Shown piece by piece: positions 1-64,000 of a stretch of 64,000 nucleotides of DNA. Where the stretch lies: the NCBI GenBank assembly GCA_016186905.1, contig JACPKS010000111.1:1-64000 (forward strand), given 5' to 3'. This DNA is from Deltaproteobacteria bacterium (GTDB lineage: Bacteria; Bdellovibrionota; UBA1018; UBA923). The first letter of the stretch is position 1, and the number at the start of each line of letters is the position of its first letter. The translations under genes and the position numbers were made by a program. The notes beneath the pieces are model-generated. The model had not been told where the DNA came from. It saw only the letters and a program-made list of their open reading frames with translations, and did not search any database.

Positions 1-20
1 CAAGACCTCGCGAAGCGGTT

Positions 21-1424
21 TTAGGCCCTGTGGGCCTCAGCAAACAGCGCGTAGAAATGAATCGCGCTTTTGATGCACGAATAAAAATCGGCGATGACCA
101 TGCTCTCGTTTTCGGAATGCGCGTTGGTGTAGGGGTCTTCAACACCGATCAGGAGCGCTGGCGCGCCGCCAAGAGCCTTGGCAAACGGCTCCACAAACGG
201 AATCGTCCCGCCGCATCCCATGAGAACGGGCTTGCGGCCGTAACCTAGCTCCAAGGCTTGCATCGCGGCCTCGAACGCCGGGCCGGAGGCCACGATACCC
301 CATGCGCCAACGCCGTCGTGCGTGTGCAGGCCGACTTCAATGCCCCAGGGTGCCACGCGCCGGACGTGTTCTTCGACGAGCTTCGCGGTTCTTTTGGGAT
401 CCATGTCGGGGGCGAGCCTGATTCCAAAGCGCGCCCATGCGGAATCCATGATGGAATTGGCGGCCTGTTTTCGCGAGCTCGCCTCAATCGCGTTCACCGC
501 GAGCGAGGGCTCGCGCCACATCTGGATGAGCGGCTTTACCGTTCCGTCGCGCGCGGGAGTCGCGTGCGTGTCGCGCAAAAATCCCGCCTGCGCGCGGAAT
601 TCGGGAATCGAAAACGACAGTTCGGCATAGGCGCGCGCCTCTGACCCGGTCACCGGCCGCACTTCATCCCAAATCCCCGGAATGCAAACCCTTCCCTGCT
701 CATCGACCATGCTCGAAAGAATTTTCGCGAGCGCCATGGTCGCGTCGGGCGTCGGCCCGCCCCACATCCCGGAATGTTTCGGCGAGCGGAGCGCGCGCAC
801 CTCAAGATCAAACGAGACGAGCCCGCGAAGCGAAACCGTGAGCGCGGGCAAACCGATGTCGTAGTTCTGCGTATCGGTCAAAATCATCGCATCGGCCTGG
901 AGCTTCTTCGAGTATTTCGAGAGAAACAGCGCGAGATGAGTCGAGCCGATCTCCTCTTCGCCTTCGATGACGAGCTTCACGTTGAGCGGAAGTTTTCCGC
1001 AGGCTTTAAGCCAGCTCGCGATCGCGGCGGTGTGCACGACGATGCCGGCCTTGTCGTCGGCGGTGCCCCGGCCAAAAAGCCTTCCGTCCCTCTCGGCGGG
1101 ATCAAAGGGCGGCGATTTCCAAAGCGCTTCGCGCCCCGGCGGCTGCACGTCGTGGTGCGCGTACAAAAGAAGGGTCGGCTTTCCCGGCGCGCGCAGCCAG
1201 TCGCCGTAGACGTAGGGATGAACGCCGGGCTCGAGTTCGAGAATCTCGACGTTTTCCAAGCCGGACGTTTTTAAGAGGTCGAAAACGGCGCGAGCCGAGC
1301 GGCGCACTTCCTCAGGCGAAAAGCCCGGAAAACTGACACTAGGAATGCGAACGAGATTCTTGAGATCTTCAAGATGCGCGCGCTTGTTGTCGCCAAACTG
1401 AGACAGCGCTTTCTGGGCGTCCAT
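21..1424 (-). CDS. M20 family metallo-dipeptidase
   Basis: Probable zinc-dependent exopeptidase of peptidase family M20, hydrolysing dipeptides or N-acyl amino acids in the cytoplasm. At 467 aa it has the usual length. The metal-binding signature AHHDVQ lies at about 89-94, GRGTADDKAG at 118-127 (bridging Asp), and EGEEEIGS at about 154-161 supplies the general-base and metal Glu. HSGMWGG near 217 marks the lid-domain insertion, and a GCGGT stretch and a late AHSENE supply the terminal His ligand. The ATG is preceded by GGAGGTG about 9 nt upstream. It lies 56 nt downstream of tatA on the same strand, with a hairpin between. Substrate specificity cannot be read from the sequence. Confidence 0.9.
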   Translation of the reverse strand: MDAQKALSQFGDNKRAHLEDLKNLVRIPSVSFPGFSPEEVRRSARAVFDLLKTSGLENVEILELEPGVHPYVYGDWLRAPGKPTLLLYAHHDVQPPGREALWKSPPFDPAERDGRLFGRGTADDKAGIVVHTAAIASWLKACGKLPLNVKLVIEGEEEIGSTHLALFLSKYSKKLQADAMILTDTQNYDIGLPALTVSLRGLVSFDLEVRALRSPKHSGMWGGPTPDATMALAKILSSMVDEQGRVCIPGIWDEVRPVTGSEARAYAELSFSIPEFRAQAGFLRDTHATPARDGTVKPLIQMWREPSLAVNAIEASSRKQAANSIMDSAWARFGIRLAPDMDPKRTAKLVEEHVRRVAPWGIEVGLHTHDGVGAWGIVASGPAFEAAMQALELGYGRKPVLMGCGGTIPFVEPFAKALGGAPALLIGVEDPYTNAHSENESMVIADFYSCIKSAIHFYALFAEAHRA

Positions 1425-1441
1425 CCGCGTCGCACCTCCGG

Positions 1442-1475
1442 TGCGCTCAAAAGCCGAACCTTCGGTTCGCTCAAA
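1442..1475. repeat. TTCG-loop hairpin repeat, copy 1
   Basis: Between tatA and the peptidase gene, the stem CGAACC (1455-1460) and GGTTCG (1464-1469) closes a TTC loop, flanked by GCTCAAAA on both sides. A second copy with a different but self-complementary stem lies inside tatA at 1650-1680. Confidence 0.6.
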
Positions 1476-1480
1476 AAAGA

Positions 1481-1852
1481 TCAGGCCGTCGGGGCGGCCG
1501 GGTTCTGTACAGAGGCTTTGGGCGCCGCCGCTTCGGCAGCGGGATTCGCGGCAGCATTCACCGCAGGATTCGCGACGTCGTCCGCCTCTGGAGTCGCGCG
1601 CTCCGTCGCGCTAAAAGGGCGCTCTGGAGCAGTCGCGCTAAAAGCGCGCTCAAAAGTCGCGCCTTCGGCGCGCTCAGAAGCAGTGGCGTTTCGCGCCTCA
1701 AGCTGGCCCGAGCTTGGCGGTGAATTGAGGCCTTCCTTGAAGTTCTTAAGGGCTTTTCCGATGCTCGCTCCGAGCTCCGGAAGTTTGCGCGGCCCGAAAA
1801 TAAGCAATACCGCAGCCAGGATCAGAAGATGTTCGCCGGAGAGTCCAAACAT
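1481..1852 (-). CDS. tatA: Twin-arginine translocase subunit TatA-like
   Basis: Sec-independent protein export subunit of the inner membrane. The 123-aa product begins with a single membrane helix (about residues 5-20), then the hinge FGPRKLPELG (19-28) and an amphipathic helix to about residue 45, which is the whole TatA/TatB core. The remaining 75 residues are Ala/Glu/Pro-rich low complexity, with repeated ERAFSAT/ERPFSAT-like units encoded by hairpin repeats. The ATG is preceded by GAGGTGA. No tatB or tatC is adjacent, so TatA rather than TatB is assigned from the hinge sequence only. Confidence 0.88.
   Translation of the reverse strand: MFGLSGEHLLILAAVLLIFGPRKLPELGASIGKALKNFKEGLNSPPSSGQLEARNATASERAEGATFERAFSATAPERPFSATERATPEADDVANPAVNAAANPAAEAAAPKASVQNPAAPTA
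1650..1680. repeat. TTCG-loop hairpin repeat, copy 2 (inside tatA)
   Basis: Stem CGCGCC (1658-1663) and GGCGCG (1667-1672) around TTC, flanked by GCTCAAAAG and GCTCAGAAG. The flanks match the copy at 1442-1475, while the stem bases differ in a compensatory way. It is translated as part of the TatA tail. Confidence 0.6.
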
Positions 1853-1886
1853 GAGTCACCTCGAGATTTAAGTTGAAAGTGGCTCA

Positions 1887-1915
1887 GTCTTAAAACGCAT
1901 TACGCCGCCAGTCAA
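1887..1915 (-). promoter_or_regulatory. Possible sigma-70 promoter of tatA
   Basis: On the minus strand, TTGACT (1910-1915) is followed after 17 nt by TAAGAC (1887-1892), about 35 nt before the tatA start. The -35 is good and the -10 weak. Confidence 0.35.
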
Positions 1916-1921
1916 CACCCC

Positions 1922-1950
1922 TTGCGGTTTTCGACTTGATGCGTTAAAAG
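1922..1950 (+). promoter_or_regulatory. Possible promoter of the SGNH hydrolase gene
   Basis: TTGCGG (1922-1927), a 17-nt spacer, then TAAAAG (1945-1950), directly upstream of the gene at 1958. Both boxes are imperfect. Confidence 0.25.
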
Positions 1951-1957
1951 GGCGGCG

Positions 1958-2662
1958 ATGACCTATTTGAGCCGCCTAGCAGATCTCAAGAAACCGGCCC
2001 GCATCCAGCGATTGTTTTTGGCATCAGCCTTCCTTTTTTCCGGGATAAGCGCGCCGGCGGCCAAAGCCGATCGCATTCTTTTTATTGGCGATTCGCATGC
2101 GGCTGGCACGTTCGGGAGGGTGCTTGACGAGCGCCTGCGCACGATCGCGGATGCCGAGGTCACGTCGTTTGGGAGCTGCGGTTCAAGTCCTGCGTGGTGG
2201 TTTAAGGGAACGTCAACGCCTTGCGGGTATTTTGAGCGCCTATCTGGTCAAAGAGAAGGGAAGTATAAGAAAACGTCGCCCACACCTCTTCTGCCCACAC
2301 TTCTTGAAACTCTTAAGCCGGGCGTCGTCATTATCGAACAGGGGGCAAACCTCGTCCTGGAATCAGCGGAAGTCATCACCGCACAAACTCGAAAGATGGC
2401 GGAAGCGGTCGTGAAATCCGGCGCGCGTTGCGCGTGGATTGGGCCGCCGCATTCGCGCAAATACGATCGAACGAATCTTTACGAGACGCTTGAGCCCGAA
2501 GCAAGGCGTTCCGGCTGCGCGTTCATCGATTCGCGTCCGTTCACTCATTATCCTGCGACCGGCGGCGACGGCGTTCACTACGATTCCATACCCGTCTCGG
2601 GCCGCATGCTGGCGACCACGTGGGCGGAAAGTGTGCTCGCTGAAATTAAAAAACAGCTCTAA
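1958..2662 (+). CDS. Secreted SGNH/GDSL-like hydrolase
   Basis: Predicted exported esterase or acyl hydrolase, 234 aa. An N-terminal signal region with a hydrophobic stretch at about 18-36 ends near AKA-D. The catalytic Ser block is IGDSHAAG (43-50), with Ser46 as nucleophile. Near the C-terminus GDGVHYD (about 203-209) provides the D-x-x-H pair of SGNH enzymes. The GDSH variant of the Ser block, rather than GDSL, occurs in some SGNH branches acting on glycans. A purine-rich ribosome site (AAAAGGGCGG) precedes the ATG. It is divergent from tatA. The natural substrate is unknown; cell-envelope polysaccharide deacetylation is a guess. Confidence 0.75.
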   Translation: MTYLSRLADLKKPARIQRLFLASAFLFSGISAPAAKADRILFIGDSHAAGTFGRVLDERLRTIADAEVTSFGSCGSSPAWWFKGTSTPCGYFERLSGQREGKYKKTSPTPLLPTLLETLKPGVVIIEQGANLVLESAEVITAQTRKMAEAVVKSGARCAWIGPPHSRKYDRTNLYETLEPEARRSGCAFIDSRPFTHYPATGGDGVHYDSIPVSGRMLATTWAESVLAEIKKQL

Positions 2663-2748
2663 AGCCTAACCTCAATTTCTCACCAGAATCCTGACTGCGC
2701 GCACCCAACCAAGGAAAAGCATCTCTTTGGGTGGCAAGGCGCTGCTCG

Positions 2749-3384
2749 CTAAACGATCAATCGCCCACTCCGAATAAAGAATCTCTTCACGACACCTGCC
2801 GCAGTGAACAGTTCAATCCCCAAACCTTCAAACGCGTTCTTGGTGAGGTAGTGCCGTAGACCTAGAAGATCGCGTCCCCAATGAACAACGCGCGAGTAGG
2901 CGAGCGAGTCCCAGAATTTTCGCTTTGGTTCCTTTACGTCTGTAGTTTCCTTGCCTCGGGCATATGAAGGCTTCTCCACATGTATTCTCGGGATCTCGCG
3001 GTCTTGCAGCGGCCTAAGAGCCCTGCCTTTTCTCGCGCCAGTCACGGCCGTCGCGATCTGCGCGGGAATCGTGCGCATGAACGAACGAAAATCCTCACGA
3101 CGGCCGGCCTGAATCAGCAGATGCACGTGATTTCCAACGTTTTCGAACTGCATCACACGAACGCGAAATTTTTTGGCGAATTTGGAAATGATCGTCGAAA
3201 CGCGCCTTGCATTGGCCGGTGCCAGAAGCGACCATTCCCCCCGCGCCCGCTCCGCGCGCATCACCACGTGAACGGGCCTCCTTGAATCGAAGGGGCGATA
3301 CGTCTTTCGGCGGCCACGCTGCAACCCGCCGCCGTATTCCAACGCGGGCTTTTTGAAGAATTCGAGCTGTTGGGAGCGCGCCAT
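2749..3384 (-). CDS. Y1-type (RAYT-like) transposase
   Basis: Member of the IS200/REP-associated tyrosine transposase superfamily (Y1_Tnp fold), 211 aa. Motifs are HVVMRA (about 39-44) and the HUH metal motif NHVHLL (about 84-89). A later FWDSLAYSR segment (about 158-166) carries the candidate nucleophilic Tyr, followed by WGRDLLGLRHYL. AAGGAGG sits about 12 nt before the ATG. No IS ends are seen tightly flanking it, as expected for RAYT genes, which are usually single-copy and thought to act on dispersed palindromic repeats. The window is rich in palindromic repeats, but a functional link is inference only. Confidence 0.8.
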   Translation of the reverse strand: MARSQQLEFFKKPALEYGGGLQRGRRKTYRPFDSRRPVHVVMRAERARGEWSLLAPANARRVSTIISKFAKKFRVRVMQFENVGNHVHLLIQAGRREDFRSFMRTIPAQIATAVTGARKGRALRPLQDREIPRIHVEKPSYARGKETTDVKEPKRKFWDSLAYSRVVHWGRDLLGLRHYLTKNAFEGLGIELFTAAGVVKRFFIRSGRLIV

Positions 3385-3822
3385 TCGTGTAACGACCTCC
3401 TTCCTGTTCTGTTTCTGTAAATATCTAATATCAATATTTTGTATTGGGGCAATAGAATATTATCGTTTCGGACACATTCAACAGTCAAGTTCGACGTATG
3501 TCTGTCGAGAGCGGACCTCAAATACGTCGAGATATCCGGAGGTATTTTCAGGGAAGGAACTCCCTCGCGTTAAAATAGTCGCTGATAGCCGCTGAGCGTC
3601 AAGACCGCGATTCAATGAGGGCGTCAAAAAGCCGGGTCAGGACTTTGAAAATTCAGATCAAACCGGTGAAAATTCAGGCGACCAGGCTGGCCATGTCCTC
3701 CGGCAACGTGCTTTAGCCCAGAACCCCGATCAACATGGCAGTACTCCACGCACGCATTTCTCCATGCGCGACGTTGCCATCTGATTTTAAAAAAATTTGA
3801 ATCCAAAAATGCTTTAAAAACG
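3385..3822. other. 438-nt gap with possible IS remnant
   Basis: No convincing gene. The left part is AT-rich and probably carries the promoter of the RAYT gene. At 3647-3656 and 3668-3677 GAAAATTCAG occurs twice in direct orientation with 21-nt periodicity. Regular short direct repeats of this sort are found at the ends of some insertion sequences (the IS21 family, for example). An 87-codon minus-strand frame crosses this area but runs into the 3' end of the SDR gene and has no recognisable domain. A decayed IS end is the best guess, at low confidence. Confidence 0.3.
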
Positions 3823-4641
3823 CTAGCCTGGCAGCTCGACGGCACCGCGGCCTTTAAGCCCCATTCTGAAAAGCAGCCGCAAGACAAACGGCATATGCTG
3901 TGCCAGGAAAACCAATATTTTTCCGTGCGCGGTGATCACGATCTCGCGCCGGCGGCACGCGATGGCGCCGACGAGTTTGCGGGCCGCGACGTCTGCCGGC
4001 ATGTGAAGCCGCGTCGGCCCCGTCGTCGCACGAGCATGAAATACGCCGGCGTTATCCACCTTGCGCAGCTCGCTTACGACAAGGCCGGGAGAAAGCAGCG
4101 TCACCGAAACGCCAGCGGGTCTCAGCTCGTGCTCGAGCGCTTCCGCGAGTGCTCGCACGGCGAATTTGCTCATCGAGTACGCCGAGCTCGCAGGCGCCGA
4201 AAAATACGAAGTGATGCTGCCCGTGAAGGCAAGCCGGCCTTTGGATCGCTTGAGTGCGGGCATTACCGCGTAAACGGTGCGAACAAGCCCGAACACGTTG
4301 GTTTCGAACTGCCGTCGATAATCCTCAAGTGTCAGCGACGAAAACGCCCCCACCACGCCAAAGCCCGCGTTCGCGACCGCGACGTCAAGCGCGCCGAACC
4401 GCGCAGTCGCAGCCTGCACGGCACGTTCGACATCACCTTCGCGATTCACGTCGCAACGGGCGGCGATCGCGCGCCCGCCGCGCGATTCGATCGTCGAAAC
4501 CAGGCGCGCGAGCCGTTCCTCGCGGCGCGCGCATAAAACGAGCCGCGCTCCTCTTGCCGCGAATTCCATCGCCAGCGCCTCGCCGATCCCCGAGGAAGCG
4601 CCGGTGATCAGTACGGTCTTGTTCTTCAACGAATCGCTCAC
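3823..4641 (-). CDS. Short-chain dehydrogenase/reductase
   Basis: Classical SDR oxidoreductase of 272 aa using NAD(P)H. It has the Rossmann motif TGASSGIG (13-20), NAG at 91-93, a catalytic Ser near 142-144, and Tyr155-x3-Lys159 in YSMSK. Arg residues after beta-2 (CARREER) suggest NADPH preference. The C-terminal 35 residues are hydrophobic and basic (KILVFLAQHMPF...LLFRMG), resembling membrane-associated SDRs that act on lipids or long-chain ketones. It is divergent from the outer-membrane gene at 4676 with only 34 nt between them. The substrate is not identifiable. Confidence 0.85.
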   Translation of the reverse strand: MSDSLKNKTVLITGASSGIGEALAMEFAARGARLVLCARREERLARLVSTIESRGGRAIAARCDVNREGDVERAVQAATARFGALDVAVANAGFGVVGAFSSLTLEDYRRQFETNVFGLVRTVYAVMPALKRSKGRLAFTGSITSYFSAPASSAYSMSKFAVRALAEALEHELRPAGVSVTLLSPGLVVSELRKVDNAGVFHARATTGPTRLHMPADVAARKLVGAIACRRREIVITAHGKILVFLAQHMPFVLRLLFRMGLKGRGAVELPG

Positions 4642-4675
4642 TTGCGCAGTTTAAAGTCGGGCGAATTCGAATACA

Positions 4676-6199
4676 ATGAGATCCATGCGCTGGTGCTTTA
4701 GTCGCCGTCCGGCAACGCCAATAACCGTCTTGCTCGCGATGCTTACAGCCATCGCCACGCCGGCGGCCTGGGCGCAACACCAGCAGGCTCCGCCGCAACA
4801 TGCACCGAGCCAGCCGGGGTTTCCGCAATCGCGTTACGAGAAAGTCTTGATCAAGACCGGACGCAAAGCGGGTATTGCCGGAAGCACGCGCCTGGATGGT
4901 GCCCATCCGGATGGCACTCATCTGGATGGCACTCATCTGGAATGGGATGCGATGCCGCTCGTGCGGCGCTGGCTCGTCGTGATCGCGCTCGACGACGAGA
5001 TGAACGAGATCCTCGACGTCGGAACGTCCGACGCGAGCTCTTACACCGCGCCCGCACTCCCGCCGGGACTTTATTATTTTTACGCCGAAGGGCTTTCCGC
5101 CGAGCGCGTGATCGGCCGCACTGACGTCACCGAGTTTCGGATCGCGGGTGACTCCGGTGACACGCGAAAGAAAAAAGCGCTTCCCGCGCCCGAACTTCTC
5201 GAGCCCGCTGACGGCGCATTTTTCCCGGTCGAACCCAAGGCGCGCCTCTCATGGAAGCCGGTCGCGGGAGCGCGAAGCTACCGCGTGCAGATTTGGGACA
5301 AAGATGAAGTGCGCGATCGCGTGCGTAAGCAGCGCCTTCCCGTCGCGCGTTGGATCACCGAAACGCGGGAGCCGTGGCTTGAGTTCCACGACGTTCCCTA
5401 CTCCTCGTATTTATACTTGCAGCCGGCCGAATACCGCTGGGATGTCGCCGCGATCGACGCGACCACCGATGAGCTCGGCCAGCAGTCAAGCCGCTCTTTT
5501 GTCGTCACGCGCCAGTACTACCTGCGATCCAAACAGGTTCTGGTGCGCTTAAACGCCGCCTTCAGCGCATCGGCGAAATACGGCTCGCACAGCGCGACCG
5601 GAAACCAGAGTCAGCAGCTCTCCGCCTCCTCGTCGGGCATCGCGGCGGAAGCGCAGTGGTGGTACGCCCGACAGTGGGGCTTGGGCTTTGACGCGGATCT
5701 GCTCACCGTCGGCCTCGGCGGCGCGGGAAACAGCGCGGCGTTTTCATTGGGCGCCGACTTCAACCACCGCGTTCACCTCTCAAAGGACGCGGCGGGGTGG
5801 ACCCTGGTCTTCGGCGCGGGACTTGGCCTTCAGCAACTTCCCCAGATCGATCGCGCGAGCTCGCCGTCGCAGGTTTCGTCGCCGCAAGCGCTCGGTCCGA
5901 GACTCGGATTGCGTCTCATCAAGCGGTTTGAGAGCCCGTGGGAGGCCGAGCTGCGGCTCGCGAGCCTCGTCCCGGCATACACGTTCGCGACTCCTACGGG
6001 AGCCGACGTGACGAAAGCGCCGCTCAACGCCGCCGCGACGGTCGCGCTTCGCTATCATACGAACCCGAACACGGCGTGGATGGTGGGCTACAGCGGTGGG
6101 GTGCGCCGCGTGCTTTACGTGCCGTCAGGCTCGCGCGCGCAGTCGGGCGCGTCGCTCGCCGCGGGCTACGCTCAGCTGGGCATTCAAGTCGAATACTGA
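4676..6199 (+). CDS. Outer-membrane protein with FN3-like region and barrel
   Basis: Unnamed 507-aa envelope protein. A signal peptide covers about the first 34 residues and ends AWA-Q. It is followed by a Gln/Pro-rich stretch and a tandem LDGxH repeat (about 73-87). Next comes a beta-sandwich-like region containing LSWKPVAGARSYRVQIWD, which resembles fibronectin type III repeats. The last 230 residues alternate polar and hydrophobic residues and end in an aromatic/charged strand (IQVEY), typical of an outer-membrane beta-barrel. An in-frame ATG at 4685 is an alternative start; neither has a Shine-Dalgarno sequence. It is 14 nt upstream of argF and may be cotranscribed with it. Function unknown. 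Confidence 0.7.
   Translation: MRSMRWCFSRRPATPITVLLAMLTAIATPAAWAQHQQAPPQHAPSQPGFPQSRYEKVLIKTGRKAGIAGSTRLDGAHPDGTHLDGTHLEWDAMPLVRRWLVVIALDDEMNEILDVGTSDASSYTAPALPPGLYYFYAEGLSAERVIGRTDVTEFRIAGDSGDTRKKKALPAPELLEPADGAFFPVEPKARLSWKPVAGARSYRVQIWDKDEVRDRVRKQRLPVARWITETREPWLEFHDVPYSSYLYLQPAEYRWDVAAIDATTDELGQQSSRSFVVTRQYYLRSKQVLVRLNAAFSASAKYGSHSATGNQSQQLSASSSGIAAEAQWWYARQWGLGFDADLLTVGLGGAGNSAAFSLGADFNHRVHLSKDAAGWTLVFGAGLGLQQLPQIDRASSPSQVSSPQALGPRLGLRLIKRFESPWEAELRLASLVPAYTFATPTGADVTKAPLNAAATVALRYHTNPNTAWMVGYSGGVRRVLYVPSGSRAQSGASLAAGYAQLGIQVEY
4893..4940 (+). repeat. 15-bp tandem repeat in coding sequence
   Basis: Three units of about 15 bp (core GGATGGCACTCATCT) encode LDGAH-PDGTH-LDGTH in the outer-membrane protein. 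Being a multiple of three, copy-number change would keep the frame. Confidence 0.7.
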
Positions 6200-6213
6200 T
6201 ATAGACGTCTGAT

Positions 6214-7185
6214 ATGCCGGCAGCTATTACGATCCAAAACAGAAGCGCGCCCTCGCGCGCAAAACAACTGAAGCGCGATCTGCTGACGCTCACCGAATTC
6301 ACCCCGCGCGAGCTTGCGGCGCTTCTGGAGCTGGCTTCTAAAATCAAGAAATCGCCCAGGAAATACGCGCGAGCGCTTTCAGGGCAAACGCTCGCGATGA
6401 TTTTTCACAAAAGCTCGACGCGCACGCGCGTCTCGTTCGAGGTGGCGATGTACCAGCTCGGCGGACACGCGCTTTTTTTGAGCGGCTCCGAAATTCAGCT
6501 CAACCGCGGCGAGACGATCGCCGACACCGCGCGCGTTCTGTCTCGTTATGCGCAGGGAATCATGATCCGCACGTTCGGGCACGCGGTCGTCGAGGAGCTC
6601 GCCGCCGCGGCAAGCGTGCCGGTGATCAACGGGCTTACCGACCGGCACCATCCCTGCCAGATTCTTGCCGACCTCCTCACGCTGAAGGAACGCCACGGCA
6701 GGCTCAAAGGCCTGAAACTCGTTTACGTCGGCGACGGCAACAACGTCGTGCACAGCCTTCTCATCGGAACCGCTCTGGCGGGAATTCATTTCAAAGTGAT
6801 CTGCCCGGAAGGGTACCTGCCCGATCCCGTGCTCGTCGATTACGCCGCCCGGGAAGGAAAAAGGCAGGGCGCGAGCGTTGAAATCTCGCACAAGCTTTCG
6901 ATCAGAGGCGCCGACGCCGTGTACACCGACGCCTGGACGAGCATGGGACAGGAAGCCGAAATGGCCGTGCGGCTGAAAGCCTTCCAGGGCTACGGCGTGA
7001 CCAAGGAGCTCATGCTCGAATCGCCTAGCGCGGTTTTTCTGCATTGCCTGCCCGCCCATCGCGGCGAGGAAGTTGAAGACGAAGTGATCGACAGCCCGCG
7101 GTCGGCCGTCTGGGATCAGGCCGAAAACCGCCTGCACGTCCAGAAAGCCGTGCTGCTCGAACTTTTGAAAGGGAGAACCAAATGA
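6214..7185 (+). CDS. argF: Ornithine carbamoyltransferase
   Basis: Forms citrulline from ornithine and carbamoyl phosphate in arginine synthesis. The 323-aa protein has the carbamoyl-phosphate motif SSTRTR (67-72), HPCQ (146-149), and HCLPAHRG near 287, where Cys binds the ornithine side chain. All three are diagnostic of OTCase rather than aspartate carbamoyltransferase. Its stop overlaps the argG start (ATGA), so translation is probably coupled. No ARG-box operator was recognised upstream. Confidence 0.96.
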
Positions 7186-8399
7186 AGCGCAAGAAAATCG
7201 CACTCGCCTATTCGGGGGGACTCGACACGTCCATCATCATCCCGTGGCTCATCCAGAATTACGGCTGCGAAGTCGTGGCCTACATCGCCGACGTCGGGCA
7301 GGGCGACGATCTCGCCGCGGTCAAGGCCAAGGCGCTCAAGACCGGCGCTTCAAAAGCGATCGTCGCGGACCTGAAGCGCGAGTTCGTCGAAAACTACTGC
7401 TTTCGCGCTTTGCGCGCGCAGACGAAATATGAAGGCACGTACCTGCTCGGCACGTCGCTTGCCCGGCCCGTGATCGCCAAGGGGCTCGTCGAGGCGGCGG
7501 TCCGCGAGGGCTGCGAAGCGATCGCGCATGGTGCTACGGGAAAAGGCAACGATCAAGTCCGCTTCGAGCTCGCCGCGATGGCCTTAGCCCCCCATCTGAA
7601 AATCATCGCGCCCTGGCGCGAGTGGACGATCCGCTCGCGCCAAGACGCGATCGACTTCGCCAAGAGCCACGGCATTCCGATTCCGGTCACGAAAAAGCAT
7701 CCGTACTCGATGGACGGAAATCTCTGGCATCTCTCGCATGAAGGCGGCGACCTCGAAAATCCGTGGAACGAGGCCGGCGAACACGTCTACCTCATCACCG
7801 CTGACCCGCTGAAGGCCCCGCGAAAGCCCCGGTATCTCGTGATCGGCTTCGAGCGGGGCAAGCCAGTGAGCCTTGACGGCAAAAAAATGGACGGCGTCGA
7901 GCTTCTCGGGAAACTGAACGCCATTGGCAAGCATTACGGCGTGGGGCGCATCAACATCGTTGAAAACCGTCTCGTCGGGATGAAGTGTCGCAGCGTCTAC
8001 GAATCGCCGGGTGCGACGATTCTTTACGAAGCCCACCGCGCGATGCAGGTTCTTACGGTCGAGCGCGATGCGCTCCACTACGCGCAAACGTTGTCGCTCA
8101 AGTACGCCGACCTCGTCTATTACGGGCAATGGTTCTCGCCGCTGCGCCGCGCGATCGACGCGTTCTTCGACGAGCATCAGCAAAACGTCACGGGCGAGGC
8201 CCGCGTGCGGCTCACTCCCGGGGTCGTGCAAACGGTCGGCGTGCGCTCGCGCTACTCGCTTTATTCGGCCGATCTCGCGACGTTTGAGCGCGACGAGGTC
8301 TACAACCAGAAAGACGCGGAAGGCTTCATCCGTCTCTTCGGCCTGCCGCTCAAGGTCGCGGGCGCGGTGAACGGGCACGCACGCCGCCCCACTGCGTGA
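7182..8399 (+). CDS. argG: Argininosuccinate synthase
   Basis: ATP-dependent condensation of citrulline and aspartate to argininosuccinate. The 405-aa protein starts with the N-type ATP pyrophosphatase loop AYSGGLDTS (9-17), and [13 protein letters not shown] near 118 is the family signature for ATP and citrulline binding. Length is standard. The start ATG overlaps the argF stop by 4 nt, and its own stop overlaps a GTG start of argH, so argF-argG-argH read as one translationally coupled operon. Confidence 0.97.
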
Positions 8400-9856
8400 C
8401 GGACATGACTGCGAAAAAGAAAAAAAGAAAAACGAAGTACACCAACGGCCACACGCGCCTGTGGGGAGGGCGCTTCGAGAAGGCGACGGCCAAAGAGGTT
8501 TTGGAATTCACCGAATCGATCTCGTTTGACCGGCGCCTGGCGCTTTTCGACGTCGCGCAGAGTCTCGCGCACGTGCAAGGCCTGAGGGACGCGAAGCTCC
8601 TCACCGATTCCGAAACCCGGAAGCTTTCGAGCGGCCTGACCGAAGTCGCCGCGATGATCCACGACGGACGCCTCGAGATGCGGCTTGAGCACGAAGACAT
8701 CCACACGGCCATCGAAAAGGCGCTGACCGCCATCGTGGGAAACGTCGGCGGAAAGCTCCACACGGCGCGGTCGCGAAACGACCAGGTCGCGACCGACCTG
8801 AAGCTTTATCTGCGCGAAGCGACCAAGGCCGTCTGCGCGGCGGGGCTCACGCTGATCGCAACGCTTGAAGGGCTCGCTCATCGCGAAGCCGAAACGGTCA
8901 TGCCCGGCTACACGCACCTGCAGCGGGCGATGCCGGTCACGCTCGGCCACCATCTCGCGGCTTACGCGTTCATGTTCACGCGCGACGTCGACCGCTTTAT
9001 TTTCGGATTGAACCGCGCCAATTCCCTGCCGCTGGGCGCCGGCGCGCTCGCGGGAACCAACCATGCGATCGATCGCGAACACAATGCCGCGCGCCTGGGC
9101 TTTGCCCGCGTCGACGGCAACAGCCTGGACGCCGTGTCGTCGCGCGATTTCGTCGCGGATTTCATCTCGTCTTGCGCAATCATGCAGATGCATCTTTCGA
9201 GGCTTTCCGAGGACATCATCCTGTGGTGCTCATCCGAGTTCGGCTACGCCGAGCTCGACGACGCCTTCGCCACGGGCTCGAGCCTCATGCCGCAGAAAAA
9301 AAATCCCGACGTCGCCGAGCTCGTGCGCGGAAAATCCGCGCGCGTCTTCGGAAACCTCATGGGCTGCCTGACCCTTCTCAAAGGCCTGCCGCTCTCGTAC
9401 AACCGCGACCTGCAGGAAGACAAAATCTTTCTCTTCGACTCCGTAGACACGCTCGCGGCCTCGCTCGGCGTGATGGCGAAATTCCTGGCCTCGCTCAAGT
9501 TCCGTGCCGACCGCATGCGCAAGGCCGTGGAAAGCGACCCCGCGATTCTTGCCACCGACCTTGCCGACGCGCTCGTGCGCGCGGGCGTGCCGTTTCGCAA
9601 GACCCACGAGATCGTGGGCACGATCGTGCGCCACGCGCTTTCGCGCGGGATTCGCCTGCAGGATCTCTCGGATCGCGAGCTCAGGAAATTTTCGGCGGAT
9701 TTTCCTCCGGGAACGGCCAAAGGGCTCACTGTCGACAACTCGGTTCGCGCCAAACAAGCGCTGGGCGGGCCAAGCCCCGATAACATTCGAAGGCAGTGCA
9801 AGCAGCTCCGCAAATTCTGCTCGTCCGCCGCGAAGTTCATCGAAGAAACCGTTTAG
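8396..9856 (+). CDS. argH: Argininosuccinate lyase
   Basis: Splits argininosuccinate into arginine and fumarate. It belongs to the fumarase/aspartase superfamily, with the signature [12 protein letters not shown] at about 293-304 including the catalytic Ser loop. The 486-aa frame starts with GTG overlapping the argG stop; an ATG three codons in (8405) is an alternative. The first ten residues are Lys-rich (AKKKKRKTK), an extension beyond the family core that begins at LWGGRF. It completes the citrulline-to-arginine pathway with its two upstream partners. Confidence 0.96.
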
Positions 9857-9869
9857 GAGCCCGTCCTGG

Positions 9870-11177
9870 ATGGCCGCGCGCGTTCTTCCTCCCACTCCCG
9901 AAAATATCGCGGCCGCGGCGCGCGCTTTGGCCGCCTCAGACGTCGTGGGAATGCCGACTGAGACCGTCTACGGGCTTGCGGGCTCGGTATTCGACCCGGC
10001 GGCGCTGGCGAAAATTTTCGACGTGAAGGAGCGCCCGCGTTTTGACCCGCTGATCGTGCACGTCACGCCCGCGTTTTTTCACGCGGAGGATTTTAAGGAC
10101 GCAAGTGCCGGCGCAGCGGGCCCAAAACGTGAGAATCCCCCGACCGCCGCTCCCATAGCCGCGGCTCACCCGATTCTCCGCTGCCTCGCGCGCATCGGCC
10201 TCGTGAAGATCAGCGCCATGCCGGCAGCCGCGCAAGCCCGCGCGGAAACACTCGCGCGCGCGTTTTGGCCCGGACCGCTCACGCTCGTTCTGCCGAAACT
10301 GGCGCGCGTTCCCGACTTGGCCACGAGCGGCCTGTCGACGGTTGCCGTGCGCATGCCCAGGCATGGCGTGGCGCAGGAACTCATCCGCGCGGCGGGTGTG
10401 CCGCTCGCGGCTCCGAGCGCTAACCGCTTCGGCCACGTCAGCCCGACGGAAGCGGCACATGTCGCGGCGGAACTCGGCGATCGCATCGCGCTCATTCTCG
10501 ACGGCGGACCCTGCGAAGTAGGCCTTGAATCCACGGTCCTGCGCGTTGAAAACGACGCCAGCATGACGCTCTTACGGCCAGGCGGGGTGGACGCGGAGGA
10601 AATCGAGGCGGCGACTGGAGCGGCTCCAAAGCCCGTGGCCGCATCCTCGAAAGAAGACTCTCAAGCCGCGGGCGCCGCGCGGCACGCGGCGCAAACACCC
10701 GCCGCGCGGGCCGCGGCCTCCTCTTCGTCACGGGGCATGGTTGCGTCGCCCGGAATGCTCGACAGCCATTACGCTCCGGCCAAGCCGCTTTATCTTTTGC
10801 CGTGCCGTCTTGAAGATCTCTGCAGCCCTGAAAATCGGGAACGGTTTGATCGCGTGGTGTCCGCGGTGTTCGCGAAGCACCCCGAGCTCGGCACGCACCC
10901 GCGCGCGGGGCTTCTCGTTCAGCGCGGGGATCCCGACTGGAGTGCCGCGCTGTTCGTGCAAATCGCGCAAGGCCTTGTCGGAAAACCCGTCGCCGTGCGC
11001 GGCCTTTCGCTCAGCCTCGAGGGCAATGTTTTCGAAAGCGCGCACGGTCTTTTCTCGCGCATACGCGAACTCGACGCCTCTGACGCCGCGATACTCTTCG
11101 CGGAACCCTGCTACAATAAGCGCGGAATCGGATTCGCGATCGCCGACCGCCTCTGCCGCGCCGCCACTGCTCTCTAA
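9870..11177 (+). CDS. L-threonylcarbamoyladenylate synthase (Sua5 type)
   Basis: Makes threonylcarbamoyl-AMP from threonine, bicarbonate and ATP for the t6A37 modification of tRNAs. The YrdC/Sua5 core begins at [12 protein letters not shown] (28-39), with KERPRFDP (53-60) binding substrates and [12 protein letters not shown] further on. A separate C-terminal Sua5 domain follows, recognised by [12 protein letters not shown] (about 292-303). At 435 aa it is longer than usual because of two Ala/Pro/Ser-rich insertions (about 75-100 and 250-288). The ATG at 9870 is chosen because GGAG lies 10 nt upstream, just after the argH stop; upstream in-frame sequence only overlaps argH. Its stop overlaps the stop of the converging rocD gene. 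Confidence 0.9.
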
Positions 11178-12382
11178 AAGACGTTCTTGATGACGGCCAA
11201 GGCTTCATGAAGCTGCTCCTCGGTAATCACGAGCGGAGGCGCGAAGCGGATGATATTCTCGCGCGTTTGCTTGGCCAGAAGACCTTCTTTCGCGAGAGCC
11301 AGACAGTATTCCCACGCGGTTTTTCCGCCCTCCGCCCGGATCACAACCCCCGTGAGCAATCCCTTGCCGCGCACGCTCTCGATCGCGGGCGACCGGATCG
11401 CGCGCAGCCCCGCGCGAAAAACCTCGCCAAGCCGCGCGGCGTTCAGGGCGAGATGCTCGTCGCGGATCACGTCCAGCGCCGCCAACGCCACCGCGCACGC
11501 GAGCGGATTACCGCCGTACGTCGACCCGTGCTCGCCCGGACGGATACAGAGCATGACCTCGTCGTCGGCCAGCACCGCCGAGACGGGAAGCATCCCTCCC
11601 GAGAGCGCTTTCCCAAGAATCAGGACGTCCGGGCGCACGCTCTCGTGGTCGCATGCGAGCATCAGGCCTGTTCGCCCGAGTCCCGTTTGTATTTCGTCGG
11701 CCATGAAAAGAACGTTTCTTTCGCTGCAAAGTTCGCGCGCGCGCCTCAAATATCCCTCGTCGGGCACGACCACTCCCGCCTCGCCCTGAATCGGCTCGAC
11801 TAAAAATCCCGCGACGCTCGGGTCGGAACACGCACGCGCGAGCGTGCGCTCGTCGTTATACGGAATAACTTCAAAACCGGGCAAGTACGGGCCAAATCCG
11901 GCACGAGATTCTTCAGACGTGGATGCGGAGATCGCCGCGATCGTGCGCCCGTGGAAATTTCCCTCGCACACGACGATCTTCGCCTTCCCGTCGGGCACGC
12001 CCTTTTTCAAATATGCCCATTTGCGGCAGAGCTTGAGCGCGGTTTCGACGGCTTCGACGCCCGAATTCATGGGAAGCACGCGCGTATATCCAAACAACTC
12101 GGTGACGTATTTTTCGAAGGGCCCCAACCGGTCGTTATGAAACGCGCGCGACGTGAGTGCCAGCGTGCGCGCCTGCGCGATCAGCGCGTTCACGATTTTC
12201 GGATGACAGTGCCCTTGATTGACCGCGGAGTACGCCGAAAGAAAATCGAAGTAACGGCGCCCCTCCACGTCCCAGAGAAAGACACCCTCGCCTTTCGTGA
12301 GCACGACGGGCAACGAATGGTAGTTATGCGCGCCGAAGCGGTCTTCGAGTTCGACGTAATCGCGCGCGTTTTTATCAGTCAT
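11174..12382 (-). CDS. rocD: Ornithine aminotransferase
   Basis: PLP-dependent class III aminotransferase converting ornithine and 2-oxoglutarate to glutamate semialdehyde and glutamate. [18 protein letters not shown] and NQGHCHPKI near residues 37-63, and [14 protein letters not shown] near 103, are typical of RocD rather than Arg[12 protein letters not shown] and [15 protein letters not shown] (Lys forming the Schiff base) follow. The ATG at 12382 fits the family; a 12-residue upstream extension is possible, and neither has a clear ribosome site. Its stop overlaps the Sua5 stop tail to tail. Placement beside argFGH suggests ornithine flux in the catabolic direction, or supply of proline and glutamate. 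Confidence 0.88.
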
Positions 12383-12592
12383 GGCGGAAATTATCGCCCA
12401 TGAACAGGAAATATACATGGGCCAAAGCGGCGTATAAAAACTACACGGCGGCAGCCGTGAAAACCGCTTAAAAACGGGAATACAGCGGCATGACGCTTGC
12501 TCTGACTTCCAACGTACGGCCCTGTTCGAAAACGGGCCGCTAAACCCGTGGCCGGGGTTGCATCTTTACGGGAAATCGGGGATTAGAAAAGC

Positions 12593-12943
12593 GTGTCGAA
12601 TACAGACCGACAGGAACCGCCTTCAAACGTCGTCTCTTTGGCGGCACACCGTTTTTTGCGCGAACGCAAGAACGCGGATACCGGGTACGCGCTTAAAATC
12701 CGGAAGCTCGAGAAGTTCGAGCTTCTGCAGGAGCTCCTCCGCTACGACGATATCGTCAAGCGCGGCGCCTCCGATCCGCGGGTCAACCTTCAAGCCACGC
12801 TGCGCGCGCAGATGCTCATGGAGCTTTTGGAAGCCCGCGCCGAACTTACCGAGCTGCGAAGCCTCGCGGTCGAATACAAACGCAAACTCGCCACGCGGCT
12901 CTACGCGCAGGTTCAAAACATCGCGCAGCCGAAGCCGATTTAG
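12593..12943 (+). CDS. Small helical protein of unknown function
   Basis: Frame of 116 aa starting with GTG. From about residue 33 to the end it is strongly helical, with heptad-like Leu and charged residues (KLEKFELLQELLRYDD, then LEARAELTELRSLAVEYKRKL), so a short coiled coil is likely. There is no signal peptide or membrane segment. It is convergent with the acyltransferase at 12954, 10 nt apart. Upstream are two hairpins (around 12447-12462 and 12522-12545). No family recognised. Confidence 0.6.
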   Translation: MSNTDRQEPPSNVVSLAAHRFLRERKNADTGYALKIRKLEKFELLQELLRYDDIVKRGASDPRVNLQATLRAQMLMELLEARAELTELRSLAVEYKRKLATRLYAQVQNIAQPKPI

Positions 12944-12953
12944 CGCGCAGCGG

Positions 12954-13643
12954 TTACCGCGTCAACGGTACGGGACACTCCTTCTCCAGTCTTCGCTGCA
13001 GATCCCGTACGATCTGAATTTTCCGTTCCCTGGGGCTGCCCGGAAATCGCGCCTTGTATTCGCGGATGCCGATTTGCGTGACGTTCATCCGGATCGTCTT
13101 GAAGAGCCTCGGGAAAAACTGGCCCGGAGCCTGAACGTGATGAAGTCCGCCGCTTAAGCAAAGAAGCAGGTACCCGTCGTCGAGCTTTTCGATGATGTCT
13201 GCGATCCCCCCGCGTACGGTCATTTTCTGCCCGTCTTTGTCGAGCCCGCCCGGACGCATCATCCTGCCTTCCGGCGCGATCAGGATGATATCGTCCGCCT
13301 CGATCGAAGCGAGGTAGTTTTCCCAGGACTCATCCTTCTTTCGCGTAATCGCCGAGATCCTTGGCATCATCAGTTTCCAGAACGCTCCCACGAGCGGACG
13401 GTCCAGCGTGATGTCGGCGCCCGGCAGGCTCGCATGGCCGGCGATCCGCCAAAGCACGGAAAACGGAAGCCCCGTGATAAAAATGGGCTCGTAAAGGGAC
13501 GTGTGATTCAAAAAAACGAGAAGCCGTAGCTGGTCGAATCGAATCCGCGGCCGGGGAGGATTCCATTCGAACCGCGAAGCGAAGAAAAAATGCGATGCGA
13601 CTTTGACCGAGGCCATGATGAGAAACGCGAAGAGCCGTCTCAA
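12954..13643 (-). CDS. PlsC-like 1-acylglycerol-phosphate acyltransferase
   Basis: Probable membrane-bound acyltransferase of the PlsC family, involved in phospholipid or lysophospholipid acylation. The catalytic block is NHTSLYEP (an NHxSxxE variant of HX4D), followed by the APEGRM box that binds phosphate. TTG at 13643 is chosen because GGAG lies 6 nt upstream, and this gives a hydrophobic N-terminus (LRRLFAFLIM). An ATG nine codons later (13616) is the alternative. The start lies 23 nt after the phoH stop. The HX4D Asp is replaced by Glu (NHTSLYE), so catalysis or specificity may differ. Confidence 0.72.
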   Translation of the reverse strand: MRRLFAFLIMASVKVASHFFFASRFEWNPPRPRIRFDQLRLLVFLNHTSLYEPIFITGLPFSVLWRIAGHASLPGADITLDRPLVGAFWKLMMPRISAITRKKDESWENYLASIEADDIILIAPEGRMMRPGGLDKDGQKMTVRGGIADIIEKLDDGYLLLCLSGGLHHVQAPGQFFPRLFKTIRMNVTQIGIREYKARFPGSPRERKIQIVRDLQRRLEKECPVPLTR

Positions 13644-13666
13644 GGGAATCTCCAGCCGCGCCCGCG

Positions 13667-14983
13667 CTACAGCAGGTTGCTCGCCAGCTCGGATAGCTTC
13701 GAACGCTCGCCCTTGCTCAGCGAGACGTGGCCCGAAATTCCTTCGCCCTTGAAGCGCTCCACGACGTGCGTGAGCCCGTTGGAGTTCGAGTCGACGTAAG
13801 GATTGTCGATCTGGAAGCAATCGCCGGTCAGCACGATCTTCGTGCCGTCGCCGGCGCGCGTGATGATGGTCTTGATCTCGTGAGGCGTCAGGTTCTGCGC
13901 TTCGTCCACGATCATGAACTGCTGCGGAATGCTTCGCCCGCGGATGTAAGTCAGCGGCTCGATGTTGAGCAAGCCCTGGTTCATGAGCTCCTGACAGCCC
14001 TTGCCCGCCCCGCGCCGCGCTTTCGAGGCGCTGGCACCGAACAAAAAGTCGATATTGTCGTAAATCGGCTGCATCCAGGGATTCAGCTTCTCCTCGATGT
14101 CTCCGGGCAAAAATCCGATATCTTTCCCAAGCGGAAACACCGGACGGCTCACGAGCAGGCGATGAAACACGCCCTCGTCGACCGTCTTCACGAGCCCGGC
14201 CGCGATCGCGAGCAGAGTTTTTCCGGTTCCGGCTTTGCCGACGAGGCTCACGAGCTTGATCTCGTCGTTCAGGAGCATGTCGATGGCGAAGCCCTGCTCG
14301 ATGTTCTTCGGAAAAATCCCCCATAGCCCTTCCGCCGGCTTGTACACCGGCACGACGCAGTCGATCTCGGCATTGTACCGGCCCATCGCCGTGTGATGCG
14401 GATTGGTCGAGTCTTTCATCAAAAGGTACTGATTGGGATGAAGGCGCGCCTCTTTGAGCTGGATTTTTTTCTGAGCGTAGAACTCATCGACGGCCTCGGG
14501 CGGAACGTTCAAAATCGCGAACCCCGAATAGAGTTCCTCGGTCGAGACGTGGGTGGGCTCGTAATCGTTGGCATCGAGGCCCAGCGCGTCGGCTTTGATG
14601 CGAAGGTTGGTGTCTTTCGTGACGAAGACGACGGGGCGTTTGGGCTGCGCCTTGCGCAGGTTCATCGCCGTCGCGATGATCCGGTTGTCGGCGCTGTCGC
14701 CCGAGAGATCTCCCGGAAGCGGTCCGCCGGGCGAAAGCTCGACGGTCAAAAGCGCGCCGTTGGCGAGCTTAACGCCTTGCGAGAGCTTGCCTTCTTTTCG
14801 GAAGCTGTCCATGAGACGCGAGAACTGGCGGGCATTACGCCCGTTTTCAGACATCTCGCGCTTGAAACGGTCGATCTCCTCGATCACCGTGATGGGGATG
14901 ATGACGTCGTTGGAACCGAATTTTTGAAGGGCTTGAGGGTCGAAAAGCAGGACGTTGGTGTCGAGAACGAAGGCTTTTCTCAA
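13667..14983 (-). CDS. PIN domain-PhoH ATPase fusion
   Basis: Two-domain protein of the PhoH/YlaK class: an N-terminal PIN ribonuclease domain and a C-terminal PhoH P-loop ATPase related to superfamily 1 helicases. With TTG at 14983 as start, the PIN residues are Asp8 (VLDTNV), Glu35/36, Asp99 and Asp124. Walker A GKAGTGKT is at about 249-256, and a Walker B-like IVDEAQN follows near 350. The TTG is supported by AGGAGA 7 nt upstream and by homology beginning exactly at RKAFVLDTN; a longer frame upstream is noise. 438 aa. Such proteins are linked to RNA processing or stress; the target RNA is unknown. Confidence 0.88.
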   Translation of the reverse strand: MRKAFVLDTNVLLFDPQALQKFGSNDVIIPITVIEEIDRFKREMSENGRNARQFSRLMDSFRKEGKLSQGVKLANGALLTVELSPGGPLPGDLSGDSADNRIIATAMNLRKAQPKRPVVFVTKDTNLRIKADALGLDANDYEPTHVSTEELYSGFAILNVPPEAVDEFYAQKKIQLKEARLHPNQYLLMKDSTNPHHTAMGRYNAEIDCVVPVYKPAEGLWGIFPKNIEQGFAIDMLLNDEIKLVSLVGKAGTGKTLLAIAAGLVKTVDEGVFHRLLVSRPVFPLGKDIGFLPGDIEEKLNPWMQPIYDNIDFLFGASASKARRGAGKGCQELMNQGLLNIEPLTYIRGRSIPQQFMIVDEAQNLTPHEIKTIITRAGDGTKIVLTGDCFQIDNPYVDSNSNGLTHVVERFKGEGISGHVSLSKGERSKLSELASNLL

Positions 14984-15048
14984 TGTTGCATCTCCTATGA
15001 TGGATCTTATTGAGAAAACCACGCGACCGCAATCAGGAAGTGGCCCGC

Positions 15049-15089
15049 TCCAGCGAAGTCTGACGCAGCATAAGCGGAAAAGCGACGAG
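15049..15089. repeat. Stop-adjacent palindromic repeat, truncated copy D
   Basis: Directly after the stop of the 15-kb barrel gene, minus strand, CTCGTCGCTTTTCCGCTTA and then TGCTGCGTCA resemble the right half of the elements at 23058-23249 and 39610-39733. The left half is missing. Confidence 0.5.
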
Positions 15090-16286
15090 CTAAAATCTAC
15101 GTGGGTAGCGGTAGCGGTCGTCTTCTTTGAGCGTTCGGCGATCGATGCCAATGAGATCGAGCCGCATCGTAAGCTGCAACATATAGCGCCGCTCGCGGTC
15201 CATCATGGCGAGCGACTGCGTATCGACGGCGTAGGTCACGGCCGAAAGCTTCATGAGCCAGAAGTCATAGTAAAAGCCGCCGGTAAGCGAAGTTTGGTTC
15301 ACCCCGGCCTGAATGCCGAGTCGCCCAAGCTGCCACTCCGCGCCCGCGTGCAACCTTAAACGCGGATCAATGCCCGATTGCAGCAGATGGCGTCCTTCGG
15401 CGGAGAGTTTGACGTTGTTCTTCGCGCGCGCCGCCGAGCTGAAACGGTGGATGAACGCTCCGCCGGCCGAAAGGTTGTTCCGAAGCGGAGGAGGCGGATT
15501 TCCGGCGGTGCGGCTGCCGAAGGTCACGTCGCCGGCGTCCTGCCAGGCTGAAGCAAGAACGAACGTATCCTGTTTTCCCAACGTGATGTCGTACTGAAAG
15601 CCGAGTGTCGCCGCGAATCCCGTGGCGTCATCCGAGGCAAGCGCCCGAAGATATCCCGTGTCCGCCGTCGCCAGGCGCGTGAGCGGGATCGTGCCGTCGA
15701 AGCCCGAGCGCGTGAGCCACTTCAATCCGACCCCGAAACGAAGATAGTGCAACTTCTTGAAACCGCGCGTTTCGACTCCGAAGCCGCTCACCACGCCGCG
15801 ATCGATGAGATAGGTCGCCTCGATGTTCGGCAGCGCCAAATTTCTCGGAACGACGTGAAACGTGCCGCTGTAATAGAACCCCATCACGAAGTTCGGAAAA
15901 TACACGGCCGGAAAAACGGTTCCGTTGGCGTAAAGGTGCTTGCCGAAAAATTTCTGGATCGTGTCTCCCGAAAGGCCGCCGGCGGTCGACTTCATGTTCG
16001 CGATGCTCGTATAGTCGTCTTGGCTGACGTCGAACTTGGGGTTCAAGAACTCGAACGCAAGCGACTGGTTGAAGGCCAGGCCAGCCGGATTGTAGAAGAC
16101 CGCGTCGGAGTCGTCGGCCACGGCGGTGAAGGCGTTGCCCATCCCCATGGCGCGAACGCCGCGATAAAACTCGGTGAGTTCTTTCGCCATCGCCGCCGGC
16201 GCGACCAGCATGATCAGCAGCGCAGCCGCGGCCGCGCGGCGACCCGTTGCCTGGCTCGTCAGTCTTCGGGTCGAGCTTGCGCTCAA
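15090..16286 (-). CDS. Outer-membrane beta-barrel protein (PorV/FadL-like)
   Basis: Predicted outer-membrane barrel of 398 aa. The signal peptide ends APAAMA-K (about residue 34). It is followed by the block GVRAMGMGNAFTAVADD then DAVFYNPAGLA, which begins many PorV, UPF0164 and FadL-like barrels. Alternating strands continue to a C-terminal RYRYPRRF. TTG at 16286 is supported by GGAGG 7 nt upstream. The gene follows the 16300 gene by 13 nt and is presumably in the same transcript. Specific cargo or transport role unknown. Confidence 0.75.
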   Translation of the reverse strand: MSASSTRRLTSQATGRRAAAAALLIMLVAPAAMAKELTEFYRGVRAMGMGNAFTAVADDSDAVFYNPAGLAFNQSLAFEFLNPKFDVSQDDYTSIANMKSTAGGLSGDTIQKFFGKHLYANGTVFPAVYFPNFVMGFYYSGTFHVVPRNLALPNIEATYLIDRGVVSGFGVETRGFKKLHYLRFGVGLKWLTRSGFDGTIPLTRLATADTGYLRALASDDATGFAATLGFQYDITLGKQDTFVLASAWQDAGDVTFGSRTAGNPPPPLRNNLSAGGAFIHRFSSAARAKNNVKLSAEGRHLLQSGIDPRLRLHAGAEWQLGRLGIQAGVNQTSLTGGFYYDFWLMKLSAVTYAVDTQSLAMMDRERRYMLQLTMRLDLIGIDRRTLKEDDRYRYPRRF

Positions 16287-16299
16287 AACACAACCTCCG

Positions 16300-17085
16300 T
16301 CAGAAAAGCGTCCACTGGGTGTCGATGGCGGCGATCAGCGCCGTCCCCTGGACGATCTCGGTCGCCGTGCAGACGCCGGGATCCAGATTGGTCGGGCACG
16401 CGCCGCCGCAGATCGCGCTGATCGAGGTCGATACCTTGTCGATCGCCGAGCCCGTCGAGACCTGGCCAAGGCAGTCCTGAATCGTCGCGACGGCAAGCTC
16501 GATGCGGCACTGCTCGGCGCTGCCGCCCTTGCCGGTGATCGTCGTGGTTTTCTTGCCTGTCTTTTCGTCGGCGACACCCATCGTGTCGATCGAGATCGTC
16601 GTCGTGATGAGCTCGGCCTGGATGAAAATCATGTAAAGATTCACGTCGGGGTCCCGGTCGATCGCTTTAAAACTTCCGGGCGTCCGAGACGTTTCGCGGA
16701 TGATCCGCGCGGCGGTATTGAGCGAGGTCACGCGCCCGTTGCTGTAGTTCGGGGAATAATTCGACGCCACGATCGGCGACCAGATGTCGCTTCCGACGTT
16801 CTGGATGGAACCGATCAGCATGGCGAAGTTGAATCCGCCCGCGCACGCGAACGCCGAGGCATAGGTCAGGCGAACTTCGTTGTTGTTGAATTCGGATTCG
16901 TACAGCGGCTTTAAAACCGCGATCGCGGCCTCGCATTGGCCCGAGGTCAAAAGATTATTGGCCTCTTCAATGATCGCCCGCCGGCCGTTTTCGGAATGCA
17001 ATCCTTTGTAGCCCTGCCCGCACGACTGAATGGCGAGGATCGACCAGGGCGCAATGAAGAGAATCAAAAAAAGTGAGAGCCGCAT
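16300..17085 (-). CDS. Exported protein of unknown function
   Basis: 261 aa from ATG 17085, chosen because GGGAGG lies 7-8 nt upstream. A hydrophobic N-terminal helix (LSLFLILFIAPWSILAI) ends in QSC, close to but not a good lipobox (IQSC), so export is likely and lipidation uncertain. The first third is helical with a TPR-like character (LLTSGQCEAAIAVLKPLYE, then a second helix with SAFACAGGFN). The last third has several Cys residues that could form disulfides. It is immediately upstream of the barrel gene, so an outer-membrane accessory role is plausible. No family recognised. Confidence 0.65.
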   Translation of the reverse strand: MRLSLFLILFIAPWSILAIQSCGQGYKGLHSENGRRAIIEEANNLLTSGQCEAAIAVLKPLYESEFNNNEVRLTYASAFACAGGFNFAMLIGSIQNVGSDIWSPIVASNYSPNYSNGRVTSLNTAARIIRETSRTPGSFKAIDRDPDVNLYMIFIQAELITTTISIDTMGVADEKTGKKTTTITGKGGSAEQCRIELAVATIQDCLGQVSTGSAIDKVSTSISAICGGACPTNLDPGVCTATEIVQGTALIAAIDTQWTLF

Positions 17086-17151
17086 CCCGCTGCCTCCCGC
17101 GCGCCATCCTAGGCGCGCCAAGTATCGCGCGGTGTGGAGTGCGCGTTGAGG

Positions 17152-18384
17152 TCAGCCGAGCGAATCGAGCGCTTTCACGATCCGATTCGCGCCTTCCTCG
17201 ACGTCAGCGTCCGACATCGCGAAACTGATTCGCAGATAGCCGTCCGCTCCGAATCCGGCTCCGGCAACGGTGACGACCTGCGATCGGTCCAATAAATAAA
17301 AAGCCAGGTCTTCGCTTCCGCGAAGAACCTCCGGCTTCCCATCTTTATTGTACGTTCGGCCCGCGAACCGCTCAACATTGAGGAAGAGGTAAAAAGCCCC
17401 CTGGGGCTCCACGAAACTGCATTTGTTGCAGCGGGAAAATATTTCCGACATGCGGTCGCGGCGGCGGCGGAAGGCTTCGACCATGGGTGCGAGCTCATTG
17501 TCGGGGATTTCAAGGGCTTTGACCGCGGCTTTCTGCACGATCGAGGCCGCGCCCGACGTGCTCTGCCCCTGCACGAGCGTCATCGCGGCGATGAGATCTC
17601 TTGGCCCAGCCGCGTATCCCAGCCGCCAACCCGTCATCGCGTAGGCTTTCGAAAATCCATTCACCGTAAGCGTTCTTCGGAAAGCATCTTCGGAGAGCGA
17701 CGCGAACGACGCGAACTCGACCCCGTAAACGAGTTTTTCGTAGATTTCATCCGACACCACCCAGACGCCGGGCCCGCCCGAACGCGCGGCTTCCTCTAAC
17801 ACGCGCGCAAGCGCTGCTTGCTCTTCGCGCGTGTAAACCGCTCCGGTGGGATTGGAAGGGCTGTTGAGAACAAGCACCTTGGTTTTCCTGGTCAGCGCTT
17901 TTTGAAGCTGGACGGGCGTGATCTTAAAGCCGGCGCTCTGTGGCGCATCGAGAATCACGGGCACTCCGCCGGCGAGCTTCACCATCTCGGGATAACTCAC
18001 CCAGTAGGGCGCGAGGATGATGACTTCATCGCCGGGACTCACGGCCGCGAGCAGGAAATTGAAAATCGACTGCTTCGCCCCGCACGACACGAGAACCGCG
18101 TCCTGCGCGTACTCAAGACCGTTGTCGCGCTTGAACTTCGCCGAGATCCCTTTGCGCAGCTCGGGAATTCCGGAAACCTGCGTGTACTTCGAAAAATCCG
18201 CGCGAATCGCCGCGATCGCTTCGTCTTTGACCGGCTCAAGCACGGGAAAATCCGGCTCGCCCGCCGTAAGATTGATGACCTTTTTTCCTTTGGCCGCGAG
18301 CTCGCGCGCGAGCGCGTTCATCTTGAGCGTTGAGCTCTCTAAAACCCCTTTGAGCCGCGAGGAAAGCGTCAGCCCGGCGCTCAT
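17152..18384 (-). CDS. Aspartate aminotransferase family (class I/II)
   Basis: PLP-dependent aminotransferase of fold type I, 410 aa, subgroup I-gamma-like. Features are INLTAGEPDF (37-46) near the N-terminus, APYWVSYPEM, VLNSPSNPTGAVY (the conserved Asn-Pro), the Asp-Glu pair VSDEIYEKL, and the Schiff-base Lys in NGFSKAYAMTGWRLGY. This set fits aspartate:2-oxoglutarate aminotransferases such as AspB, with possible activity on prephenate or aromatic acids. Its ATG overlaps the coaD stop by 4 nt, giving an rsmD-coaD-aminotransferase operon. Confidence 0.9.
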   Translation of the reverse strand: MSAGLTLSSRLKGVLESSTLKMNALARELAAKGKKVINLTAGEPDFPVLEPVKDEAIAAIRADFSKYTQVSGIPELRKGISAKFKRDNGLEYAQDAVLVSCGAKQSIFNFLLAAVSPGDEVIILAPYWVSYPEMVKLAGGVPVILDAPQSAGFKITPVQLQKALTRKTKVLVLNSPSNPTGAVYTREEQAALARVLEEAARSGGPGVWVVSDEIYEKLVYGVEFASFASLSEDAFRRTLTVNGFSKAYAMTGWRLGYAAGPRDLIAAMTLVQGQSTSGAASIVQKAAVKALEIPDNELAPMVEAFRRRRDRMSEIFSRCNKCSFVEPQGAFYLFLNVERFAGRTYNKDGKPEVLRGSEDLAFYLLDRSQVVTVAGAGFGADGYLRISFAMSDADVEEGANRIVKALDSLG

Positions 18385-18866
18385 CGTTTTTTTCTCTTGC
18401 GATCAAGGCAGCGCAGGACTTGGCGTGGCACGTATTGGGAGACATCGCCGCCGAAAAGAAAAAGCTCCTTGATCATCGTCGAGCTGATGAAGAACAGGTT
18501 CTGACCCGTCATCATGAAAAACGTCTCCACGCCGGGATTGAGATTCTTGTTCATCGCCGCCATCATGAACTCGTACTCGAAGTCGCTTGCGGCGCGAAGA
18601 CCGCGAATCACGGCGTGCGCGCGGTGCTTGCGCGCGTAATTCATGATGAGACCGTCCCAGCGGTCGACCTTCACGCGCTTATGGCCCTTGAAAACGTCGC
18701 GGATGAGATCGACGCGCTCGTCGACGCCAAGTAGCGGATTCTTGCGGGAACTCGCCGCCACCACGACCGTGATCTCATGGAAAACCGTTAGGCTGCGTTC
18801 GATGATGTCGAGATGCCCGTTGGTCAGCGGGTCGAAATGCCCGGGGTAGATGGCCCTGCGGATCAT
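18381..18866 (-). CDS. coaD: Phosphopantetheine adenylyltransferase
   Basis: Penultimate step of CoA synthesis: 4'-phosphopantetheine plus ATP gives dephospho-CoA. 161 aa, standard length. YPGHFDPLTNGHLDII (7-22) contains the nucleotidyltransferase HxGH-type motif (TNGH). RGLRAASDFEYEFMMAAMN and ISSTMIKEL are family signatures. The hexameric enzyme is cytoplasmic. It overlaps rsmD upstream and the aminotransferase downstream by 4 nt each; rsmD-coaD adjacency is common in bacteria. Confidence 0.96.
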   Translation of the reverse strand: MIRRAIYPGHFDPLTNGHLDIIERSLTVFHEITVVVAASSRKNPLLGVDERVDLIRDVFKGHKRVKVDRWDGLIMNYARKHRAHAVIRGLRAASDFEYEFMMAAMNKNLNPGVETFFMMTGQNLFFISSTMIKELFLFGGDVSQYVPRQVLRCLDRKRKKR

Positions 18867-19501
18867 GTCCGTGATTTTACGAAGAAGTGGACCGCGCTGT
18901 CACCGTAATTCTTGCGATCATACGCGCGCAGCCGCGCTCTGGCCGGCAGATCCGAGGCACGCGACGGGTCGGGTTCGTCGCTTGGTTTTTCTGGCCCCTT
19001 TTCGCGCGCGGCCGCCTCGAAGAGCAGCAGCCCGCCCGCCTCAATGCGATGATGGCGCGCTTCGAGCTCCAAAATCCTCTCAAGCCAGCCTTTCTCGTAC
19101 GGCGGATCGCAGAAGATCACGCGCGCAAGCGGGAGTGCCGCGTACGCAGCCACTACGTCCTGCTTGACCACGCTCATTCCCGGAAGCTCAAGCCCCTGCT
19201 TCTCGAAACACCGCGCGGCGATTTCGAGATTATGCTTGAGCACGCGAAGTACCGGCTTGGACGACTCCACGAACGCGACCGAGCCGGCGCCGTTGCTCGC
19301 CGCTTCGATTCCCCATGCGCCGGTCCCCGCGAAAAGATCGATGACGGCAGCGGCATCCAGGATCGTGCTGCCGCCCCAGCGAAAATTCCTGAGGACGTTG
19401 AAGAGCGCTTGTCTCAAACGCTCGCCCGACGGACGAGTGCCGGGCGCCTGCGGCGAACGAAGCTGAACGCCCTTCAAAAGTCCAGAGGCGATTTGGATCA
19501 T
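18863..19501 (-). CDS. rsmD: 16S rRNA (guanine966-N2)-methyltransferase
   Basis: SAM-dependent methylation of G966 in 16S rRNA. 212 aa. After the N-terminal SGLLKGVQLRSP and TRPSGERLRQALFNVL blocks comes SAM motif I, DLFAGTGAWGIEA, and the catalytic DPPY tetrad in VIFCDPPYEKGW. An insertion rich in charged residues (about 165-190) precedes the last strand. Its stop overlaps the start of coaD. It starts 26 nt after the stop of the 19528 gene. Confidence 0.92.
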   Translation of the reverse strand: MIQIASGLLKGVQLRSPQAPGTRPSGERLRQALFNVLRNFRWGGSTILDAAAVIDLFAGTGAWGIEAASNGAGSVAFVESSKPVLRVLKHNLEIAARCFEKQGLELPGMSVVKQDVVAAYAALPLARVIFCDPPYEKGWLERILELEARHHRIEAGGLLLFEAAAREKGPEKPSDEPDPSRASDLPARARLRAYDRKNYGDSAVHFFVKSRT

Positions 19502-19527
19502 TCAGGTTTATACGGCTGCGTTGGGAT

Positions 19528-20007
19528 TCAGGCGGCTGCTTTGTCTTGAAACGGAATGCGAAACTCCGCTCCCTGATCCGTCATGATCGTAAGCCCCGTG
19601 TCGCTGCACTGAAACGTCACGGTGATGCCCGCACGCGTAAACTCCAACTGCACTTCCGCGCAACCGCCGACTTTGAGCGAGAGATTGCCGTTTCCGCCCT
19701 CGCTTTCGGTTCTCATGAGCGGCTCGTCTTGCACTGCAACGGCATCGGTTTCGGCCATGGTTTCCTCGTACTTTGTCGAAGTTTCATATTGATCGGAGGC
19801 GCGAAGCGGCACTACATTTCCGGCTGTGTTTCCAACCGCGCTTGCGGCGGTTTCATCTTGCGGCGCGTTTACCGCACCCGTCTCAGCGACAGGCTCGTCG
19901 ATTTTGCTTTCGAGATCTTCGATTTCTTTCATGATTCGATCGATCTCCTGGCCTTCTTCACCGGAAGATTCCGCTACTGCCGCCACGTTCTTATTGCTTT
20001 GTTCCAT
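19528..20007 (-). CDS. Small acidic protein of unknown function
   Basis: 159 aa with a good GGAGG ribosome site 5 nt from the ATG. Residues 15-38 form an acidic helix (IDRIMKEIEDLESKI), followed by about 70 residues of acidic low complexity. The last 45 residues look like a compact beta domain (LSLKVGGCAEVQLEFTR, then VTFQCSDTGLTI). No signal peptide. It heads the rsmD-coaD direction. No family recognised. Confidence 0.6.
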   Translation of the reverse strand: MEQSNKNVAAVAESSGEEGQEIDRIMKEIEDLESKIDEPVAETGAVNAPQDETAASAVGNTAGNVVPLRASDQYETSTKYEETMAETDAVAVQDEPLMRTESEGGNGNLSLKVGGCAEVQLEFTRAGITVTFQCSDTGLTIMTDQGAEFRIPFQDKAAA

Positions 20008-20209
20008 AGGTCCTCCATATTTTTTTTCGGCAGACCTTTACAGATTCTGAAGTTTTCAGCTACTTACTATTCCTCACTTGGAAGGGACCTGGCGGAAAAT
20101 TTTTCCCCCTGAACCGGCCAAAGAATTAGGCCACGGGCAATGATCGTCGCATGCGTGAGGCGGCGTCCGATTCAGGCATCTTGAAAATACGGCTGAGGAG
20201 TTGGGACAC

Positions 20210-23053
20210 ATGCCATCCGAGAGCGGGCTTCTCTCTCTTCTGCATGTTGAGGCGTTGCGTTTGCGCCTGAACACGCCGGAAGAAAACGGGGCCCCGGAAA
20301 AAGAAGTCGGAAACAAACCCGAAGCCCTGACGGGCATCGGAATCCGGTCCGAAACCCGGAGCATCGCCGAGCTCTATTCGGACGCATGGCCGACCGGCGT
20401 CAGCGCCGCCGACCTTCGCGGCGCGCTTCACCGCAACCTTCGCAAGGTTTTCGACGCCCTCTTAAAGGACGTCAAGAACGCAAGAGACCGGATGCTTGCC
20501 TTGAACGCCGGCCGGCGCGCGATGGTCGAGCGCCGCCTTGAGTTCATCGCCAGAAGAATCGCGCATGCCCGCGGCGAGCGCTTTCAAAGGCAGCTCACTC
20601 TGACCGAGGTGCTTCGCGACGCGGGAATCGCCGCCGACCGCGAACCGGCGACCCTTGCCGGGGCCGCTTGGGCCGCGTTTCAAGGCGAGGTCGCGCTCTA
20701 CAACGTCTTCGAGCTTTTTTTCCTCAAGTCGCTCGAGTTCCACGCCTGGAGGCCGTTCGAGGACGCCGACCTCCGGCGCATGAATTTCGCCGCGCACAGC
20801 TTTCTCAATCACCGCGCCGTGGACTTCGCCCACGACAAGCACTGCTGGAACTTCGTGCGCAACAACGTGTACTCCTGGTATGTCCCCTCGCAGGAAGTCG
20901 CCGACGCGATCTCGGCGGTGTTGCGCGAGATCGCGCGCAAGACGCCGCTTTCGTGGAGCGACGCGGACCTCTTGAACTGGACCGCCGAGCTCGCAGGCGG
21001 GCTCTCGCATCTGCGTTTCCGCGAGGACCGCGCGCACGCCGAAAATATCGTCGCGTTCGTCGAAAAACATCTCGGCATCCCGCTCGTGAGCGAGTTCCAC
21101 GGCCGCTGCGTTTGCAGCAAAGTTCTCCTGCCCGCGCTTGAGCGCGGAGGCATCGCGCTGGCGATTCTCGACCGGCTGCTTTCAAGTTTGAGCGGAACGA
21201 TCTCGCTCCACGAAGAAGAAATGAACCCGGAGTCCAAGCAACTTCAGAACGCGCTCTGGGCGTGCGAGTCGGAAGGCCTGGAACTTTTTTGGACCGAGGT
21301 CATGTCGCTCTTGAAAACGCTCTCGAGCGTCAGCGCCGACAAGGCGATCGCGCCGGTGTATCCGCATCTTGTGACGGACTCCGCGCCCCTGTACCGCGTT
21401 CCGCACGTGCTTCGCGGCGTTCAGATGCTGGCCCTTGAGCTGCACAACCTCGACCAGATGCCTTTGAGCGGCCCCGAGCTCTCGGCTCTGCATCATGGGT
21501 CCGCCGGCCAGATCCAGCAGCTCGAAATGTTCGACCTTGCGATCGTGACCGACTCTCCTGAGCGGGCCAAGTCGGCCAACTGGATGGCCGCGCTCGCCGA
21601 TCAACTTCCCTATTGGAAGTCGCTCGTCGGCTCGGCGACGAATCTCAACTGGGGCGAGCTGCACCTTTACCTCGCGCTCTCGAAGCTGAAGGAAAACAGC
21701 GTCTGCGTCTATCTCTCGCATCGCATGCTGCCGGAAGGGCGCGACGGCGACAAGCTCCGCAAGGCCCTCCTCTCGCAGGCAGCGCTCCAGGAGCTCATCG
21801 AGGTTCAGGGCGGCGCTCTCGGGACCCATCGTTATGTCTACGTCTTCCGCAGAACGGCCGACAAAGCCCGGCGCGACGTCCATCGGCCCCGTTTCGGAAA
21901 AACCGAAACCTTCAACGCGGACGACCTGGCAAGCAGGCTGGAAAACGCCAACTGCGTGCAATCCGAAATTCTCGAGCGCGGCTGGAGCCACCTCTTCGTA
22001 ACGGGAAACGCCCCGCTCGTACGCCATCTGGAGCATCGGTTCCCGAAGCTTATGCACGTTGCGTCCGTGCAAGGCGTTCCATGCGCGGCAGGCGATGGCA
22101 AACGATCCGCCGGACAAGTCTCCTTCACCATGGCCAATCAGCTGACCGGCGCGCTTCACGGGTGGCCGACGGAGACCGGCGTTCGCTTTCACACCCACTC
22201 GAACAACGAGGCGTCGTGGCGGATCTTTCCGCGCAATCCGCTCGATGTTTCATGGCTCGAATGCCTGCTCAATTCGGGCGTGACGCAGTCGTGGATCCGC
22301 CACCGCGCGCAGCAAACGCCCGGGCGTCATCTCAAGATCAACGACGTCCGCCAGATTCCGGTGGTCGATCTCTCCCACGTATCCAGCGCCGACGTTCACC
22401 GCGCATCGGAATTATTGGGAACAGTCCGTCCGGATCGCACGGCTCTTGGGGACTGGCTCGCTCACGGCGACGCGCTTGCCATGCGAAAAGCGAAGTTCAT
22501 GGCGCTTGCCAGCCGCGTGGGCTCGATGGAAAAGCTTCTCGATCGCTATCGGCCGCTTTTCAAGGATGGAACTTTGGACGGAACCTCCGGGCTTCCGGAG
22601 CTTCGGCCCGAAGCCATCACGCATTTCTACCCGGATCGGCTGCTTTGCGCTCTGGCGAAGTCGCCTGACGCGCAGATCCAGTATCGTTCGCGCGAGTTAT
22701 CGCCGCTGCCTTCAGACAGCTGGACCGTCTTGAGCGCGGACTGCGTCGTTCAACCGCGCCGGTCTTTTATCGTCATTGCCACGCGCCAGGGGCCCTCGAT
22801 TCAGCTCACCGTCCCCACTGGGGCCGAGAAATTCGTCGCATCGCAGATTATGGCAATGGCAGGACGAACCTGGAGCGAAACGCTGTCATTGCTCCAGATT
22901 CCGATGGATGTCTCCCTTTTCGCCGCGCAGTCCAGCGAAATCGTCCGTGCCTTGAACCAAACCGCGCAGGAAACCGATCTCTATCGCGACGCGATTGATC
23001 GGCTCGCTTGCGATCTGTTCGAGATGCCCGCCGAGCTGCGTGAGTCTTTTTAA
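20210..23053 (+). CDS. Degenerate N6-adenine methyltransferase-like protein
   Basis: 947-aa protein whose order of segments matches large type IIG/BREX-like adenine methyltransferases but whose active-site motifs are gone. A helical N-terminal half is followed by HGRCVCSKVLLPAL (about 296-309), where DPxCGSGxFL would stand. FDLAIVTDSP (about 440-449) then stands where fDvIvgNPPY is expected, with TDSP replacing NPPY. Next come the strand/helix GELHLYLALSKLKENS and LRKALL near 515, normal for this fold. LECLLNSGVTQSWI with RQIPVVD (about 685-716) resembles the TaqI-type specificity domain. ATG 20210 has GAGGAG 9 nt upstream; TTG 20201 abuts it. Probably not catalytic; DNA or SAM binding is untested. 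No restriction partner is nearby. Confidence 0.6.
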   Translation: MPSESGLLSLLHVEALRLRLNTPEENGAPEKEVGNKPEALTGIGIRSETRSIAELYSDAWPTGVSAADLRGALHRNLRKVFDALLKDVKNARDRMLALNAGRRAMVERRLEFIARRIAHARGERFQRQLTLTEVLRDAGIAADREPATLAGAAWAAFQGEVALYNVFELFFLKSLEFHAWRPFEDADLRRMNFAAHSFLNHRAVDFAHDKHCWNFVRNNVYSWYVPSQEVADAISAVLREIARKTPLSWSDADLLNWTAELAGGLSHLRFREDRAHAENIVAFVEKHLGIPLVSEFHGRCVCSKVLLPALERGGIALAILDRLLSSLSGTISLHEEEMNPESKQLQNALWACESEGLELFWTEVMSLLKTLSSVSADKAIAPVYPHLVTDSAPLYRVPHVLRGVQMLALELHNLDQMPLSGPELSALHHGSAGQIQQLEMFDLAIVTDSPERAKSANWMAALADQLPYWKSLVGSATNLNWGELHLYLALSKLKENSVCVYLSHRMLPEGRDGDKLRKALLSQAALQELIEVQGGALGTHRYVYVFRRTADKARRDVHRPRFGKTETFNADDLASRLENANCVQSEILERGWSHLFVTGNAPLVRHLEHRFPKLMHVASVQGVPCAAGDGKRSAGQVSFTMANQLTGALHGWPTETGVRFHTHSNNEASWRIFPRNPLDVSWLECLLNSGVTQSWIRHRAQQTPGRHLKINDVRQIPVVDLSHVSSADVHRASELLGTVRPDRTALGDWLAHGDALAMRKAKFMALASRVGSMEKLLDRYRPLFKDGTLDGTSGLPELRPEAITHFYPDRLLCALAKSPDAQIQYRSRELSPLPSDSWTVLSADCVVQPRRSFIVIATRQGPSIQLTVPTGAEKFVASQIMAMAGRTWSETLSLLQIPMDVSLFAAQSSEIVRALNQTAQETDLYRDAIDRLACDLFEMPAELRESF

Positions 23054-23057
23054 TCAA

Positions 23058-23249
23058 CCTGCGAAGCGTATTTTCGCTTTAGACAAGGAAGTTTTCGATG
23101 AACGAGGAGGCTCTTCTCGGGCAGGAGCCCGAGAAGTGAGTCAGCACGAAGTGCTGTCGCGAAGCAGGATGCGAAGCGAAACGCCGTAATAGGCTGCCGA
23201 CGAAGTGAGGAGAAAACTGACGCAGTATAAAGCGAAAAGACGCGAGCAG
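23058..23249. repeat. Stop-adjacent palindromic repeat, copy A
   Basis: Starts 4 nt after the stop of the preceding gene. The terminal arms CCTGCGAAGCGTATTTTCGC and the complement of GCGAAAAGACGCGAGCAG can pair. Internal hairpins are CTTCTCGGG/CCCGAGAAG (23113-23136) and CAGCAC/GTGCTG (23142-23156). It shares GAACGAGGAGGCT and GGCTGCCGACGAAGTGAG with copy B at 39610-39733, where arm bases differ in a compensatory way (TTTTCGCTTTA versus TTTTGCCTTTA). Confidence 0.75.
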
Positions 23250-23269
23250 TTGTGGTAAGCTAAAGGCGC

Positions 23270-24055
23270 ATGTCGTCGTTGAGCCGGGCAAACCTCTCGC
23301 TATCGCTTTACTTCAAGGCGCTCTGCCAGCGCTTTCTCTTTCTCGAACACCTGGCCGAGTCGCTTGAGGAGTGGTCGGCTCAGAGAGGGCTTGGAGAGAA
23401 GTCCGCCGAGGTCTGCGCGCGCTGGACGAAAGAAAAATCCAGTTTCGCCCGGCTTTCCCGTGAAGTACATGATGCGGCAGTTGCAGTCGAGGACCATGTC
23501 GCATCCCGGCCCCGCCCCTTGCTCGACTTCAGGCTCGACCGGATCCTCGATGACCGGCCGGCCGACTCTTTCGTCGCGGATCTCGAAAGACAAATCCTGG
23601 AATACGAAGCGGCCTTCCTCTCCTGCGTTCTGACGTCCGCTCCAGATCTCACCGCGAAATTTCGAAAGATCGCGCTCCAATGGGGCCGCATGATCGCGCA
23701 CGATTTTCTTCTCGGGTCGGGCGTCGAAGGCCTAAGCGCGCAATTACGCTTTCGCGGTTTTCTTGCCATCGTGAAAGAGACGCTTTTTGGCGGCACTTTA
23801 GGCCTTGCCGCGCTCGTCGTACGCCGGCATACCTCCGACTGCATCGAATTCGACCTGGTCTCGTGCCCGCACCGCCGGCTTCGCGAAGCGGCCGGACTCG
23901 CAGCCGAGGTCACGGATTTCGCGTGCGATCTTGAAGCGAGGGTCACGCGGGGCTTCGCCACGGCGCTGATTCCGGAAGCGCGCCACAGCCGCACCCGAAC
24001 GCAATGGCGTGGAGAGCCGCACTGCAAGGACGAGCTGATTCTGCGAACGACATGA
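23270..24055 (+). CDS. Unknown protein, possibly ATC-hydrolase-like fold
   Basis: 261 aa, largely helical N-terminal two thirds. The C-terminal third shows spaced Cys and a CP...C...TRT...C arrangement: FDLVSCPHRR, then FACDLEARVTRGF, then RTRTQWRGEPHC. This resembles the L-2-amino-thiazoline-4-carboxylic acid hydrolase-like family, but the resemblance is short and from memory. Its stop overlaps the start of the ChaN-like gene (ATGA), so the two are coupled. It follows the methyltransferase-like gene across the repeat element, in the same direction. Confidence 0.45.
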   Translation: MSSLSRANLSLSLYFKALCQRFLFLEHLAESLEEWSAQRGLGEKSAEVCARWTKEKSSFARLSREVHDAAVAVEDHVASRPRPLLDFRLDRILDDRPADSFVADLERQILEYEAAFLSCVLTSAPDLTAKFRKIALQWGRMIAHDFLLGSGVEGLSAQLRFRGFLAIVKETLFGGTLGLAALVVRRHTSDCIEFDLVSCPHRRLREAAGLAAEVTDFACDLEARVTRGFATALIPEARHSRTRTQWRGEPHCKDELILRTT

Positions 24056-25767
24056 AGAGCACAGCCGCGGACTCAACCCACAAGCGCCTGGTCCGCCTTC
24101 AACGACACATCCACAACACGATCAAGGCCGAGGTGCGCAAGGCGCTGGGCTCGCAATCGGCCGCGATCCGCCGCTATTACGAGGCATACAAGCGCGAGTT
24201 CCGCGGGCCGGTTCGGCACTCGAGCAAAGAGGAGCTTCTGAAGGATTGCGTGCGCGCGCACATCGTGCTCGTGGGCGACTATCACACGTTCTCGCAGTCG
24301 CAGAAAGCGGCGTTAAGGCTTCTGCGCGAGCTCGTGAACTGGGACACGCCGATTACGTTGGCCCTTGAGATGGTGCCCTCCGCGCATCAAAAAACGCTCG
24401 ACGGGCTGTTATCGGGCCGGCTCGGCGAGGAAGAGTTCTTGAGGCGCGTCGACTACCCGCGCTCCTGGGGGTTTCCGTGGCCGCACTTCCGGCCGCTTCT
24501 GGTTTTCGCGAAAGAACACAAGCTGCCGGTGCTGGCGCTCAACGTCGACTCCCCCCATCTCGAAGCGCGCGATGCGCATGCCGCGTCGATCCTGGCCGCG
24601 TACGCGAAGAAACATCCCGCCCGCAAGATCTTCGCAATCTACGGCGACCTCCATATCGCGCGAGGGCACATCCCCAAATACCTGAAGAGAAGGTTCACCG
24701 AGGAAAATCTCAGGCGGCGGCTGCTTACCGTTTTTCAGAACAGCGAATCGCTGTACTGGAAGCTCGCAACGCAAAAAATGGAACACACCATCGACGTGCT
24801 CCGGCTGGGGCGCGGAAGGTATTGCATCATGAACGCCGCGCCCTGGGTGAAACTGCAGTCGTACCTGCAATGGGCCGAGGCCGCGACCGAAACGGGCGAG
24901 GCGCCCGAACTCACGGCCGGTTCAAGAGCGACGCTGCAGGACGTGCCGCTTCAGGAAATTCCGCTTCACGACGTTCCGTTGCACGAGATGGCGCACGATT
25001 GCCTGAGAAACCTCGCCGAGCTGCTGGGAATCCCGCTTCCCAGCGGCGTCGATTTCACGATCCAGACGGTTCACGACCTGGCGTTTTTGGAGAGCGCCCG
25101 AAGCCGGGCCGAGCTCACGCGCGTGGAGCGAAAGATCGTGAAATACCACGTCATCGGCAACCGTACGCTTTACATCCGCGACCACCACACGCTTTACCTG
25201 CCTTCGACCGGAATCAATTCGCTGTGCGAGGGCGTGGCCCGGCTGCTGCACGCGATGGTTTCGCGCAGCCGCACGCTTTTTCACGATCCGTCCGAGCATT
25301 TCTTCGCGGCCGCGCTCGCCGCCGCCGTGGCGTATTTCGGGAGCAAGGTTTTGAACCACAAACGCAAGTGCGACCTCGAAGAGGATTTTCGGCTGCTGCT
25401 CGAACGGCCCCTCACGAGCCGCGCTCTGCCGCGCGAGCGCCTGCAGAGAAAAGTCGCGCGCGCCGTGCTCTCGCACTGCCGCGCCAACCGCGCGTTTTTG
25501 CGAGACGGAGAGTACCGCGCACCCCGCTCGGCTACGGGGCCGTCGCAAACCTCGGTTTTTCTGGAGACTGCGCTCGCGCTCGGCGCAATCTTGGGAGAGC
25601 GGCTTTATGCGGCCTTTGTGGAGGGGAAATTCCCCGCCGACAAGATCCGCGCGCTTTTCAAGGCGAATCTCGATTCGCCGAAAGCCGCGCGGCGGTTGTA
25701 TCTCGGGCTTCTCACCGATTTGAAAGACGTGACGCTCGCGCATGCGAGCAAGCAGTCGCTGTTGTGA
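24052..25767 (+). CDS. ChaN-like haem-binding/TIKI superfamily protein
   Basis: 571 aa from ATG 24052, chosen because it overlaps the upstream stop. The N-terminal ChaN/PF04187 domain (about 65-220) is clear. IVLVGDYHTFSQSQ carries the first His, followed by ALEMVPSAHQ, DYPRSWGFPWPHFRP, and FAIYGDLHIARGHIPKYL with the second His pair. Family members bind haem or act as metalloproteases of the TIKI/TraB group. There is no signal peptide or lipobox, so unlike ChaN it is probably cytoplasmic. The second half (about 300-571) is helical and unrecognised, including a short PLQEIPLHDVPLHE repeat. Confidence 0.75.
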   Translation: MKSTAADSTHKRLVRLQRHIHNTIKAEVRKALGSQSAAIRRYYEAYKREFRGPVRHSSKEELLKDCVRAHIVLVGDYHTFSQSQKAALRLLRELVNWDTPITLALEMVPSAHQKTLDGLLSGRLGEEEFLRRVDYPRSWGFPWPHFRPLLVFAKEHKLPVLALNVDSPHLEARDAHAASILAAYAKKHPARKIFAIYGDLHIARGHIPKYLKRRFTEENLRRRLLTVFQNSESLYWKLATQKMEHTIDVLRLGRGRYCIMNAAPWVKLQSYLQWAEAATETGEAPELTAGSRATLQDVPLQEIPLHDVPLHEMAHDCLRNLAELLGIPLPSGVDFTIQTVHDLAFLESARSRAELTRVERKIVKYHVIGNRTLYIRDHHTLYLPSTGINSLCEGVARLLHAMVSRSRTLFHDPSEHFFAAALAAAVAYFGSKVLNHKRKCDLEEDFRLLLERPLTSRALPRERLQRKVARAVLSHCRANRAFLRDGEYRAPRSATGPSQTSVFLETALALGAILGERLYAAFVEGKFPADKIRALFKANLDSPKAARRLYLGLLTDLKDVTLAHASKQSLL

Positions 25768-25769
25768 CG

Positions 25770-27116
25770 CTAGCGGCGCTCGAGCCAGCGGTAGATCGTG
25801 CGGGGTGCTACGCCCAGAATGCCGGCCGCCTTGTTCTTGTCGCCGTCGCAAAGCCTGAGCGTCTCCTCGATGAGGCGGTCCTCGGCGCTTTGAAGCGAGG
25901 TGCCCACCGCGATGCGGATCTCGCGCGAGCGCTCGGCCTGCGCGATGTGCGGCGGCAGCAGCTCCGGCGTGAAACACGCGCCGGCGGCAAGGGCCGTGGC
26001 GCGCTCGACGACGTTGCGCAGCTCGCGCACGTTTCCGGGCCAGGAATACGAGCGCAGAAGATCGAGCGTTTCTGAGTCGAGCGCAAGTTCGGCCCGTGAG
26101 TCGCGCCGCGCGAACTCCGCGAGGAACGCGCGCGTGAGCGGTTCGACGTCCTCGGCGCGATTTCGCAGCGTCGGCACTTCAAGAACGACAACGCTCAGGC
26201 GATACAAAAGATCCTCGCGGAAGAGGCCCTCTTGTACGAGCGCCTGCAGGGAGCGATGGGAAGCCGCGATCCAGCGCACGTCGCACAACGCGGGCTTTGT
26301 GGCCCCCAACGGCTGCACCTGCCGCTCCTGGATCACGCGCAAGAGCTTCACCTGCGCCGCGAGCGGCATGCTTCCGATCTCGTCGATGAAAAAACTTCCG
26401 CCCTCGGCCGAACGGATCAATCCCGCGCGGGCGGCGTCGGCTCCCGTGAACGCGCCTTTCTCGAAGCCGAAGAGCTCGCTTTCGACGAGCGTTTCGGGAA
26501 CCGCTCCGGCATTGAACGCCATGAATGGTTTTGAGCCGCGCGCGCTCGCGGCATGCAGGTGGCGCGCGATCACTTCTTTTCCGGTGCCGCTCTCGCCCAC
26601 GATCAAAACCGACGCGAGCGAAGCCGCGACTTTCTCGGCCGTCGCCACGAGATCGGCGAACGCACGCGAGGCGAAAATCGGACGGCTGCCCCGCGCTTCC
26701 GATCCCGCCGCGGCGGAGGTTCGTCGCGCGCGAAGCCGCTGCGCCGCTCTCTCCACTTCGAGCAACACCGGAACGATGTCGCTCTTGCGCAGGGGCTTGG
26801 TGAGAAAATGCAGCGCGCCCTGGCGCATGGCCGAAACCGCTTCTTCAAGCCTTCCGTAAGCCGTCATGAACACGAACGGCGTCTCGCGGCCGCCCGACGC
26901 GGAACGAATCCGGCGGAAGGATTCAAAAAACTGAATCCCGTCCATGCGCGGCATGCGCACGTCCGAGAACACCAGATTGAATTCTCCCTCGGCGGCGCAT
27001 TCCAACGCCGCTTGGCCGTCGGCGGCCGTCACGACCTCGTGCCCCAGGCGCCTTAGCATCTCGGCCATCGCGTCGCGGTTGTGAGCTTCGTCCTCGGCGA
27101 TCAAAATCCTAAGCAA
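25770..27116 (-). CDS. Sigma-54-dependent response regulator (NtrC family)
   Basis: 448 aa. The receiver domain has Asp9, phospho-acceptor Asp52 (FSDVRMP) and Lys107. The AAA+ domain has Walker A GESGTGKE (174-181), the GAFTGA loop (221-226) that contacts sigma-54, and Walker B FFIDEIG (about 243). A C-terminal Fis-type helix-turn-helix ends APRTIYRWLERR. It activates sigma-54 promoters when phosphorylated by the upstream kinase. TTG at 27116 is inferred because the receiver fold starts there, and GGGGGAG of the overlapping kinase 3' end serves as ribosome site. It overlaps the kinase by 8 nt. Confidence 0.92.
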   Translation of the reverse strand: MLRILIAEDEAHNRDAMAEMLRRLGHEVVTAADGQAALECAAEGEFNLVFSDVRMPRMDGIQFFESFRRIRSASGGRETPFVFMTAYGRLEEAVSAMRQGALHFLTKPLRKSDIVPVLLEVERAAQRLRARRTSAAAGSEARGSRPIFASRAFADLVATAEKVAASLASVLIVGESGTGKEVIARHLHAASARGSKPFMAFNAGAVPETLVESELFGFEKGAFTGADAARAGLIRSAEGGSFFIDEIGSMPLAAQVKLLRVIQERQVQPLGATKPALCDVRWIAASHRSLQALVQEGLFREDLLYRLSVVVLEVPTLRNRAEDVEPLTRAFLAEFARRDSRAELALDSETLDLLRSYSWPGNVRELRNVVERATALAAGACFTPELLPPHIAQAERSREIRIAVGTSLQSAEDRLIEETLRLCDGDKNKAAGILGVAPRTIYRWLERR

Positions 27117-28896
27117 GTGGCGCTCCCCCTTCCCGGACGCGTGGAAGCGCGATCTCAAAGCACGCGCCTTGCGCGCTCTCGGTCCCCTGGGCGCCGCCGC
27201 CCTCGACAAGGCGGAGGTCGCCGCCGTGATCGATGCAGATTTGCCGCGAAACGCACAAGCCCAAGCCATGTCCCGTCGTTTTCGTCGTCATGAAGGGCTC
27301 GAAAAGCCGCTCGCGCGCCGACGCCCGAACGCCGGAACCGCCGTCGCGCACGGCAACGCGGATCTCGCCGCCCTTGCGCCGCGTGACGATGCGAAGCGTG
27401 CGGCTGTCGGCCGGCGCCTCGGCCATCGCCTCGATCGCGTTGCGGATGAGATTGAAGAGCACCTGCGAGAGCGCGTCGGCGTCGCCCGCGACCTCCGCGG
27501 AGTTTTCGGCCGGATCGACGTTCACCGTCACGCCGGCCGCCTGAATCTCGCGCGCGAGAAACGAGATGCAGTTCTCGATGAGCGCGTGCAGATCGACCTT
27601 TCCCCCGGCCGCCGCGACGGGTTTTCCGACTTCGAGATAACCGCGCGTAATCCGATCGAGACGCTCGACCTGTTCGGTGACGGCCGCGATGCGCTTGCGC
27701 GCCGAAGCTTCGGCGGCCTCGCGGGCCGATTCGTTTCGTAGGGCATCCAAATCCTCGAGCAGCATCTCAAGCTGCAGCGAAATCGAGTTCAGCGGGTTGC
27801 GCACCTCGTGCGCGATCTGCGAAGACATGTTCCCGGCGAGAACGAGCTTGCGGGCGTGCGCGAGCTTCTTTTCAGCTTCGGCCATCTGGATGAGACGGCC
27901 GTTCTGCACCCGGAGAGTTTCGTTCAAGGAGCCGAGCTTGTCTTTTTGCTGGCGGATCGTAAGCTCGCGCTCGAGCACCGTGCGCGCCATCCTCGTGAAT
28001 TCGCGCGTGAGCAGCGCCAGCTCCGACGGCGTCGCGCGCGTGACGCGCGGAAAGCGCACGCCCGCGTGGATGCCTTTGAGCGCGATCTCGCGGGCCACGC
28101 GCGTCCACTCGAAAACGGGCTGAAACCAGCGCCTCAACCGAAAAAGCACCACGAGCGAGAAAAGCAGACTCAGCGCCAGCAGCCCGAACACGGTCGTCTG
28201 CGAGCGGCGAAGTTCTTGTTCGGTCGAAAGCTGCAACGAGGAAAGCCCGTTTTCGATCCCGGCGCTCAGGCCGGCGAGCTCCTGCGTGATCTCGAGGTGA
28301 TGCTGGCGGATGCGCGTGTAGGCGGCGGCGGCCTCTGAAAAGTGCCGCGCCTTCACGAAACCCACGAGCTCGGCCACCGCCTGCGGCTCGCCTTCAGCGC
28401 ACCCGGTGAGCCGCCCAAGCCAGCGGCGCAGGCGCTCGCGCACGGCCAAGGCCTGCTCGGCCTCCGCCCGAAGCATCGCGCCGGGCGCGGCAAACGCGCC
28501 GGGCCCGCGGTCGAGCACGCGCATCAGTTCGAAAATGTTGCCGTCGACGATGCGGCGAAGATGGATTTTAGGAAGCACCGGGCCCCGCCTGCGATCGCCC
28601 CAGGTGCGAAACGAAATGGACTGCTCGAAGGCGCGCTGATAAGTCGCCCACTTTCCGCCGATGAGGTTTAAGTGTTTGAGCGCGGGCACGTAAAAACGAT
28701 TCACCGCTTCGACGTTCTGCTGAACGCGATCGAGACGCCAGTACGCGAAGACCGAAACCGCGGTCACGGCGGCCACCATGAACATGACCGCGCTGACGAT
28801 CCGCAGCCCTGGCCTGGCTTTATAAGAGTGTTCGGTATCCGAAATTACGGTCTGAGCATCATGCTCATTGCTATTTTTTCCGCCACGTCCCTGCAT
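27109..28896 (-). CDS. Membrane sensor histidine kinase (NtrB-like)
   Basis: 595 aa. TM helix 1 at about 32-53, a roughly 180-residue helical periplasmic sensor, TM2 at about 234-253, then a HAMP-like linker and coiled coil. HisKA follows, with phospho-acceptor His363 in SSQIAHEVRNPLNSI. The ATPase domain has the N-box VLFNLIRNAIEAM, G1 VRDGGSGV and G2 GHGLGLCVS. The helical sensor resembles four-helix-bundle ligand domains. It overlaps the downstream regulator gene, making a kinase-regulator operon. The signal is unknown. Confidence 0.92.
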   Translation of the reverse strand: MQGRGGKNSNEHDAQTVISDTEHSYKARPGLRIVSAVMFMVAAVTAVSVFAYWRLDRVQQNVEAVNRFYVPALKHLNLIGGKWATYQRAFEQSISFRTWGDRRRGPVLPKIHLRRIVDGNIFELMRVLDRGPGAFAAPGAMLRAEAEQALAVRERLRRWLGRLTGCAEGEPQAVAELVGFVKARHFSEAAAAYTRIRQHHLEITQELAGLSAGIENGLSSLQLSTEQELRRSQTTVFGLLALSLLFSLVVLFRLRRWFQPVFEWTRVAREIALKGIHAGVRFPRVTRATPSELALLTREFTRMARTVLERELTIRQQKDKLGSLNETLRVQNGRLIQMAEAEKKLAHARKLVLAGNMSSQIAHEVRNPLNSISLQLEMLLEDLDALRNESAREAAEASARKRIAAVTEQVERLDRITRGYLEVGKPVAAAGGKVDLHALIENCISFLAREIQAAGVTVNVDPAENSAEVAGDADALSQVLFNLIRNAIEAMAEAPADSRTLRIVTRRKGGEIRVAVRDGGSGVRASARERLFEPFMTTKTTGHGLGLCVSRQICIDHGGDLRLVEGGGAQGTESAQGACFEIALPRVREGGAPLA

Positions 28897-28967
28897 GGGA
28901 TTATCTTAGGCAGTTTTACTGGGCGGCGCAAGCTAACGCACCGTTTCGTAATAAGTAGGCTGCCACC

Positions 28968-29294
28968 TTATTTTAGCAGGACAGACTGCCCAGGACGCGG
29001 CTTTTCGAGGATTTCGCGGAACTTGGGAATCAGCGGCTCGAGCGCCGAAAAGCGGTTAGACTTCGTATCGAGAATAACCACCGTGATTTTCGTGCCGGCC
29101 ATCCCCATCATCGGCGCCAGATTGCGGCTGGTCGTGACGAACACGTCGCAGCCATGCTCGGAGAGATAATGGATGAGGTCAACGTTGCGCACACCCGCGC
29201 ACCCCAATTCCGGAACCGTCTTCACCTCATGCCCCGGAATCGCGCTCTTAAGCTGCTGGGGCAGGCCTTCGTCCAGGATGATCCTCATGATCAC
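28968..29294 (-). CDS. DUF5615 PIN-like toxin
   Basis: 108-aa protein (GTG 29294, or ATG 29288) of the DUF5615 PIN-like group. It has RIILDEGLPQQL at the start (Asp in the first strand), VFVTTSRNLAP in place of the usual TxDxDF, and a final TKITVVIL strand. It is likely a ribonuclease-type toxin or its remnant. The start overlaps the DUF433 gene stop by 4 nt, the standard order for this toxin-antitoxin arrangement. The replaced acidic residue (TTSRN) may weaken catalysis. Confidence 0.75.
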   Translation of the reverse strand: MIMRIILDEGLPQQLKSAIPGHEVKTVPELGCAGVRNVDLIHYLSEHGCDVFVTTSRNLAPMMGMAGTKITVVILDTKSNRFSALEPLIPKFREILEKPRPGQSVLLK

Positions 29295-29497
29295 GCCACC
29301 TTGAGATATTCTTTCTTGATCTGCTCGAGAAAGGTGGTCACTTGTTCGCGTGCAACAGTGGGAAAATCAGCCAGGAACGCCTCAATCGTGTCTCCGCCTT
29401 CGAGATAATCGAGAAGAGTCTGTACGGGTACACGGGTGCCGTAAAAAACCGGCGTGCCGCCAAGAACGTCATCAGATCTGGTAAATGCACTCTTCAT
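29291..29497 (-). CDS. DUF433 antitoxin
   Basis: 68 aa. GTPVFYGTRVPVQTLLDYLEGGDTIEAF (read in two blocks: GTPVFYGTRVPV, then LLDYLEGGDT) is the DUF433 signature, a short HTH-like protein usually paired with a DUF5615 toxin. DFPTVAREQV follows as expected. It lies upstream of and overlaps the toxin gene; autoregulation by the pair is typical. It is complete and in frame. Confidence 0.82.
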   Translation of the reverse strand: MKSAFTRSDDVLGGTPVFYGTRVPVQTLLDYLEGGDTIEAFLADFPTVAREQVTTFLEQIKKEYLKVA

Positions 29498-29614
29498 GGC
29501 TCAATTTTATCACGCCGCATTGCGCAGATGCAAAGTTCATATAATCTCTTTTAATTTCAGCATATTACGCCATAAAAAATTTCTTGACTCACTTGCCAGT
29601 TAAGCTGAGTTAAC

Positions 29615-30145
29615 ATGTTTTTCATGGATCAATCGAGCTTACAAGAAAAGTACGCGCCAAAAAGCATTTGTTTTGGATGTGGCCCCGCCAACACTAAGGG
29701 CCTTCGAATTCGTAGTATTCCCCAGGATGATAAGGTCGTGGCGACGTGGAAGCCCGAGCCGCATCACCAGGCTTTTCCTGGTGTATTGAATGGCGGCATC
29801 GTCGGCGCCCTGCTGGATTGTCATTCTAACTGGACGGCGGCTTGGCACTTGATGAACGTCAACACCGCGACCGCGCCGCGCGCCTCGCGGGGCCAAGAAC
29901 CAGAACCTCCCTGCACCGTAACGGCGGAGTATTCGATCAAGCTCCTGCGTCCGACGCCGGTAGATGTGCCGCTGGAACTTGAGGCGTGGGTGGTGGAGGA
30001 GAATGCGGCCACAAAATCTGGGGCGACAAACGTTGACCGCGTAACCATCGAAGCGAAGCTTACGGCGAACGGAAAAATCTGCGCGACCTGCCGCGGAGTA
30101 TTCGTCGCTGTGAAACCGGACCATCCCGCGTATCACCGGTGGTGA
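29615..30145 (+). CDS. Hotdog-fold thioesterase (PaaI/YiiD-like)
   Basis: 176-aa hotdog protein, probably an acyl-CoA thioesterase. CFGCGPANTKGLRI (about 20-33) is the family N-terminal Cys-rich block. HHQAFPGVLNGGIVGALLDCH (two blocks: HHQAFPGVLNGG, then GALLDCH) contains the GG-x-x-x-x-x-x-D active-site helix. ATG 29615, with an in-frame ATG three codons on (29624), sits behind an AT-rich leader containing TTGACT at 29584 and an inverted GTTAA/TTAAC pair just before the start. No operon partner is evident. Confidence 0.82.
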   Translation: MFFMDQSSLQEKYAPKSICFGCGPANTKGLRIRSIPQDDKVVATWKPEPHHQAFPGVLNGGIVGALLDCHSNWTAAWHLMNVNTATAPRASRGQEPEPPCTVTAEYSIKLLRPTPVDVPLELEAWVVEENAATKSGATNVDRVTIEAKLTANGKICATCRGVFVAVKPDHPAYHRW

Positions 30146-30261
30146 CTTAACTCGCGCATTCGCTGAAGCCGACCGGAGGGAGTTGAGGCGAATGTTCATG
30201 GCGAGGGAGCCAGAAGCGCAAACTGTCTTGCTAAAGCACCATTCTTGCAAGACGGACGACT

Positions 30262-31266
30262 GTGGGAAGCCTTGAAAACCAGTTCGAATCGCAACCTTTC
30301 GCACTCGATCTTATTATTCTTGAAGAAACTCTCTTACGAGTCCACGAAGCCGCGCTTGAAGCGGCACGCGGATTCAAACGCGCGGAGGCGGCACTCATCG
30401 ACGCACTGATCGCCGTTGAGCGCGAGCGTGTGTTCGTCAAACTGGGATTCTCAAGTCTATTCACATATGCGGTTCAAGCCCTTGGGCTCTCGGAAGGAGT
30501 CGCGTATAACGCCATCACCGTCGCGCGCAAAGCTCGCGAAATTCCGGCTCTCCATGAGGAGATTCGCCTTGGAACCATCAGCATTTCGAAGGCCAAGAAA
30601 ATCGCGGCCGTTCTCACTTTTGAAAACCAGCAAGAGTGGCTGGAGAGAGCGAGAACTCTTTCTTCACGCCGTCTTGAAAAGGAAGTCGCCCGGGAAAACC
30701 CGCGCATGGCCGTTCCAGAAAGAGTGACCTACGTGACTGGAAAGCGCCTTTCATTAAGCCTTGGTGTGGACGAAGCGCTGATGCTCAAGTTTCGGCGGGC
30801 GCAAGACCGCGTAAGCGGCGCGCGCGGTCGGGCAGCTTCAATAGAGGATACGCTTGCTGAACTCGTGGAGTTCTATCTTCGGCACAAGGACCCGGTTGAG
30901 AAAGCCAAGCGAGCGGTCGCGAAGAATGGGCGAATGCCGCCTACATCTGAAAATCCGACAAGCCCGCTCAAAAAACAGTTCACGGGAACAGTTGCGTTGA
31001 GCACGCGAAATCCGCTGCCGGTGCATGGAGCATTCCATCGAACGACGATTCCAGCTTCGATCGGGCACCCTGTTCGGGTGCGGGACGAAGGACGCTGTCA
31101 GTTTCGTCGACCCGACGGCACGATCTGCGGCGAGAGGCGATGGGTAGATTTACATCACATTCGCCCGATCAGCATTGGCGGCGACCACCGGCCCGAAAAT
31201 CTCGTGACATTGTGCCAAGCGCATCACCGCGAAACCCATCGCCCGAGTCGAAACCCTTCGCTTTAA
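30262..31266 (+). CDS. HNH endonuclease domain protein
   Basis: 334 aa starting with GTG. The first about 130 residues form a helical domain (ALIDALIAVERERVF, GFSSLFTYAVQ, LSEGVAYNAITVA) like the DUF222-type or RPS-like HNH companions. A Ser/Pro-rich linker leads to the HNH nuclease at about 275-328: CQFRRPDG with CGERRWVDLHHI, GGDHRPENLVTLC, and a final CQAHHRETH. The zinc pair Cys-x2-His and both catalytic His are intact. Such free-standing HNH proteins occur in many copies in delta-like proteobacteria; a role as homing remnant or defence nuclease is open. Confidence 0.85.
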   Translation: MGSLENQFESQPFALDLIILEETLLRVHEAALEAARGFKRAEAALIDALIAVERERVFVKLGFSSLFTYAVQALGLSEGVAYNAITVARKAREIPALHEEIRLGTISISKAKKIAAVLTFENQQEWLERARTLSSRRLEKEVARENPRMAVPERVTYVTGKRLSLSLGVDEALMLKFRRAQDRVSGARGRAASIEDTLAELVEFYLRHKDPVEKAKRAVAKNGRMPPTSENPTSPLKKQFTGTVALSTRNPLPVHGAFHRTTIPASIGHPVRVRDEGRCQFRRPDGTICGERRWVDLHHIRPISIGGDHRPENLVTLCQAHHRETHRPSRNPSL

Positions 31267-31357
31267 CGCACGATCAATGCTCGGAAAATCAGGCAAAAAT
31301 GAGCAAGGCGGAAATAACCGAGATTCAGTAAACTGTGAAAAAAACAGATAAGTTTAC

Positions 31358-32182
31358 ATGCGATCATGGCGATATTGCGTTCTGACACTGCTGTTTTCCA
31401 TCGCTGCTTCGATTGGCACTGAATTTGTCCGTGCAGGCGAACCTTGTGCGGCTCACCTGCTTCGCACACATTCATTGTCTCAGGACGATTGGGGAAAGCT
31501 AAGCTTAGGCCAGCTAAAATCAATGAAAAATGCCTATTTCAATGTGAACGGAATTCAATTTCGATTCGAGGTGGAAGCAGAACTTCAGCCACGCCAGAGG
31601 AAATTTATTAATATTTTAAAAAAAATGAGTGTGGATCCGAAGTATTTCCAGAAAAGAGCGCAAGTCATTTGGGAGTATGTCGAAAGATATACACAGCAGC
31701 ATAATGACCGTGAAGCGCAATTACCTGAGGAATACAGAATAAAGATGGACAAATATGAACTGTTTAGACGGCATCTCAACGCAGAGTGGAGAGATTTTGA
31801 CGAAAAATCCGTGGAGGTAGCGTCCTTTCAGATTGGAATGAAGGATGGCCGTGTACATGCGGCCTTGGCAACCTCCTCTGAGACCACGTTGGTTACTCCA
31901 GATAGCCTAAAGAAAGCAATCGATGGCTTGGTCGAATCAAAACAAATCGTATGGGAAGAAGTGTCTTGGATCGAGTTCTATCATACACATCCTAGACTCA
32001 ACGGCGAACTAACAACGCGGCCGATGAATCCGACTGATCAGCGGTCATTCGAAATGTTTCGTCAACAACTCGATCAACAAGTTCCTTGGGTTGATCTTCG
32101 AAGCATTGTCGTTGGCAAAAGCGAGGAGAGCCTTGTTATATTCTATCAAGACTACACAGGTAACGGCGGTCTCCAAAAATAG
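31358..32182 (+). CDS. Exported JAMM/MPN-like metalloprotease candidate
   Basis: 274 aa with a signal peptide (about 1-27) and no close family recognised. Near the C-terminus FYHTHPRLNGEL is followed by NPTDQRSF. The H-x-H-P then N-x-x-D arrangement resembles the JAMM metal motif H-x-H-P...S-x-x-D, with Asn for Ser and a longer loop. A preceding beta strand, SVEVASFQIGM, could carry the JAMM Glu. The gene is AT-richer than its neighbours, with many Lys/Asn/Gln codons, which suggests recent acquisition. JAMM assignment is tentative; an uncharacterised secreted protein is the alternative. Confidence 0.5.
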   Translation: MRSWRYCVLTLLFSIAASIGTEFVRAGEPCAAHLLRTHSLSQDDWGKLSLGQLKSMKNAYFNVNGIQFRFEVEAELQPRQRKFINILKKMSVDPKYFQKRAQVIWEYVERYTQQHNDREAQLPEEYRIKMDKYELFRRHLNAEWRDFDEKSVEVASFQIGMKDGRVHAALATSSETTLVTPDSLKKAIDGLVESKQIVWEEVSWIEFYHTHPRLNGELTTRPMNPTDQRSFEMFRQQLDQQVPWVDLRSIVVGKSEESLVIFYQDYTGNGGLQK

Positions 32183-32260
32183 CTATTTAGGTAATGATTT
32201 CCGCTCACGCTCCGCACTTAAATCCTCCGCTTTTGTGAGCACGTATACTCCCCAAAAATT

Positions 32261-33415
32261 TCAGTCCAGCAGCGCCGCAAAGCCGCGCGCCTTGCGCTTC
32301 TTCCAGTTTTTCTTGTGGTAGGCGTAACCGGCGACGAGGGGGAGTGCCAACGTGGCCTCGGCGTAAACCATCTGCTCAGCGCCTGAGTCGACCTTGCCCC
32401 AGGAATTGGCTTCTTTAAGTGTCGAGCCCGAGAGGGCGCCGTCGCGCTCGTCGGCGACCGTGATCTGCACGGCGTACTTGTGCATCGCCACGTCAAAGCC
32501 AAGATAGTCAGCCGCGACCACGGTGTCTTGCGCGAAGTTCTTGGGCACGCCGCCGCCGATCATGAGAAGCCCTGAGTGCTTTGTCTTGAGTTTGATCTTG
32601 GTCAGTTCAAGGAAGTCCTTTGCCGAATCAATACTCATGTGACGGCGCGGATTGTTCCACTGATGGTGCACGAGCCCGAATCCCGCGCTGCAGTCGCTGA
32701 AGGCCGGGCAGAAAACCGGAACGTTCTTTTCATAGGCCGCGAGCACCACCGAGCTCTTGTTCTTGCCCTTTTTCTTTAAGTACTTGCCCATCTCGCGGAT
32801 GAATTCGCGCGACGAATACGGACGCGGGTCGAGCTGATCTGCGATCTCGCCGGTCGCGGCGTCGCAGGCGCGCAGCTCATCCTCGTCGATGTAGGTGTCG
32901 TAAATACGATCGATGAAATTGCGGCGAAGCATGTCGTCGTCGACCATGATCTGGCCCTGGTAGTGCTTGAATCCCATCCCTTCGAAAAAATCCTGGTCCA
33001 CGATGATCGCGCCGGTCGAGACAATCGCGTCGACCATGTTGCAACGGATGAGATCGACGACCACTTGCTTTAAGCCTGCCGAAAAGAGCGAGCCGGCGAG
33101 ACAGAGAATGATCGAGCAGTCTTTGTCTTTGATCATCTGGTCGTAAATCTTCGCCGCGCGCCCGAGATTTCTCGCCTGAAACGCCGTCTTCGCCATCGCA
33201 TCCACGAGCGGCACGACGTTGTATTTCTTGATGTCGATGTGCTCGATCGGCGTGCGCAGCATCCGCTTTTTCGAAGGCTCGCGTCTTGTGCTCGCGGCGG
33301 GGCTCTTGGTCACGGCTTTGGCGCCGGTCTTTACGCTATTTTTTGCGCCGCCACCGTTCAGAAGTGGCGCCATGTAATTCGAGTTCGCTGATTTATCCGC
33401 CAACATTTTATCCAT
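32261..33415 (-). CDS. Deoxyhypusine synthase-like protein
   Basis: 384 aa of the DHS fold, using NAD and spermidine in characterised members. An N-terminal Lys/Ser-rich tail (1-50) precedes the core. LAGSLFSAGLKQVVVDLIR, DAIVSTGAIIVDQDF and GGGVPKNFAQDT are NAD-binding blocks, and the active-site Lys is retained in EANSWGKVD (Lys341). Bacteria lack eIF5A, so hypusine formation is unlikely. Bacterial relatives have been proposed to make homospermidine or other polyamines. ATG 33406 is an alternative start. It lies 37 nt downstream of the heptose-epimerase gene. Confidence 0.82.
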   Translation of the reverse strand: MDKMLADKSANSNYMAPLLNGGGAKNSVKTGAKAVTKSPAASTRREPSKKRMLRTPIEHIDIKKYNVVPLVDAMAKTAFQARNLGRAAKIYDQMIKDKDCSIILCLAGSLFSAGLKQVVVDLIRCNMVDAIVSTGAIIVDQDFFEGMGFKHYQGQIMVDDDMLRRNFIDRIYDTYIDEDELRACDAATGEIADQLDPRPYSSREFIREMGKYLKKKGKNKSSVVLAAYEKNVPVFCPAFSDCSAGFGLVHHQWNNPRRHMSIDSAKDFLELTKIKLKTKHSGLLMIGGGVPKNFAQDTVVAADYLGFDVAMHKYAVQITVADERDGALSGSTLKEANSWGKVDSGAEQMVYAEATLALPLVAGYAYHKKNWKKRKARGFAALLD

Positions 33416-33452
33416 GTATGATCTCCTTATTTGCTCCGCCTGCCGTGCTTCG

Positions 33453-34439
33453 CTATCGTTCCTGCGACTTAAGCCAGTTCATGTAATCCTCAACGCCTTT
33501 TTCGAGGCTGTAATCGGGTTCGTAACCGAGCTCCTTGCGGCTCCGCGCGAGATCGGCCTCGGTGTGGTTCTGATAATGCTTGTGAGGGTTGTCGAAATAC
33601 TCCGTCGCGCGCTTGGTGCCGAGCGTGCGGTTTAAAATCTCGATCAGATCGTTGAACGTGCGCGCCTGGCCTGAGCCGGTGTTGTAAACGCCGCTACTCG
33701 GGGCGCCTAACGCTAAAATCGTGTTCTTCACCGCGTCTTTGACGTAAATGAAATCGCGAAGCTGCTCGCCGCGCTTGAAAATGCGCGGGTTCTTCCCCGC
33801 TTTGATCTGCTGCGAGAGATGCCAGATCATGCTGGCAGGGATGCCCTTGTGCGCCTCGCGCGGGCCGTAGACGTTGAAGTAACGCACGCCCACGATTTTC
33901 CACGCACGGCTTCGCGCCGCATACATTCGCGCGAGATTGTCGAGAACGACTTTCGAAAACGCGTAAACATTCGCGGGCAGCGGCGGATCGCTCTCCGTGT
34001 TCACGCCGCTCACAATTCCATACGTCGCCGCCGACGAGGCATAAACAATCGGCGTCTTCGCGGGTCTGGCGAATTCGAGAACGTTGCGGAACCCTTCGAC
34101 GTTGTCGTGAACCTGCTGCTTCTGATCGTGCAGCGTCGTATCGGTGATCGAGGCCAGATGAAAAATCGCGTCAAAGCGGCGCTTTCCGAACTGCGAGCTG
34201 AAATCCATGCGGGAGACGTCTTTTGCGACGACGTCGCCCTTGAATCCGATGAGGTTCTTGAAATCGCCCGAGCGAAAATCGTCGATCACCGTGATCCCGG
34301 CCTCGGGATGCTGCGCCTGCAGCGTCAAAACGAGGTTCGAGCCGATGAAACCGGCCCCGCCGGTGACGAGGATATTGCTTGGTTTCTTCGTGGATTTCTT
34401 GGTTTTAGCGGCCTTTTCCGCCGCTGTTTTCTTAGCCAT
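33453..34439 (-). CDS. hldD: ADP-heptose 6-epimerase-like SDR
   Basis: Extended SDR converting ADP-D-glycero- to ADP-L-glycero-D-manno-heptose for the LPS inner core, if the assignment holds. 328 aa from ATG 34439. A Lys-rich 25-residue leader precedes TGGAGFIGSNLV (about 26-37), then VYASSAATYG and the catalytic Tyr-x3-Lys in VYAFSK. RYFNVYGPREAHKG and RGEQLRDFIYVKD fit HldD. Other nucleotide-sugar epimerases share the fold, but the YGPRE-HKG block favours HldD. Upstream in-frame codons (8) lack support. Confidence 0.82.
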   Translation of the reverse strand: MAKKTAAEKAAKTKKSTKKPSNILVTGGAGFIGSNLVLTLQAQHPEAGITVIDDFRSGDFKNLIGFKGDVVAKDVSRMDFSSQFGKRRFDAIFHLASITDTTLHDQKQQVHDNVEGFRNVLEFARPAKTPIVYASSAATYGIVSGVNTESDPPLPANVYAFSKVVLDNLARMYAARSRAWKIVGVRYFNVYGPREAHKGIPASMIWHLSQQIKAGKNPRIFKRGEQLRDFIYVKDAVKNTILALGAPSSGVYNTGSGQARTFNDLIEILNRTLGTKRATEYFDNPHKHYQNHTEADLARSRKELGYEPDYSLEKGVEDYMNWLKSQER

Positions 34440-34530
34440 GGTCTGCCAAAAAATCTGTTGCAAACCATGCGTTCTGTCAACTCAAAGAACGTATCGACCC
34501 GTGAACGCGCTCCCAAAGGCCCGCGTTCAT

Positions 34531-37449
34531 TCAGCCGCGCCACAAGAGCCGCGCGCAACGACGAATGAAGCGGCGGCCGCCGCCTTCATTGGCGACGCTG
34601 TTGTCGTGGATTTTCCGTAAGGCCGGCGCTGCCGAGAGAACTCGCTCGAGTTCCTTCGGATGAGTAAGAAAATACGGCTTCGTAAGGATCCTCTCATGAA
34701 AAACAGTGAGGATGAATTCCGGATATCGAAGGCTCGCCTCTTGAACGACGCCGGCGTACTCCGCGAGCAGCTCCGAATCGCCCTCACCCAAGCTCGCGAC
34801 AAAATACCGGAGAAGCGCGTCGTAGATTAAGCCCGCGAATGATCCGCGAAGAAAGAGATCCAAGTCCAACTTCCCTGGCTCGCCCTTAAACAGCGACTCA
34901 GAATGCCAAATGAGGCGCCGGACCCACTCCGCGGCCTCCGGCCGGGCACGCAACGCCGGATTGAAAGCCAACGCTATGGCGACCCGCCGTTTAAATCTGT
35001 CCGACAGCCATCGCGGCTTACCGATCGCTTCCGCGTCCATCGAAAGAATCCGCTCGATCCATTCGGGATGCTCCGCCGCGGCCGGCAGGCGAAGCAAAAT
35101 CACCATGGGGTCTTCATGGATCCATCCGGAGGTTTGCTCGATGACCTCCGCCGAAAACAACTCTTTCTCAAGAGCGGCCGCCATGCGCGCCCGCTCTTCG
35201 TCCGTGAAATCGATTTCGTGCATCACCTTTATGAATTCTTCCTGTACCGCCGAATAGCGCCAATAAGGGCGCGGCCCCCGATGGAACACTGAAGACGGGT
35301 TTTCCTTCAACAGTTCCATGAACCGAAGTCGAAACTTTCTTCGGCTCTTTGAATCGAAGGTCACGCCGAGGGAGCCTCGAACGTGGCCCCGAACCCAGGG
35401 CCCCTGCCCCGAGCTCGAATAAACGAAGGACAAACGTGCGTCGGACATGACCGCTGCCTCCAGCTCCTTGAGTACGAGACTGGCGTCCGCACGCTCGTAT
35501 TTCACCTGCTCCCGTCCCTGCACGAAGGAGCGCTGAATGGTTTTCCTTCCGTAGAGCTGTGTGATGGCCTTATCGACCGTAAACCCGGTACTACCCATGT
35601 TCCCAAGGATATGCCTCCGATAGTGCGTTCCGATGTCCGTCTTCACGGAGATCGCGCTAAAGAGTTCCTGCTGTTTCTTCGGGTCAACCGCGTCCAGCGC
35701 CTCAATGAAAACCGGAACCGCCTCTGGATGCGATACGAGCTTCGCCAGAACGTCCAGCGAATGGTCTGACGGCCTTTCCCTCAGTTGCAAGGAAAGCCAT
35801 ACGCGCAGAAGCTCCTGGTTTGGCGCCGGTTTGGCCAGCTCCGCTTCGACGATGGCGTGAATGCTCCGCTCTTCTTTTTGAGAAAGACGCTTGAATTTGA
35901 CAAGCGTTCGTCGCTTGAATTTTTCAAGGATCCCGCGATCGCTTGAATCAAACGCTTTCCCTCCCGCGAGGAGCTCGAAGAATTCCACGGGTCCGATGTT
36001 GAGACTCTCGGGGATGACCCAAAGGGCGTTTCGATTGCGGAAAATAATGAAGTTGCCGTCGACGATGAAGTCCGCCCCGTCACGCGCGCGCGGGTCGACC
36101 CTGTAGCGCACGGTTAGCCCGGTGCCGCGCGCGCCGAAACGGCCGATCCGCGTATAGTGACCATCGCCGTATACCGCCGATTCGCCCACCCCGTGTTGTC
36201 TCGAGATTACGACATTGGGTTTTCCAGTCGTGTCGCGCGTGAGCGATTCATACGCGAGAAAATCGTTCGTCTCGTGCGCGACGACGAAGTCTTCCCATGG
36301 AATTCCTTTTTCCGCCGCGATCTCGACGATGGTCGCGCCGGTACCCTCGCCGACCGGCTTGCTCCTGAGCGGCTCCTTATTGAGCCACCACCCCATCGTT
36401 CCTTGCGTCAACGGGTCCGACATCGCGATGAGTTTTCCGCGAAGACCGAGATCCTCAAGCGTGTTCCACGCGTATTCCATGTTCACCGCGTGCTTGATGA
36501 GCTTGGCGCCGTTTCCGCGCTCGTTGATCCAGCCGCGAGCCCAATCGCTCCACGTTTTGGGATCGCGCATCGGATCGAACACGGCGATCATCGCTTTGAT
36601 GCGCCCGAGATCTTCTTCGCGCAGCGCGAGCTCATATTGAAAGGCTTTCGTGAGGTAACGAATCACCGAAAAAATCGGCGGGTTATGCCCCGCCAGATAA
36701 CGGCTCGTCGTTTCGTGAAGTGGGCTGAAATAATAGTGGAGCCTGCCTTCGGCGACGTCCTTGAGGAAAAACGGGTTTGCGCGATTGCCCCAGTCGCGCA
36801 GGTCTCGCACGACCGGCTCTCCTTGCGACGGATCGGTGAGCTCGATCATGCCCGTCGAGTTCGAGTCGGTATGCTGATTGAGGAAGTCGGGATTATTGAG
36901 CAGCGCCTGTTTCACGCCGCGATCGTGGCGCAGCAGCCGCACCTCCCATTCCGATTTCGACCCTTGCAGATACGAGAGCTTTTCCTTGATGAGCGCTTCG
37001 AGTTTTTCGGCATCCGCCACGTCGCCGTCGACGACGAGATCGGCGTCCTGGGTCGAGCGGTAGATATTCGTGAAGTCGTAATCGAAGCGCGACTCGTTGT
37101 AGCGGGTGTCGCCGCTTTGGCGCAGAAGATCCCACTTCACGTAATGCGCGTAGCCCGCCGCCGTGCCCCCGAAGAGCCAGACTCTTAAGCCCAGTTCGCG
37201 CGCGGCTTCGCGAAGAATGCGAAATTCCTCGACCCGCGTGAGGTTTTTCGCGAGCGCATCCGCGAGAACGCGGGGTTCGATCGCATTCGTGAGCGGAATC
37301 GAGGAACCCGCGGGAACACGAAGCGTCGATCGCAAGTGCTTGTGCGCGCATCCCGACATCGGTGTCGCGGCGGTAAACGCGACAGCCACATAAGCAACCA
37401 GGAAAACCTTGCCCAGTCGCGCGCAGTACGATGTTTTGAGAGTGCCCAT
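34531..37449 (-). CDS. Large lipoprotein with nucleotidyltransferase-like motif
   Basis: 972 aa from ATG 37449. A signal peptide with lipobox MSG-Cys34 predicts a lipoprotein. Residues 85-150 contain WLFGGTAAGYAHYV and, after a spacer, STQDADLVVDGD. GG[T/S] followed by D-x-D is the signature of the DNA polymerase-beta nucleotidyltransferase fold, here split by a 38-residue insertion. HGVGESAVYGDGHYTRIGRFGARG (blocks HGVGES, GDGHYTRIG) lies mid-protein. The C-terminal half is helical with repeat-like segments. An NTase outside the cytoplasm would be unusual, so the motif may bind another ligand. Ribosome site GAGAGG abuts the ATG. Function unknown. Confidence 0.6.
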   Translation of the reverse strand: MGTLKTSYCARLGKVFLVAYVAVAFTAATPMSGCAHKHLRSTLRVPAGSSIPLTNAIEPRVLADALAKNLTRVEEFRILREAARELGLRVWLFGGTAAGYAHYVKWDLLRQSGDTRYNESRFDYDFTNIYRSTQDADLVVDGDVADAEKLEALIKEKLSYLQGSKSEWEVRLLRHDRGVKQALLNNPDFLNQHTDSNSTGMIELTDPSQGEPVVRDLRDWGNRANPFFLKDVAEGRLHYYFSPLHETTSRYLAGHNPPIFSVIRYLTKAFQYELALREEDLGRIKAMIAVFDPMRDPKTWSDWARGWINERGNGAKLIKHAVNMEYAWNTLEDLGLRGKLIAMSDPLTQGTMGWWLNKEPLRSKPVGEGTGATIVEIAAEKGIPWEDFVVAHETNDFLAYESLTRDTTGKPNVVISRQHGVGESAVYGDGHYTRIGRFGARGTGLTVRYRVDPRARDGADFIVDGNFIIFRNRNALWVIPESLNIGPVEFFELLAGGKAFDSSDRGILEKFKRRTLVKFKRLSQKEERSIHAIVEAELAKPAPNQELLRVWLSLQLRERPSDHSLDVLAKLVSHPEAVPVFIEALDAVDPKKQQELFSAISVKTDIGTHYRRHILGNMGSTGFTVDKAITQLYGRKTIQRSFVQGREQVKYERADASLVLKELEAAVMSDARLSFVYSSSGQGPWVRGHVRGSLGVTFDSKSRRKFRLRFMELLKENPSSVFHRGPRPYWRYSAVQEEFIKVMHEIDFTDEERARMAAALEKELFSAEVIEQTSGWIHEDPMVILLRLPAAAEHPEWIERILSMDAEAIGKPRWLSDRFKRRVAIALAFNPALRARPEAAEWVRRLIWHSESLFKGEPGKLDLDLFLRGSFAGLIYDALLRYFVASLGEGDSELLAEYAGVVQEASLRYPEFILTVFHERILTKPYFLTHPKELERVLSAAPALRKIHDNSVANEGGGRRFIRRCARLLWRG

Positions 37450-37498
37450 CCTCTCTTTTTCGGAAAGATGCGTATGAAATCTTAGATTTCGCCTGGAT

Positions 37499-39448
37499 TT
37501 AAGCCTTGATTTCGAGTCGCGGAAAAAGCGGCTTCGGCTCCACGAGCGCGAAACGGCGGGAAGAGTCGAATTCCAGGCGATCAAGCCGCGGAATCGCGAT
37601 CTTCGCCGGAGGATTCCCCGCGGTTCCCTCCCGAAAAAGCGATTTCTCGATCCAGTCGCCAGGTGTCGTGGCCGGCGTGATCCCAAGTTGCGCCAGAATC
37701 GCCTCGGACGCACCGGGAATCGCGGGCCAGAGCGCCACGCCAAGACACCGGATGCCCTCGAGCAATTCAGCAAGCGCCGTCGCCAGGTTCGCGCGCGCGG
37801 TCGCGCCGGCATCGCCGCCCGCCGCGACGACCTTCGCGAGCGCCCAAGGCTTGGTTTCGTCGATGAACTTGTTCATCGACATCGAGAACTCGACGATCCG
37901 GGCGCAATAGCCGGAGAGATCCATTTTTCTCATCAGCTCGGCGAGTTCGGAATAAAGAGCCACACCACCTGCCGCGCCAGCCGCTCCCACTCGCGGATGC
38001 AATAAAATATCCACAGCCCGATCTGAAACGGACTTCACTCCAGGCGGAAGCACTCCTGGATTTTGCGGCAAGCCATCCGGAAAATACTTCATCGTCATGC
38101 TTACCGTGCGGTTCACGAGGTTTCCGATGTTGTTCGAGAGATCGGCGTTGCACTTGAGCACGAGCGACTCGTCGGCGTAGTTTCCGTCGGCGTCGAAGGG
38201 ATTGGCCGAGAGCAGATACCAGCGAAGGGCCGTCGCACCGTAAGGTGCGCCGGCAGAGGCACTGAAATCCCTGATCACCTCGTCGGGCGTGACGATGTTT
38301 CCGCGCGTCTTGCTCATTTTCTCGCCCTGGAACGCGATGAATCCGTGCGCCCAGACGCGCTCTGGGAGCGGCAGTTCTCCCTTCGGCAGGGCCGCCTGGG
38401 CCGACATCAGCATCGCCGGCCAGTAGAGGCAGTGAAAACGCGTGATGTCTTTTCCGATGACGTGCACGTCGCAGGGCCAGAAGCGTTTGAAGAATTCCTC
38501 ATCCCCCTGAACGACTTTGCCGCTGGCGTCGCGCACGGGAAATTTCACCGCCGAGAGATAATTGATGAGCGCGTCGAACCAGACGTAGATGATGTGCCCC
38601 GGATCGAACGGAATCGAAATCCCCCACTTAAACGTCGTTCGCGAGACGGAGAAATCCTTTAAGCCGCCTTCAAGAAACGACAACACTTCGTTCTTGCGGC
38701 CTTCGGGCGCCAGAAAATCAGGCCGCTCGCGGAAGAGTTTCTTGAGCGCTTCCTCGAACTTCGAGAGCTTGAAGAAATAATTTTCCTCCGCAAGCACGCG
38801 CAGCGGCTGTTTGTGCGTGGGGCAATGGTATTTCGAGGTGCCGGACGTGAACTTGACGTCGGCCGTATGACTGGAATTGGCCTCCGATATCGCGTCGGCT
38901 GCCGACTTTGGGTTAGCCGCCGATTTCGTGCCGGCCGCGGATTGGGAGTCGGCCATGGATTTTTCGTCTAGAGGCGCGAGCATCGCTTCCTTTTCGGTGT
39001 AAAACACCTCGCACCCGTCGCAGTAAAGGCCCTCATGTTTCGTAAGAAAAACGTCGCCCGCGCTCTTCGACTTCTCGATCAGATGCTGGCACACGCGTTC
39101 GTGATCGGGGTCGGAGGTGCGGATGAAGCGGTCGTAGGCGACATCCATCATCGCCATCACCTTGACGATGTCGTCGGCCATCTTGTCGCAGTATTTTTTC
39201 GCGACGGCGCGTGCGTCGGCAAGGCCGGCGTAATCGCCGGGGTTCGCGTCGCGGTCTTTAAGCGCGGCCTTCTCGACGTTCTGGCTGTGCTCGTCGACGC
39301 CCGTGCAGAAAAACACGTCGCGGCCCTTCATGCGCTCGAAGCGGGCGCGCATGTCGGAGCCGATCACTTCCCAGCCGAATCCCACGTGCATGCGCGAGTT
39401 CGGATAGACGATGGCGGTGGTGATGTAGAAGCCTTTTTGCGCGGTCAT
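37499..39448 (-). CDS. metG: Methionyl-tRNA synthetase (variant HIGH motif)
   Basis: Charges tRNA-Met. 649 aa class I synthetase. The HIGH box reads HVGF (21-24), in a subclass-like context YPNSRMHVGFGWE; KMSKT in GEKMSKTRGN is intact. Zinc-knuckle residues are C143-x2-C146 and C209-x2-H212. Between them lies a 50-residue Ala/Ser/Asp-rich insertion made of KSAA/DS-type repeats (about 156-206). VIYVWFDALINYL confirms the family. The C-terminal 100 residues give the anticodon-binding helices; there is no Trbp111 dimer domain. It is 49 nt upstream of the lipoprotein gene. Confidence 0.93.
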   Translation of the reverse strand: MTAQKGFYITTAIVYPNSRMHVGFGWEVIGSDMRARFERMKGRDVFFCTGVDEHSQNVEKAALKDRDANPGDYAGLADARAVAKKYCDKMADDIVKVMAMMDVAYDRFIRTSDPDHERVCQHLIEKSKSAGDVFLTKHEGLYCDGCEVFYTEKEAMLAPLDEKSMADSQSAAGTKSAANPKSAADAISEANSSHTADVKFTSGTSKYHCPTHKQPLRVLAEENYFFKLSKFEEALKKLFRERPDFLAPEGRKNEVLSFLEGGLKDFSVSRTTFKWGISIPFDPGHIIYVWFDALINYLSAVKFPVRDASGKVVQGDEEFFKRFWPCDVHVIGKDITRFHCLYWPAMLMSAQAALPKGELPLPERVWAHGFIAFQGEKMSKTRGNIVTPDEVIRDFSASAGAPYGATALRWYLLSANPFDADGNYADESLVLKCNADLSNNIGNLVNRTVSMTMKYFPDGLPQNPGVLPPGVKSVSDRAVDILLHPRVGAAGAAGGVALYSELAELMRKMDLSGYCARIVEFSMSMNKFIDETKPWALAKVVAAGGDAGATARANLATALAELLEGIRCLGVALWPAIPGASEAILAQLGITPATTPGDWIEKSLFREGTAGNPPAKIAIPRLDRLEFDSSRRFALVEPKPLFPRLEIKA

Positions 39449-39609
39449 GGGTATCTCGCGAGTTTAGTGCGTCAGCGGCGGCCAGGCAAGTGAGTTAGCC
39501 AGGGCACGCAGTGACCCGACTGATCGCTTTTAGGCTGGGCAGCCACCGGTCTGCACAGTTCAATAACCGAAGAACGCACGCGGAGTCAGATCAAATCGGC
39601 CATGCCTCG

Positions 39610-39733
39610 CCTGCGAAGTTTATTTTGCCTTTAGGCGAGGAAGTTTTTTTCGAACGAGGAGGCTAGCCGTTAGTGGCTGCCGACGAAGTGAGAAAAAAAA
39701 TGACGAAGTATAAAGGCAAAAGAAACGAGCAGG
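39610..39733. repeat. Stop-adjacent palindromic repeat, copy B
   Basis: The arms CCTGCGAAGTTTATTTTGCC and the complement of TATAAAGGCAAAAG..GAGCAGG pair to give a roughly 24-bp imperfect stem. The interior has GAACGAGGAGGCT and GGCTGCCGACGAAGTGAG as in copy A. The right end touches the stop codon (39734-39736) of the ABC ATPase gene, so on the minus strand it is the 3' end of that transcript. Confidence 0.75.
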
Positions 39734-41032
39734 CTACGCGTTCTCCTGCCCCACGTCGAGATAGATCATCTTCGTATCGCCGTTGTAGCCGAAAAGTTCG
39801 CCGTAGCGGCCCCACTGAATCAAGGCATCGAGCACGGCCTCGGCGTTTTCGTTCGGAAGCCATTCCTTGACGCCTTCGATGACGGAATCGAAAGACAGCG
39901 TGTAGTTCTCGGCGTCACGCAAGCGCTGCTCGAGAAGTTGCGCCAGGCGCAGGCCGCGCAGCACTTCGTGCAGGATGCGCTTGCGCACGTTCACGTCCCC
40001 TTCGATGAAGCGTTTGCCGAAATCGGTCAAAACGATGTGGTTCTTGGGCGTATCCACGAAATCGAAAAGCTCGGCGGTTTTGACGAGAAACAGAACGTGC
40101 CCGAAATCCTTGCCAAGCATCTGGGTAAGGCCGAAAACGTCGGCTTGACCGCCTCGGCCCGCGATGAACTCAAGCAGCCCGATCACTTCCGGCACCGCCA
40201 CCGGCGGCACCGTTTCGATCACGCCGCCTGCCGCCGCGGGCGGCACCCACTCGGGCTGATCGGGAATGATCGCCTGCGTGATCACGTCGTGGATGCGATC
40301 GACGAGATTCTTGAACCCGAGCGTCTTCTCGTCGCGCGGATACGGCAGGTCGTTCTTGATCGTCACGCGGATGTGGCCCGGGTTCGTTCCCATTACCAAA
40401 ATTCTTTTCGCCAGCAACGCCGCTTCGGAAATATTGTGCGTGATGAGCACGAGCGTTTTCGTCGCCGTTTTCTTCGAGAGCCAGAGCTTAAGCACTTCCG
40501 CGCGCAGCGTTTCAGCCGTCAGCACGTCAAGCGACGTGAAGGGTTCGTCGAGACACATGACCGGACGCTCCATCACGAGAGCGCGCGCGATGCCCACGCG
40601 CTGTTTCATGCCGCCGGAAAGTTCTTTGGGATACGCTTCCTCGAAACCCTCGAGACCCACGAGGTCGATCACGCGCCTTACGCGGCTGCGCTCATCGTTT
40701 CGCGACAAATCAAAGGGCTCAAGCGCCAGCACGATGTTTTCAAAAACCGTGAGCCACGGAAGCAGCGCAAACGACTGGAAAACCATCGAGACAAGCGGAT
40801 TTGGCCCGCCAAACGTCTCGCCCTGAATCAAGACCTGTCCATCGGTGGGCCTCAAGAGCCCCGCGAGGATGCGAAGACACGTTGATTTTCCCGAGCCGGA
40901 AGGCCCCAAGATCGCGACGATCTCGTCCTGATACAGACTCACGTTGACGTCGCTCAAGACTTTCATCTTCTGGCCCATGCCCATCGTGAAGACATGGTCG
41001 ACGCCGCGAAGTTCTAAGATGCTCTTTTCCAT
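39734..41032 (-). CDS. ABC importer ATPase with AAA-associated C-terminal domain
   Basis: 432 aa, nitrate/sulfonate/bicarbonate (NitT/TauT-like) transporter ATPase. Walker A GPSGSGKST (43-51), Q-loop, signature LSGGMKQR (138-145) and Walker B VMCLDEPF (158-165) are intact. An extra 160-residue C-terminal domain (about 270-432) resembles the AAA-associated winged-helix region found fused to some NitT-type ATPases. It works with the double permease encoded upstream. Operon: permease, 30-bp repeat block, then this gene. The substrate is not evident and no binding-protein gene is in the window. Confidence 0.9.
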   Translation of the reverse strand: MEKSILELRGVDHVFTMGMGQKMKVLSDVNVSLYQDEIVAILGPSGSGKSTCLRILAGLLRPTDGQVLIQGETFGGPNPLVSMVFQSFALLPWLTVFENIVLALEPFDLSRNDERSRVRRVIDLVGLEGFEEAYPKELSGGMKQRVGIARALVMERPVMCLDEPFTSLDVLTAETLRAEVLKLWLSKKTATKTLVLITHNISEAALLAKRILVMGTNPGHIRVTIKNDLPYPRDEKTLGFKNLVDRIHDVITQAIIPDQPEWVPPAAAGGVIETVPPVAVPEVIGLLEFIAGRGGQADVFGLTQMLGKDFGHVLFLVKTAELFDFVDTPKNHIVLTDFGKRFIEGDVNVRKRILHEVLRGLRLAQLLEQRLRDAENYTLSFDSVIEGVKEWLPNENAEAVLDALIQWGRYGELFGYNGDTKMIYLDVGQENA

Positions 41033-41040
41033 TCCGCCTC

Positions 41041-41160
41041 TTTGCGCCGCATGGCATGCGGCGCCATCTAATTATGCCGCATGTCGTGCGGCACTATCTA
41101 ATTATGCCGCATGTCGTGCGGCACTATCTAATTATGCCGCATGTCGTGCGGCACTATCTA
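41041..41160. repeat. Four 30-bp tandem repeats with palindromic cores
   Basis: Units at 41041-41070 (diverged), 41071-41100, 41101-41130 and 41131-41160; the last three are identical. Each holds a palindrome: GCCGCATGGCATGCGGC in unit 1, GCCGCATGTCGTGCGGC in the others. The block lies between permease and ATPase genes, and the permease stop codon falls inside the last unit. Confidence 0.92.
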
Positions 41161-43037
41161 AACCTCGTTTCACCTAACTCGCAGATGCGGTGCCACAACG
41201 TCCGGTTCAGAACGACCACGACGATCACCATCGCGATGATGCAACCCGCGAGCCGCGGAAAATCCGCAGCGGCGGTCGTGCGGCAAATCATCGCTCCGAT
41301 TCCCGGCGCGATCAACGTCTCTCGATTGTACTGGATATACTCCGCGACGATGCAGGCATTCCACGCCCCTCCGGCCGCCGTCACCCATCCCGTGCCGAGA
41401 TACGGAAAAATCGAGGGAAGGTAAAGGCGCTTCCATCTCGCGAGCGTGCCCGCGCCCATCATCGCGAAGCCGTCTTTCAGGTCGCGCGGAATGGACGACG
41501 CGCCGGCCAGCACGTTGAAGAGCACGTACCACTGCACGCCGAAGAACATCAAAAACATCGAGCCCCAGCGGATGCCGATCCCGAACTTGAACATCACGGT
41601 GAGCACGAGCGGATAAAGCATCGGCGCCGGAAACGACGCCGCGATCTGCACGATCGGCTGAAACAAGCGCGTGAGCCGCGGCGACAAGCCCACGTACACG
41701 CCGAAGGGGATCGTCCAGAGCGAGCTCAAAGCCACGGCGCCGAAAACGCGCACGCCGGTAAACCCGACGCCCCTCCAGATCTGCTTCCAGTCTTCGAGCG
41801 TCAACGTGCGGATGAGCTCCCAGACGCGCGTGCCGCCCCAAAGTGTGAGCAACACCGCGACCGGAGGAAGAAGCTTCGCGCCCAGCTCGATGAAATCGTC
41901 GGCGTGCCGCCTGAGATAGCGGCCGAGCCGCACGAACTTGCCGCCGTCTTCCTCGCCGCCGTCGAACGCGTCTTCTTTTTGAAGCTCGAGCGGCTGCAGC
42001 GGATCGGAAAGTGTCCCTTCGCCGGCCAGGTGGGACGAGGCCAACGCGAAAAGCGGATCGCCTCGAAGAAGGCTGCTCGGCGCCGGCTTGCGCGAACCCT
42101 TGCGGAACCGCTTCATCGCGCGCTTGAGCTTGCGTTCGCGGCGGCGGCGGCTTCGCCACGCGCGCATCCGCGAAAGCAGGCGTGACTCGGAAAGAAGGCT
42201 CATCACGAACGGCAGGCGGTATGCCTCGTGGCTTTCCGTTTCTTCCATCTGGAACTTCTGCACCCACGCGAGCACCGGGCGCCAAATCACGAAATCCACG
42301 AACACGATCACCGCGCACATCGCGACGATGCCGTAGAACATCGCCGCATGATTGCCGCGCTCGATCGCGACGGCCATGTAGGAGCCGATCCCGGGAAGAT
42401 GGAACTGCCGGTCCTCGAGAGTGAACGACTCGCAGACGGTGAGAAAGAACCAGCCGCCCGCCATCGACATGAGGCTGTTCCACGCCAGGCCCACGGCCGA
42501 GAACGGAAGCTCCAGCCGCAGCAGCCGCTGAAACCAGTTGAGCCGCATCACCGACGTCGCCTCGACGAGATCTTTGGGAACGCCTTTGAGCGAATGGTAA
42601 AAACTGAAGGTCATGTTCCACGCCTGACCGGTGGCAAGCATGACCACGCACGCGATCTCCAGCCCGAGGTTCGAGTTCGGAAAAAGCGACATCAGCCCGA
42701 TCACGAGACCGGGCAAAAAACCGAAAACGGGAATCGACTGCAGAATGTCGAGGAACGGGATGAGCACCGCCTCCGAGCGCCTGAGCTTGGCGGCGACGTA
42801 ACCGTAAACGACGGTGAACGCGAGCGAGATGGTGTAACCCACGAGCGCGCGGGTGAGCGAGAAAAACGAATAGCGCGGCAGAGCCCACGGCGACAGGTCG
42901 ATCGCGAGGGTGGGCTGAAATTTCCCCGTCCAATGTTGGGCCACCCCGATGACGGCGTAGATCAGCCCCCCGACGCACGCGAGCATGACGACGTCGGCCC
43001 AGCTGAACCGGGATTTCAGTGGAATGTAATTGTACAT
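41154..43037 (-). CDS. Fused double ABC permease (NitT/TauT type)
   Basis: 627 aa inner-membrane protein with two binding-protein-dependent permease domains in one chain. Domain 1 covers about 20-280 and domain 2 about 385-620. Each has an EAA-like coupling helix: DLVEATSVMRLNWFQRLLRL in the first and DLKDGFAMMGAGTLARWKRL in the second. The cytoplasmic linker (about 290-385) is very basic (RSRRRRERKLKRAMKRFRK), then acidic (FDGGEEDGG). The fusion replaces the usual homodimer. The gene is first in the operon with the ATPase downstream. The start ATG at 43037 lies close to the divergent HD-GYP gene. Confidence 0.88.
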   Translation of the reverse strand: MYNYIPLKSRFSWADVVMLACVGGLIYAVIGVAQHWTGKFQPTLAIDLSPWALPRYSFFSLTRALVGYTISLAFTVVYGYVAAKLRRSEAVLIPFLDILQSIPVFGFLPGLVIGLMSLFPNSNLGLEIACVVMLATGQAWNMTFSFYHSLKGVPKDLVEATSVMRLNWFQRLLRLELPFSAVGLAWNSLMSMAGGWFFLTVCESFTLEDRQFHLPGIGSYMAVAIERGNHAAMFYGIVAMCAVIVFVDFVIWRPVLAWVQKFQMEETESHEAYRLPFVMSLLSESRLLSRMRAWRSRRRRERKLKRAMKRFRKGSRKPAPSSLLRGDPLFALASSHLAGEGTLSDPLQPLELQKEDAFDGGEEDGGKFVRLGRYLRRHADDFIELGAKLLPPVAVLLTLWGGTRVWELIRTLTLEDWKQIWRGVGFTGVRVFGAVALSSLWTIPFGVYVGLSPRLTRLFQPIVQIAASFPAPMLYPLVLTVMFKFGIGIRWGSMFLMFFGVQWYVLFNVLAGASSIPRDLKDGFAMMGAGTLARWKRLYLPSIFPYLGTGWVTAAGGAWNACIVAEYIQYNRETLIAPGIGAMICRTTAAADFPRLAGCIIAMVIVVVVLNRTLWHRICELGETRFR

Positions 43038-43102
43038 TTTTTGCCTGCTGGCTGCTTCATCCCGATTTACCCCGAAGTCCGCGAATACCGAACAGAAAAA
43101 GA

Positions 43103-44614
43103 ATGGCTAAATTTCACGGCGAACAATATTTCCACGTGAGTCTCTCGCTTTTGAGGCTGGGGAAGGCACTGCCCTTTACCTTGCACATTTACCTTCCGGT
43201 CAATGACCGGATTGTTCCCTTGATTCTTTCCGACGAGGTCTACGAGCAGCGCACCGCCGATCTTCTCGCCAGGCGCAAGATCAGCGAAGTTTATATCCTC
43301 GTCTCAGACCGGGCGGTCTACGAAGAATACATGCAAGCGGAGGGGATGATTCCCGAACCGATGGAGGTCGGAGTACAGGCCGTGCACGCGCCGGAAGGAG
43401 CGCAGCACACGCCGCCGGAGGCGGCGATAGAAGAGCCCAAGACTCCGCAAGCGCGGCAAGACGCATCCGCGCCAACCACGCCCCCAACGACCGCAACCAC
43501 CGCGACTGCGACTGCGGCACCCGCTGGGACGACCGCAACCGCCGCCGATGTGACCGACACCTCGCCGACAGAAAACAAGAGCGCCGAAACCGTTACTCCG
43601 ATCGAAGTTGTGGCAACCGGAGTCGCGCCGGTGCACACGCAAGACACGCAGGCGAAGCCTGCGATAGAAGCTCCCAAGACTCCGCAAGCGCGGCAAGACC
43701 CGGCCGCGATCGAAGAGCCTTCGCGGAGCACGCAGCACACGCAAGCCGCATCCGTGCCGACCACGCCCCCGACGACGGCAACCACCGCGCCTGTCCGCGC
43801 GCAGGTTCCGGAAGCGGCGTCACAAGACATTGCGGCACAACCTGCGCGCGGGTCTGGCCGAGCCGACCCCGCGCGCGCGCCGCGCACGAGCCAGCAATCC
43901 AGCCGAAGACTTGCCTCCGAGATTTTCGGAGAAGACCCCGGCGCAAGCGAGCGCGCCCTTTCGACTTCACGCAAGATCATCCGCAAGCTGCTCGACGGCG
44001 CGACGGAAGAGGAAAAAAAGCTCTTCGACGTCTTCGCCGCGCTCGATGCGGCCGGAAAGCAGGGATATTCCTCCTCCGTTGCGTCTTACTGCGTGCTCTT
44101 CGCGATGGGGATCGGCTATTCGGACGTCGAAACCTTGCGCGATCTCGCGGTGGCGAGCCTTCTGCACGACATCGGTACGACGCAGCTTCCGCCCGAAACG
44201 GTCTGGACTCCACGCAATCAGCAAACGCCCGGCCAGCGCCGCGAGTTCGCCGAACACGTTCGGCTCGGGAAAAACCTTCTCGAAGCGCTCGCCTTCAAGC
44301 CCAATGCGCGCGTGGCGGCGCTCATCGAAGCACATCACGAAAAATTCGACGGCACGGGATATCCCAATGGCATCCGCGGCGAAAAACTCACCGAGCTTTC
44401 GCAGGTGCTTTCGTTTTCGGATTTTCTGCACTCTCTTTCCACGGGATACTTCGACGGCAAAAAACGCTCGCCACACGAAAGTTTCGCGTATCTGCGGGAA
44501 ATCGAAAACGATCCGCGCTTCCCGCATTACTTCAATCCGATTCTGTTTCGCAAGATCGTGGAGTGGGTGCGCGCGGGCTCTCCCGGCAAGCCGCCCCTAG
44601 CAGCGGCGTCTTAA
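43103..44614 (+). CDS. HD-GYP-type phosphodiesterase-like protein
   Basis: 503 aa from ATG 43103 (MAKFHGEQYF); upstream in-frame codons run into the permease start. The N-terminal about 95 residues form an unrecognised alpha/beta domain. A roughly 200-residue Thr/Pro/Ala linker contains repeats (KTPQARQD twice, TTPPTTATT twice). The C-terminal HD-GYP domain has LLHDIGTTQL (HD), HHEKFDGTGYPNG (GYP box) and SFSDFLHSLS. The GYP motif and metal residues look intact, so c-di-GMP hydrolysis is plausible. It is convergent with the GAF-like gene, 11 nt apart, and shares linker sequence with it. Confidence 0.8.
   Translation: MAKFHGEQYFHVSLSLLRLGKALPFTLHIYLPVNDRIVPLILSDEVYEQRTADLLARRKISEVYILVSDRAVYEEYMQAEGMIPEPMEVGVQAVHAPEGAQHTPPEAAIEEPKTPQARQDASAPTTPPTTATTATATAAPAGTTATAADVTDTSPTENKSAETVTPIEVVATGVAPVHTQDTQAKPAIEAPKTPQARQDPAAIEEPSRSTQHTQAASVPTTPPTTATTAPVRAQVPEAASQDIAAQPARGSGRADPARAPRTSQQSSRRLASEIFGEDPGASERALSTSRKIIRKLLDGATEEEKKLFDVFAALDAAGKQGYSSSVASYCVLFAMGIGYSDVETLRDLAVASLLHDIGTTQLPPETVWTPRNQQTPGQRREFAEHVRLGKNLLEALAFKPNARVAALIEAHHEKFDGTGYPNGIRGEKLTELSQVLSFSDFLHSLSTGYFDGKKRSPHESFAYLREIENDPRFPHYFNPILFRKIVEWVRAGSPGKPPLAAAS
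43729..43791 (+). repeat. 63-bp inverted repeat, left copy (HD-GYP linker)
   Basis: Matches 45095-45157 in inverted orientation with about 6 differences by eye. It encodes TQHTQAASVPTTPPTTATTA in the HD-GYP protein linker. Confidence 0.8.
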
Positions 44615-44625
44615 GCGGCGGTATC

Positions 44626-46497
44626 TCAAGCGGCCGCGGCGCGGCTGCCGAAACCGCCTAGAACCCCGCGCACGAGACTTGCGGCCGACGCGAGCTGGTC
44701 CATTTGTTTGAAAAACGGATTTGTCCGCGCCAACCGAACGACGACCACGCCTGAAACGTCCTTGAGCGGGAAATACGCTTCGATCATCCCCGGGCTGCCC
44801 TCGATTTCTTCATAAGACGGGAGCCCCTCCCCGATCGCACGCTCAGCCGATTCGACGTGAACGGAATCGAGCACTCCGAACGTCGAGCCGCCGCCTGCCG
44901 CTTCGGCGAGCAGCGAGCAGGTGCCCTTGGTGTCGGCTTTCAACACGGCCACGCCATCGGCGTTGCACGCGAAGCGAAGCATCTCGCAGAATTTTCGCAG
45001 AACCGCGCCGACCGCGTCGCCTTCCTCGGGCGACGGGCCCGAGGCGTAGAGGCTGTCGCTCCATTGCACGGCGAGGCTGATCAGGGATAGCGCGGGCGCG
45101 GTGGTTGTCGTCGTTGTGGACGTGGCCGGCACGGATGCGGCTTGCGTGTGTTGCGTGTCCTGCGCGCGCTCCCGCTCCGATTTCGCCTGTTTTTCCTGTC
45201 GCGCGGGTTCCTGGCGAGCCGCCTCGGAAGATCGGCCTCTCTCTTGCTGTGCCGTCTTGTGGAAAGCTTGGGTTGGCGTGGGTGCTATGCTCGAATCTTT
45301 TTGCGCGAGCGTCGCAGACGGGCGCTCCTCTTGCTTCGTTTTCTGGGATTGATTGGACTCGTCATGTTTCACCTGCGGTGTCTCGGATTCCACATTCGCC
45401 GCCTTCGGCGGCGTGCCCTGCGGCGTGCCCTGCGTGCTCCGCGCGCGCACTTTCCATTCGCGAACGGGTGCCACGGGTTTTGGGGAAAACGGATTGGGAG
45501 CATCTGTCGAGGTCTTAGGCTGCCGCGTTTCGCCCGACGTGTCGCGTTTCGCGCGCGGAGTCTCGTTTTGTACTAGCGCCGCCTTCGGCGGCGTGCCCTG
45601 CGCGGCCATTCCCATCAGTTCGCCCGGCGCGCGCTTGGCGTCTTGCTGTTTTTCCGCTGTGATCCGGTTTCTCCACTGAGTCATCTCATCCGGACCGCTA
45701 AGTTTTCGTCTGTACTCGACCGCCTGCTGCGGCGAAAGATCGTGCTGCCGCCACTTCGGATTCAGAAAATGCTCGGTCTTCACCGTGCTTTTTCCAGCCG
45801 GCTCCTCCTTCTCGAACTTCATCGCGAGATCCATCAGGTGGCCGAGAGGCTTCTTCGGTTCCTCGTTATTCTTCGGGCGGCCGACGCGCACGAACTCCGT
45901 GCTCACGTCGGGCGCCGTGGAACCCCTCACGATTTGGAGATTCGGCTTTTTCTCGCCTTCGGCCTCGGGTTCCGCGGCCTTCGGGGCCGCCCGCAAGGCT
46001 TGGCGGCGCTGCTCCTTCTCGAACTCTTTTTCGAGCTCCACCTGCAACGCTTTGGTCAAAACCGTGACCTTGAACTCCAGAGCTTTCTCGGCGATCGGCG
46101 CGCGGATATATTCGACGTGGCCGTAGAACTCGAGTTGCTTCGAAAATGCCCGGCCCTCGAGCTTCGATACGACGGCGACCTTCACCTTCTTCGCGCGAAT
46201 CTCATTCACCAGCGACTTGCAAAGCGTGAGCACTTTGATCGACTCGGCCTCGTCGCGCGCCTCCGCGATCACGATGCACGGCATTTTCTTTTTCGCGAGT
46301 TGCGGCGCCCATCCGGCCGACGACTCCTGAACCTCGTTCCGGGAGTCCATGACGAGCGACCGCCGCAAGGCTTCCAGTTCGCTTGAGCGGCCTTTCAGGA
46401 AAATCACCTGCGCCCGCGCCGGGGCGGGGGCGGCAAGTTTTTCCTGCTCTTTTGCCTCCGGCTCTTTATTTTCCGGCTCTTTATTTTCGTCGCTCAT
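44626..46497 (-). CDS. Protein with receiver-like and GAF-like domains
   Basis: 623 aa. After an acidic start of ENKEPE repeats, residues about 30-175 look like an alpha/beta domain similar to a response-regulator receiver (PCIVIAEARDEAE, VKVAVVSKLEG, VEYIRAPIAEKAL) but without a convincing phospho-acceptor Asp. A central roughly 300-residue low-complexity region follows, with GTPPKAA-ETP repeats. The last 150 residues resemble a GAF domain (ACNADGVAVLKADTKG, then IEAYFPLKDVSGVVVVRL). No catalytic output is seen. Its linker shares repeats with the converging HD-GYP gene, and both may be parts of one regulatory pathway. Confidence 0.55.
   Translation of the reverse strand: MSDENKEPENKEPEAKEQEKLAAPAPARAQVIFLKGRSSELEALRRSLVMDSRNEVQESSAGWAPQLAKKKMPCIVIAEARDEAESIKVLTLCKSLVNEIRAKKVKVAVVSKLEGRAFSKQLEFYGHVEYIRAPIAEKALEFKVTVLTKALQVELEKEFEKEQRRQALRAAPKAAEPEAEGEKKPNLQIVRGSTAPDVSTEFVRVGRPKNNEEPKKPLGHLMDLAMKFEKEEPAGKSTVKTEHFLNPKWRQHDLSPQQAVEYRRKLSGPDEMTQWRNRITAEKQQDAKRAPGELMGMAAQGTPPKAALVQNETPRAKRDTSGETRQPKTSTDAPNPFSPKPVAPVREWKVRARSTQGTPQGTPPKAANVESETPQVKHDESNQSQKTKQEERPSATLAQKDSSIAPTPTQAFHKTAQQERGRSSEAARQEPARQEKQAKSERERAQDTQHTQAASVPATSTTTTTTAPALSLISLAVQWSDSLYASGPSPEEGDAVGAVLRKFCEMLRFACNADGVAVLKADTKGTCSLLAEAAGGGSTFGVLDSVHVESAERAIGEGLPSYEEIEGSPGMIEAYFPLKDVSGVVVVRLARTNPFFKQMDQLASAASLVRGVLGGFGSRAAAA
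45095..45157 (-). repeat. 63-bp inverted repeat, right copy (GAF protein linker)
   Basis: Inverted partner of 43729-43791. Read on the minus strand it encodes TQHTQAASVPATSTTTTTTA, in the same reading frame relative to the repeat as in the other gene. Confidence 0.8.
45366..45602 (-). repeat. Direct repeat pair carrying TTC-loop hairpins
   Basis: Two units of about 57 bp, 180 bp apart, each containing CGCCGCC-TTC-GGCGGCG (45397-45413; second near 45577-45593) followed by TGCCCTGCG. They encode GTPPKAANVESETPQVK and GTPPKAALVQNETPRAK. The hairpin style matches that in tatA. Confidence 0.7.
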
Positions 46498-46589
46498 ATT
46501 CCCCTACGTTCGCTTTTCGGCGGATTCGCGCCGCAGCTCAACTGAAATTCCTTACTTGAGAATCCACGGGCCAGGTGTAGCGTGGATTC

Positions 46590-47237
46590 ATGATCTCTCA
46601 ACTTTTTCTCGGGCTTTCGCTGGCCGGAGCCCAATGGGTTCTCTACCTCCTCGCCCTGATTTCGATCCTCTCGGTGGCACTCATTTTGGAGCGCATCCTT
46701 TTCTACCGGGCGGCCACCAAAAGTCTCGCTGAGTTCCGCCGCGACGTGCGACTCGCGGTCAATTCAGGGCAAACCGAAAGCGCTTTGCGGCTCGCGCGCG
46801 AGCGGATGGGGCCGGCGTACGCGAGGGCCCCCGACCTCGAAACCGCGATGGTCGAAGCGCTCCTTTCCTCGCGCCCAAGCGATAAGGCCGAGGTCTTAAA
46901 CGAGCTCGCACTTGACGCTGTCCTGCGCGCGCGCACGCAGTGGGAAAAAAATCTTGCGCCGCTCGCGACGATCGGCTCGAACGCACCGTTCGTGGGACTT
47001 TTCGGAACGGTCTTGGGTATCATCCAAGCCTTCCACGATCTTTCGCGTCAGGCCGCCACGGGCGGCGCGCAGACCGTGACGGCGGGAATTTCGGAAGCGC
47101 TCGTCGCGACCGCGATCGGCATCCTCGTCGCGATCCCAGCGGTGGTGGCGTTCAATCTTTTCAGCCGCCGGGTCAAAGCCGCGACGGTCGATGCGGAAGC
47201 GATGAAGAGTTTTCTCGTCGCGAAGACCGCGAAATAA
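46590..47237 (+). CDS. MotA/TolQ/ExbB proton channel family protein
   Basis: 215 aa, proton-motive-force channel of the inner membrane. Three helices: TM1 at about 15-38 (WVLYLLALISILSVALILER), TM2 around 120-145 in the signature APFVGLFGTVLGIIQAF, and TM3 at about 165-190 (EALVATAIGILVAIPAV). The cytoplasmic loop lies between TM1 and TM2. It is followed 28 nt later by the ExbD partner. ExbB versus TolQ cannot be decided: no tolA, pal or tonB is adjacent. Confidence 0.9.
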   Translation: MISQLFLGLSLAGAQWVLYLLALISILSVALILERILFYRAATKSLAEFRRDVRLAVNSGQTESALRLARERMGPAYARAPDLETAMVEALLSSRPSDKAEVLNELALDAVLRARTQWEKNLAPLATIGSNAPFVGLFGTVLGIIQAFHDLSRQAATGGAQTVTAGISEALVATAIGILVAIPAVVAFNLFSRRVKAATVDAEAMKSFLVAKTAK

Positions 47238-47265
47238 CGCGCGCCCCGCGCGGTGACGGAGAAGA

Positions 47266-47679
47266 ATGGCTGGATTCGCTGGCAACTCAGACGACGAACT
47301 TATGTCCGGCATCAATGTCACGCCGCTCGTCGACGTGGTGCTCGTACTTCTGATTATTTTTCTCATCACCGCGCCCGTCATTTACCAGAACGCGATCAAG
47401 GTGCAGCTTCCGCAGGCGAAATCGGGCGAAGACGCATCCAAACCCAATCCCCTCACCTTCGTGATCAACAAAGAGGGCGAGCTTTTCTGGAACGATCAGA
47501 AAATGGATTGGGATGCGCTTCCCGCGCGTCTGCAGTCTTATCTTCGGTTAGGATCGAACGAGGGCGCTACGGTCACCGCCGACAAAGCCACCCCGCACGG
47601 CACCGTCGTGCGGCTCATGGATGTCTTAAGACAATCCGGTATCGTGAAATTCTCGCTCACCGTCGAATCGAAACGCTAG
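47266..47679 (+). CDS. ExbD/TolR family protein
   Basis: 137 aa partner of the upstream channel protein. A short cytoplasmic tail precedes one TM helix with the essential Asp23 in NVTPLVDVVLVLLIIFLI. The periplasmic domain (about 45-137) has TFVINKEGELFWND and ends VKFSLTVESKR. The pair converts proton flow into work on an outer-membrane partner. Converges with aconitase, with a small hairpin between. Confidence 0.92.
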   Translation: MAGFAGNSDDELMSGINVTPLVDVVLVLLIIFLITAPVIYQNAIKVQLPQAKSGEDASKPNPLTFVINKEGELFWNDQKMDWDALPARLQSYLRLGSNEGATVTADKATPHGTVVRLMDVLRQSGIVKFSLTVESKR

Positions 47680-47704
47680 TATCGCGCAAAAAGGCGCGAG
47701 CAGG
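47680..47704. terminator. Short hairpin between convergent exbD and acnA (repeat copy C)
   Basis: TCGCGC-AAAAAG-GCGCGA forms a 6-bp stem filling the 25 nt between two stop codons. On the minus strand it begins CCTGCTCGCG, the same as the ends of copies A and B, and has a T-run in the loop. It probably serves both transcripts. Confidence 0.5.
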
Positions 47705-50029
47705 CTAACGCTTTGCGGCGGCAAGCGCGGAGCCCGCCTTAAACCACCCGATTTGCTCAGCAGTGAGCGAGTGATTGAGGCAAAACGTTTCCGAGTCCCC
47801 GACGGCGTGTTTCACGACGCACTCAACTTGTTTGCCCGGCGCCAGCCCCGCAAGCCCCAAAATGCTGATTTTGTCACCTTCCGCGATTTTGTCGTAATCC
47901 GCGGGATCCGAGAACGTAAACGGCAACACGCCTTGTTTCTTCAAGTTCGTTTCGTGGATGCGCGCGAACGAACGCGTGATCACGGCGGCGGCGCCAAGAT
48001 GACGCGGGCTCATCGCCGCGTGCTCGCGGCTCGATCCCTCGCCGTAGTTCTCGTCGCCCACGACGATCCACCGCATGCCCTTGGCTTTGTACTCGCGCGC
48101 GACCGCGGGAATCGGCTGGCTCTTTTCTCCGTTCAGGATATTGGTCGTCTTGCCCGCCTCGCCGGAAAACGCGTTCACGGCGCCTAGGAACATGTTGTTC
48201 GAAATATTGTCGAGGTGGCCGCGGAATTTAAGCCACGGCCCGGCAGGCGAGATGTGATCGGTCGTGCACTTCCCCTTCGCCTTCACAAGCAGCGACAGCT
48301 CGACGAAATCGTTGCCGTCCCATTTCGGGAACGGCGAGAGCAGCTGCAGGCGCTCGCTCGAAGGTGAAACCTCGATCCTGGCGTTTTTTCCGTCGGCCGC
48401 GGGCGCCACATACCCATCCTTTGAAAAAATAAACCCGCCGCGCGGAAGCTCATCCGAGATTTCGGGCGTCTGCAGTTTCACTTTTTTTCCGTCCTTGGTC
48501 TTGAATTCCTCTTTCGTGGGATCGACGTCGATGCGCCCCGCGAGCGCGAAGGCCACGACGATTTCTGGGCTCGCCAGAAACGAAAGCGTTTCGGCGTTGG
48601 CGTCGTTGCGGCCCGGAAAATTGCGGTTAAACGAAGAGATGATCGAGTTGCGATCACCCGGTTTGATGTCGTCGCGCTTCCATTGCCCGATGCACGGGCC
48701 GCAGGCGTTGGCGAGCACCACCGCGCCGACCGACTCGAGATCTTTCATCTGCCCGTCACGTTTGATCGTCTGATAGATCAGCTCGCTTCCGGGGCTCACC
48801 ATCAGGCCCACCGAAATCTTGGCACCTTGTTTCCGCGCCTGGCGCGCGACGTCAGCCGCGCGACCCATGTCCTCGTAAGAGGAATTCGTGCACGAGCCGA
48901 TCAGCGAATACGTGAGATTCGCGGGGTAGCCGTTTTTCTTCGCGTCTTCGGCGAATTTCGAGACCGGCCGCGCGAGATCGGGCGTATGGGGACCCACGAC
49001 GTGGGGCTCAAGTACTGAGAGATCGATTTCAAGGATGCGATCGTAGAACTTCGACGGATCCATCGCGACTTCCGGATCGGAACCCAGAAGATCTTTGTTC
49101 CTGCCGGCAAGTGCCGCAAGTCCCGCGCGGTTCGTGGCCTTTAAATACGTTTCCATGCGCCGGTCGTACGGAAACACCGAGGTCGTAGCGCCGTGCTCGG
49201 CGCCCATGTTGCAGATCGTGCCCTTACCGGTGGCGCTGATGCTCTCGCAGCCGGGGCCGAAGTATTCCACGATGTGGTTCGTGCCGCCCTTGACCGTCAG
49301 AAGTTCGCAGACTTTCAAGATCACGTCCTTGGGCGAGGTCCAGCCCGAGAGTTTTCCCGTGAGCTTGACACCGATGAGCTTCGGGTATTTCACCTCCCAC
49401 GCCATTCCGGCCATGACTTCAGCGGCGTCCGCGCCCCCGACGCCGATGGCTTCCATGCAAAGTCCTCCGCCGTTCGGCGTATGGCTGTCGGTGCCGATGA
49501 GCATCCCGCCCGGAAACGCGTACTGCTCGAGCACCACCTGATGGATGATGCCGGCGCCCGGGCCCCAAAATCCGATTCCGTATTTTCCGCAAGCCGAACA
49601 AAGAAAATCGTAGACCTCTTTGTTCTCGGATCTCGCGACTTCCATGTCGGCGCGCGAGCCTTTGTGCGCGCGGATGAGATGGTCGCAGTGAACCGACGAC
49701 GCAACGGCCACGCGCTCGCGGCCCGACTGCATGAACTGCAGCAGCGCCATCTGCGCCGTGGCGTCTTGCATGATGACGCGATCGGGGCGCAGCCTGAGTG
49801 TCGCGGCACCGGCTTTCAGTTCCTGCTTCTCGGCGTCGTCGAGGTGGCCGAGCAGGATTTTTTCGGCAAGCGTGAGCGGCCGGCCCAGGCGCCGTCGAGC
49901 GATCGTAAGATTCTTGCGGATCTTCTCGTAGGCGGATTGAACCAGCTCTTCCGTCGTCTCGACCGTCGGCTCAACCATTGTCTCGACCGCCGTATCGCCG
50001 CGTGCTTCGCCCATTTTTTCGCCGCTCAT
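47705..50029 (-). CDS. Aconitate hydratase (mitochondrial type)
   Basis: TCA-cycle enzyme isomerising citrate to isocitrate with a [4Fe-4S] cluster. 774 aa from ATG 50029, preceded by GGGAG about 9 nt upstream; a 5-codon longer ATG start (50044) lacks a site. Signatures are [37 protein letters not shown] with the first cluster Cys, ACGPCIGQW with two more, and the swivel domain [17 protein letters not shown]. Length and sequence fit the mitochondrial-like AcnA/ACO2 group rather than AcnB. It is divergent from the PilZ-like gene. Confidence 0.94.
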
Positions 50030-50049
50030 GCTTGTTTCTCCCATGTTTT

Positions 50050-50077
50050 TTGCACAATTGCCGATGTACCTTATAGT
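50050..50077 (+). promoter_or_regulatory. Sigma-70-like promoter of the PilZ-like gene
   Basis: TTGCAC (50050-50055), 16-nt spacer, TATAGT (50072-50077), 11 nt before the ATG. The predicted 5' leader is only about 5 nt long, so the mRNA would be nearly leaderless. Confidence 0.5.
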
Positions 50078-50088
50078 AAGGGAACTGC

Positions 50089-50814
50089 ATGTCGAATCCA
50101 AACTTTTCTCCGCGGTTTATCAAAGCCCGAGTGACCTTCAGGCTCGACGATACCGCCTATGATCTTGGGGAAAATCTCGTCAACCCGTCGGGCGTGCCGG
50201 GTGCCGCATGGGACAAATTCGACCCGATCGAAACCATGGGGAAAAAAGTTCAGGCCACGCTCAACGTTCGGAGTTCAGCGCCGTTCACGATCAGCTGCCC
50301 CGGAACGCTGACCTGCGAGCAGACCGAAGCCGCAGCGCTTCTGGGCGTCTCGCTCAATCTCTCTGACGCGGACACGCTTGCGCTCTCAGCCGCGATCGAG
50401 AAGGAAGGCATCCTGCCCGAATATATCCGCGCTTTTCCGCGCATCCCTTACGCGAAAAAGATCGGCGCGATGACGGCGTACGCGATCCTGCGCTTCAGGC
50501 TGGGAAACGAGGAAGTTCTCACCGTCGCCGAGCTCAACAACGTCTCTCCGTCGGGCTTTCAGGTCATGACCGAGGATCATCGCGCCAACGCGCTTCTGCC
50601 CGGCGAAAATATGAAGGTCATGCTCGTCCCGCGCGGCGAAACGTTCAATCCCATCAACCTTGCCGGAAAAATCAGGCGAGTCACCCACTCCGCCGATCCC
50701 GTTTCGGGAAACATGCGCCTTTTTTTCGGCGTGAGCATCGGGTCGCTGACCGATTACGACCGGTCGGGGTTTACCGTGATGCTTCGAAGGGTCGTGGGCT
50801 CCCTCAAAGCCTAG
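50089..50814 (+). CDS. PilZ-like domain protein
   Basis: 241 aa without signal peptide. The C-terminal 100 residues resemble a PilZ c-di-GMP-binding domain: Arg residues in AILRFRLG, then [10 protein letters not shown] fitting [D/N]-x-S-x-x-G, then [13 protein letters not shown] and [10 protein letters not shown]. The N-terminal 130 residues are unrecognised and contain [15 protein letters not shown]. The RxxxR element is not exact, so ligand binding is uncertain. An HD-GYP gene lies 5.5 kb away, but no direct link is visible. Confidence 0.55.
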
Positions 50815-50820
50815 CCTCCT

Positions 50821-50908
50821 CGCGCGACTGGGTTCCTCGCCATAAAATTCGCCTCACCTCCCTTCGGTCGAGTTCGGCGAAGTTTTAGGCTCGGAATCCA
50901 GTCGCGCG
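50821..50908. terminator. Long inverted repeat between convergent genes
   Basis: The arms CGCGCGACTGGGTTCC (50821-50836) and GGAATCCAGTCGCGCG (50893-50908) pair with one G-T wobble. A second inner stem is AAATTCGCC with GGCGAAGTTT. It fills the gap between two stop codons and abuts the stop of the minus-strand gene. Probably a bidirectional terminator or 3' structure. Confidence 0.6.
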
Positions 50909-51454
50909 TCAGCTCATCATGAGGTACGTCACGATCTGCGCGTGCGCGCAATGCTCGGCGCAGTCCGACCTCGCGGCCTCCGCCGACTCCTTCAGCCCGA
51001 GAACCTCGCTGTACGAGAAAATCAGCGCGGCCCACGCGCGCACCATTCCGGGATACACGAACACGAGGTATTCGAGCGTCGTCACGAGATCGACCCCGGA
51101 AGCGCCGATTACGAGCGGCGGGATTCGCGCCATGATGCTTTCTTCGGCCTCGTCCTGCAGGCTGTCGAGAAAATCCGGAAAAACTTTGTTGGCGACGTCG
51201 CGACAGTATTCGATCTTCCCGCGCGCGGGAAGATCGAGACCGGATGGATTGAGCGCGGAAAACCAGATGATGCCGGGCCGAATCGGATCGCGATAGTACA
51301 TGTGCGTGTACTCCGCCTCGGTCGCCCTTTCTTTTAAGTCGGCGATGAGGCGCGCGCCCTTGCGTCCGAGCAGCTCCCCGTCCTCGACGCCAAGCTCAAA
51401 CCGCATCTGCTTCGAGGTGAGATCGAGGATCTGAACCGGAACCATGATTCCCAT
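50909..51454 (-). CDS. Unknown protein
   Basis: 181 aa, mixed alpha/beta N-terminal 90 residues (VPVQILDLTSKQMRFEL, then IIWFSALNPSGLDLPARG) and a helical C-terminal half with a Cys pair (SDCAEHCAH). There is a hydrophobic stretch at about 120-150 (LVTTLEYLVFVYPGMVRAWAALIFSY), possibly amphipathic helices rather than membrane segments. The first codons overlap no other gene. No family recognised. Confidence 0.6.
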   Translation of the reverse strand: MGIMVPVQILDLTSKQMRFELGVEDGELLGRKGARLIADLKERATEAEYTHMYYRDPIRPGIIWFSALNPSGLDLPARGKIEYCRDVANKVFPDFLDSLQDEAEESIMARIPPLVIGASGVDLVTTLEYLVFVYPGMVRAWAALIFSYSEVLGLKESAEAARSDCAEHCAHAQIVTYLMMS

Positions 51455-51695
51455 TTTGAGGGCACGCGCGAAAACGCGCTAGACGGACAAAATTACCCGG
51501 CGCACGGCCGCGAAACTTCAGTAACTCACTGGTTATTGCATTACCTGTTCGTCAGCAAATCGCTACTCTCACGGTCTCTCGAATAATCTTGCGTAACGAC
51601 CATTGAATCCGTCGAGGTATTTTCGCTTCATTCCCGCGCCAAGATAACTCCCCTGAATAAGCTGTGTAATATTTTCTTTTTTCTTCTGAATTCGC

Positions 51696-52922
51696 TCAAG
51701 AGTGCGCCAAAGAAGCAACTACGACGTCACTCCCCTTGATCGCCAACGCGGAATCGCCGCGCAGCATGCGCAAAAGCTCGTCGCCGATGAGATCGCACGC
51801 GCCCTGGGCGAGAATTCCTTTTTTCACGAAATCCGCGGGCGTTTCGAAACGCTCGCGCAGCAGCCCTAGCGCCTGTTCCTGCGAAAGCAGGAATTTCGGC
51901 GCGATCTCATGCCGGTCAGCCAGCACCCGCAAAAAACACATCAGCACCTCGAGTGCGCGACCTTCATCGGGAAGCGCGGTCTCGATCGACGGCACCGGCG
52001 GGAGCTCGCGCTCCGGAATTTTCGCCGCCGCGTGAATCGCGTCCAAAATCGCCTGCCCGCTGTGCTTGAGTTCCCCTTTGTTCAGTCCGCGGAAAGCGCT
52101 CAAGTGCGCGAGGTCCGAAGGGCGCACGTTCGCCAGCGCCGCGATCAGGTCGTCGTCGGCGACCCATTTTCTGGGAATGTCGAGCTCGCGCACGCGGCGC
52201 TCCCTCCACCTCACGAGCGCGACGAGCGTCGCATAGCCGCGGCGATCGGTCTGGCGGTTGCGCACGATCTTGCGCGCCATTTCCTCGGGCGCGGGCTCGA
52301 ACACGCGCCCGTCTTCATACTTGGCGGAGAGCTCGAAGCCCCAGCGTTTGCGTCCGCGCGAATCCAGCCGCGCGAAAAGTTTTTCGGCTAGCGGGATGAG
52401 ATATTCGACGTCCTGGTGCGCGTACTTGGAGAGCTGCGCCGGAAGCGGCCGCACCGTCCAGTCGGTGCGTGCGTGGCCCTTCGCGAGCGAAATGCCAAGG
52501 AGCTCTTTGGTGAGTTTCGCAAGCCCCGGCGCCTCGCCGAAGCCGCAAAGCGAAGCTCCGGCCGCCGTGTCGAAGCTCGGCCGTGCGGTCATTCCAAAGC
52601 TGGAATAGAGGCACTCTTGATCGGCCTGCGCCGCGTGCAGGATCTTCAGCGTCTTCTCGCCCGCGAACACGTCGAGAAGCGGTTTCAACTCCTCGTTCTT
52701 GAGCGCCAGCGGATCAACGAGCCACGACTCGGCGCGCGTCGCGATCTGGATGAGCGCCACGATCGGAAAAAACGTCCGCTCGCGGATGAATTCCGTGTCG
52801 ATCGCGATCATCGGAAGGTCTTCGCCCTCGGCGGGGAGCGCCGAGAGTTTGTCGGCGAGCGCGAGAACGTCTTCGGGCGTCTCGACGAGTTTTTCGTGAT
52901 GATGGAAATTTTTTTCGCTCAC
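51696..52922 (-). CDS. rnd: Ribonuclease D
   Basis: 3'-5' exoribonuclease of the DEDDy class involved in tRNA and small RNA 3' maturation. 408 aa. Exo I is IDTEFIRERT with Asp42 and Glu44, Exo II is ILHAAQADQECL, and Exo III is YAHQDVEYLIPL with Tyr and Asp. Two HRDC-like helical regions follow (RWREREVREL-like block and the last 100 residues). Length is slightly above E. coli RNase D. It is divergent from the UDG gene, 44 nt between starts. Confidence 0.9.
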   Translation of the reverse strand: MSEKNFHHHEKLVETPEDVLALADKLSALPAEGEDLPMIAIDTEFIRERTFFPIVALIQIATRAESWLVDPLALKNEELKPLLDVFAGEKTLKILHAAQADQECLYSSFGMTARPSFDTAAGASLCGFGEAPGLAKLTKELLGISLAKGHARTDWTVRPLPAQLSKYAHQDVEYLIPLAEKLFARLDSRGRKRWGFELSAKYEDGRVFEPAPEEMARKIVRNRQTDRRGYATLVALVRWRERRVRELDIPRKWVADDDLIAALANVRPSDLAHLSAFRGLNKGELKHSGQAILDAIHAAAKIPERELPPVPSIETALPDEGRALEVLMCFLRVLADRHEIAPKFLLSQEQALGLLRERFETPADFVKKGILAQGACDLIGDELLRMLRGDSALAIKGSDVVVASLAHS

Positions 52923-52966
52923 GCGGGATTCCTGCTACGTTCTTCGGTTGTAGCACACGTGAAAAC

Positions 52967-53746
52967 ATGAAACCACATCGCGCTTCAGCGCCAATTTTAC
53001 CGCCCGTTTCGCCGCCGGTTTCGCCTCTTCTTACTCGACCTGCCCCAAAAGCGGTTGTCTCATGGTCCGCGCACCGCCGCCGCGTGGTCGAGTGCTCCCG
53101 CTGCCCTCGCCTGCGCGCGCACTGCCGCGCCGTCGCGCGCGAAAAACGAAAAGCCTTCGCTGCCGAGACGTACTGGGGCAAGCCCGTTCCGGCGTTCGGC
53201 GATCCCGATGCCGCGCTCGTGGTCGTCGGTCTGGCGCCAGCCGCGCACGGCGCGAACCGAACGGGCCGTATGTTCACCGGCGACCGTTCAGGCAAGTGGC
53301 TCTACCGCGCGCTTCACAAAGCGGGGTTCGCCAATCAGCCCGACTCGCGCTCGATTCACGACGGCTTGAAACTTCAGGGCGCCATCGTCACCGCGGCCGC
53401 ACGCTGCGCGCCACCCGGCAACAAGCCCACGCCGCGCGAGCTCGCGAACTGCTCCGAATACCTCAACTGGGAAATCGCTCGCCTCGCCAACGCGCGCGTT
53501 TATCTGGCACTTGGAAAAATCGCGTTCGACCGCGCGTACGCGCTGCTCAAAGCGCGGGGCCTCACGCTTCCCGCGCGCGCTCGGCCGAAGTTCGCGCATG
53601 GCGCGCGAGTCGAGCTTGGCGGCGGACGGTGGCTTCTCGCCTCGTATCATCCCAGCCAACAAAACACGTTCACCGGAAAACTCACTGAGCGGATGTTCGA
53701 CTCGGTTTTTCGCGAGGCGCGAAACCTGATACGGAAGGCGGCGTAA
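52967..53746 (+). CDS. Type 5 uracil-DNA glycosylase (UdgB)
   Basis: Removes uracil and other deaminated bases from DNA. 259 aa. Motif A GLAPAAHGANRTGRMFTGD (about 83-101) and motif B ASYHPSQQNTFTGKLT are diagnostic of family 5. Four Cys for a [4Fe-4S] cluster are present: C43-x2-C46, then one in AARCAPPGNK and one in ANCSEY. A Pro-rich 25-residue N-terminal extension precedes the core. The next gene starts on the base after its stop. Confidence 0.93.
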   Translation: MKPHRASAPILPPVSPPVSPLLTRPAPKAVVSWSAHRRRVVECSRCPRLRAHCRAVAREKRKAFAAETYWGKPVPAFGDPDAALVVVGLAPAAHGANRTGRMFTGDRSGKWLYRALHKAGFANQPDSRSIHDGLKLQGAIVTAAARCAPPGNKPTPRELANCSEYLNWEIARLANARVYLALGKIAFDRAYALLKARGLTLPARARPKFAHGARVELGGGRWLLASYHPSQQNTFTGKLTERMFDSVFREARNLIRKAA

Positions 53747-54514
53747 TTGGATAACAAAGCGCGCACGACAATGCACAGGGGCAATGATCTGCGCAGTGAC
53801 ACCGATCTGCACAGGGCCCATAACCGGGCGATTTTTCCGGCTTCGATGTTCCTGATCACCCTTTCCCTGTTAAACCCTCGTCCGCTTCACGCCGCGCCAA
53901 ATCCGCTTCGTACCACGCGGCCGCAAAAGGAAATCGTGACCTTTCGCGCGGCCCCTCTTCGAGACGGCGCCGTTACGTTCTCGCTCGGATTCACCCTCGG
54001 CACGCACGAAGGAAAAGCATCGGCGGCGCGCGCCGAGGTCGCCGCGGAACTCGCGCCGTTTTCGGTCCGCGGCGGATTCATCGAAGTGCCCATCGCGTCG
54101 CTTTCCTCCGACGATGCGAAACGCGACTGTCACACGCGAGAAGCCCTCGGGCTCGATTACGCGAAGTCGGATTTCCCCGGCAGCCACGTCTGCGAAGACG
54201 GCAAGCTTCCGAGCGAAGGGAAAAACGCGGTCGCGTTCCCGACGATCCGCTTCGACATCGCAAGCGTCACCGCACCCGACGCCGCCGGCAACGCCGTCGC
54301 CAGGGGCAAGTGGACCATCCATGGAGTTACGCGCGAGAGCACACCGATTCCAATTACGATCACGCCTCTGCTCGGCAAGAAAGCCGCTTTCCGCGTGCAT
54401 GGCTCAGCATCGCTTTCGCTCAAGGAGTACGGCATCGCAGTGAAGAATTTTCTGCTGATCTCAGTGAGCGACAGCGTAATGGTGAACTTTGATTTAATTT
54501 TTGAGGAAAAATAG
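53747..54514 (+). CDS. YceI-like periplasmic protein
   Basis: 255 aa, lipocalin-like YceI fold proposed to bind isoprenoid lipids. TTG 53747 follows the UDG stop directly with GGAAGG upstream; an ATG at 53846 would give a shorter form starting at its own signal peptide (MFLITLSLLNPRPLHAA). YceI features: FSVRGGFIEVPIASLSSDD (one beta-rich block), KSDFPGSHV, IRFDIASV, and GKWTIHGVTRE near 178. The last strand ends MVNFDLIFEEK. The true start is uncertain. Confidence 0.72.
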   Translation: MDNKARTTMHRGNDLRSDTDLHRAHNRAIFPASMFLITLSLLNPRPLHAAPNPLRTTRPQKEIVTFRAAPLRDGAVTFSLGFTLGTHEGKASAARAEVAAELAPFSVRGGFIEVPIASLSSDDAKRDCHTREALGLDYAKSDFPGSHVCEDGKLPSEGKNAVAFPTIRFDIASVTAPDAAGNAVARGKWTIHGVTRESTPIPITITPLLGKKAAFRVHGSASLSLKEYGIAVKNFLLISVSDSVMVNFDLIFEEK

Positions 54515-54570
54515 AAGGTTACGTGTTTTCACCTGTCACGTGACATCCGAATGTCTCGGTCAGGTATCGA

Positions 54571-54789
54571 CTATGGCTTCGCAAATTCTTCGCGACAGTC
54601 TCGCACGAAGCCCTTCATGCAGGCTCGGTATTCATCGCGCGAGGAAGATTGAATCTTCGCGGTTTTTTCAGCGGAGCACACCGCAGGAGCTGCGGCCAAG
54701 CGCGCGCAACTCTGGCCTATCGTATCGTCTGCCGCAAGCAGCGAAGGCGACGTCAGCATCAGACCCGCGATCACAAAAAGAACTTTCAT
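54571..54789 (-). CDS. Small secreted Cys-containing protein
   Basis: 72 aa from ATG 54789, preceded by GAGGATG. Signal peptide MKVLFVIAGLMLTSPSLLAA is followed by a mature peptide of about 52 residues with four Cys (SCARLAAAPAVC, then RACMKGFVRDC), two pairs that could form disulfides as in small helical hairpins. It is downstream of the 54800 gene on the same strand. No family recognised. Confidence 0.6.
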   Translation of the reverse strand: MKVLFVIAGLMLTSPSLLAADDTIGQSCARLAAAPAVCSAEKTAKIQSSSRDEYRACMKGFVRDCREEFAKP

Positions 54790-54799
54790 GTCATCCTCA

Positions 54800-55612
54800 T
54801 CACAGTCTCTCAACGAAGAATGTCTTCACTATAGTAAGAGTTGGAAAATAAAGAGTCGCGTTCGTCATTTCCTTGGAGAGACCGTAATAAACCAAACTCA
54901 TGGGCTCGTTGCCGATCTCAGTCGCGGATTGATGATCCCTTAGCACCGATTTTAAGGATTTCAGCGTGCCGTCCGGCTGAACCAAAGGGATGTTCATCTC
55001 GAGAACCTCTCCGTTCATCAGTGGCAATGTTTGCTTTTGCTGCTCATCGAAATAATCGTGCAGCGCCTTTTTGCCGAGGCCATCCATTTCCGCAGTGAAA
55101 ATGACGGCGGTTTCAGAAAGAGTTCCGTGTAAACTGAAGGAAGCGATCAGCGTTTTGGTTTTGTACTCCTGATCCGATTTGAAAATCAGCGGCACCGCGC
55201 TGCCAGAGTCATGATTCAAGGATTTTACGATCAGCCGGTTGGTGCGTTTCTCTTGCGACGGAATTGAAAAATCAAAAAACTGGGCGAACCGATAATCTTG
55301 CGGCCCTGTCGCCTTCACTTTCTGGTTAACACTGTTATCGATCCATGCTCTCAGATCAGCGTCCTGAGTGCCCTCCACTGTAAATGCGGTTTCAGAATCC
55401 CCTTTGCAGTTGTCGAGCCTGATAAAGCCTGGCGTGAATGAATCATAGGAAGCGCCAGCCGATTTCGCACTTCGCTCGGTAATGTATCCAACGTAAGCCT
55501 CACACCTATAGTTCTTCAGCACTGACGTCTGTCTAATGACAAGCCGTTCGCCGGCCCACGATGGCGCGGCGGCTGAAATCAAAATCGCGAGTAGAAAGGC
55601 TGACTTCTTCAT
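54800..55612 (-). CDS. Exported protein of unknown function
   Basis: 270 aa from ATG 55612 (MKKSAFLLAILISAAAPSWA-G signal peptide). The mature part is beta-rich with a single internal Cys pair (NYRCEAYVG, LDNCKGDS) and Asn/Lys/Asp-rich strands. There is no lipobox, barrel signature or catalytic motif. It is AT-richer than the housekeeping genes. The end overlaps the region upstream of the 72-aa secreted protein, so the two may be cotranscribed. Unrecognised. Confidence 0.6.
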   Translation of the reverse strand: MKKSAFLLAILISAAAPSWAGERLVIRQTSVLKNYRCEAYVGYITERSAKSAGASYDSFTPGFIRLDNCKGDSETAFTVEGTQDADLRAWIDNSVNQKVKATGPQDYRFAQFFDFSIPSQEKRTNRLIVKSLNHDSGSAVPLIFKSDQEYKTKTLIASFSLHGTLSETAVIFTAEMDGLGKKALHDYFDEQQKQTLPLMNGEVLEMNIPLVQPDGTLKSLKSVLRDHQSATEIGNEPMSLVYYGLSKEMTNATLYFPTLTIVKTFFVERL

Positions 55613-55832
55613 ATAGGCTCTGGGCTTAATTCTGCACCTTACATGCCACGGCCAGCTCACCTATAAGCACGCCTCGCACACGCCACGGCCGCGCCAACCT
55701 GACACCCGTCGAACCCTTAGACACTATCCCTTGCTTACATTCCGCTTTAAATTCCCTAAAATCGCGCGCTTTCGCGCGCGTGTTCTTGGCACGCGACGTG
55801 CTTTGTCTAACCGCAGAGAGATTATATTTGTA

Positions 55833-55853
55833 GCGTCGCACGGCATGCGACGC
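55833..55853 (+). repeat. Palindrome just upstream of a secreted-protein gene
   Basis: GCGTCGCA-CGGCA-TGCGACGC, a perfect 8-bp stem, 8 nt before the ribosome site of the next gene. Its core GCACGGCATGCG resembles the GCATGGCATGCG core of the tandem repeats at 41041, with compensatory stem changes. Confidence 0.65.
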
Positions 55854-55871
55854 CGACGTAAGGAGAGAACC

Positions 55872-56701
55872 ATGAAAAATCCCTGATCGCCATTTCCATG
55901 CTTGCCGCTTTTACTGCCCAATCCGCGCCCGCGTTCGCCGGATGCGCGGAACTCTATAAAGAAGCAGCCCTTAAGCGCGACGGTAATCAAGACATCGCAT
56001 TCATCTTCGGCATGAACCTATTTGTTGGCGTTCCAACTGCGATTGCCCTAGCACCCGCTGGCATTGTTGCAACGTTTGGATACGTTGGAGCCGAGTGGTA
56101 TCTCCTCACGAAGATCAATTCTAAATTTAAGGTCGGACATGAGCTGCTGCCTAACAGCCTCGAAAAAGTGAGCCACGTCCTCAAGCACGATCCTCTCGAA
56201 GGCGCGAATGACGTCGTTTATTTCCACGATTCCGTGATGAAGTCCTACTACCGCATCATGGGCAAGGCCATCAGGAAAGGCCGCGTTCCGAGCGACACGC
56301 AGCCGCTTTCCGGCGAAGAGCTTGAAGCGCGAACCACGCGAATTCTCGAAGAGGCGGAATCAAAAAACACGTTCTGTCCTGTCGTTAAACGCAAGGACGG
56401 AACCGATAAGCAGGTCCTTTTCACGCAGACCGCGATCCGCGATTTCGTGCTGGCGAAAATCCTCGCCGATGACGGCGTTGAGCTTCATAACCTGAGCACG
56501 ATCCTGCGTGAACTCAAGGACGACGCGGTCGGAGGCATCGCGAAAGGCTTCGACGCGACCAAGGAAGCGCTGAAAAAACTTTTCCGCAAGAACGACAAAC
56601 AGGCGAAGACTGACGTGTCTGAAGCAGAACTTAAGAAAGTGGATGCGGTCAACGGCGCCGTGAACCACGAAGCTTCGCACGACTCGCAGATCGCGAAGTA
56701 G
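55872..56701 (+). CDS. Secreted protein with a frameshift in its signal peptide
   Basis: A strong ribosome site AGGAGAG (55861-55867) precedes ATG 55872, but the frame from that ATG stops after four codons (MKNP). The long frame lies one base off and its first ATG, at 55898, has no ribosome site. Adding one A to the five-A run at 55875-55879 would join them as MKKSLIAISMLAAFTAQSA, a perfect signal peptide ending AFA-G. The mature part has a hydrophobic hairpin (NLFVGVPTAIALAPAGIVA) and a charged helical C-terminus. Either a sequencing error, an inactivated gene, or slippage-controlled expression. No family recognised. Confidence 0.65.
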
Positions 56702-56716
56702 TAGTTCCAAAAAAAA

Positions 56717-56798
56717 CCCGGCTGTAAGCACGTTTTGCGAAACCATAGCCCCTCCCGGGGCGTGTTGAGCAAAACTGCGTCAGCCGGGGGGATTTTTT
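56717..56798 (+). terminator. Nested hairpin terminator
   Basis: Outer stem CCCGGCTG (56717-56724) with CAGCCGGG (56781-56788), middle stem GTTTTGC (56732-56738) with GCAAAAC (56769-56775), inner stem GCCCC with GGGGC (56748-56761), followed by TTTTTT at 56793. Much larger than a simple terminator. Confidence 0.65.
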
Positions 56799-56851
56799 AT
56801 TGAGTAAAACCTGCTAACAGGCAGGATGCTTTAAAATTTCAGAAGACCTGC

Positions 56852-56945
56852 GAATCGGCCAGCGGCCTGGCTCTCGTTTCCGCCCGCTACGCGCAGGAAG
56901 CGCTATTCGCGAGCGGCAAATGTTCGCCAGGCCGTTGGCCGATTC
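56852..56945. repeat. Inverted-repeat element 1
   Basis: Arms GAATCGGCCAGCGGCCTGGC (56852-56871) and GCCAGGCCGTTGGCCGATTC (56926-56945) pair over 20 bp with one G-T. The loop contains GCTACGCGCAGGAAGCGCTA, which reappears reversed in element 2. Confidence 0.75.
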
Positions 56946-56981
56946 TATTTCAAAATATTCGCATAGTGCCAAATATGAAAA

Positions 56982-57072
56982 CACCAAGCCTGCCGGTTGG
57001 CGGACATTTTTGCGAGCGCATAGCGCTCCTGCGCGTAGCGAGCAAAAATGGGAGCCAGACGGCAGGCTTGGT
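56982..57072. repeat. Inverted-repeat element 2, at the gltX stop
   Basis: Arms ACCAAGCCTGCCG and CGGCAGGCTTGGT (13 bp, extended by TGGC/GCCA past two mismatches). Inner stems are CATTTTTGC/GCAAAAATG (57005-57050) and GAGCGC-ATA-GCGCTC (57014-57028). Its outer arm runs into the gltX stop codon. Homologous to element 1 in inverted orientation. Confidence 0.75.
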
Positions 57073-58652
57073 TATTTCAGTATGTCTGCATATCTCTTAA
57101 GCCTCGCGAACACGAGCGGCGCCGGCAAACGAGCGATCACGTCGAAGAGCTGGGGACCTACCGTCGAACCCGTCAGAAAAAACCGCGTCGGCTGCGCAAG
57201 CTCCACGAGCTTCATCCCGAATCGATCGGCCGTCGCGCGATAAAGCATTTCCAATTTTTTGGGATCGATCCCCGCATCGAGCAGCACGCCGTCTTTCCAG
57301 GCGCCGCCACCGGTCAGGTGCTTGAGCTCCGACAGCACGTGCTCGAACACATCCGTGAGCCGCGCCTTGTTCCACTGCGCGGCCACCTCGGCATCGAGCG
57401 CGATCTCGCCCTCGAAAAGCAGCGGGCGCATCAGCACCGCGAGCTCCTTCAAGGTGCGTACTTTCTGTTTCGAAAGCCCGATCAGGCCCTGGATCGGAAG
57501 GGCTCTCAGCTTCTCGTCAAGCGCCGCTATTTCGCCGAAAGAACGCAGCTCCTCGCCGAAATCCTCAAGTAACGCTTCAGCCAGATCCTGATCAGACGTA
57601 AGGCGGATGTAGTGGCCGTTGAGCCACATGAGCTTTTCGACGTTGAAAACGGCGTTGGACTTGCCGATCTTCTCGAGCGTAAAAAAACGCACAAGCTCTT
57701 CCAGAGAAAACACTTCCTGGTCGCCGCGGCCCCATCCCAGGCGCGCAAGATAGTTGATCACCGCGTGCGGAAGATACCCTTCGGCGCGATACTGATTGGC
57801 GCTCACCGAGCCGTGGCGCTTGCTGAGTTTCTTCTTGTCCGCGCCCAAGATCATCGGAAGGTGCGCGAAAATCGGCGGCGGATATCCCAAAGCCTCAAAG
57901 ATCAAAACCTGCTTGGGCGTATTGTTGATGTGGTCGTCGCCGCGGATGATGTGGGTCATCTTGCCGTCGTAATCGTCGACGACGCAGGCGAGGTTGTAGG
58001 TCGGCGCTCCGTTGGCGCGCAAAATCACGAAATCCTCGATCTCCGAATTCTGAAACGCGATCCGTCCGCGGATCGCGTCGGTAAACGCCGTCTCGCCGCT
58101 TTTTGGAACCTTAAACCGGATGACCGCGGACCCGCGCGCCGGGTCGGGCTCGGCAGCACTTTTCTCCTCGCGCCGCATGTCGCTCCGCTGGCGCTCCAAT
58201 AAAAACAGTGCATCGGCACTGTTTTTCCGTCCTGGCTCGTGCGGCGACCCGTCTTTGGGCCGGCATTTGCCGCCGTACATCGGCTTCTTTCCCGCCGACT
58301 CGAACAGCTTGCGCTCGGCATCCAATTCTTCAGGAGAACAATAGCAATAATAGGCGTGGCCACTGCGCACCAGCTCCCGGCAGGCCTCGCGATAACGTTC
58401 AAAGCGCTGGCTTTGGAAGATCGGGCCCTCATCCCAATTCAATCCCAGCCACTGAAGCGACTTCAAAATATCCTCGGTGTAGATCGACTCGGAGCGGCCA
58501 GTGTCAGTGTCTTCGATGCGCAACACAAACTTCCCGCCGGTGTGCTTGGCAAAAAGGTAATTGAAGAGCGCGGTTCGAACACCTCCGATGTGCAGGTAAC
58601 CGGTTGGGGAAGGCGCGAAGCGTACGCGAACAGGCTGGGCGGATTCCGTCAT
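57072..58652 (-). CDS. gltX: Glutamyl-tRNA synthetase
   Basis: Class I synthetase charging tRNA-Glu. 526 aa. HIGH-type motif PTGYLHIGGVRTALF near residues 16-30, IIRGDDHINNTPKQ, and the KMSKS-type loop KKLSKRHGS are intact. A Cys/Tyr-rich block, YYCYCSPEELD, marks the zinc-site region. A roughly 45-residue charged insertion (about 130-175, PHEPGRKNSADALFLLERQ region) lengthens it beyond the usual 470-490 aa. It is divergent from rimP; the 3' end abuts a large hairpin. Confidence 0.95.
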   Translation of the reverse strand: MTESAQPVRVRFAPSPTGYLHIGGVRTALFNYLFAKHTGGKFVLRIEDTDTGRSESIYTEDILKSLQWLGLNWDEGPIFQSQRFERYREACRELVRSGHAYYCYCSPEELDAERKLFESAGKKPMYGGKCRPKDGSPHEPGRKNSADALFLLERQRSDMRREEKSAAEPDPARGSAVIRFKVPKSGETAFTDAIRGRIAFQNSEIEDFVILRANGAPTYNLACVVDDYDGKMTHIIRGDDHINNTPKQVLIFEALGYPPPIFAHLPMILGADKKKLSKRHGSVSANQYRAEGYLPHAVINYLARLGWGRGDQEVFSLEELVRFFTLEKIGKSNAVFNVEKLMWLNGHYIRLTSDQDLAEALLEDFGEELRSFGEIAALDEKLRALPIQGLIGLSKQKVRTLKELAVLMRPLLFEGEIALDAEVAAQWNKARLTDVFEHVLSELKHLTGGGAWKDGVLLDAGIDPKKLEMLYRATADRFGMKLVELAQPTRFFLTGSTVGPQLFDVIARLPAPLVFARLKRYADILK

Positions 58653-58785
58653 GATTGCCTTCGTTTAGCCTGCCGCCTGGAGCGCGGTCAATCTGATTAA
58701 TCTGCTTTTAAACTACCCTTAATCAAACTTGCACTCCCCGCACCAAGGTGCTAATTGTTTGGACAAATTACGGACGCACTTTCAT

Positions 58786-58816
58786 AAAGTGGGCCGCTAA
58801 AGCCCACTTTTTTTTT
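58786..58816 (+). terminator. Intrinsic terminator in the rimP leader (attenuator candidate)
   Basis: AAAGTGGGC (58786-58794), 7-nt loop, GCCCACTTT (58802-58810), then uninterrupted T to 58816. A perfect factor-independent terminator 46 nt before the rimP ATG. No gene on this strand ends just upstream (the neighbour gltX reads away), so it can only act on leader transcripts of rimP-nusA-infB. Confidence 0.8.
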
Positions 58817-58861
58817 GCCTGCGGGACTGAAAATACGGAGAACCCAGAGGACTTCATTGCG

Positions 58862-59434
58862 ATGACTAGTGTCAAAGCGAACAGTAAGGAGGCGCTCGAG
58901 CAGCTTCAACGCGAAGCCGAGAACATCCTCGCAACCTTGGGCTACGAAGTCGTGGCTCTTGAGCAGACGGCCGCCCCGAAATCCGGCGGCCGCACGCTGA
59001 CACTTTATATCGATTTTCCGCCCCCCGAAAACGCGGGCAGCGACGACCGGCGCATCAGCCTTGAAGATTGCCTGGCCGCCAACAAAGCGGTTGACGAGCT
59101 TTTCGAAACCACGCCGCTGCTCGACGGCTCTTACAACCTCGACGTGAGCAGCCCCGGTGTTGAGCGCCCGCTTCGCAAGGCGCGGGATTACGCGCGCTTT
59201 CGCGGACGCAAGGTTCGCCTGCATACGTTTCGTCCGCTTGAGGAATCCGAAAGCGAAAACCCGGTCTACTGGACCAAGAACCGCAAACAGAAAAATTTCG
59301 TCGGCCGTCTGGAAGGGCTAACTTCGGGCGGCGACAAGGTCAAGGTGAGCGTGGACGGAGCGATGGTGGCGGTGCCGCTATCGCTGATCGCCAAGGCGCA
59401 CCTTGAATTTACGCCACCTGATTTAGAAGGATGA
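58862..59434 (+). CDS. rimP: Ribosome maturation factor RimP
   Basis: Needed for 30S subunit maturation. 190 aa from ATG 58862; in-frame codons upstream run through the terminator and are leader. The N-terminal domain has AENILATLGYEVVALE and LTLYIDFP. The signature YNLDVSSPGVERPLRK lies near the middle, and the C-terminal SH3-like domain includes KNFVGRLEGL. GAGGA stands about 12 nt upstream, a little far. It is first in rimP-nusA-infB-rbfA, the conserved translation/transcription operon. Confidence 0.93.
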   Translation: MTSVKANSKEALEQLQREAENILATLGYEVVALEQTAAPKSGGRTLTLYIDFPPPENAGSDDRRISLEDCLAANKAVDELFETTPLLDGSYNLDVSSPGVERPLRKARDYARFRGRKVRLHTFRPLEESESENPVYWTKNRKQKNFVGRLEGLTSGGDKVKVSVDGAMVAVPLSLIAKAHLEFTPPDLEG

Positions 59435-59449
59435 GCAAGAGGAGAGGAC

Positions 59450-60919
59450 ATGAATATCACTGATTTAAGCCGCGTAATCGAACAGGTCGGAAAAGACCGC
59501 GGGATCAAGAAAGAAATCATCATCGAAGCCTTGGAGCAGGCCGTTCTCTCGGCCGCCCAGAAACGCTTCGGCGTCGGCGCCCAGCTCGAGTCGCACTACA
59601 ATCCCGAGTCCGGGGAGATCGAGCTCTTCCAGTTCAAGACCGTCGTGGAAAATGAGGACGAGATCGCCGATCCCGACATGGACATCGACCTCGAGGCCGC
59701 GCGAAGCCTCGATCCTGAAGTCAACATCGGCGACGATCTAGGCATCAAGCTCGATACGCCGACCTTCGGACGCATCGACGCGCAGACCGCGAAGCAGGTC
59801 ATTTTCCAGAAAGTGCGCGACGCCGAGCGCGACATCATCTTCAACGAGTTCATCGGCCGCAAAGGCGAGCTGATCTCGGGCATCGCCCGGCGCGCCGAAC
59901 GCGGAAACGTGGTCATTGATCTCGGCAAGACCGACGCGCTCCTTCCCCGCAGCGAAATCATCCCAGGCGAAACCTACAAGACCGGCGACCGCGTGCAGGC
60001 TTACTTGAGCGACGTCGTCATGACTCCGCGCGGACCGCAGCTTTACCTCACCCGCACGGCTCCGCAGTTCCTGATGAAACTTTTCGAGCAGGAAGTGCCC
60101 GAAATCCGCGACCAGATCGTGGAAATCCGCGTCGCCGCCCGCGAGCCGGGCGCGCGCGCCAAAATCGCGGTCGTGAGCAAGGACCGCGACGTCGACCCGG
60201 TCGGCGCGTGCGTCGGAATGAAAGGCGTGCGCGTGCAGGCCGTGATTCACGAACTGCGCGGCGAGCGCATCGACATCATCCCGTGGAACGAAAACCACGC
60301 GCTCTTCGTGAAGTCGGCGCTCGCTCCCGCCGAAATTTCTTCCATCAAAATGGACGAGCGCAATCGCGCGATGGAAATCATGGTGGAAGACAACCAGCTC
60401 TCGCTCGCCATCGGCAAGCGCGGACAGAACGTGCGGCTGGCGGCGAAGCTCACGGGCTGGAAGCTCGACATCATCTCGAAGACGAAGCTCCAGAAGCGCG
60501 TGGCCGACGCGGTCTTCAACCTGCAGCACATCGACGGCGTCAACGAGACGCTGGCACAGGCCATTTATCAGACGGGCTACCTCAACGTCTTCCAGGTCGC
60601 GGAAGCTCCGGCCGAGAATCTCACGAAAATTCCGGGCTACGGCAGCGAAGAGGAGGCCGCGGGCCTCAAAGCGCGCGCGCAGGCCGTCGTCGAGAAGGGT
60701 GGCGATGCCATCATGCTCAGCAAAGACGGCACGCCGCTCGAGAGCATCCAGACCAAGGCCGGCGCGATGGTCATCGGAACGGCACCGGTGGGCGCCGCGG
60801 CCGGCAACGACGCGAAGTCGATGGCCGAGCAGCGCTTAAGAGAAGCGCTCGCCGCCGCCGGGATGGGAAGCGCGTCCTCGGATGCGCATAAGACCGAGAG
60901 CGAGCACAAGAACAAGTAA
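59450..60919 (+). CDS. nusA: Transcription termination/antitermination factor NusA
   Basis: RNA polymerase-binding elongation factor that modulates pausing and termination. 489 aa. N-terminal domain 1-125, S1 domain about 130-200 (GNVVIDLGKTDALLPRSE), KH1 about 228-290 (REPGARAKIAVVSKD with GACVGMKG), KH2 about 300-375 with the second GxxG loop IGKRGQN. A C-terminal HhH-like unit, NLTKIPGYGSEEEA, is present once, and the tail is Ala-rich. The ATG has GAGAGGA 7 nt upstream. NusA is a likely regulator of the terminator in its own operon leader. Confidence 0.96.
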   Translation: MNITDLSRVIEQVGKDRGIKKEIIIEALEQAVLSAAQKRFGVGAQLESHYNPESGEIELFQFKTVVENEDEIADPDMDIDLEAARSLDPEVNIGDDLGIKLDTPTFGRIDAQTAKQVIFQKVRDAERDIIFNEFIGRKGELISGIARRAERGNVVIDLGKTDALLPRSEIIPGETYKTGDRVQAYLSDVVMTPRGPQLYLTRTAPQFLMKLFEQEVPEIRDQIVEIRVAAREPGARAKIAVVSKDRDVDPVGACVGMKGVRVQAVIHELRGERIDIIPWNENHALFVKSALAPAEISSIKMDERNRAMEIMVEDNQLSLAIGKRGQNVRLAAKLTGWKLDIISKTKLQKRVADAVFNLQHIDGVNETLAQAIYQTGYLNVFQVAEAPAENLTKIPGYGSEEEAAGLKARAQAVVEKGGDAIMLSKDGTPLESIQTKAGAMVIGTAPVGAAAGNDAKSMAEQRLREALAAAGMGSASSDAHKTESEHKNK

Positions 60920-60947
60920 CGTTTTCGACGGAAACGAGGGTTAGTTC

Positions 60948-63767
60948 GTGGTGGAACGCACAGGCCAGGATCAGTTGAATGACAACGCAAGCAGCAAGGG
61001 AGTGGCGGCAATGACAATGACGGAACCGCTCAAGGTATATGAACTCGCCAAAGAGCTCGGGATGGATTCCATCACCCTGCTCGACAAGCTCAAGGAGCTG
61101 TCGATCGCGGTGAAAAGCCATATGAGCGACTTGAGTCCCGCGGACGCCGAAACCGTGCGCAACCACTTCACCAAGCCCAAAGCTCCGGCTGCGAAGGGCG
61201 CGAAGACGGCAAAGACGGCGAAGACGGCGAAGACGACAGCAACGACGAAAGCAGCGACGACGAAAGCAGCGACGACGAAAACGACACGGACGGCGAAGAA
61301 AAAGGAAACGGAAGCCGAGACGGCACCCGCGACCGCGAAGAAAGCAGGCGCCACTGTCATCCGCCGGCGCGCCAAGGGCGCCGAAGCGGAAGTTTCAAAA
61401 AACCTCGACACCGCCGCCGCCCCCGCCGCGGCAGCACCCGCAGTCGAAATGGAGCCTGGCACCGCGCCAGCAGCGGAGGGTTCGGCATCCGAGCTCGCAA
61501 CCGTCGCGAAAGCCGAGACCGCGGCACTCTCCGGCAGCGGCCTGAAAATGCCGTCGCTTCTCGGCGCGCGCAAGGAAGGCCTCACCGCGAAGAACACCGG
61601 CAGCATTCTCACCATCATCAAGGAAGAGCCGCGCAAGATGCCCCTCGTTACGCCGCGGGTACAGCCGCGCGCCACTCCAGCCGGGCCGGCGGGAGTACGC
61701 GGCGAAACCGGCATTATCAATATCGGCAAAGAAGCCATCGCGCGGATGGCCGAAGAAGAGCTCAACTTCAAGAAGAAGGGCGGCGGACGCGGCGAACGCG
61801 AGAAGAGCCCCACTGACGTTCGGGTATCGGACTATCGCGCCAAGAAGGAGCTGGTCTTCCTTCCCAAAAAGAAGAAGGTTCCGATCAATCGCGAAGTCAA
61901 GGCGACTCAGATCACGACGCCGGCCGCGCACAAGCGCGTGATCCGCATCGAGAACGCGGTCTCGGTTTCAGAGCTCGCGCAGCGCATGGGCATCAAAACC
62001 GGCCAGATCATCAAGAAGCTGGTCGGCATGGGCGTGATGGCCACCGTGAACCAGATCCTCGACCTCGACACCGCAACACTGCTCGCGACCGAGTTCGGCT
62101 TCGAGATCGAAAACGTCGCGTTCAAAGAGGAGTCCGTTATTAAAGTCACCGAGGATAAACCCGAGGAAATGCGTCCGCGCGCGCCGATCGTGACCGTCAT
62201 GGGTCACGTCGACCACGGAAAAACTTCGCTGCTCGACGCGATTCGTTCCGCGAACGTCGCCGCCGGCGAAGCGGGCGGCATTACCCAGCACATCGGCGCC
62301 TATACGGTAGAAGTTCCCAACACGAATGGAAAAGCAGGCGAAACCAAGCAGATTACGTTCATCGACACTCCGGGTCACGAAGCGTTCACGATGATGCGCG
62401 CTCGGGGCGCTAACGCCACGGATATCGTGATTCTCGTCGTCGCGGCCGATGACGGCGTCATGCCGCAGACGCGCGAAGCGATCGACCACGCGCGCGCGGC
62501 GGGCGTTCCGATCATCGTCGCGGTCAACAAAATCGACAAACCCAACGCGAATCCCGACAGAGTGCTTAAAGACCTCGCGTCGCTCGACCTGCTCGCCGAA
62601 GAATGGGGCGGACAAACCATCCTCGCGCGCGTTTCGGCGACTCAGGGCACGGGCATCAAGGAATTGCTTGAGAGCATTCTGCTTCAAGCCGAGGTGCTCG
62701 ACCTCAAGGCGAACCCCAACCGGCCTGCCGAAGGCATCGTGCTTGAGGCGAAGCTCGACCGCAATCGCGGTCCGGCCGTAAGCATCCTCGTCAAAAAAGG
62801 CTCGATGAAGATCGGCGACGTCGTCGTCGTGGGCTCCCACTACGGCCGTGTCCGCGCGTTGACATCCCATAAGGGCGAGGCGCTCAAAGAAATCGGGCCG
62901 GCTCACGCCGCCGAGCTCTTGGGTCTTGAAGGCGTGCCCACCGCGGGCGACGCGTTCAACGTCGTGCCGAACGAAGCCGAAGCACGCGAGCTCGCCGAAT
63001 TCCGCGCGCGGAAGTACAAAGCCACGACCGGCACGGTGAAAACCTCGAAGATGTCGCTTGAAGAGCTCTTCAGCAAAGTGCAATCGGGCGAGACGAAGGA
63101 AATGCCCGTCATCCTTAAAACCGACGTGTACGGATCGGCCGAGGCGATCAAAGACAGCCTGACGAAGCTTGCCACCGAAAAGGTGAAGGTCAACGTGATC
63201 CACGCCTCAACGGGCGGAGTCACCGAGAGCGACATCATGCTCGCGACGGCATCAAACGCGATCGTCATCGGCTTCAACGTGCGCCCTGAAACGAAGGCTC
63301 TTGCGCTCGCCGAGGCCGAGAAGATCGATGTCAAATCGTATTCCATCATCTACGAGCTTCTCGATGACGTGAAGAAAGCCATGGCGGGCCTGCTCGACAA
63401 GAAAGCCGTCGAAAAATACCTGGGCCGCGCCGAAGTTCGCGAAATCTTCAACGTTCCCAAGCTCGGCACGATCGCGGGTTGCGCGGTCGTCGACGGAAAA
63501 ATCACGCGCGGCTGCCAGGTGCGCTTGCTGCGCGACAGCCGCGTGATTTACACGGGCAAGCTGGCGTCGCTCCGCCGCTTCAAAGACGACGCGAAAGAAG
63601 TGGCTCAGGGTTACGAGTGCGGCATGGGCATCGAAAACTTCAACGACGTCAAGCAGGGCGACGTGATCGAAGCGTTCACGATCGAGATGATCGAGCAGGC
63701 GCTCACCGATGTCGCTGAGTCTTCCTCCTCTTCCAAGAAGGAAACGCCAAAAGAAGCGAGCAGATGA
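60948..63767 (+). CDS. infB: Translation initiation factor IF-2
   Basis: GTPase placing initiator tRNA on the 30S subunit. 939 aa. GTG start with GAGGG 7 nt upstream. IF2_N domain at about 29-75 ([11 protein letters not shown]), then a low-complexity Lys/Ala/Thr stretch ([11 protein letters not shown]-type repeats, about 80-120) and Ala/Glu-rich linker. A second IF2_N-like domain lies at about 335-390. G1 GHVDHGKT at about 419, G3 DTPGHEAF and G4 NKID are intact, followed by domains II-IV ([27 protein letters not shown]). Its stop overlaps the rbfA start. Confidence 0.97.
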
Positions 63768-64000
63768 AACATAAGCCGTTCGTTCAGGAAAGACCGAGCC
63801 ACCGCCCGATGCGGTTTGCCGAGCGCGTGAAGCAGGAGCTCGTCGATCTTGTGCCAGGACACCTCAAAGACCCGCGTCTCTTCGGCCTTCGCCTCCTGAC
63901 GATCACGAGTGTCGAGGTCACGCCCGATCTGCGGCACGGGAACGTGTTGTTTTCGCTCATGGGCCAGCAGAAAAGCGCGCGGCAGATCCGCGAGATCGAA
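63764..64000 (+). CDS. rbfA: Ribosome-binding factor A, partial
   Basis: Begins with ATG overlapping the infB stop (ATGA) and runs off the right edge after 79 codons. RFAERVKQELVDLVPG, then KDPRLFGLRLLTITSVEVTPDLRHG (read as two blocks) shows the RbfA KH-like fold with the DPR motif. Cold-shock 30S maturation factor. The first 12 residues (HKPFVQERPSHR) extend the usual start. Standard operon position after infB. Confidence 0.88.
   Translation, partial: MKHKPFVQERPSHRPMRFAERVKQELVDLVPGHLKDPRLFGLRLLTITSVEVTPDLRHGNVLFSLMGQQKSARQIREIE

Follow-up and report, generated by a model that had tools for sequence, protein, structure and literature searches.

A putative pseudo-methyltransferase of Eco57I descent kept opposite rsmD in deep branches of a bacterial phylum

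The locus and its neighbourhood

The window, i.e. the whole stretch of 64,000 nucleotides that was analysed, belongs to a draft assembly of 115 contigs and carries on its forward strand the putative pseudo-methyltransferase gene described here (Table 1). The initial annotation had reported an intact frame of 947 codons and a set of methyltransferase-like segments in a given order: in an ORF check of the window, 20210-23053 was a single frame, open throughout, and every segment was found, in the order stated. A TTG start option at 20201 would add three residues. Residues 1-75 form a poorly conserved tail (alignments A1 and A2). In the N-terminal region that follows, [YF]SW[YFLA] is present in 68 of the 71 family members, and YSW is missing from all seven active relatives ('active' designating enzymes with intact catalytic motifs, a label given from sequence). 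Further on, the motif II core ALWACESE is paired by alignment with GLFGCDID of a sister branch of the family (alignment A3), GELHLYLALSKLK occupies residues 482-494 and LRKALL residues 516-521, and LECLLNSG and RQIPVVD are found at residues 683-690 and 714-720.

Table 1. The pseudo-methyltransferase gene, its segments and its neighbours in the window
Feature	Position	Strand	Basis
aspC, coaD and rsmD, syntenic anchor phylum-wide	17152..19501	-	neighbourhood comparison
Family 6, small acidic divergent protein, usual neighbour in the class and in f9	19528..20007	-	neighbourhood comparison
Putative pseudo-methyltransferase gene, 947 aa (P0001)	20210..23053	+	open frame; orthologues in the class and in family f9
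N-terminal region, residues 76-290, conserved phylum-wide	20435..21079	+	alignments A1 and A2, segment identities
Family signature NVYSWYVP; N219, S222 and W223 nearly invariant	20864..20887	+	alignment
Degenerate motif I (SAM loop), VLLPALERGG replacing DPxxGSG, residues 305-314	21122..21151	+	aligned to FDPTMGSGNFL-type loops of L102, L104, L105 and L109
Motif II region ACESEGLELFWTEV, aligned to GCDIDSFAHFFSEI	21260..21301	+	sister-branch alignment
Degenerate motif IV, FDLAIVTDSP replacing ...NPP[YF], residues 441-450	21530..21559	+	aligned to FDYCIGCPPE and, via it, to the active NPPY
Post-motif IV stretch GELHLYLALSKLK...LRKALL, best preserved methyltransferase segment	21653..21772	+	covered by hhalign of the class against active Eco57I enzymes
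End of the specificity (TRD)-like region, residues 670-722	22217..22375	+	PADLOC Specificity_I (E 1.9e-4) and mad5 (E 0.007); TaqI_C in the sister branch
Conserved C-terminal GRTWSETLSLLQIP; W888 and E890 invariant in A1, P898 nearly invariant	22862..22903	+	alignment A1
Family 7, co-directional, translationally coupled in f5	23270..24055	+	weak ATC hydrolase likeness

The gene diverges from rsmD-coaD-aspC (rsmD named by Pfam scan, aspC and coaD from sequence) in the large majority of loci, usually with family 6 directly opposite, and this arrangement is common to the taxonomic class of the host (hereafter the class), to most loci of host family f9 and to the sister branches where the contig is long enough. 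Family 6 proteins have conserved ends (N-terminal EIDxIMxEIExL and C-terminal GxEFxIP) and gave no usable domain match. The downstream partner varies, being family 7, a ChaN-like protein or a Dtd-like protein. In host family f5, family 7 adjoins or overlaps the pseudo-methyltransferase gene (gaps of -51 to +16 in most); it is conserved across the class, and its likeness to ATC hydrolase (PF14196, E 1.9e-4) is under the cut-off. The ChaN/Tiki-superfamily neighbour, at 24004-25767 in the window, is also conserved (PF04187, E 3e-28; 571-587 aa) and has a long, unassigned C-terminal extension. Neither a nuclease nor a defence partner turned up at the family loci, and brxC and pglZ were not among the genes beside the pseudo-methyltransferase gene, which were aspC, coaD, rsmD, family 6, family 7 and the gene of the ChaN-like protein. 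When the upstream regions of eight f5 genomes were aligned, no conserved element stood out as an operator, and the conserved blocks mostly covered the first part of the divergent gene.

Descent and loss of the catalytic motifs

Searched alone, the window protein had no match in Pfam, a single and meaningless one in NCBIfam, and nothing useful in a PDB sequence search; no nuclease family was matched in Pfam, NCBIfam or PADLOC. The two PADLOC matches (Table 1) are weak, and that to Specificity_I was given by the window protein only, out of 28 class members. TaqI_C in the sister branch reached at best E 0.0012, which is under its cut-off where scores were shown. An AlphaFold prediction from a 4-row alignment (the window protein with L032/L033) had a pLDDT of 37.7, too low for a fold to be read from it.

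Profile comparison in two steps supports descent of the pseudo-methyltransferase from within the Eco57I superfamily. The class matched the sister branch with an hhalign E-value of 7e-48 over 778 columns, i.e. most of the length, and the sister branch matched seven NPP[YF] enzymes of the same phylum at 8e-27 over 548 columns; the direct comparison of the class with the same active set was weak (3.8e-4, probability 36%), and f9 matched the sister branch at 2e-7. Ten neighbour families used as controls remained at 0.06 or above against the class or f9 profiles (at least 0.13 for the class); the one exception among controls was the sister branch against RsmD (2e-5), itself also a SAM methyltransferase. 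Since the window protein matched the sister-branch profile at 1.1e-13 (profile positions 325-556, from motif I to post-IV) and the neighbour controls never fell below 0.06, a chance match is unlikely. The type IIG/BREX-like adenine methyltransferase ancestry suggested at the outset is supported by these comparisons.

The sister branch is also recognisable by itself: its members pass the gathering cut-offs of two Pfam families, Eco57I (E down to 4.2e-16) and N6_Mtase (2e-9), match MTase_II (5e-21) and mad2 (8e-15) in PADLOC and, in the PDB, match BrxX (9ewz, E 0.004), the only molecule below 0.01. Of the active proteins found, L179 and L180 came nearest; both are Type IIG-like, about 1170 aa long and contain NPPY, and they are collinear with the sister branch at motif I, motif IV and the TRD end. 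Near both lie alike proteins of ~500 aa (L179:1707-3203, MPKAYQLTKSKYCKG...; L180:1330-2841, MKTRNLSKSQYCRGKKC...), possibly part of a shared defence cluster. The family as a whole resembles the Type IIG/Eco57I methylases (PF07669) in the collinearity of motifs I and II, the motif IV position, the post-IV block and the C-terminal TRD-like region; unlike L179 and L180, its members are ~200 aa shorter, have motif I ~200-300 residues nearer the N-terminus, and lack NPP[YF] and mostly the SAM loop. With BrxX/PglX of BREX (PDB 9ewz) it shares a similar NTD-MTD-TRD-CTD order, the N-terminal similarity being very weak, but BrxX has NPPY and binds SAM (PMC11842806), and no brx/pgl partner genes lie at the locus. 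The likeness to MADS is limited to the mad2 match of the sister branch and the weak mad5 match of the window protein, whereas the family stands outside any defence gene cluster and lacks active methyltransferase motifs.

The initial annotation had held that the SAM loop and NPPY were replaced in the window protein, and the sister-branch alignment agrees, placing VLLPALERGG on motif I and TDSP on motif IV. NPPY-bearing orthologues, which it had considered a sign of local decay, were searched for: at the aligned position, neither NPP[YFW] nor [DNS]PP[YFWH] occurs in any of the 71 members, the lone SPPY (L108) sitting outside it. TDSP is not shared throughout, the replacement varying by branch: five sister-branch members read CPPE or APPE and the others (f24 and f26) have an eroded or missing motif, most members in the class carry a VEER/LEER-like sequence, and the window protein has TDSP where its relative L034 has VLDH. 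The SAM loop DPxxG[ST]G is kept in five of the 71 members, all of the sister branch (DPTMGSGNFL and similar); motif I is partly kept in f24 (LNLCAGSGQFL), while the order's two largest families have FSPTLRDG there, followed by a deletion of ~24 columns.

In the tree the family is split from the active enzymes by one branch with 100/100 support, and host groups f1, f2, f5, f7 and f9 each form one side of a branch. The sister branches join closest to the active enzymes; the deepest forks are weakly supported. Because an intact SAM loop goes together with CPPE or APPE in five members of the sister branch, catalysis was probably lost before SAM binding, and loss of NPPY first and of SAM binding later is the simplest order; parallel losses may also have occurred. 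The catalytic motifs would have disappeared before the phylum diversified, and the pseudo-methyltransferase is very probably unable to methylate.

Spread and selection

The extent of the family depended on the query: the single window protein found it in 34 of the 58 class genomes, and a 28-member profile raised this to 55. The three others comprise two incomplete genomes (56% and 75%) and one that is 97% complete; the latter (G004), from the same order, may represent a genuine loss. With a profile of seven f9 members the family was detected in 138 out of 369 genomes, of which 125 belong to f9, and branches f23, f24, f26 and f27 also carry it. Profile searches gave no match in the remaining families of the phylum (which may be Bdellovibrionota or a close relative), where the gene is either lost or too far diverged. 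Members are nearly always single-copy and mostly 880-1075 aa long. Two f9 genomes, G083 and G150, each have two full-length copies, which may be paralogues or assembly contamination (G083 is 9% contaminated). As a rule, restriction-modification genes are mobile and patchily distributed. In contrast to the family, which is chromosomally fixed, Eco57I-type methyltransferases over the Pfam cut-off occurred in only 13 of 57 class genomes. Searches of viral contigs with the A1 and A5 profiles gave no relatives, so that nothing points to a phage origin.

The proposal that the gene has been maintained by selection is supported by this spread, by the synteny and by dN/dS, which was 0.032-0.047 in most close pairs, similar to the values for aspC, coaD and rsmD; several pairs had a dS close to saturation, L044-L063, the pair least affected, giving 0.040, and two more distant pairs gave 0.15 and 0.20. 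Within f5, identity was 0.72 in the degenerate core versus 0.56 in the TRD-like region and 0.54 at the C-terminus, and within f2 0.56-0.62 versus 0.45 and 0.44; f9 and the sister branch show this contrast less distinctly. The TRD has likewise been reported to vary more than any other part of BrxX proteins (PMC11842806). Local decay of a recently inactivated restriction-modification gene, as the absence of NPPY and the SAM loop from the window protein might by itself suggest, was rejected and has a negligible probability in view of the spread, the intact frames of 900-1000 aa phylum-wide, the fixed synteny, the low dN/dS of most close pairs and the want of NPPY orthologues.

The fold family and ancestry are already known. 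No description of the family was found in the literature searched, and there is no Pfam or NCBIfam model for it; that a dead form has become fixed across a phylum's deep branches is, to the extent of these searches, new.

Proposed role and alternatives

We consider, with a probability of roughly three in four, that the gene encodes a fixed pseudo-methyltransferase acting most likely as a non-catalytic DNA-binding clamp or scaffold. Its ancestor would have combined a gamma-class N6-adenine DNA methyltransferase with a fused specificity domain (Eco57I/Type IIG/BrxX-like), without nuclease, and would have come to lie opposite rsmD before the branches sampled here diverged within the phylum. Motif IV would have gone first and SAM binding after, as the tree and the sister branch suggest, and the present protein would hold DNA with both its TRD-like and its pseudo-catalytic domain while recruiting or regulating something else. 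A non-catalytic housekeeping job is probable because a motif-less gene is kept at one chromosomal spot, under strong selection, in at least three deep branches, and a binding role is the most plausible one for a methyltransferase-specificity fusion that is dead yet strongly constrained. The DNA clamp is the first choice since a relative, BrxX, clamps DNA between its methyltransferase and TRD domains (PMC11842806). However, the Y511A change within NPPY disrupted DNA binding by BrxX (PMC11842806), so that loss of NPPY could have cost DNA binding too. The TRD-like region of the window protein is without net positive charge (17 K+R versus 15 D+E). DNA binding, taken by itself, stands at slightly less than an even chance; recognition of DNA without methylation, the role first suggested for the window protein, is a plausible candidate. 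A more specific proposal, put forward tentatively and with a little less confidence than DNA binding itself, is that a former restriction-type methyltransferase has served since the base of the phylum as a core sequence-specific DNA-binding factor (nucleoid, regulator or checkpoint) and is possibly essential.

Three other roles are unlikely. The least unlikely is that of obligate partner, the dead subunit providing substrate binding in a heterodimer with an active methyltransferase. METTL14 sets the example: it is a dead amino-methyltransferase with the same kind of lesion, a degenerate xPPx motif (EPPL for DPPW), kept for non-catalytic substrate binding (PMC5023411), but it is a subunit of a eukaryotic RNA writer with an active partner, and none is known for the family. 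Active Eco57I-type partners are patchy in the class, which speaks against this role; the almost constant divergent neighbour, rsmD, does encode a true SAM methyltransferase. Adjacency of rsmD and coaD is common in bacteria generally, so that this neighbourhood is weak evidence of partnership.

The fixed position beside rsmD might also hint at binding of RNA or the ribosome (rRNA- or tRNA-related) instead of DNA, as might purifying selection of housekeeping strength. We hold this to be somewhat less probable than the partner role, the closest profile relatives being DNA methyltransferases with TaqI_C/HsdS-like specificity domains and no RNA-binding domain having been matched. On a par with it is an enzyme or ligand sensor whose altered pocket takes another ligand or substrate: few parts of the protein are as well conserved as the degenerate core, a conserved loop peculiar to the class (FSPTLRDG) is present, and the sister branch combines a complete SAM loop with CPPE. 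Against it, the order's two largest families have the deletion after motif I, and the motif IV replacements differ between branches, unlike a shared new active site.

A parallel in lineage-wide fixation is CamA of Clostridioides difficile, likewise a gamma-class adenine methyltransferase that is lineage-fixed and without nuclease (PMC8187626); unlike the family, CamA has NPPY, methylates CAAAAA and is fixed in a species, whereas the dead family is fixed across deep branches of a phylum. To conclude, an unannotated core gene is brought to notice, and, if the reading is true, it would show clearly, in a prokaryote, how a defence enzyme has turned into a non-catalytic housekeeping protein, comparable to METTL14 in eukaryotes.
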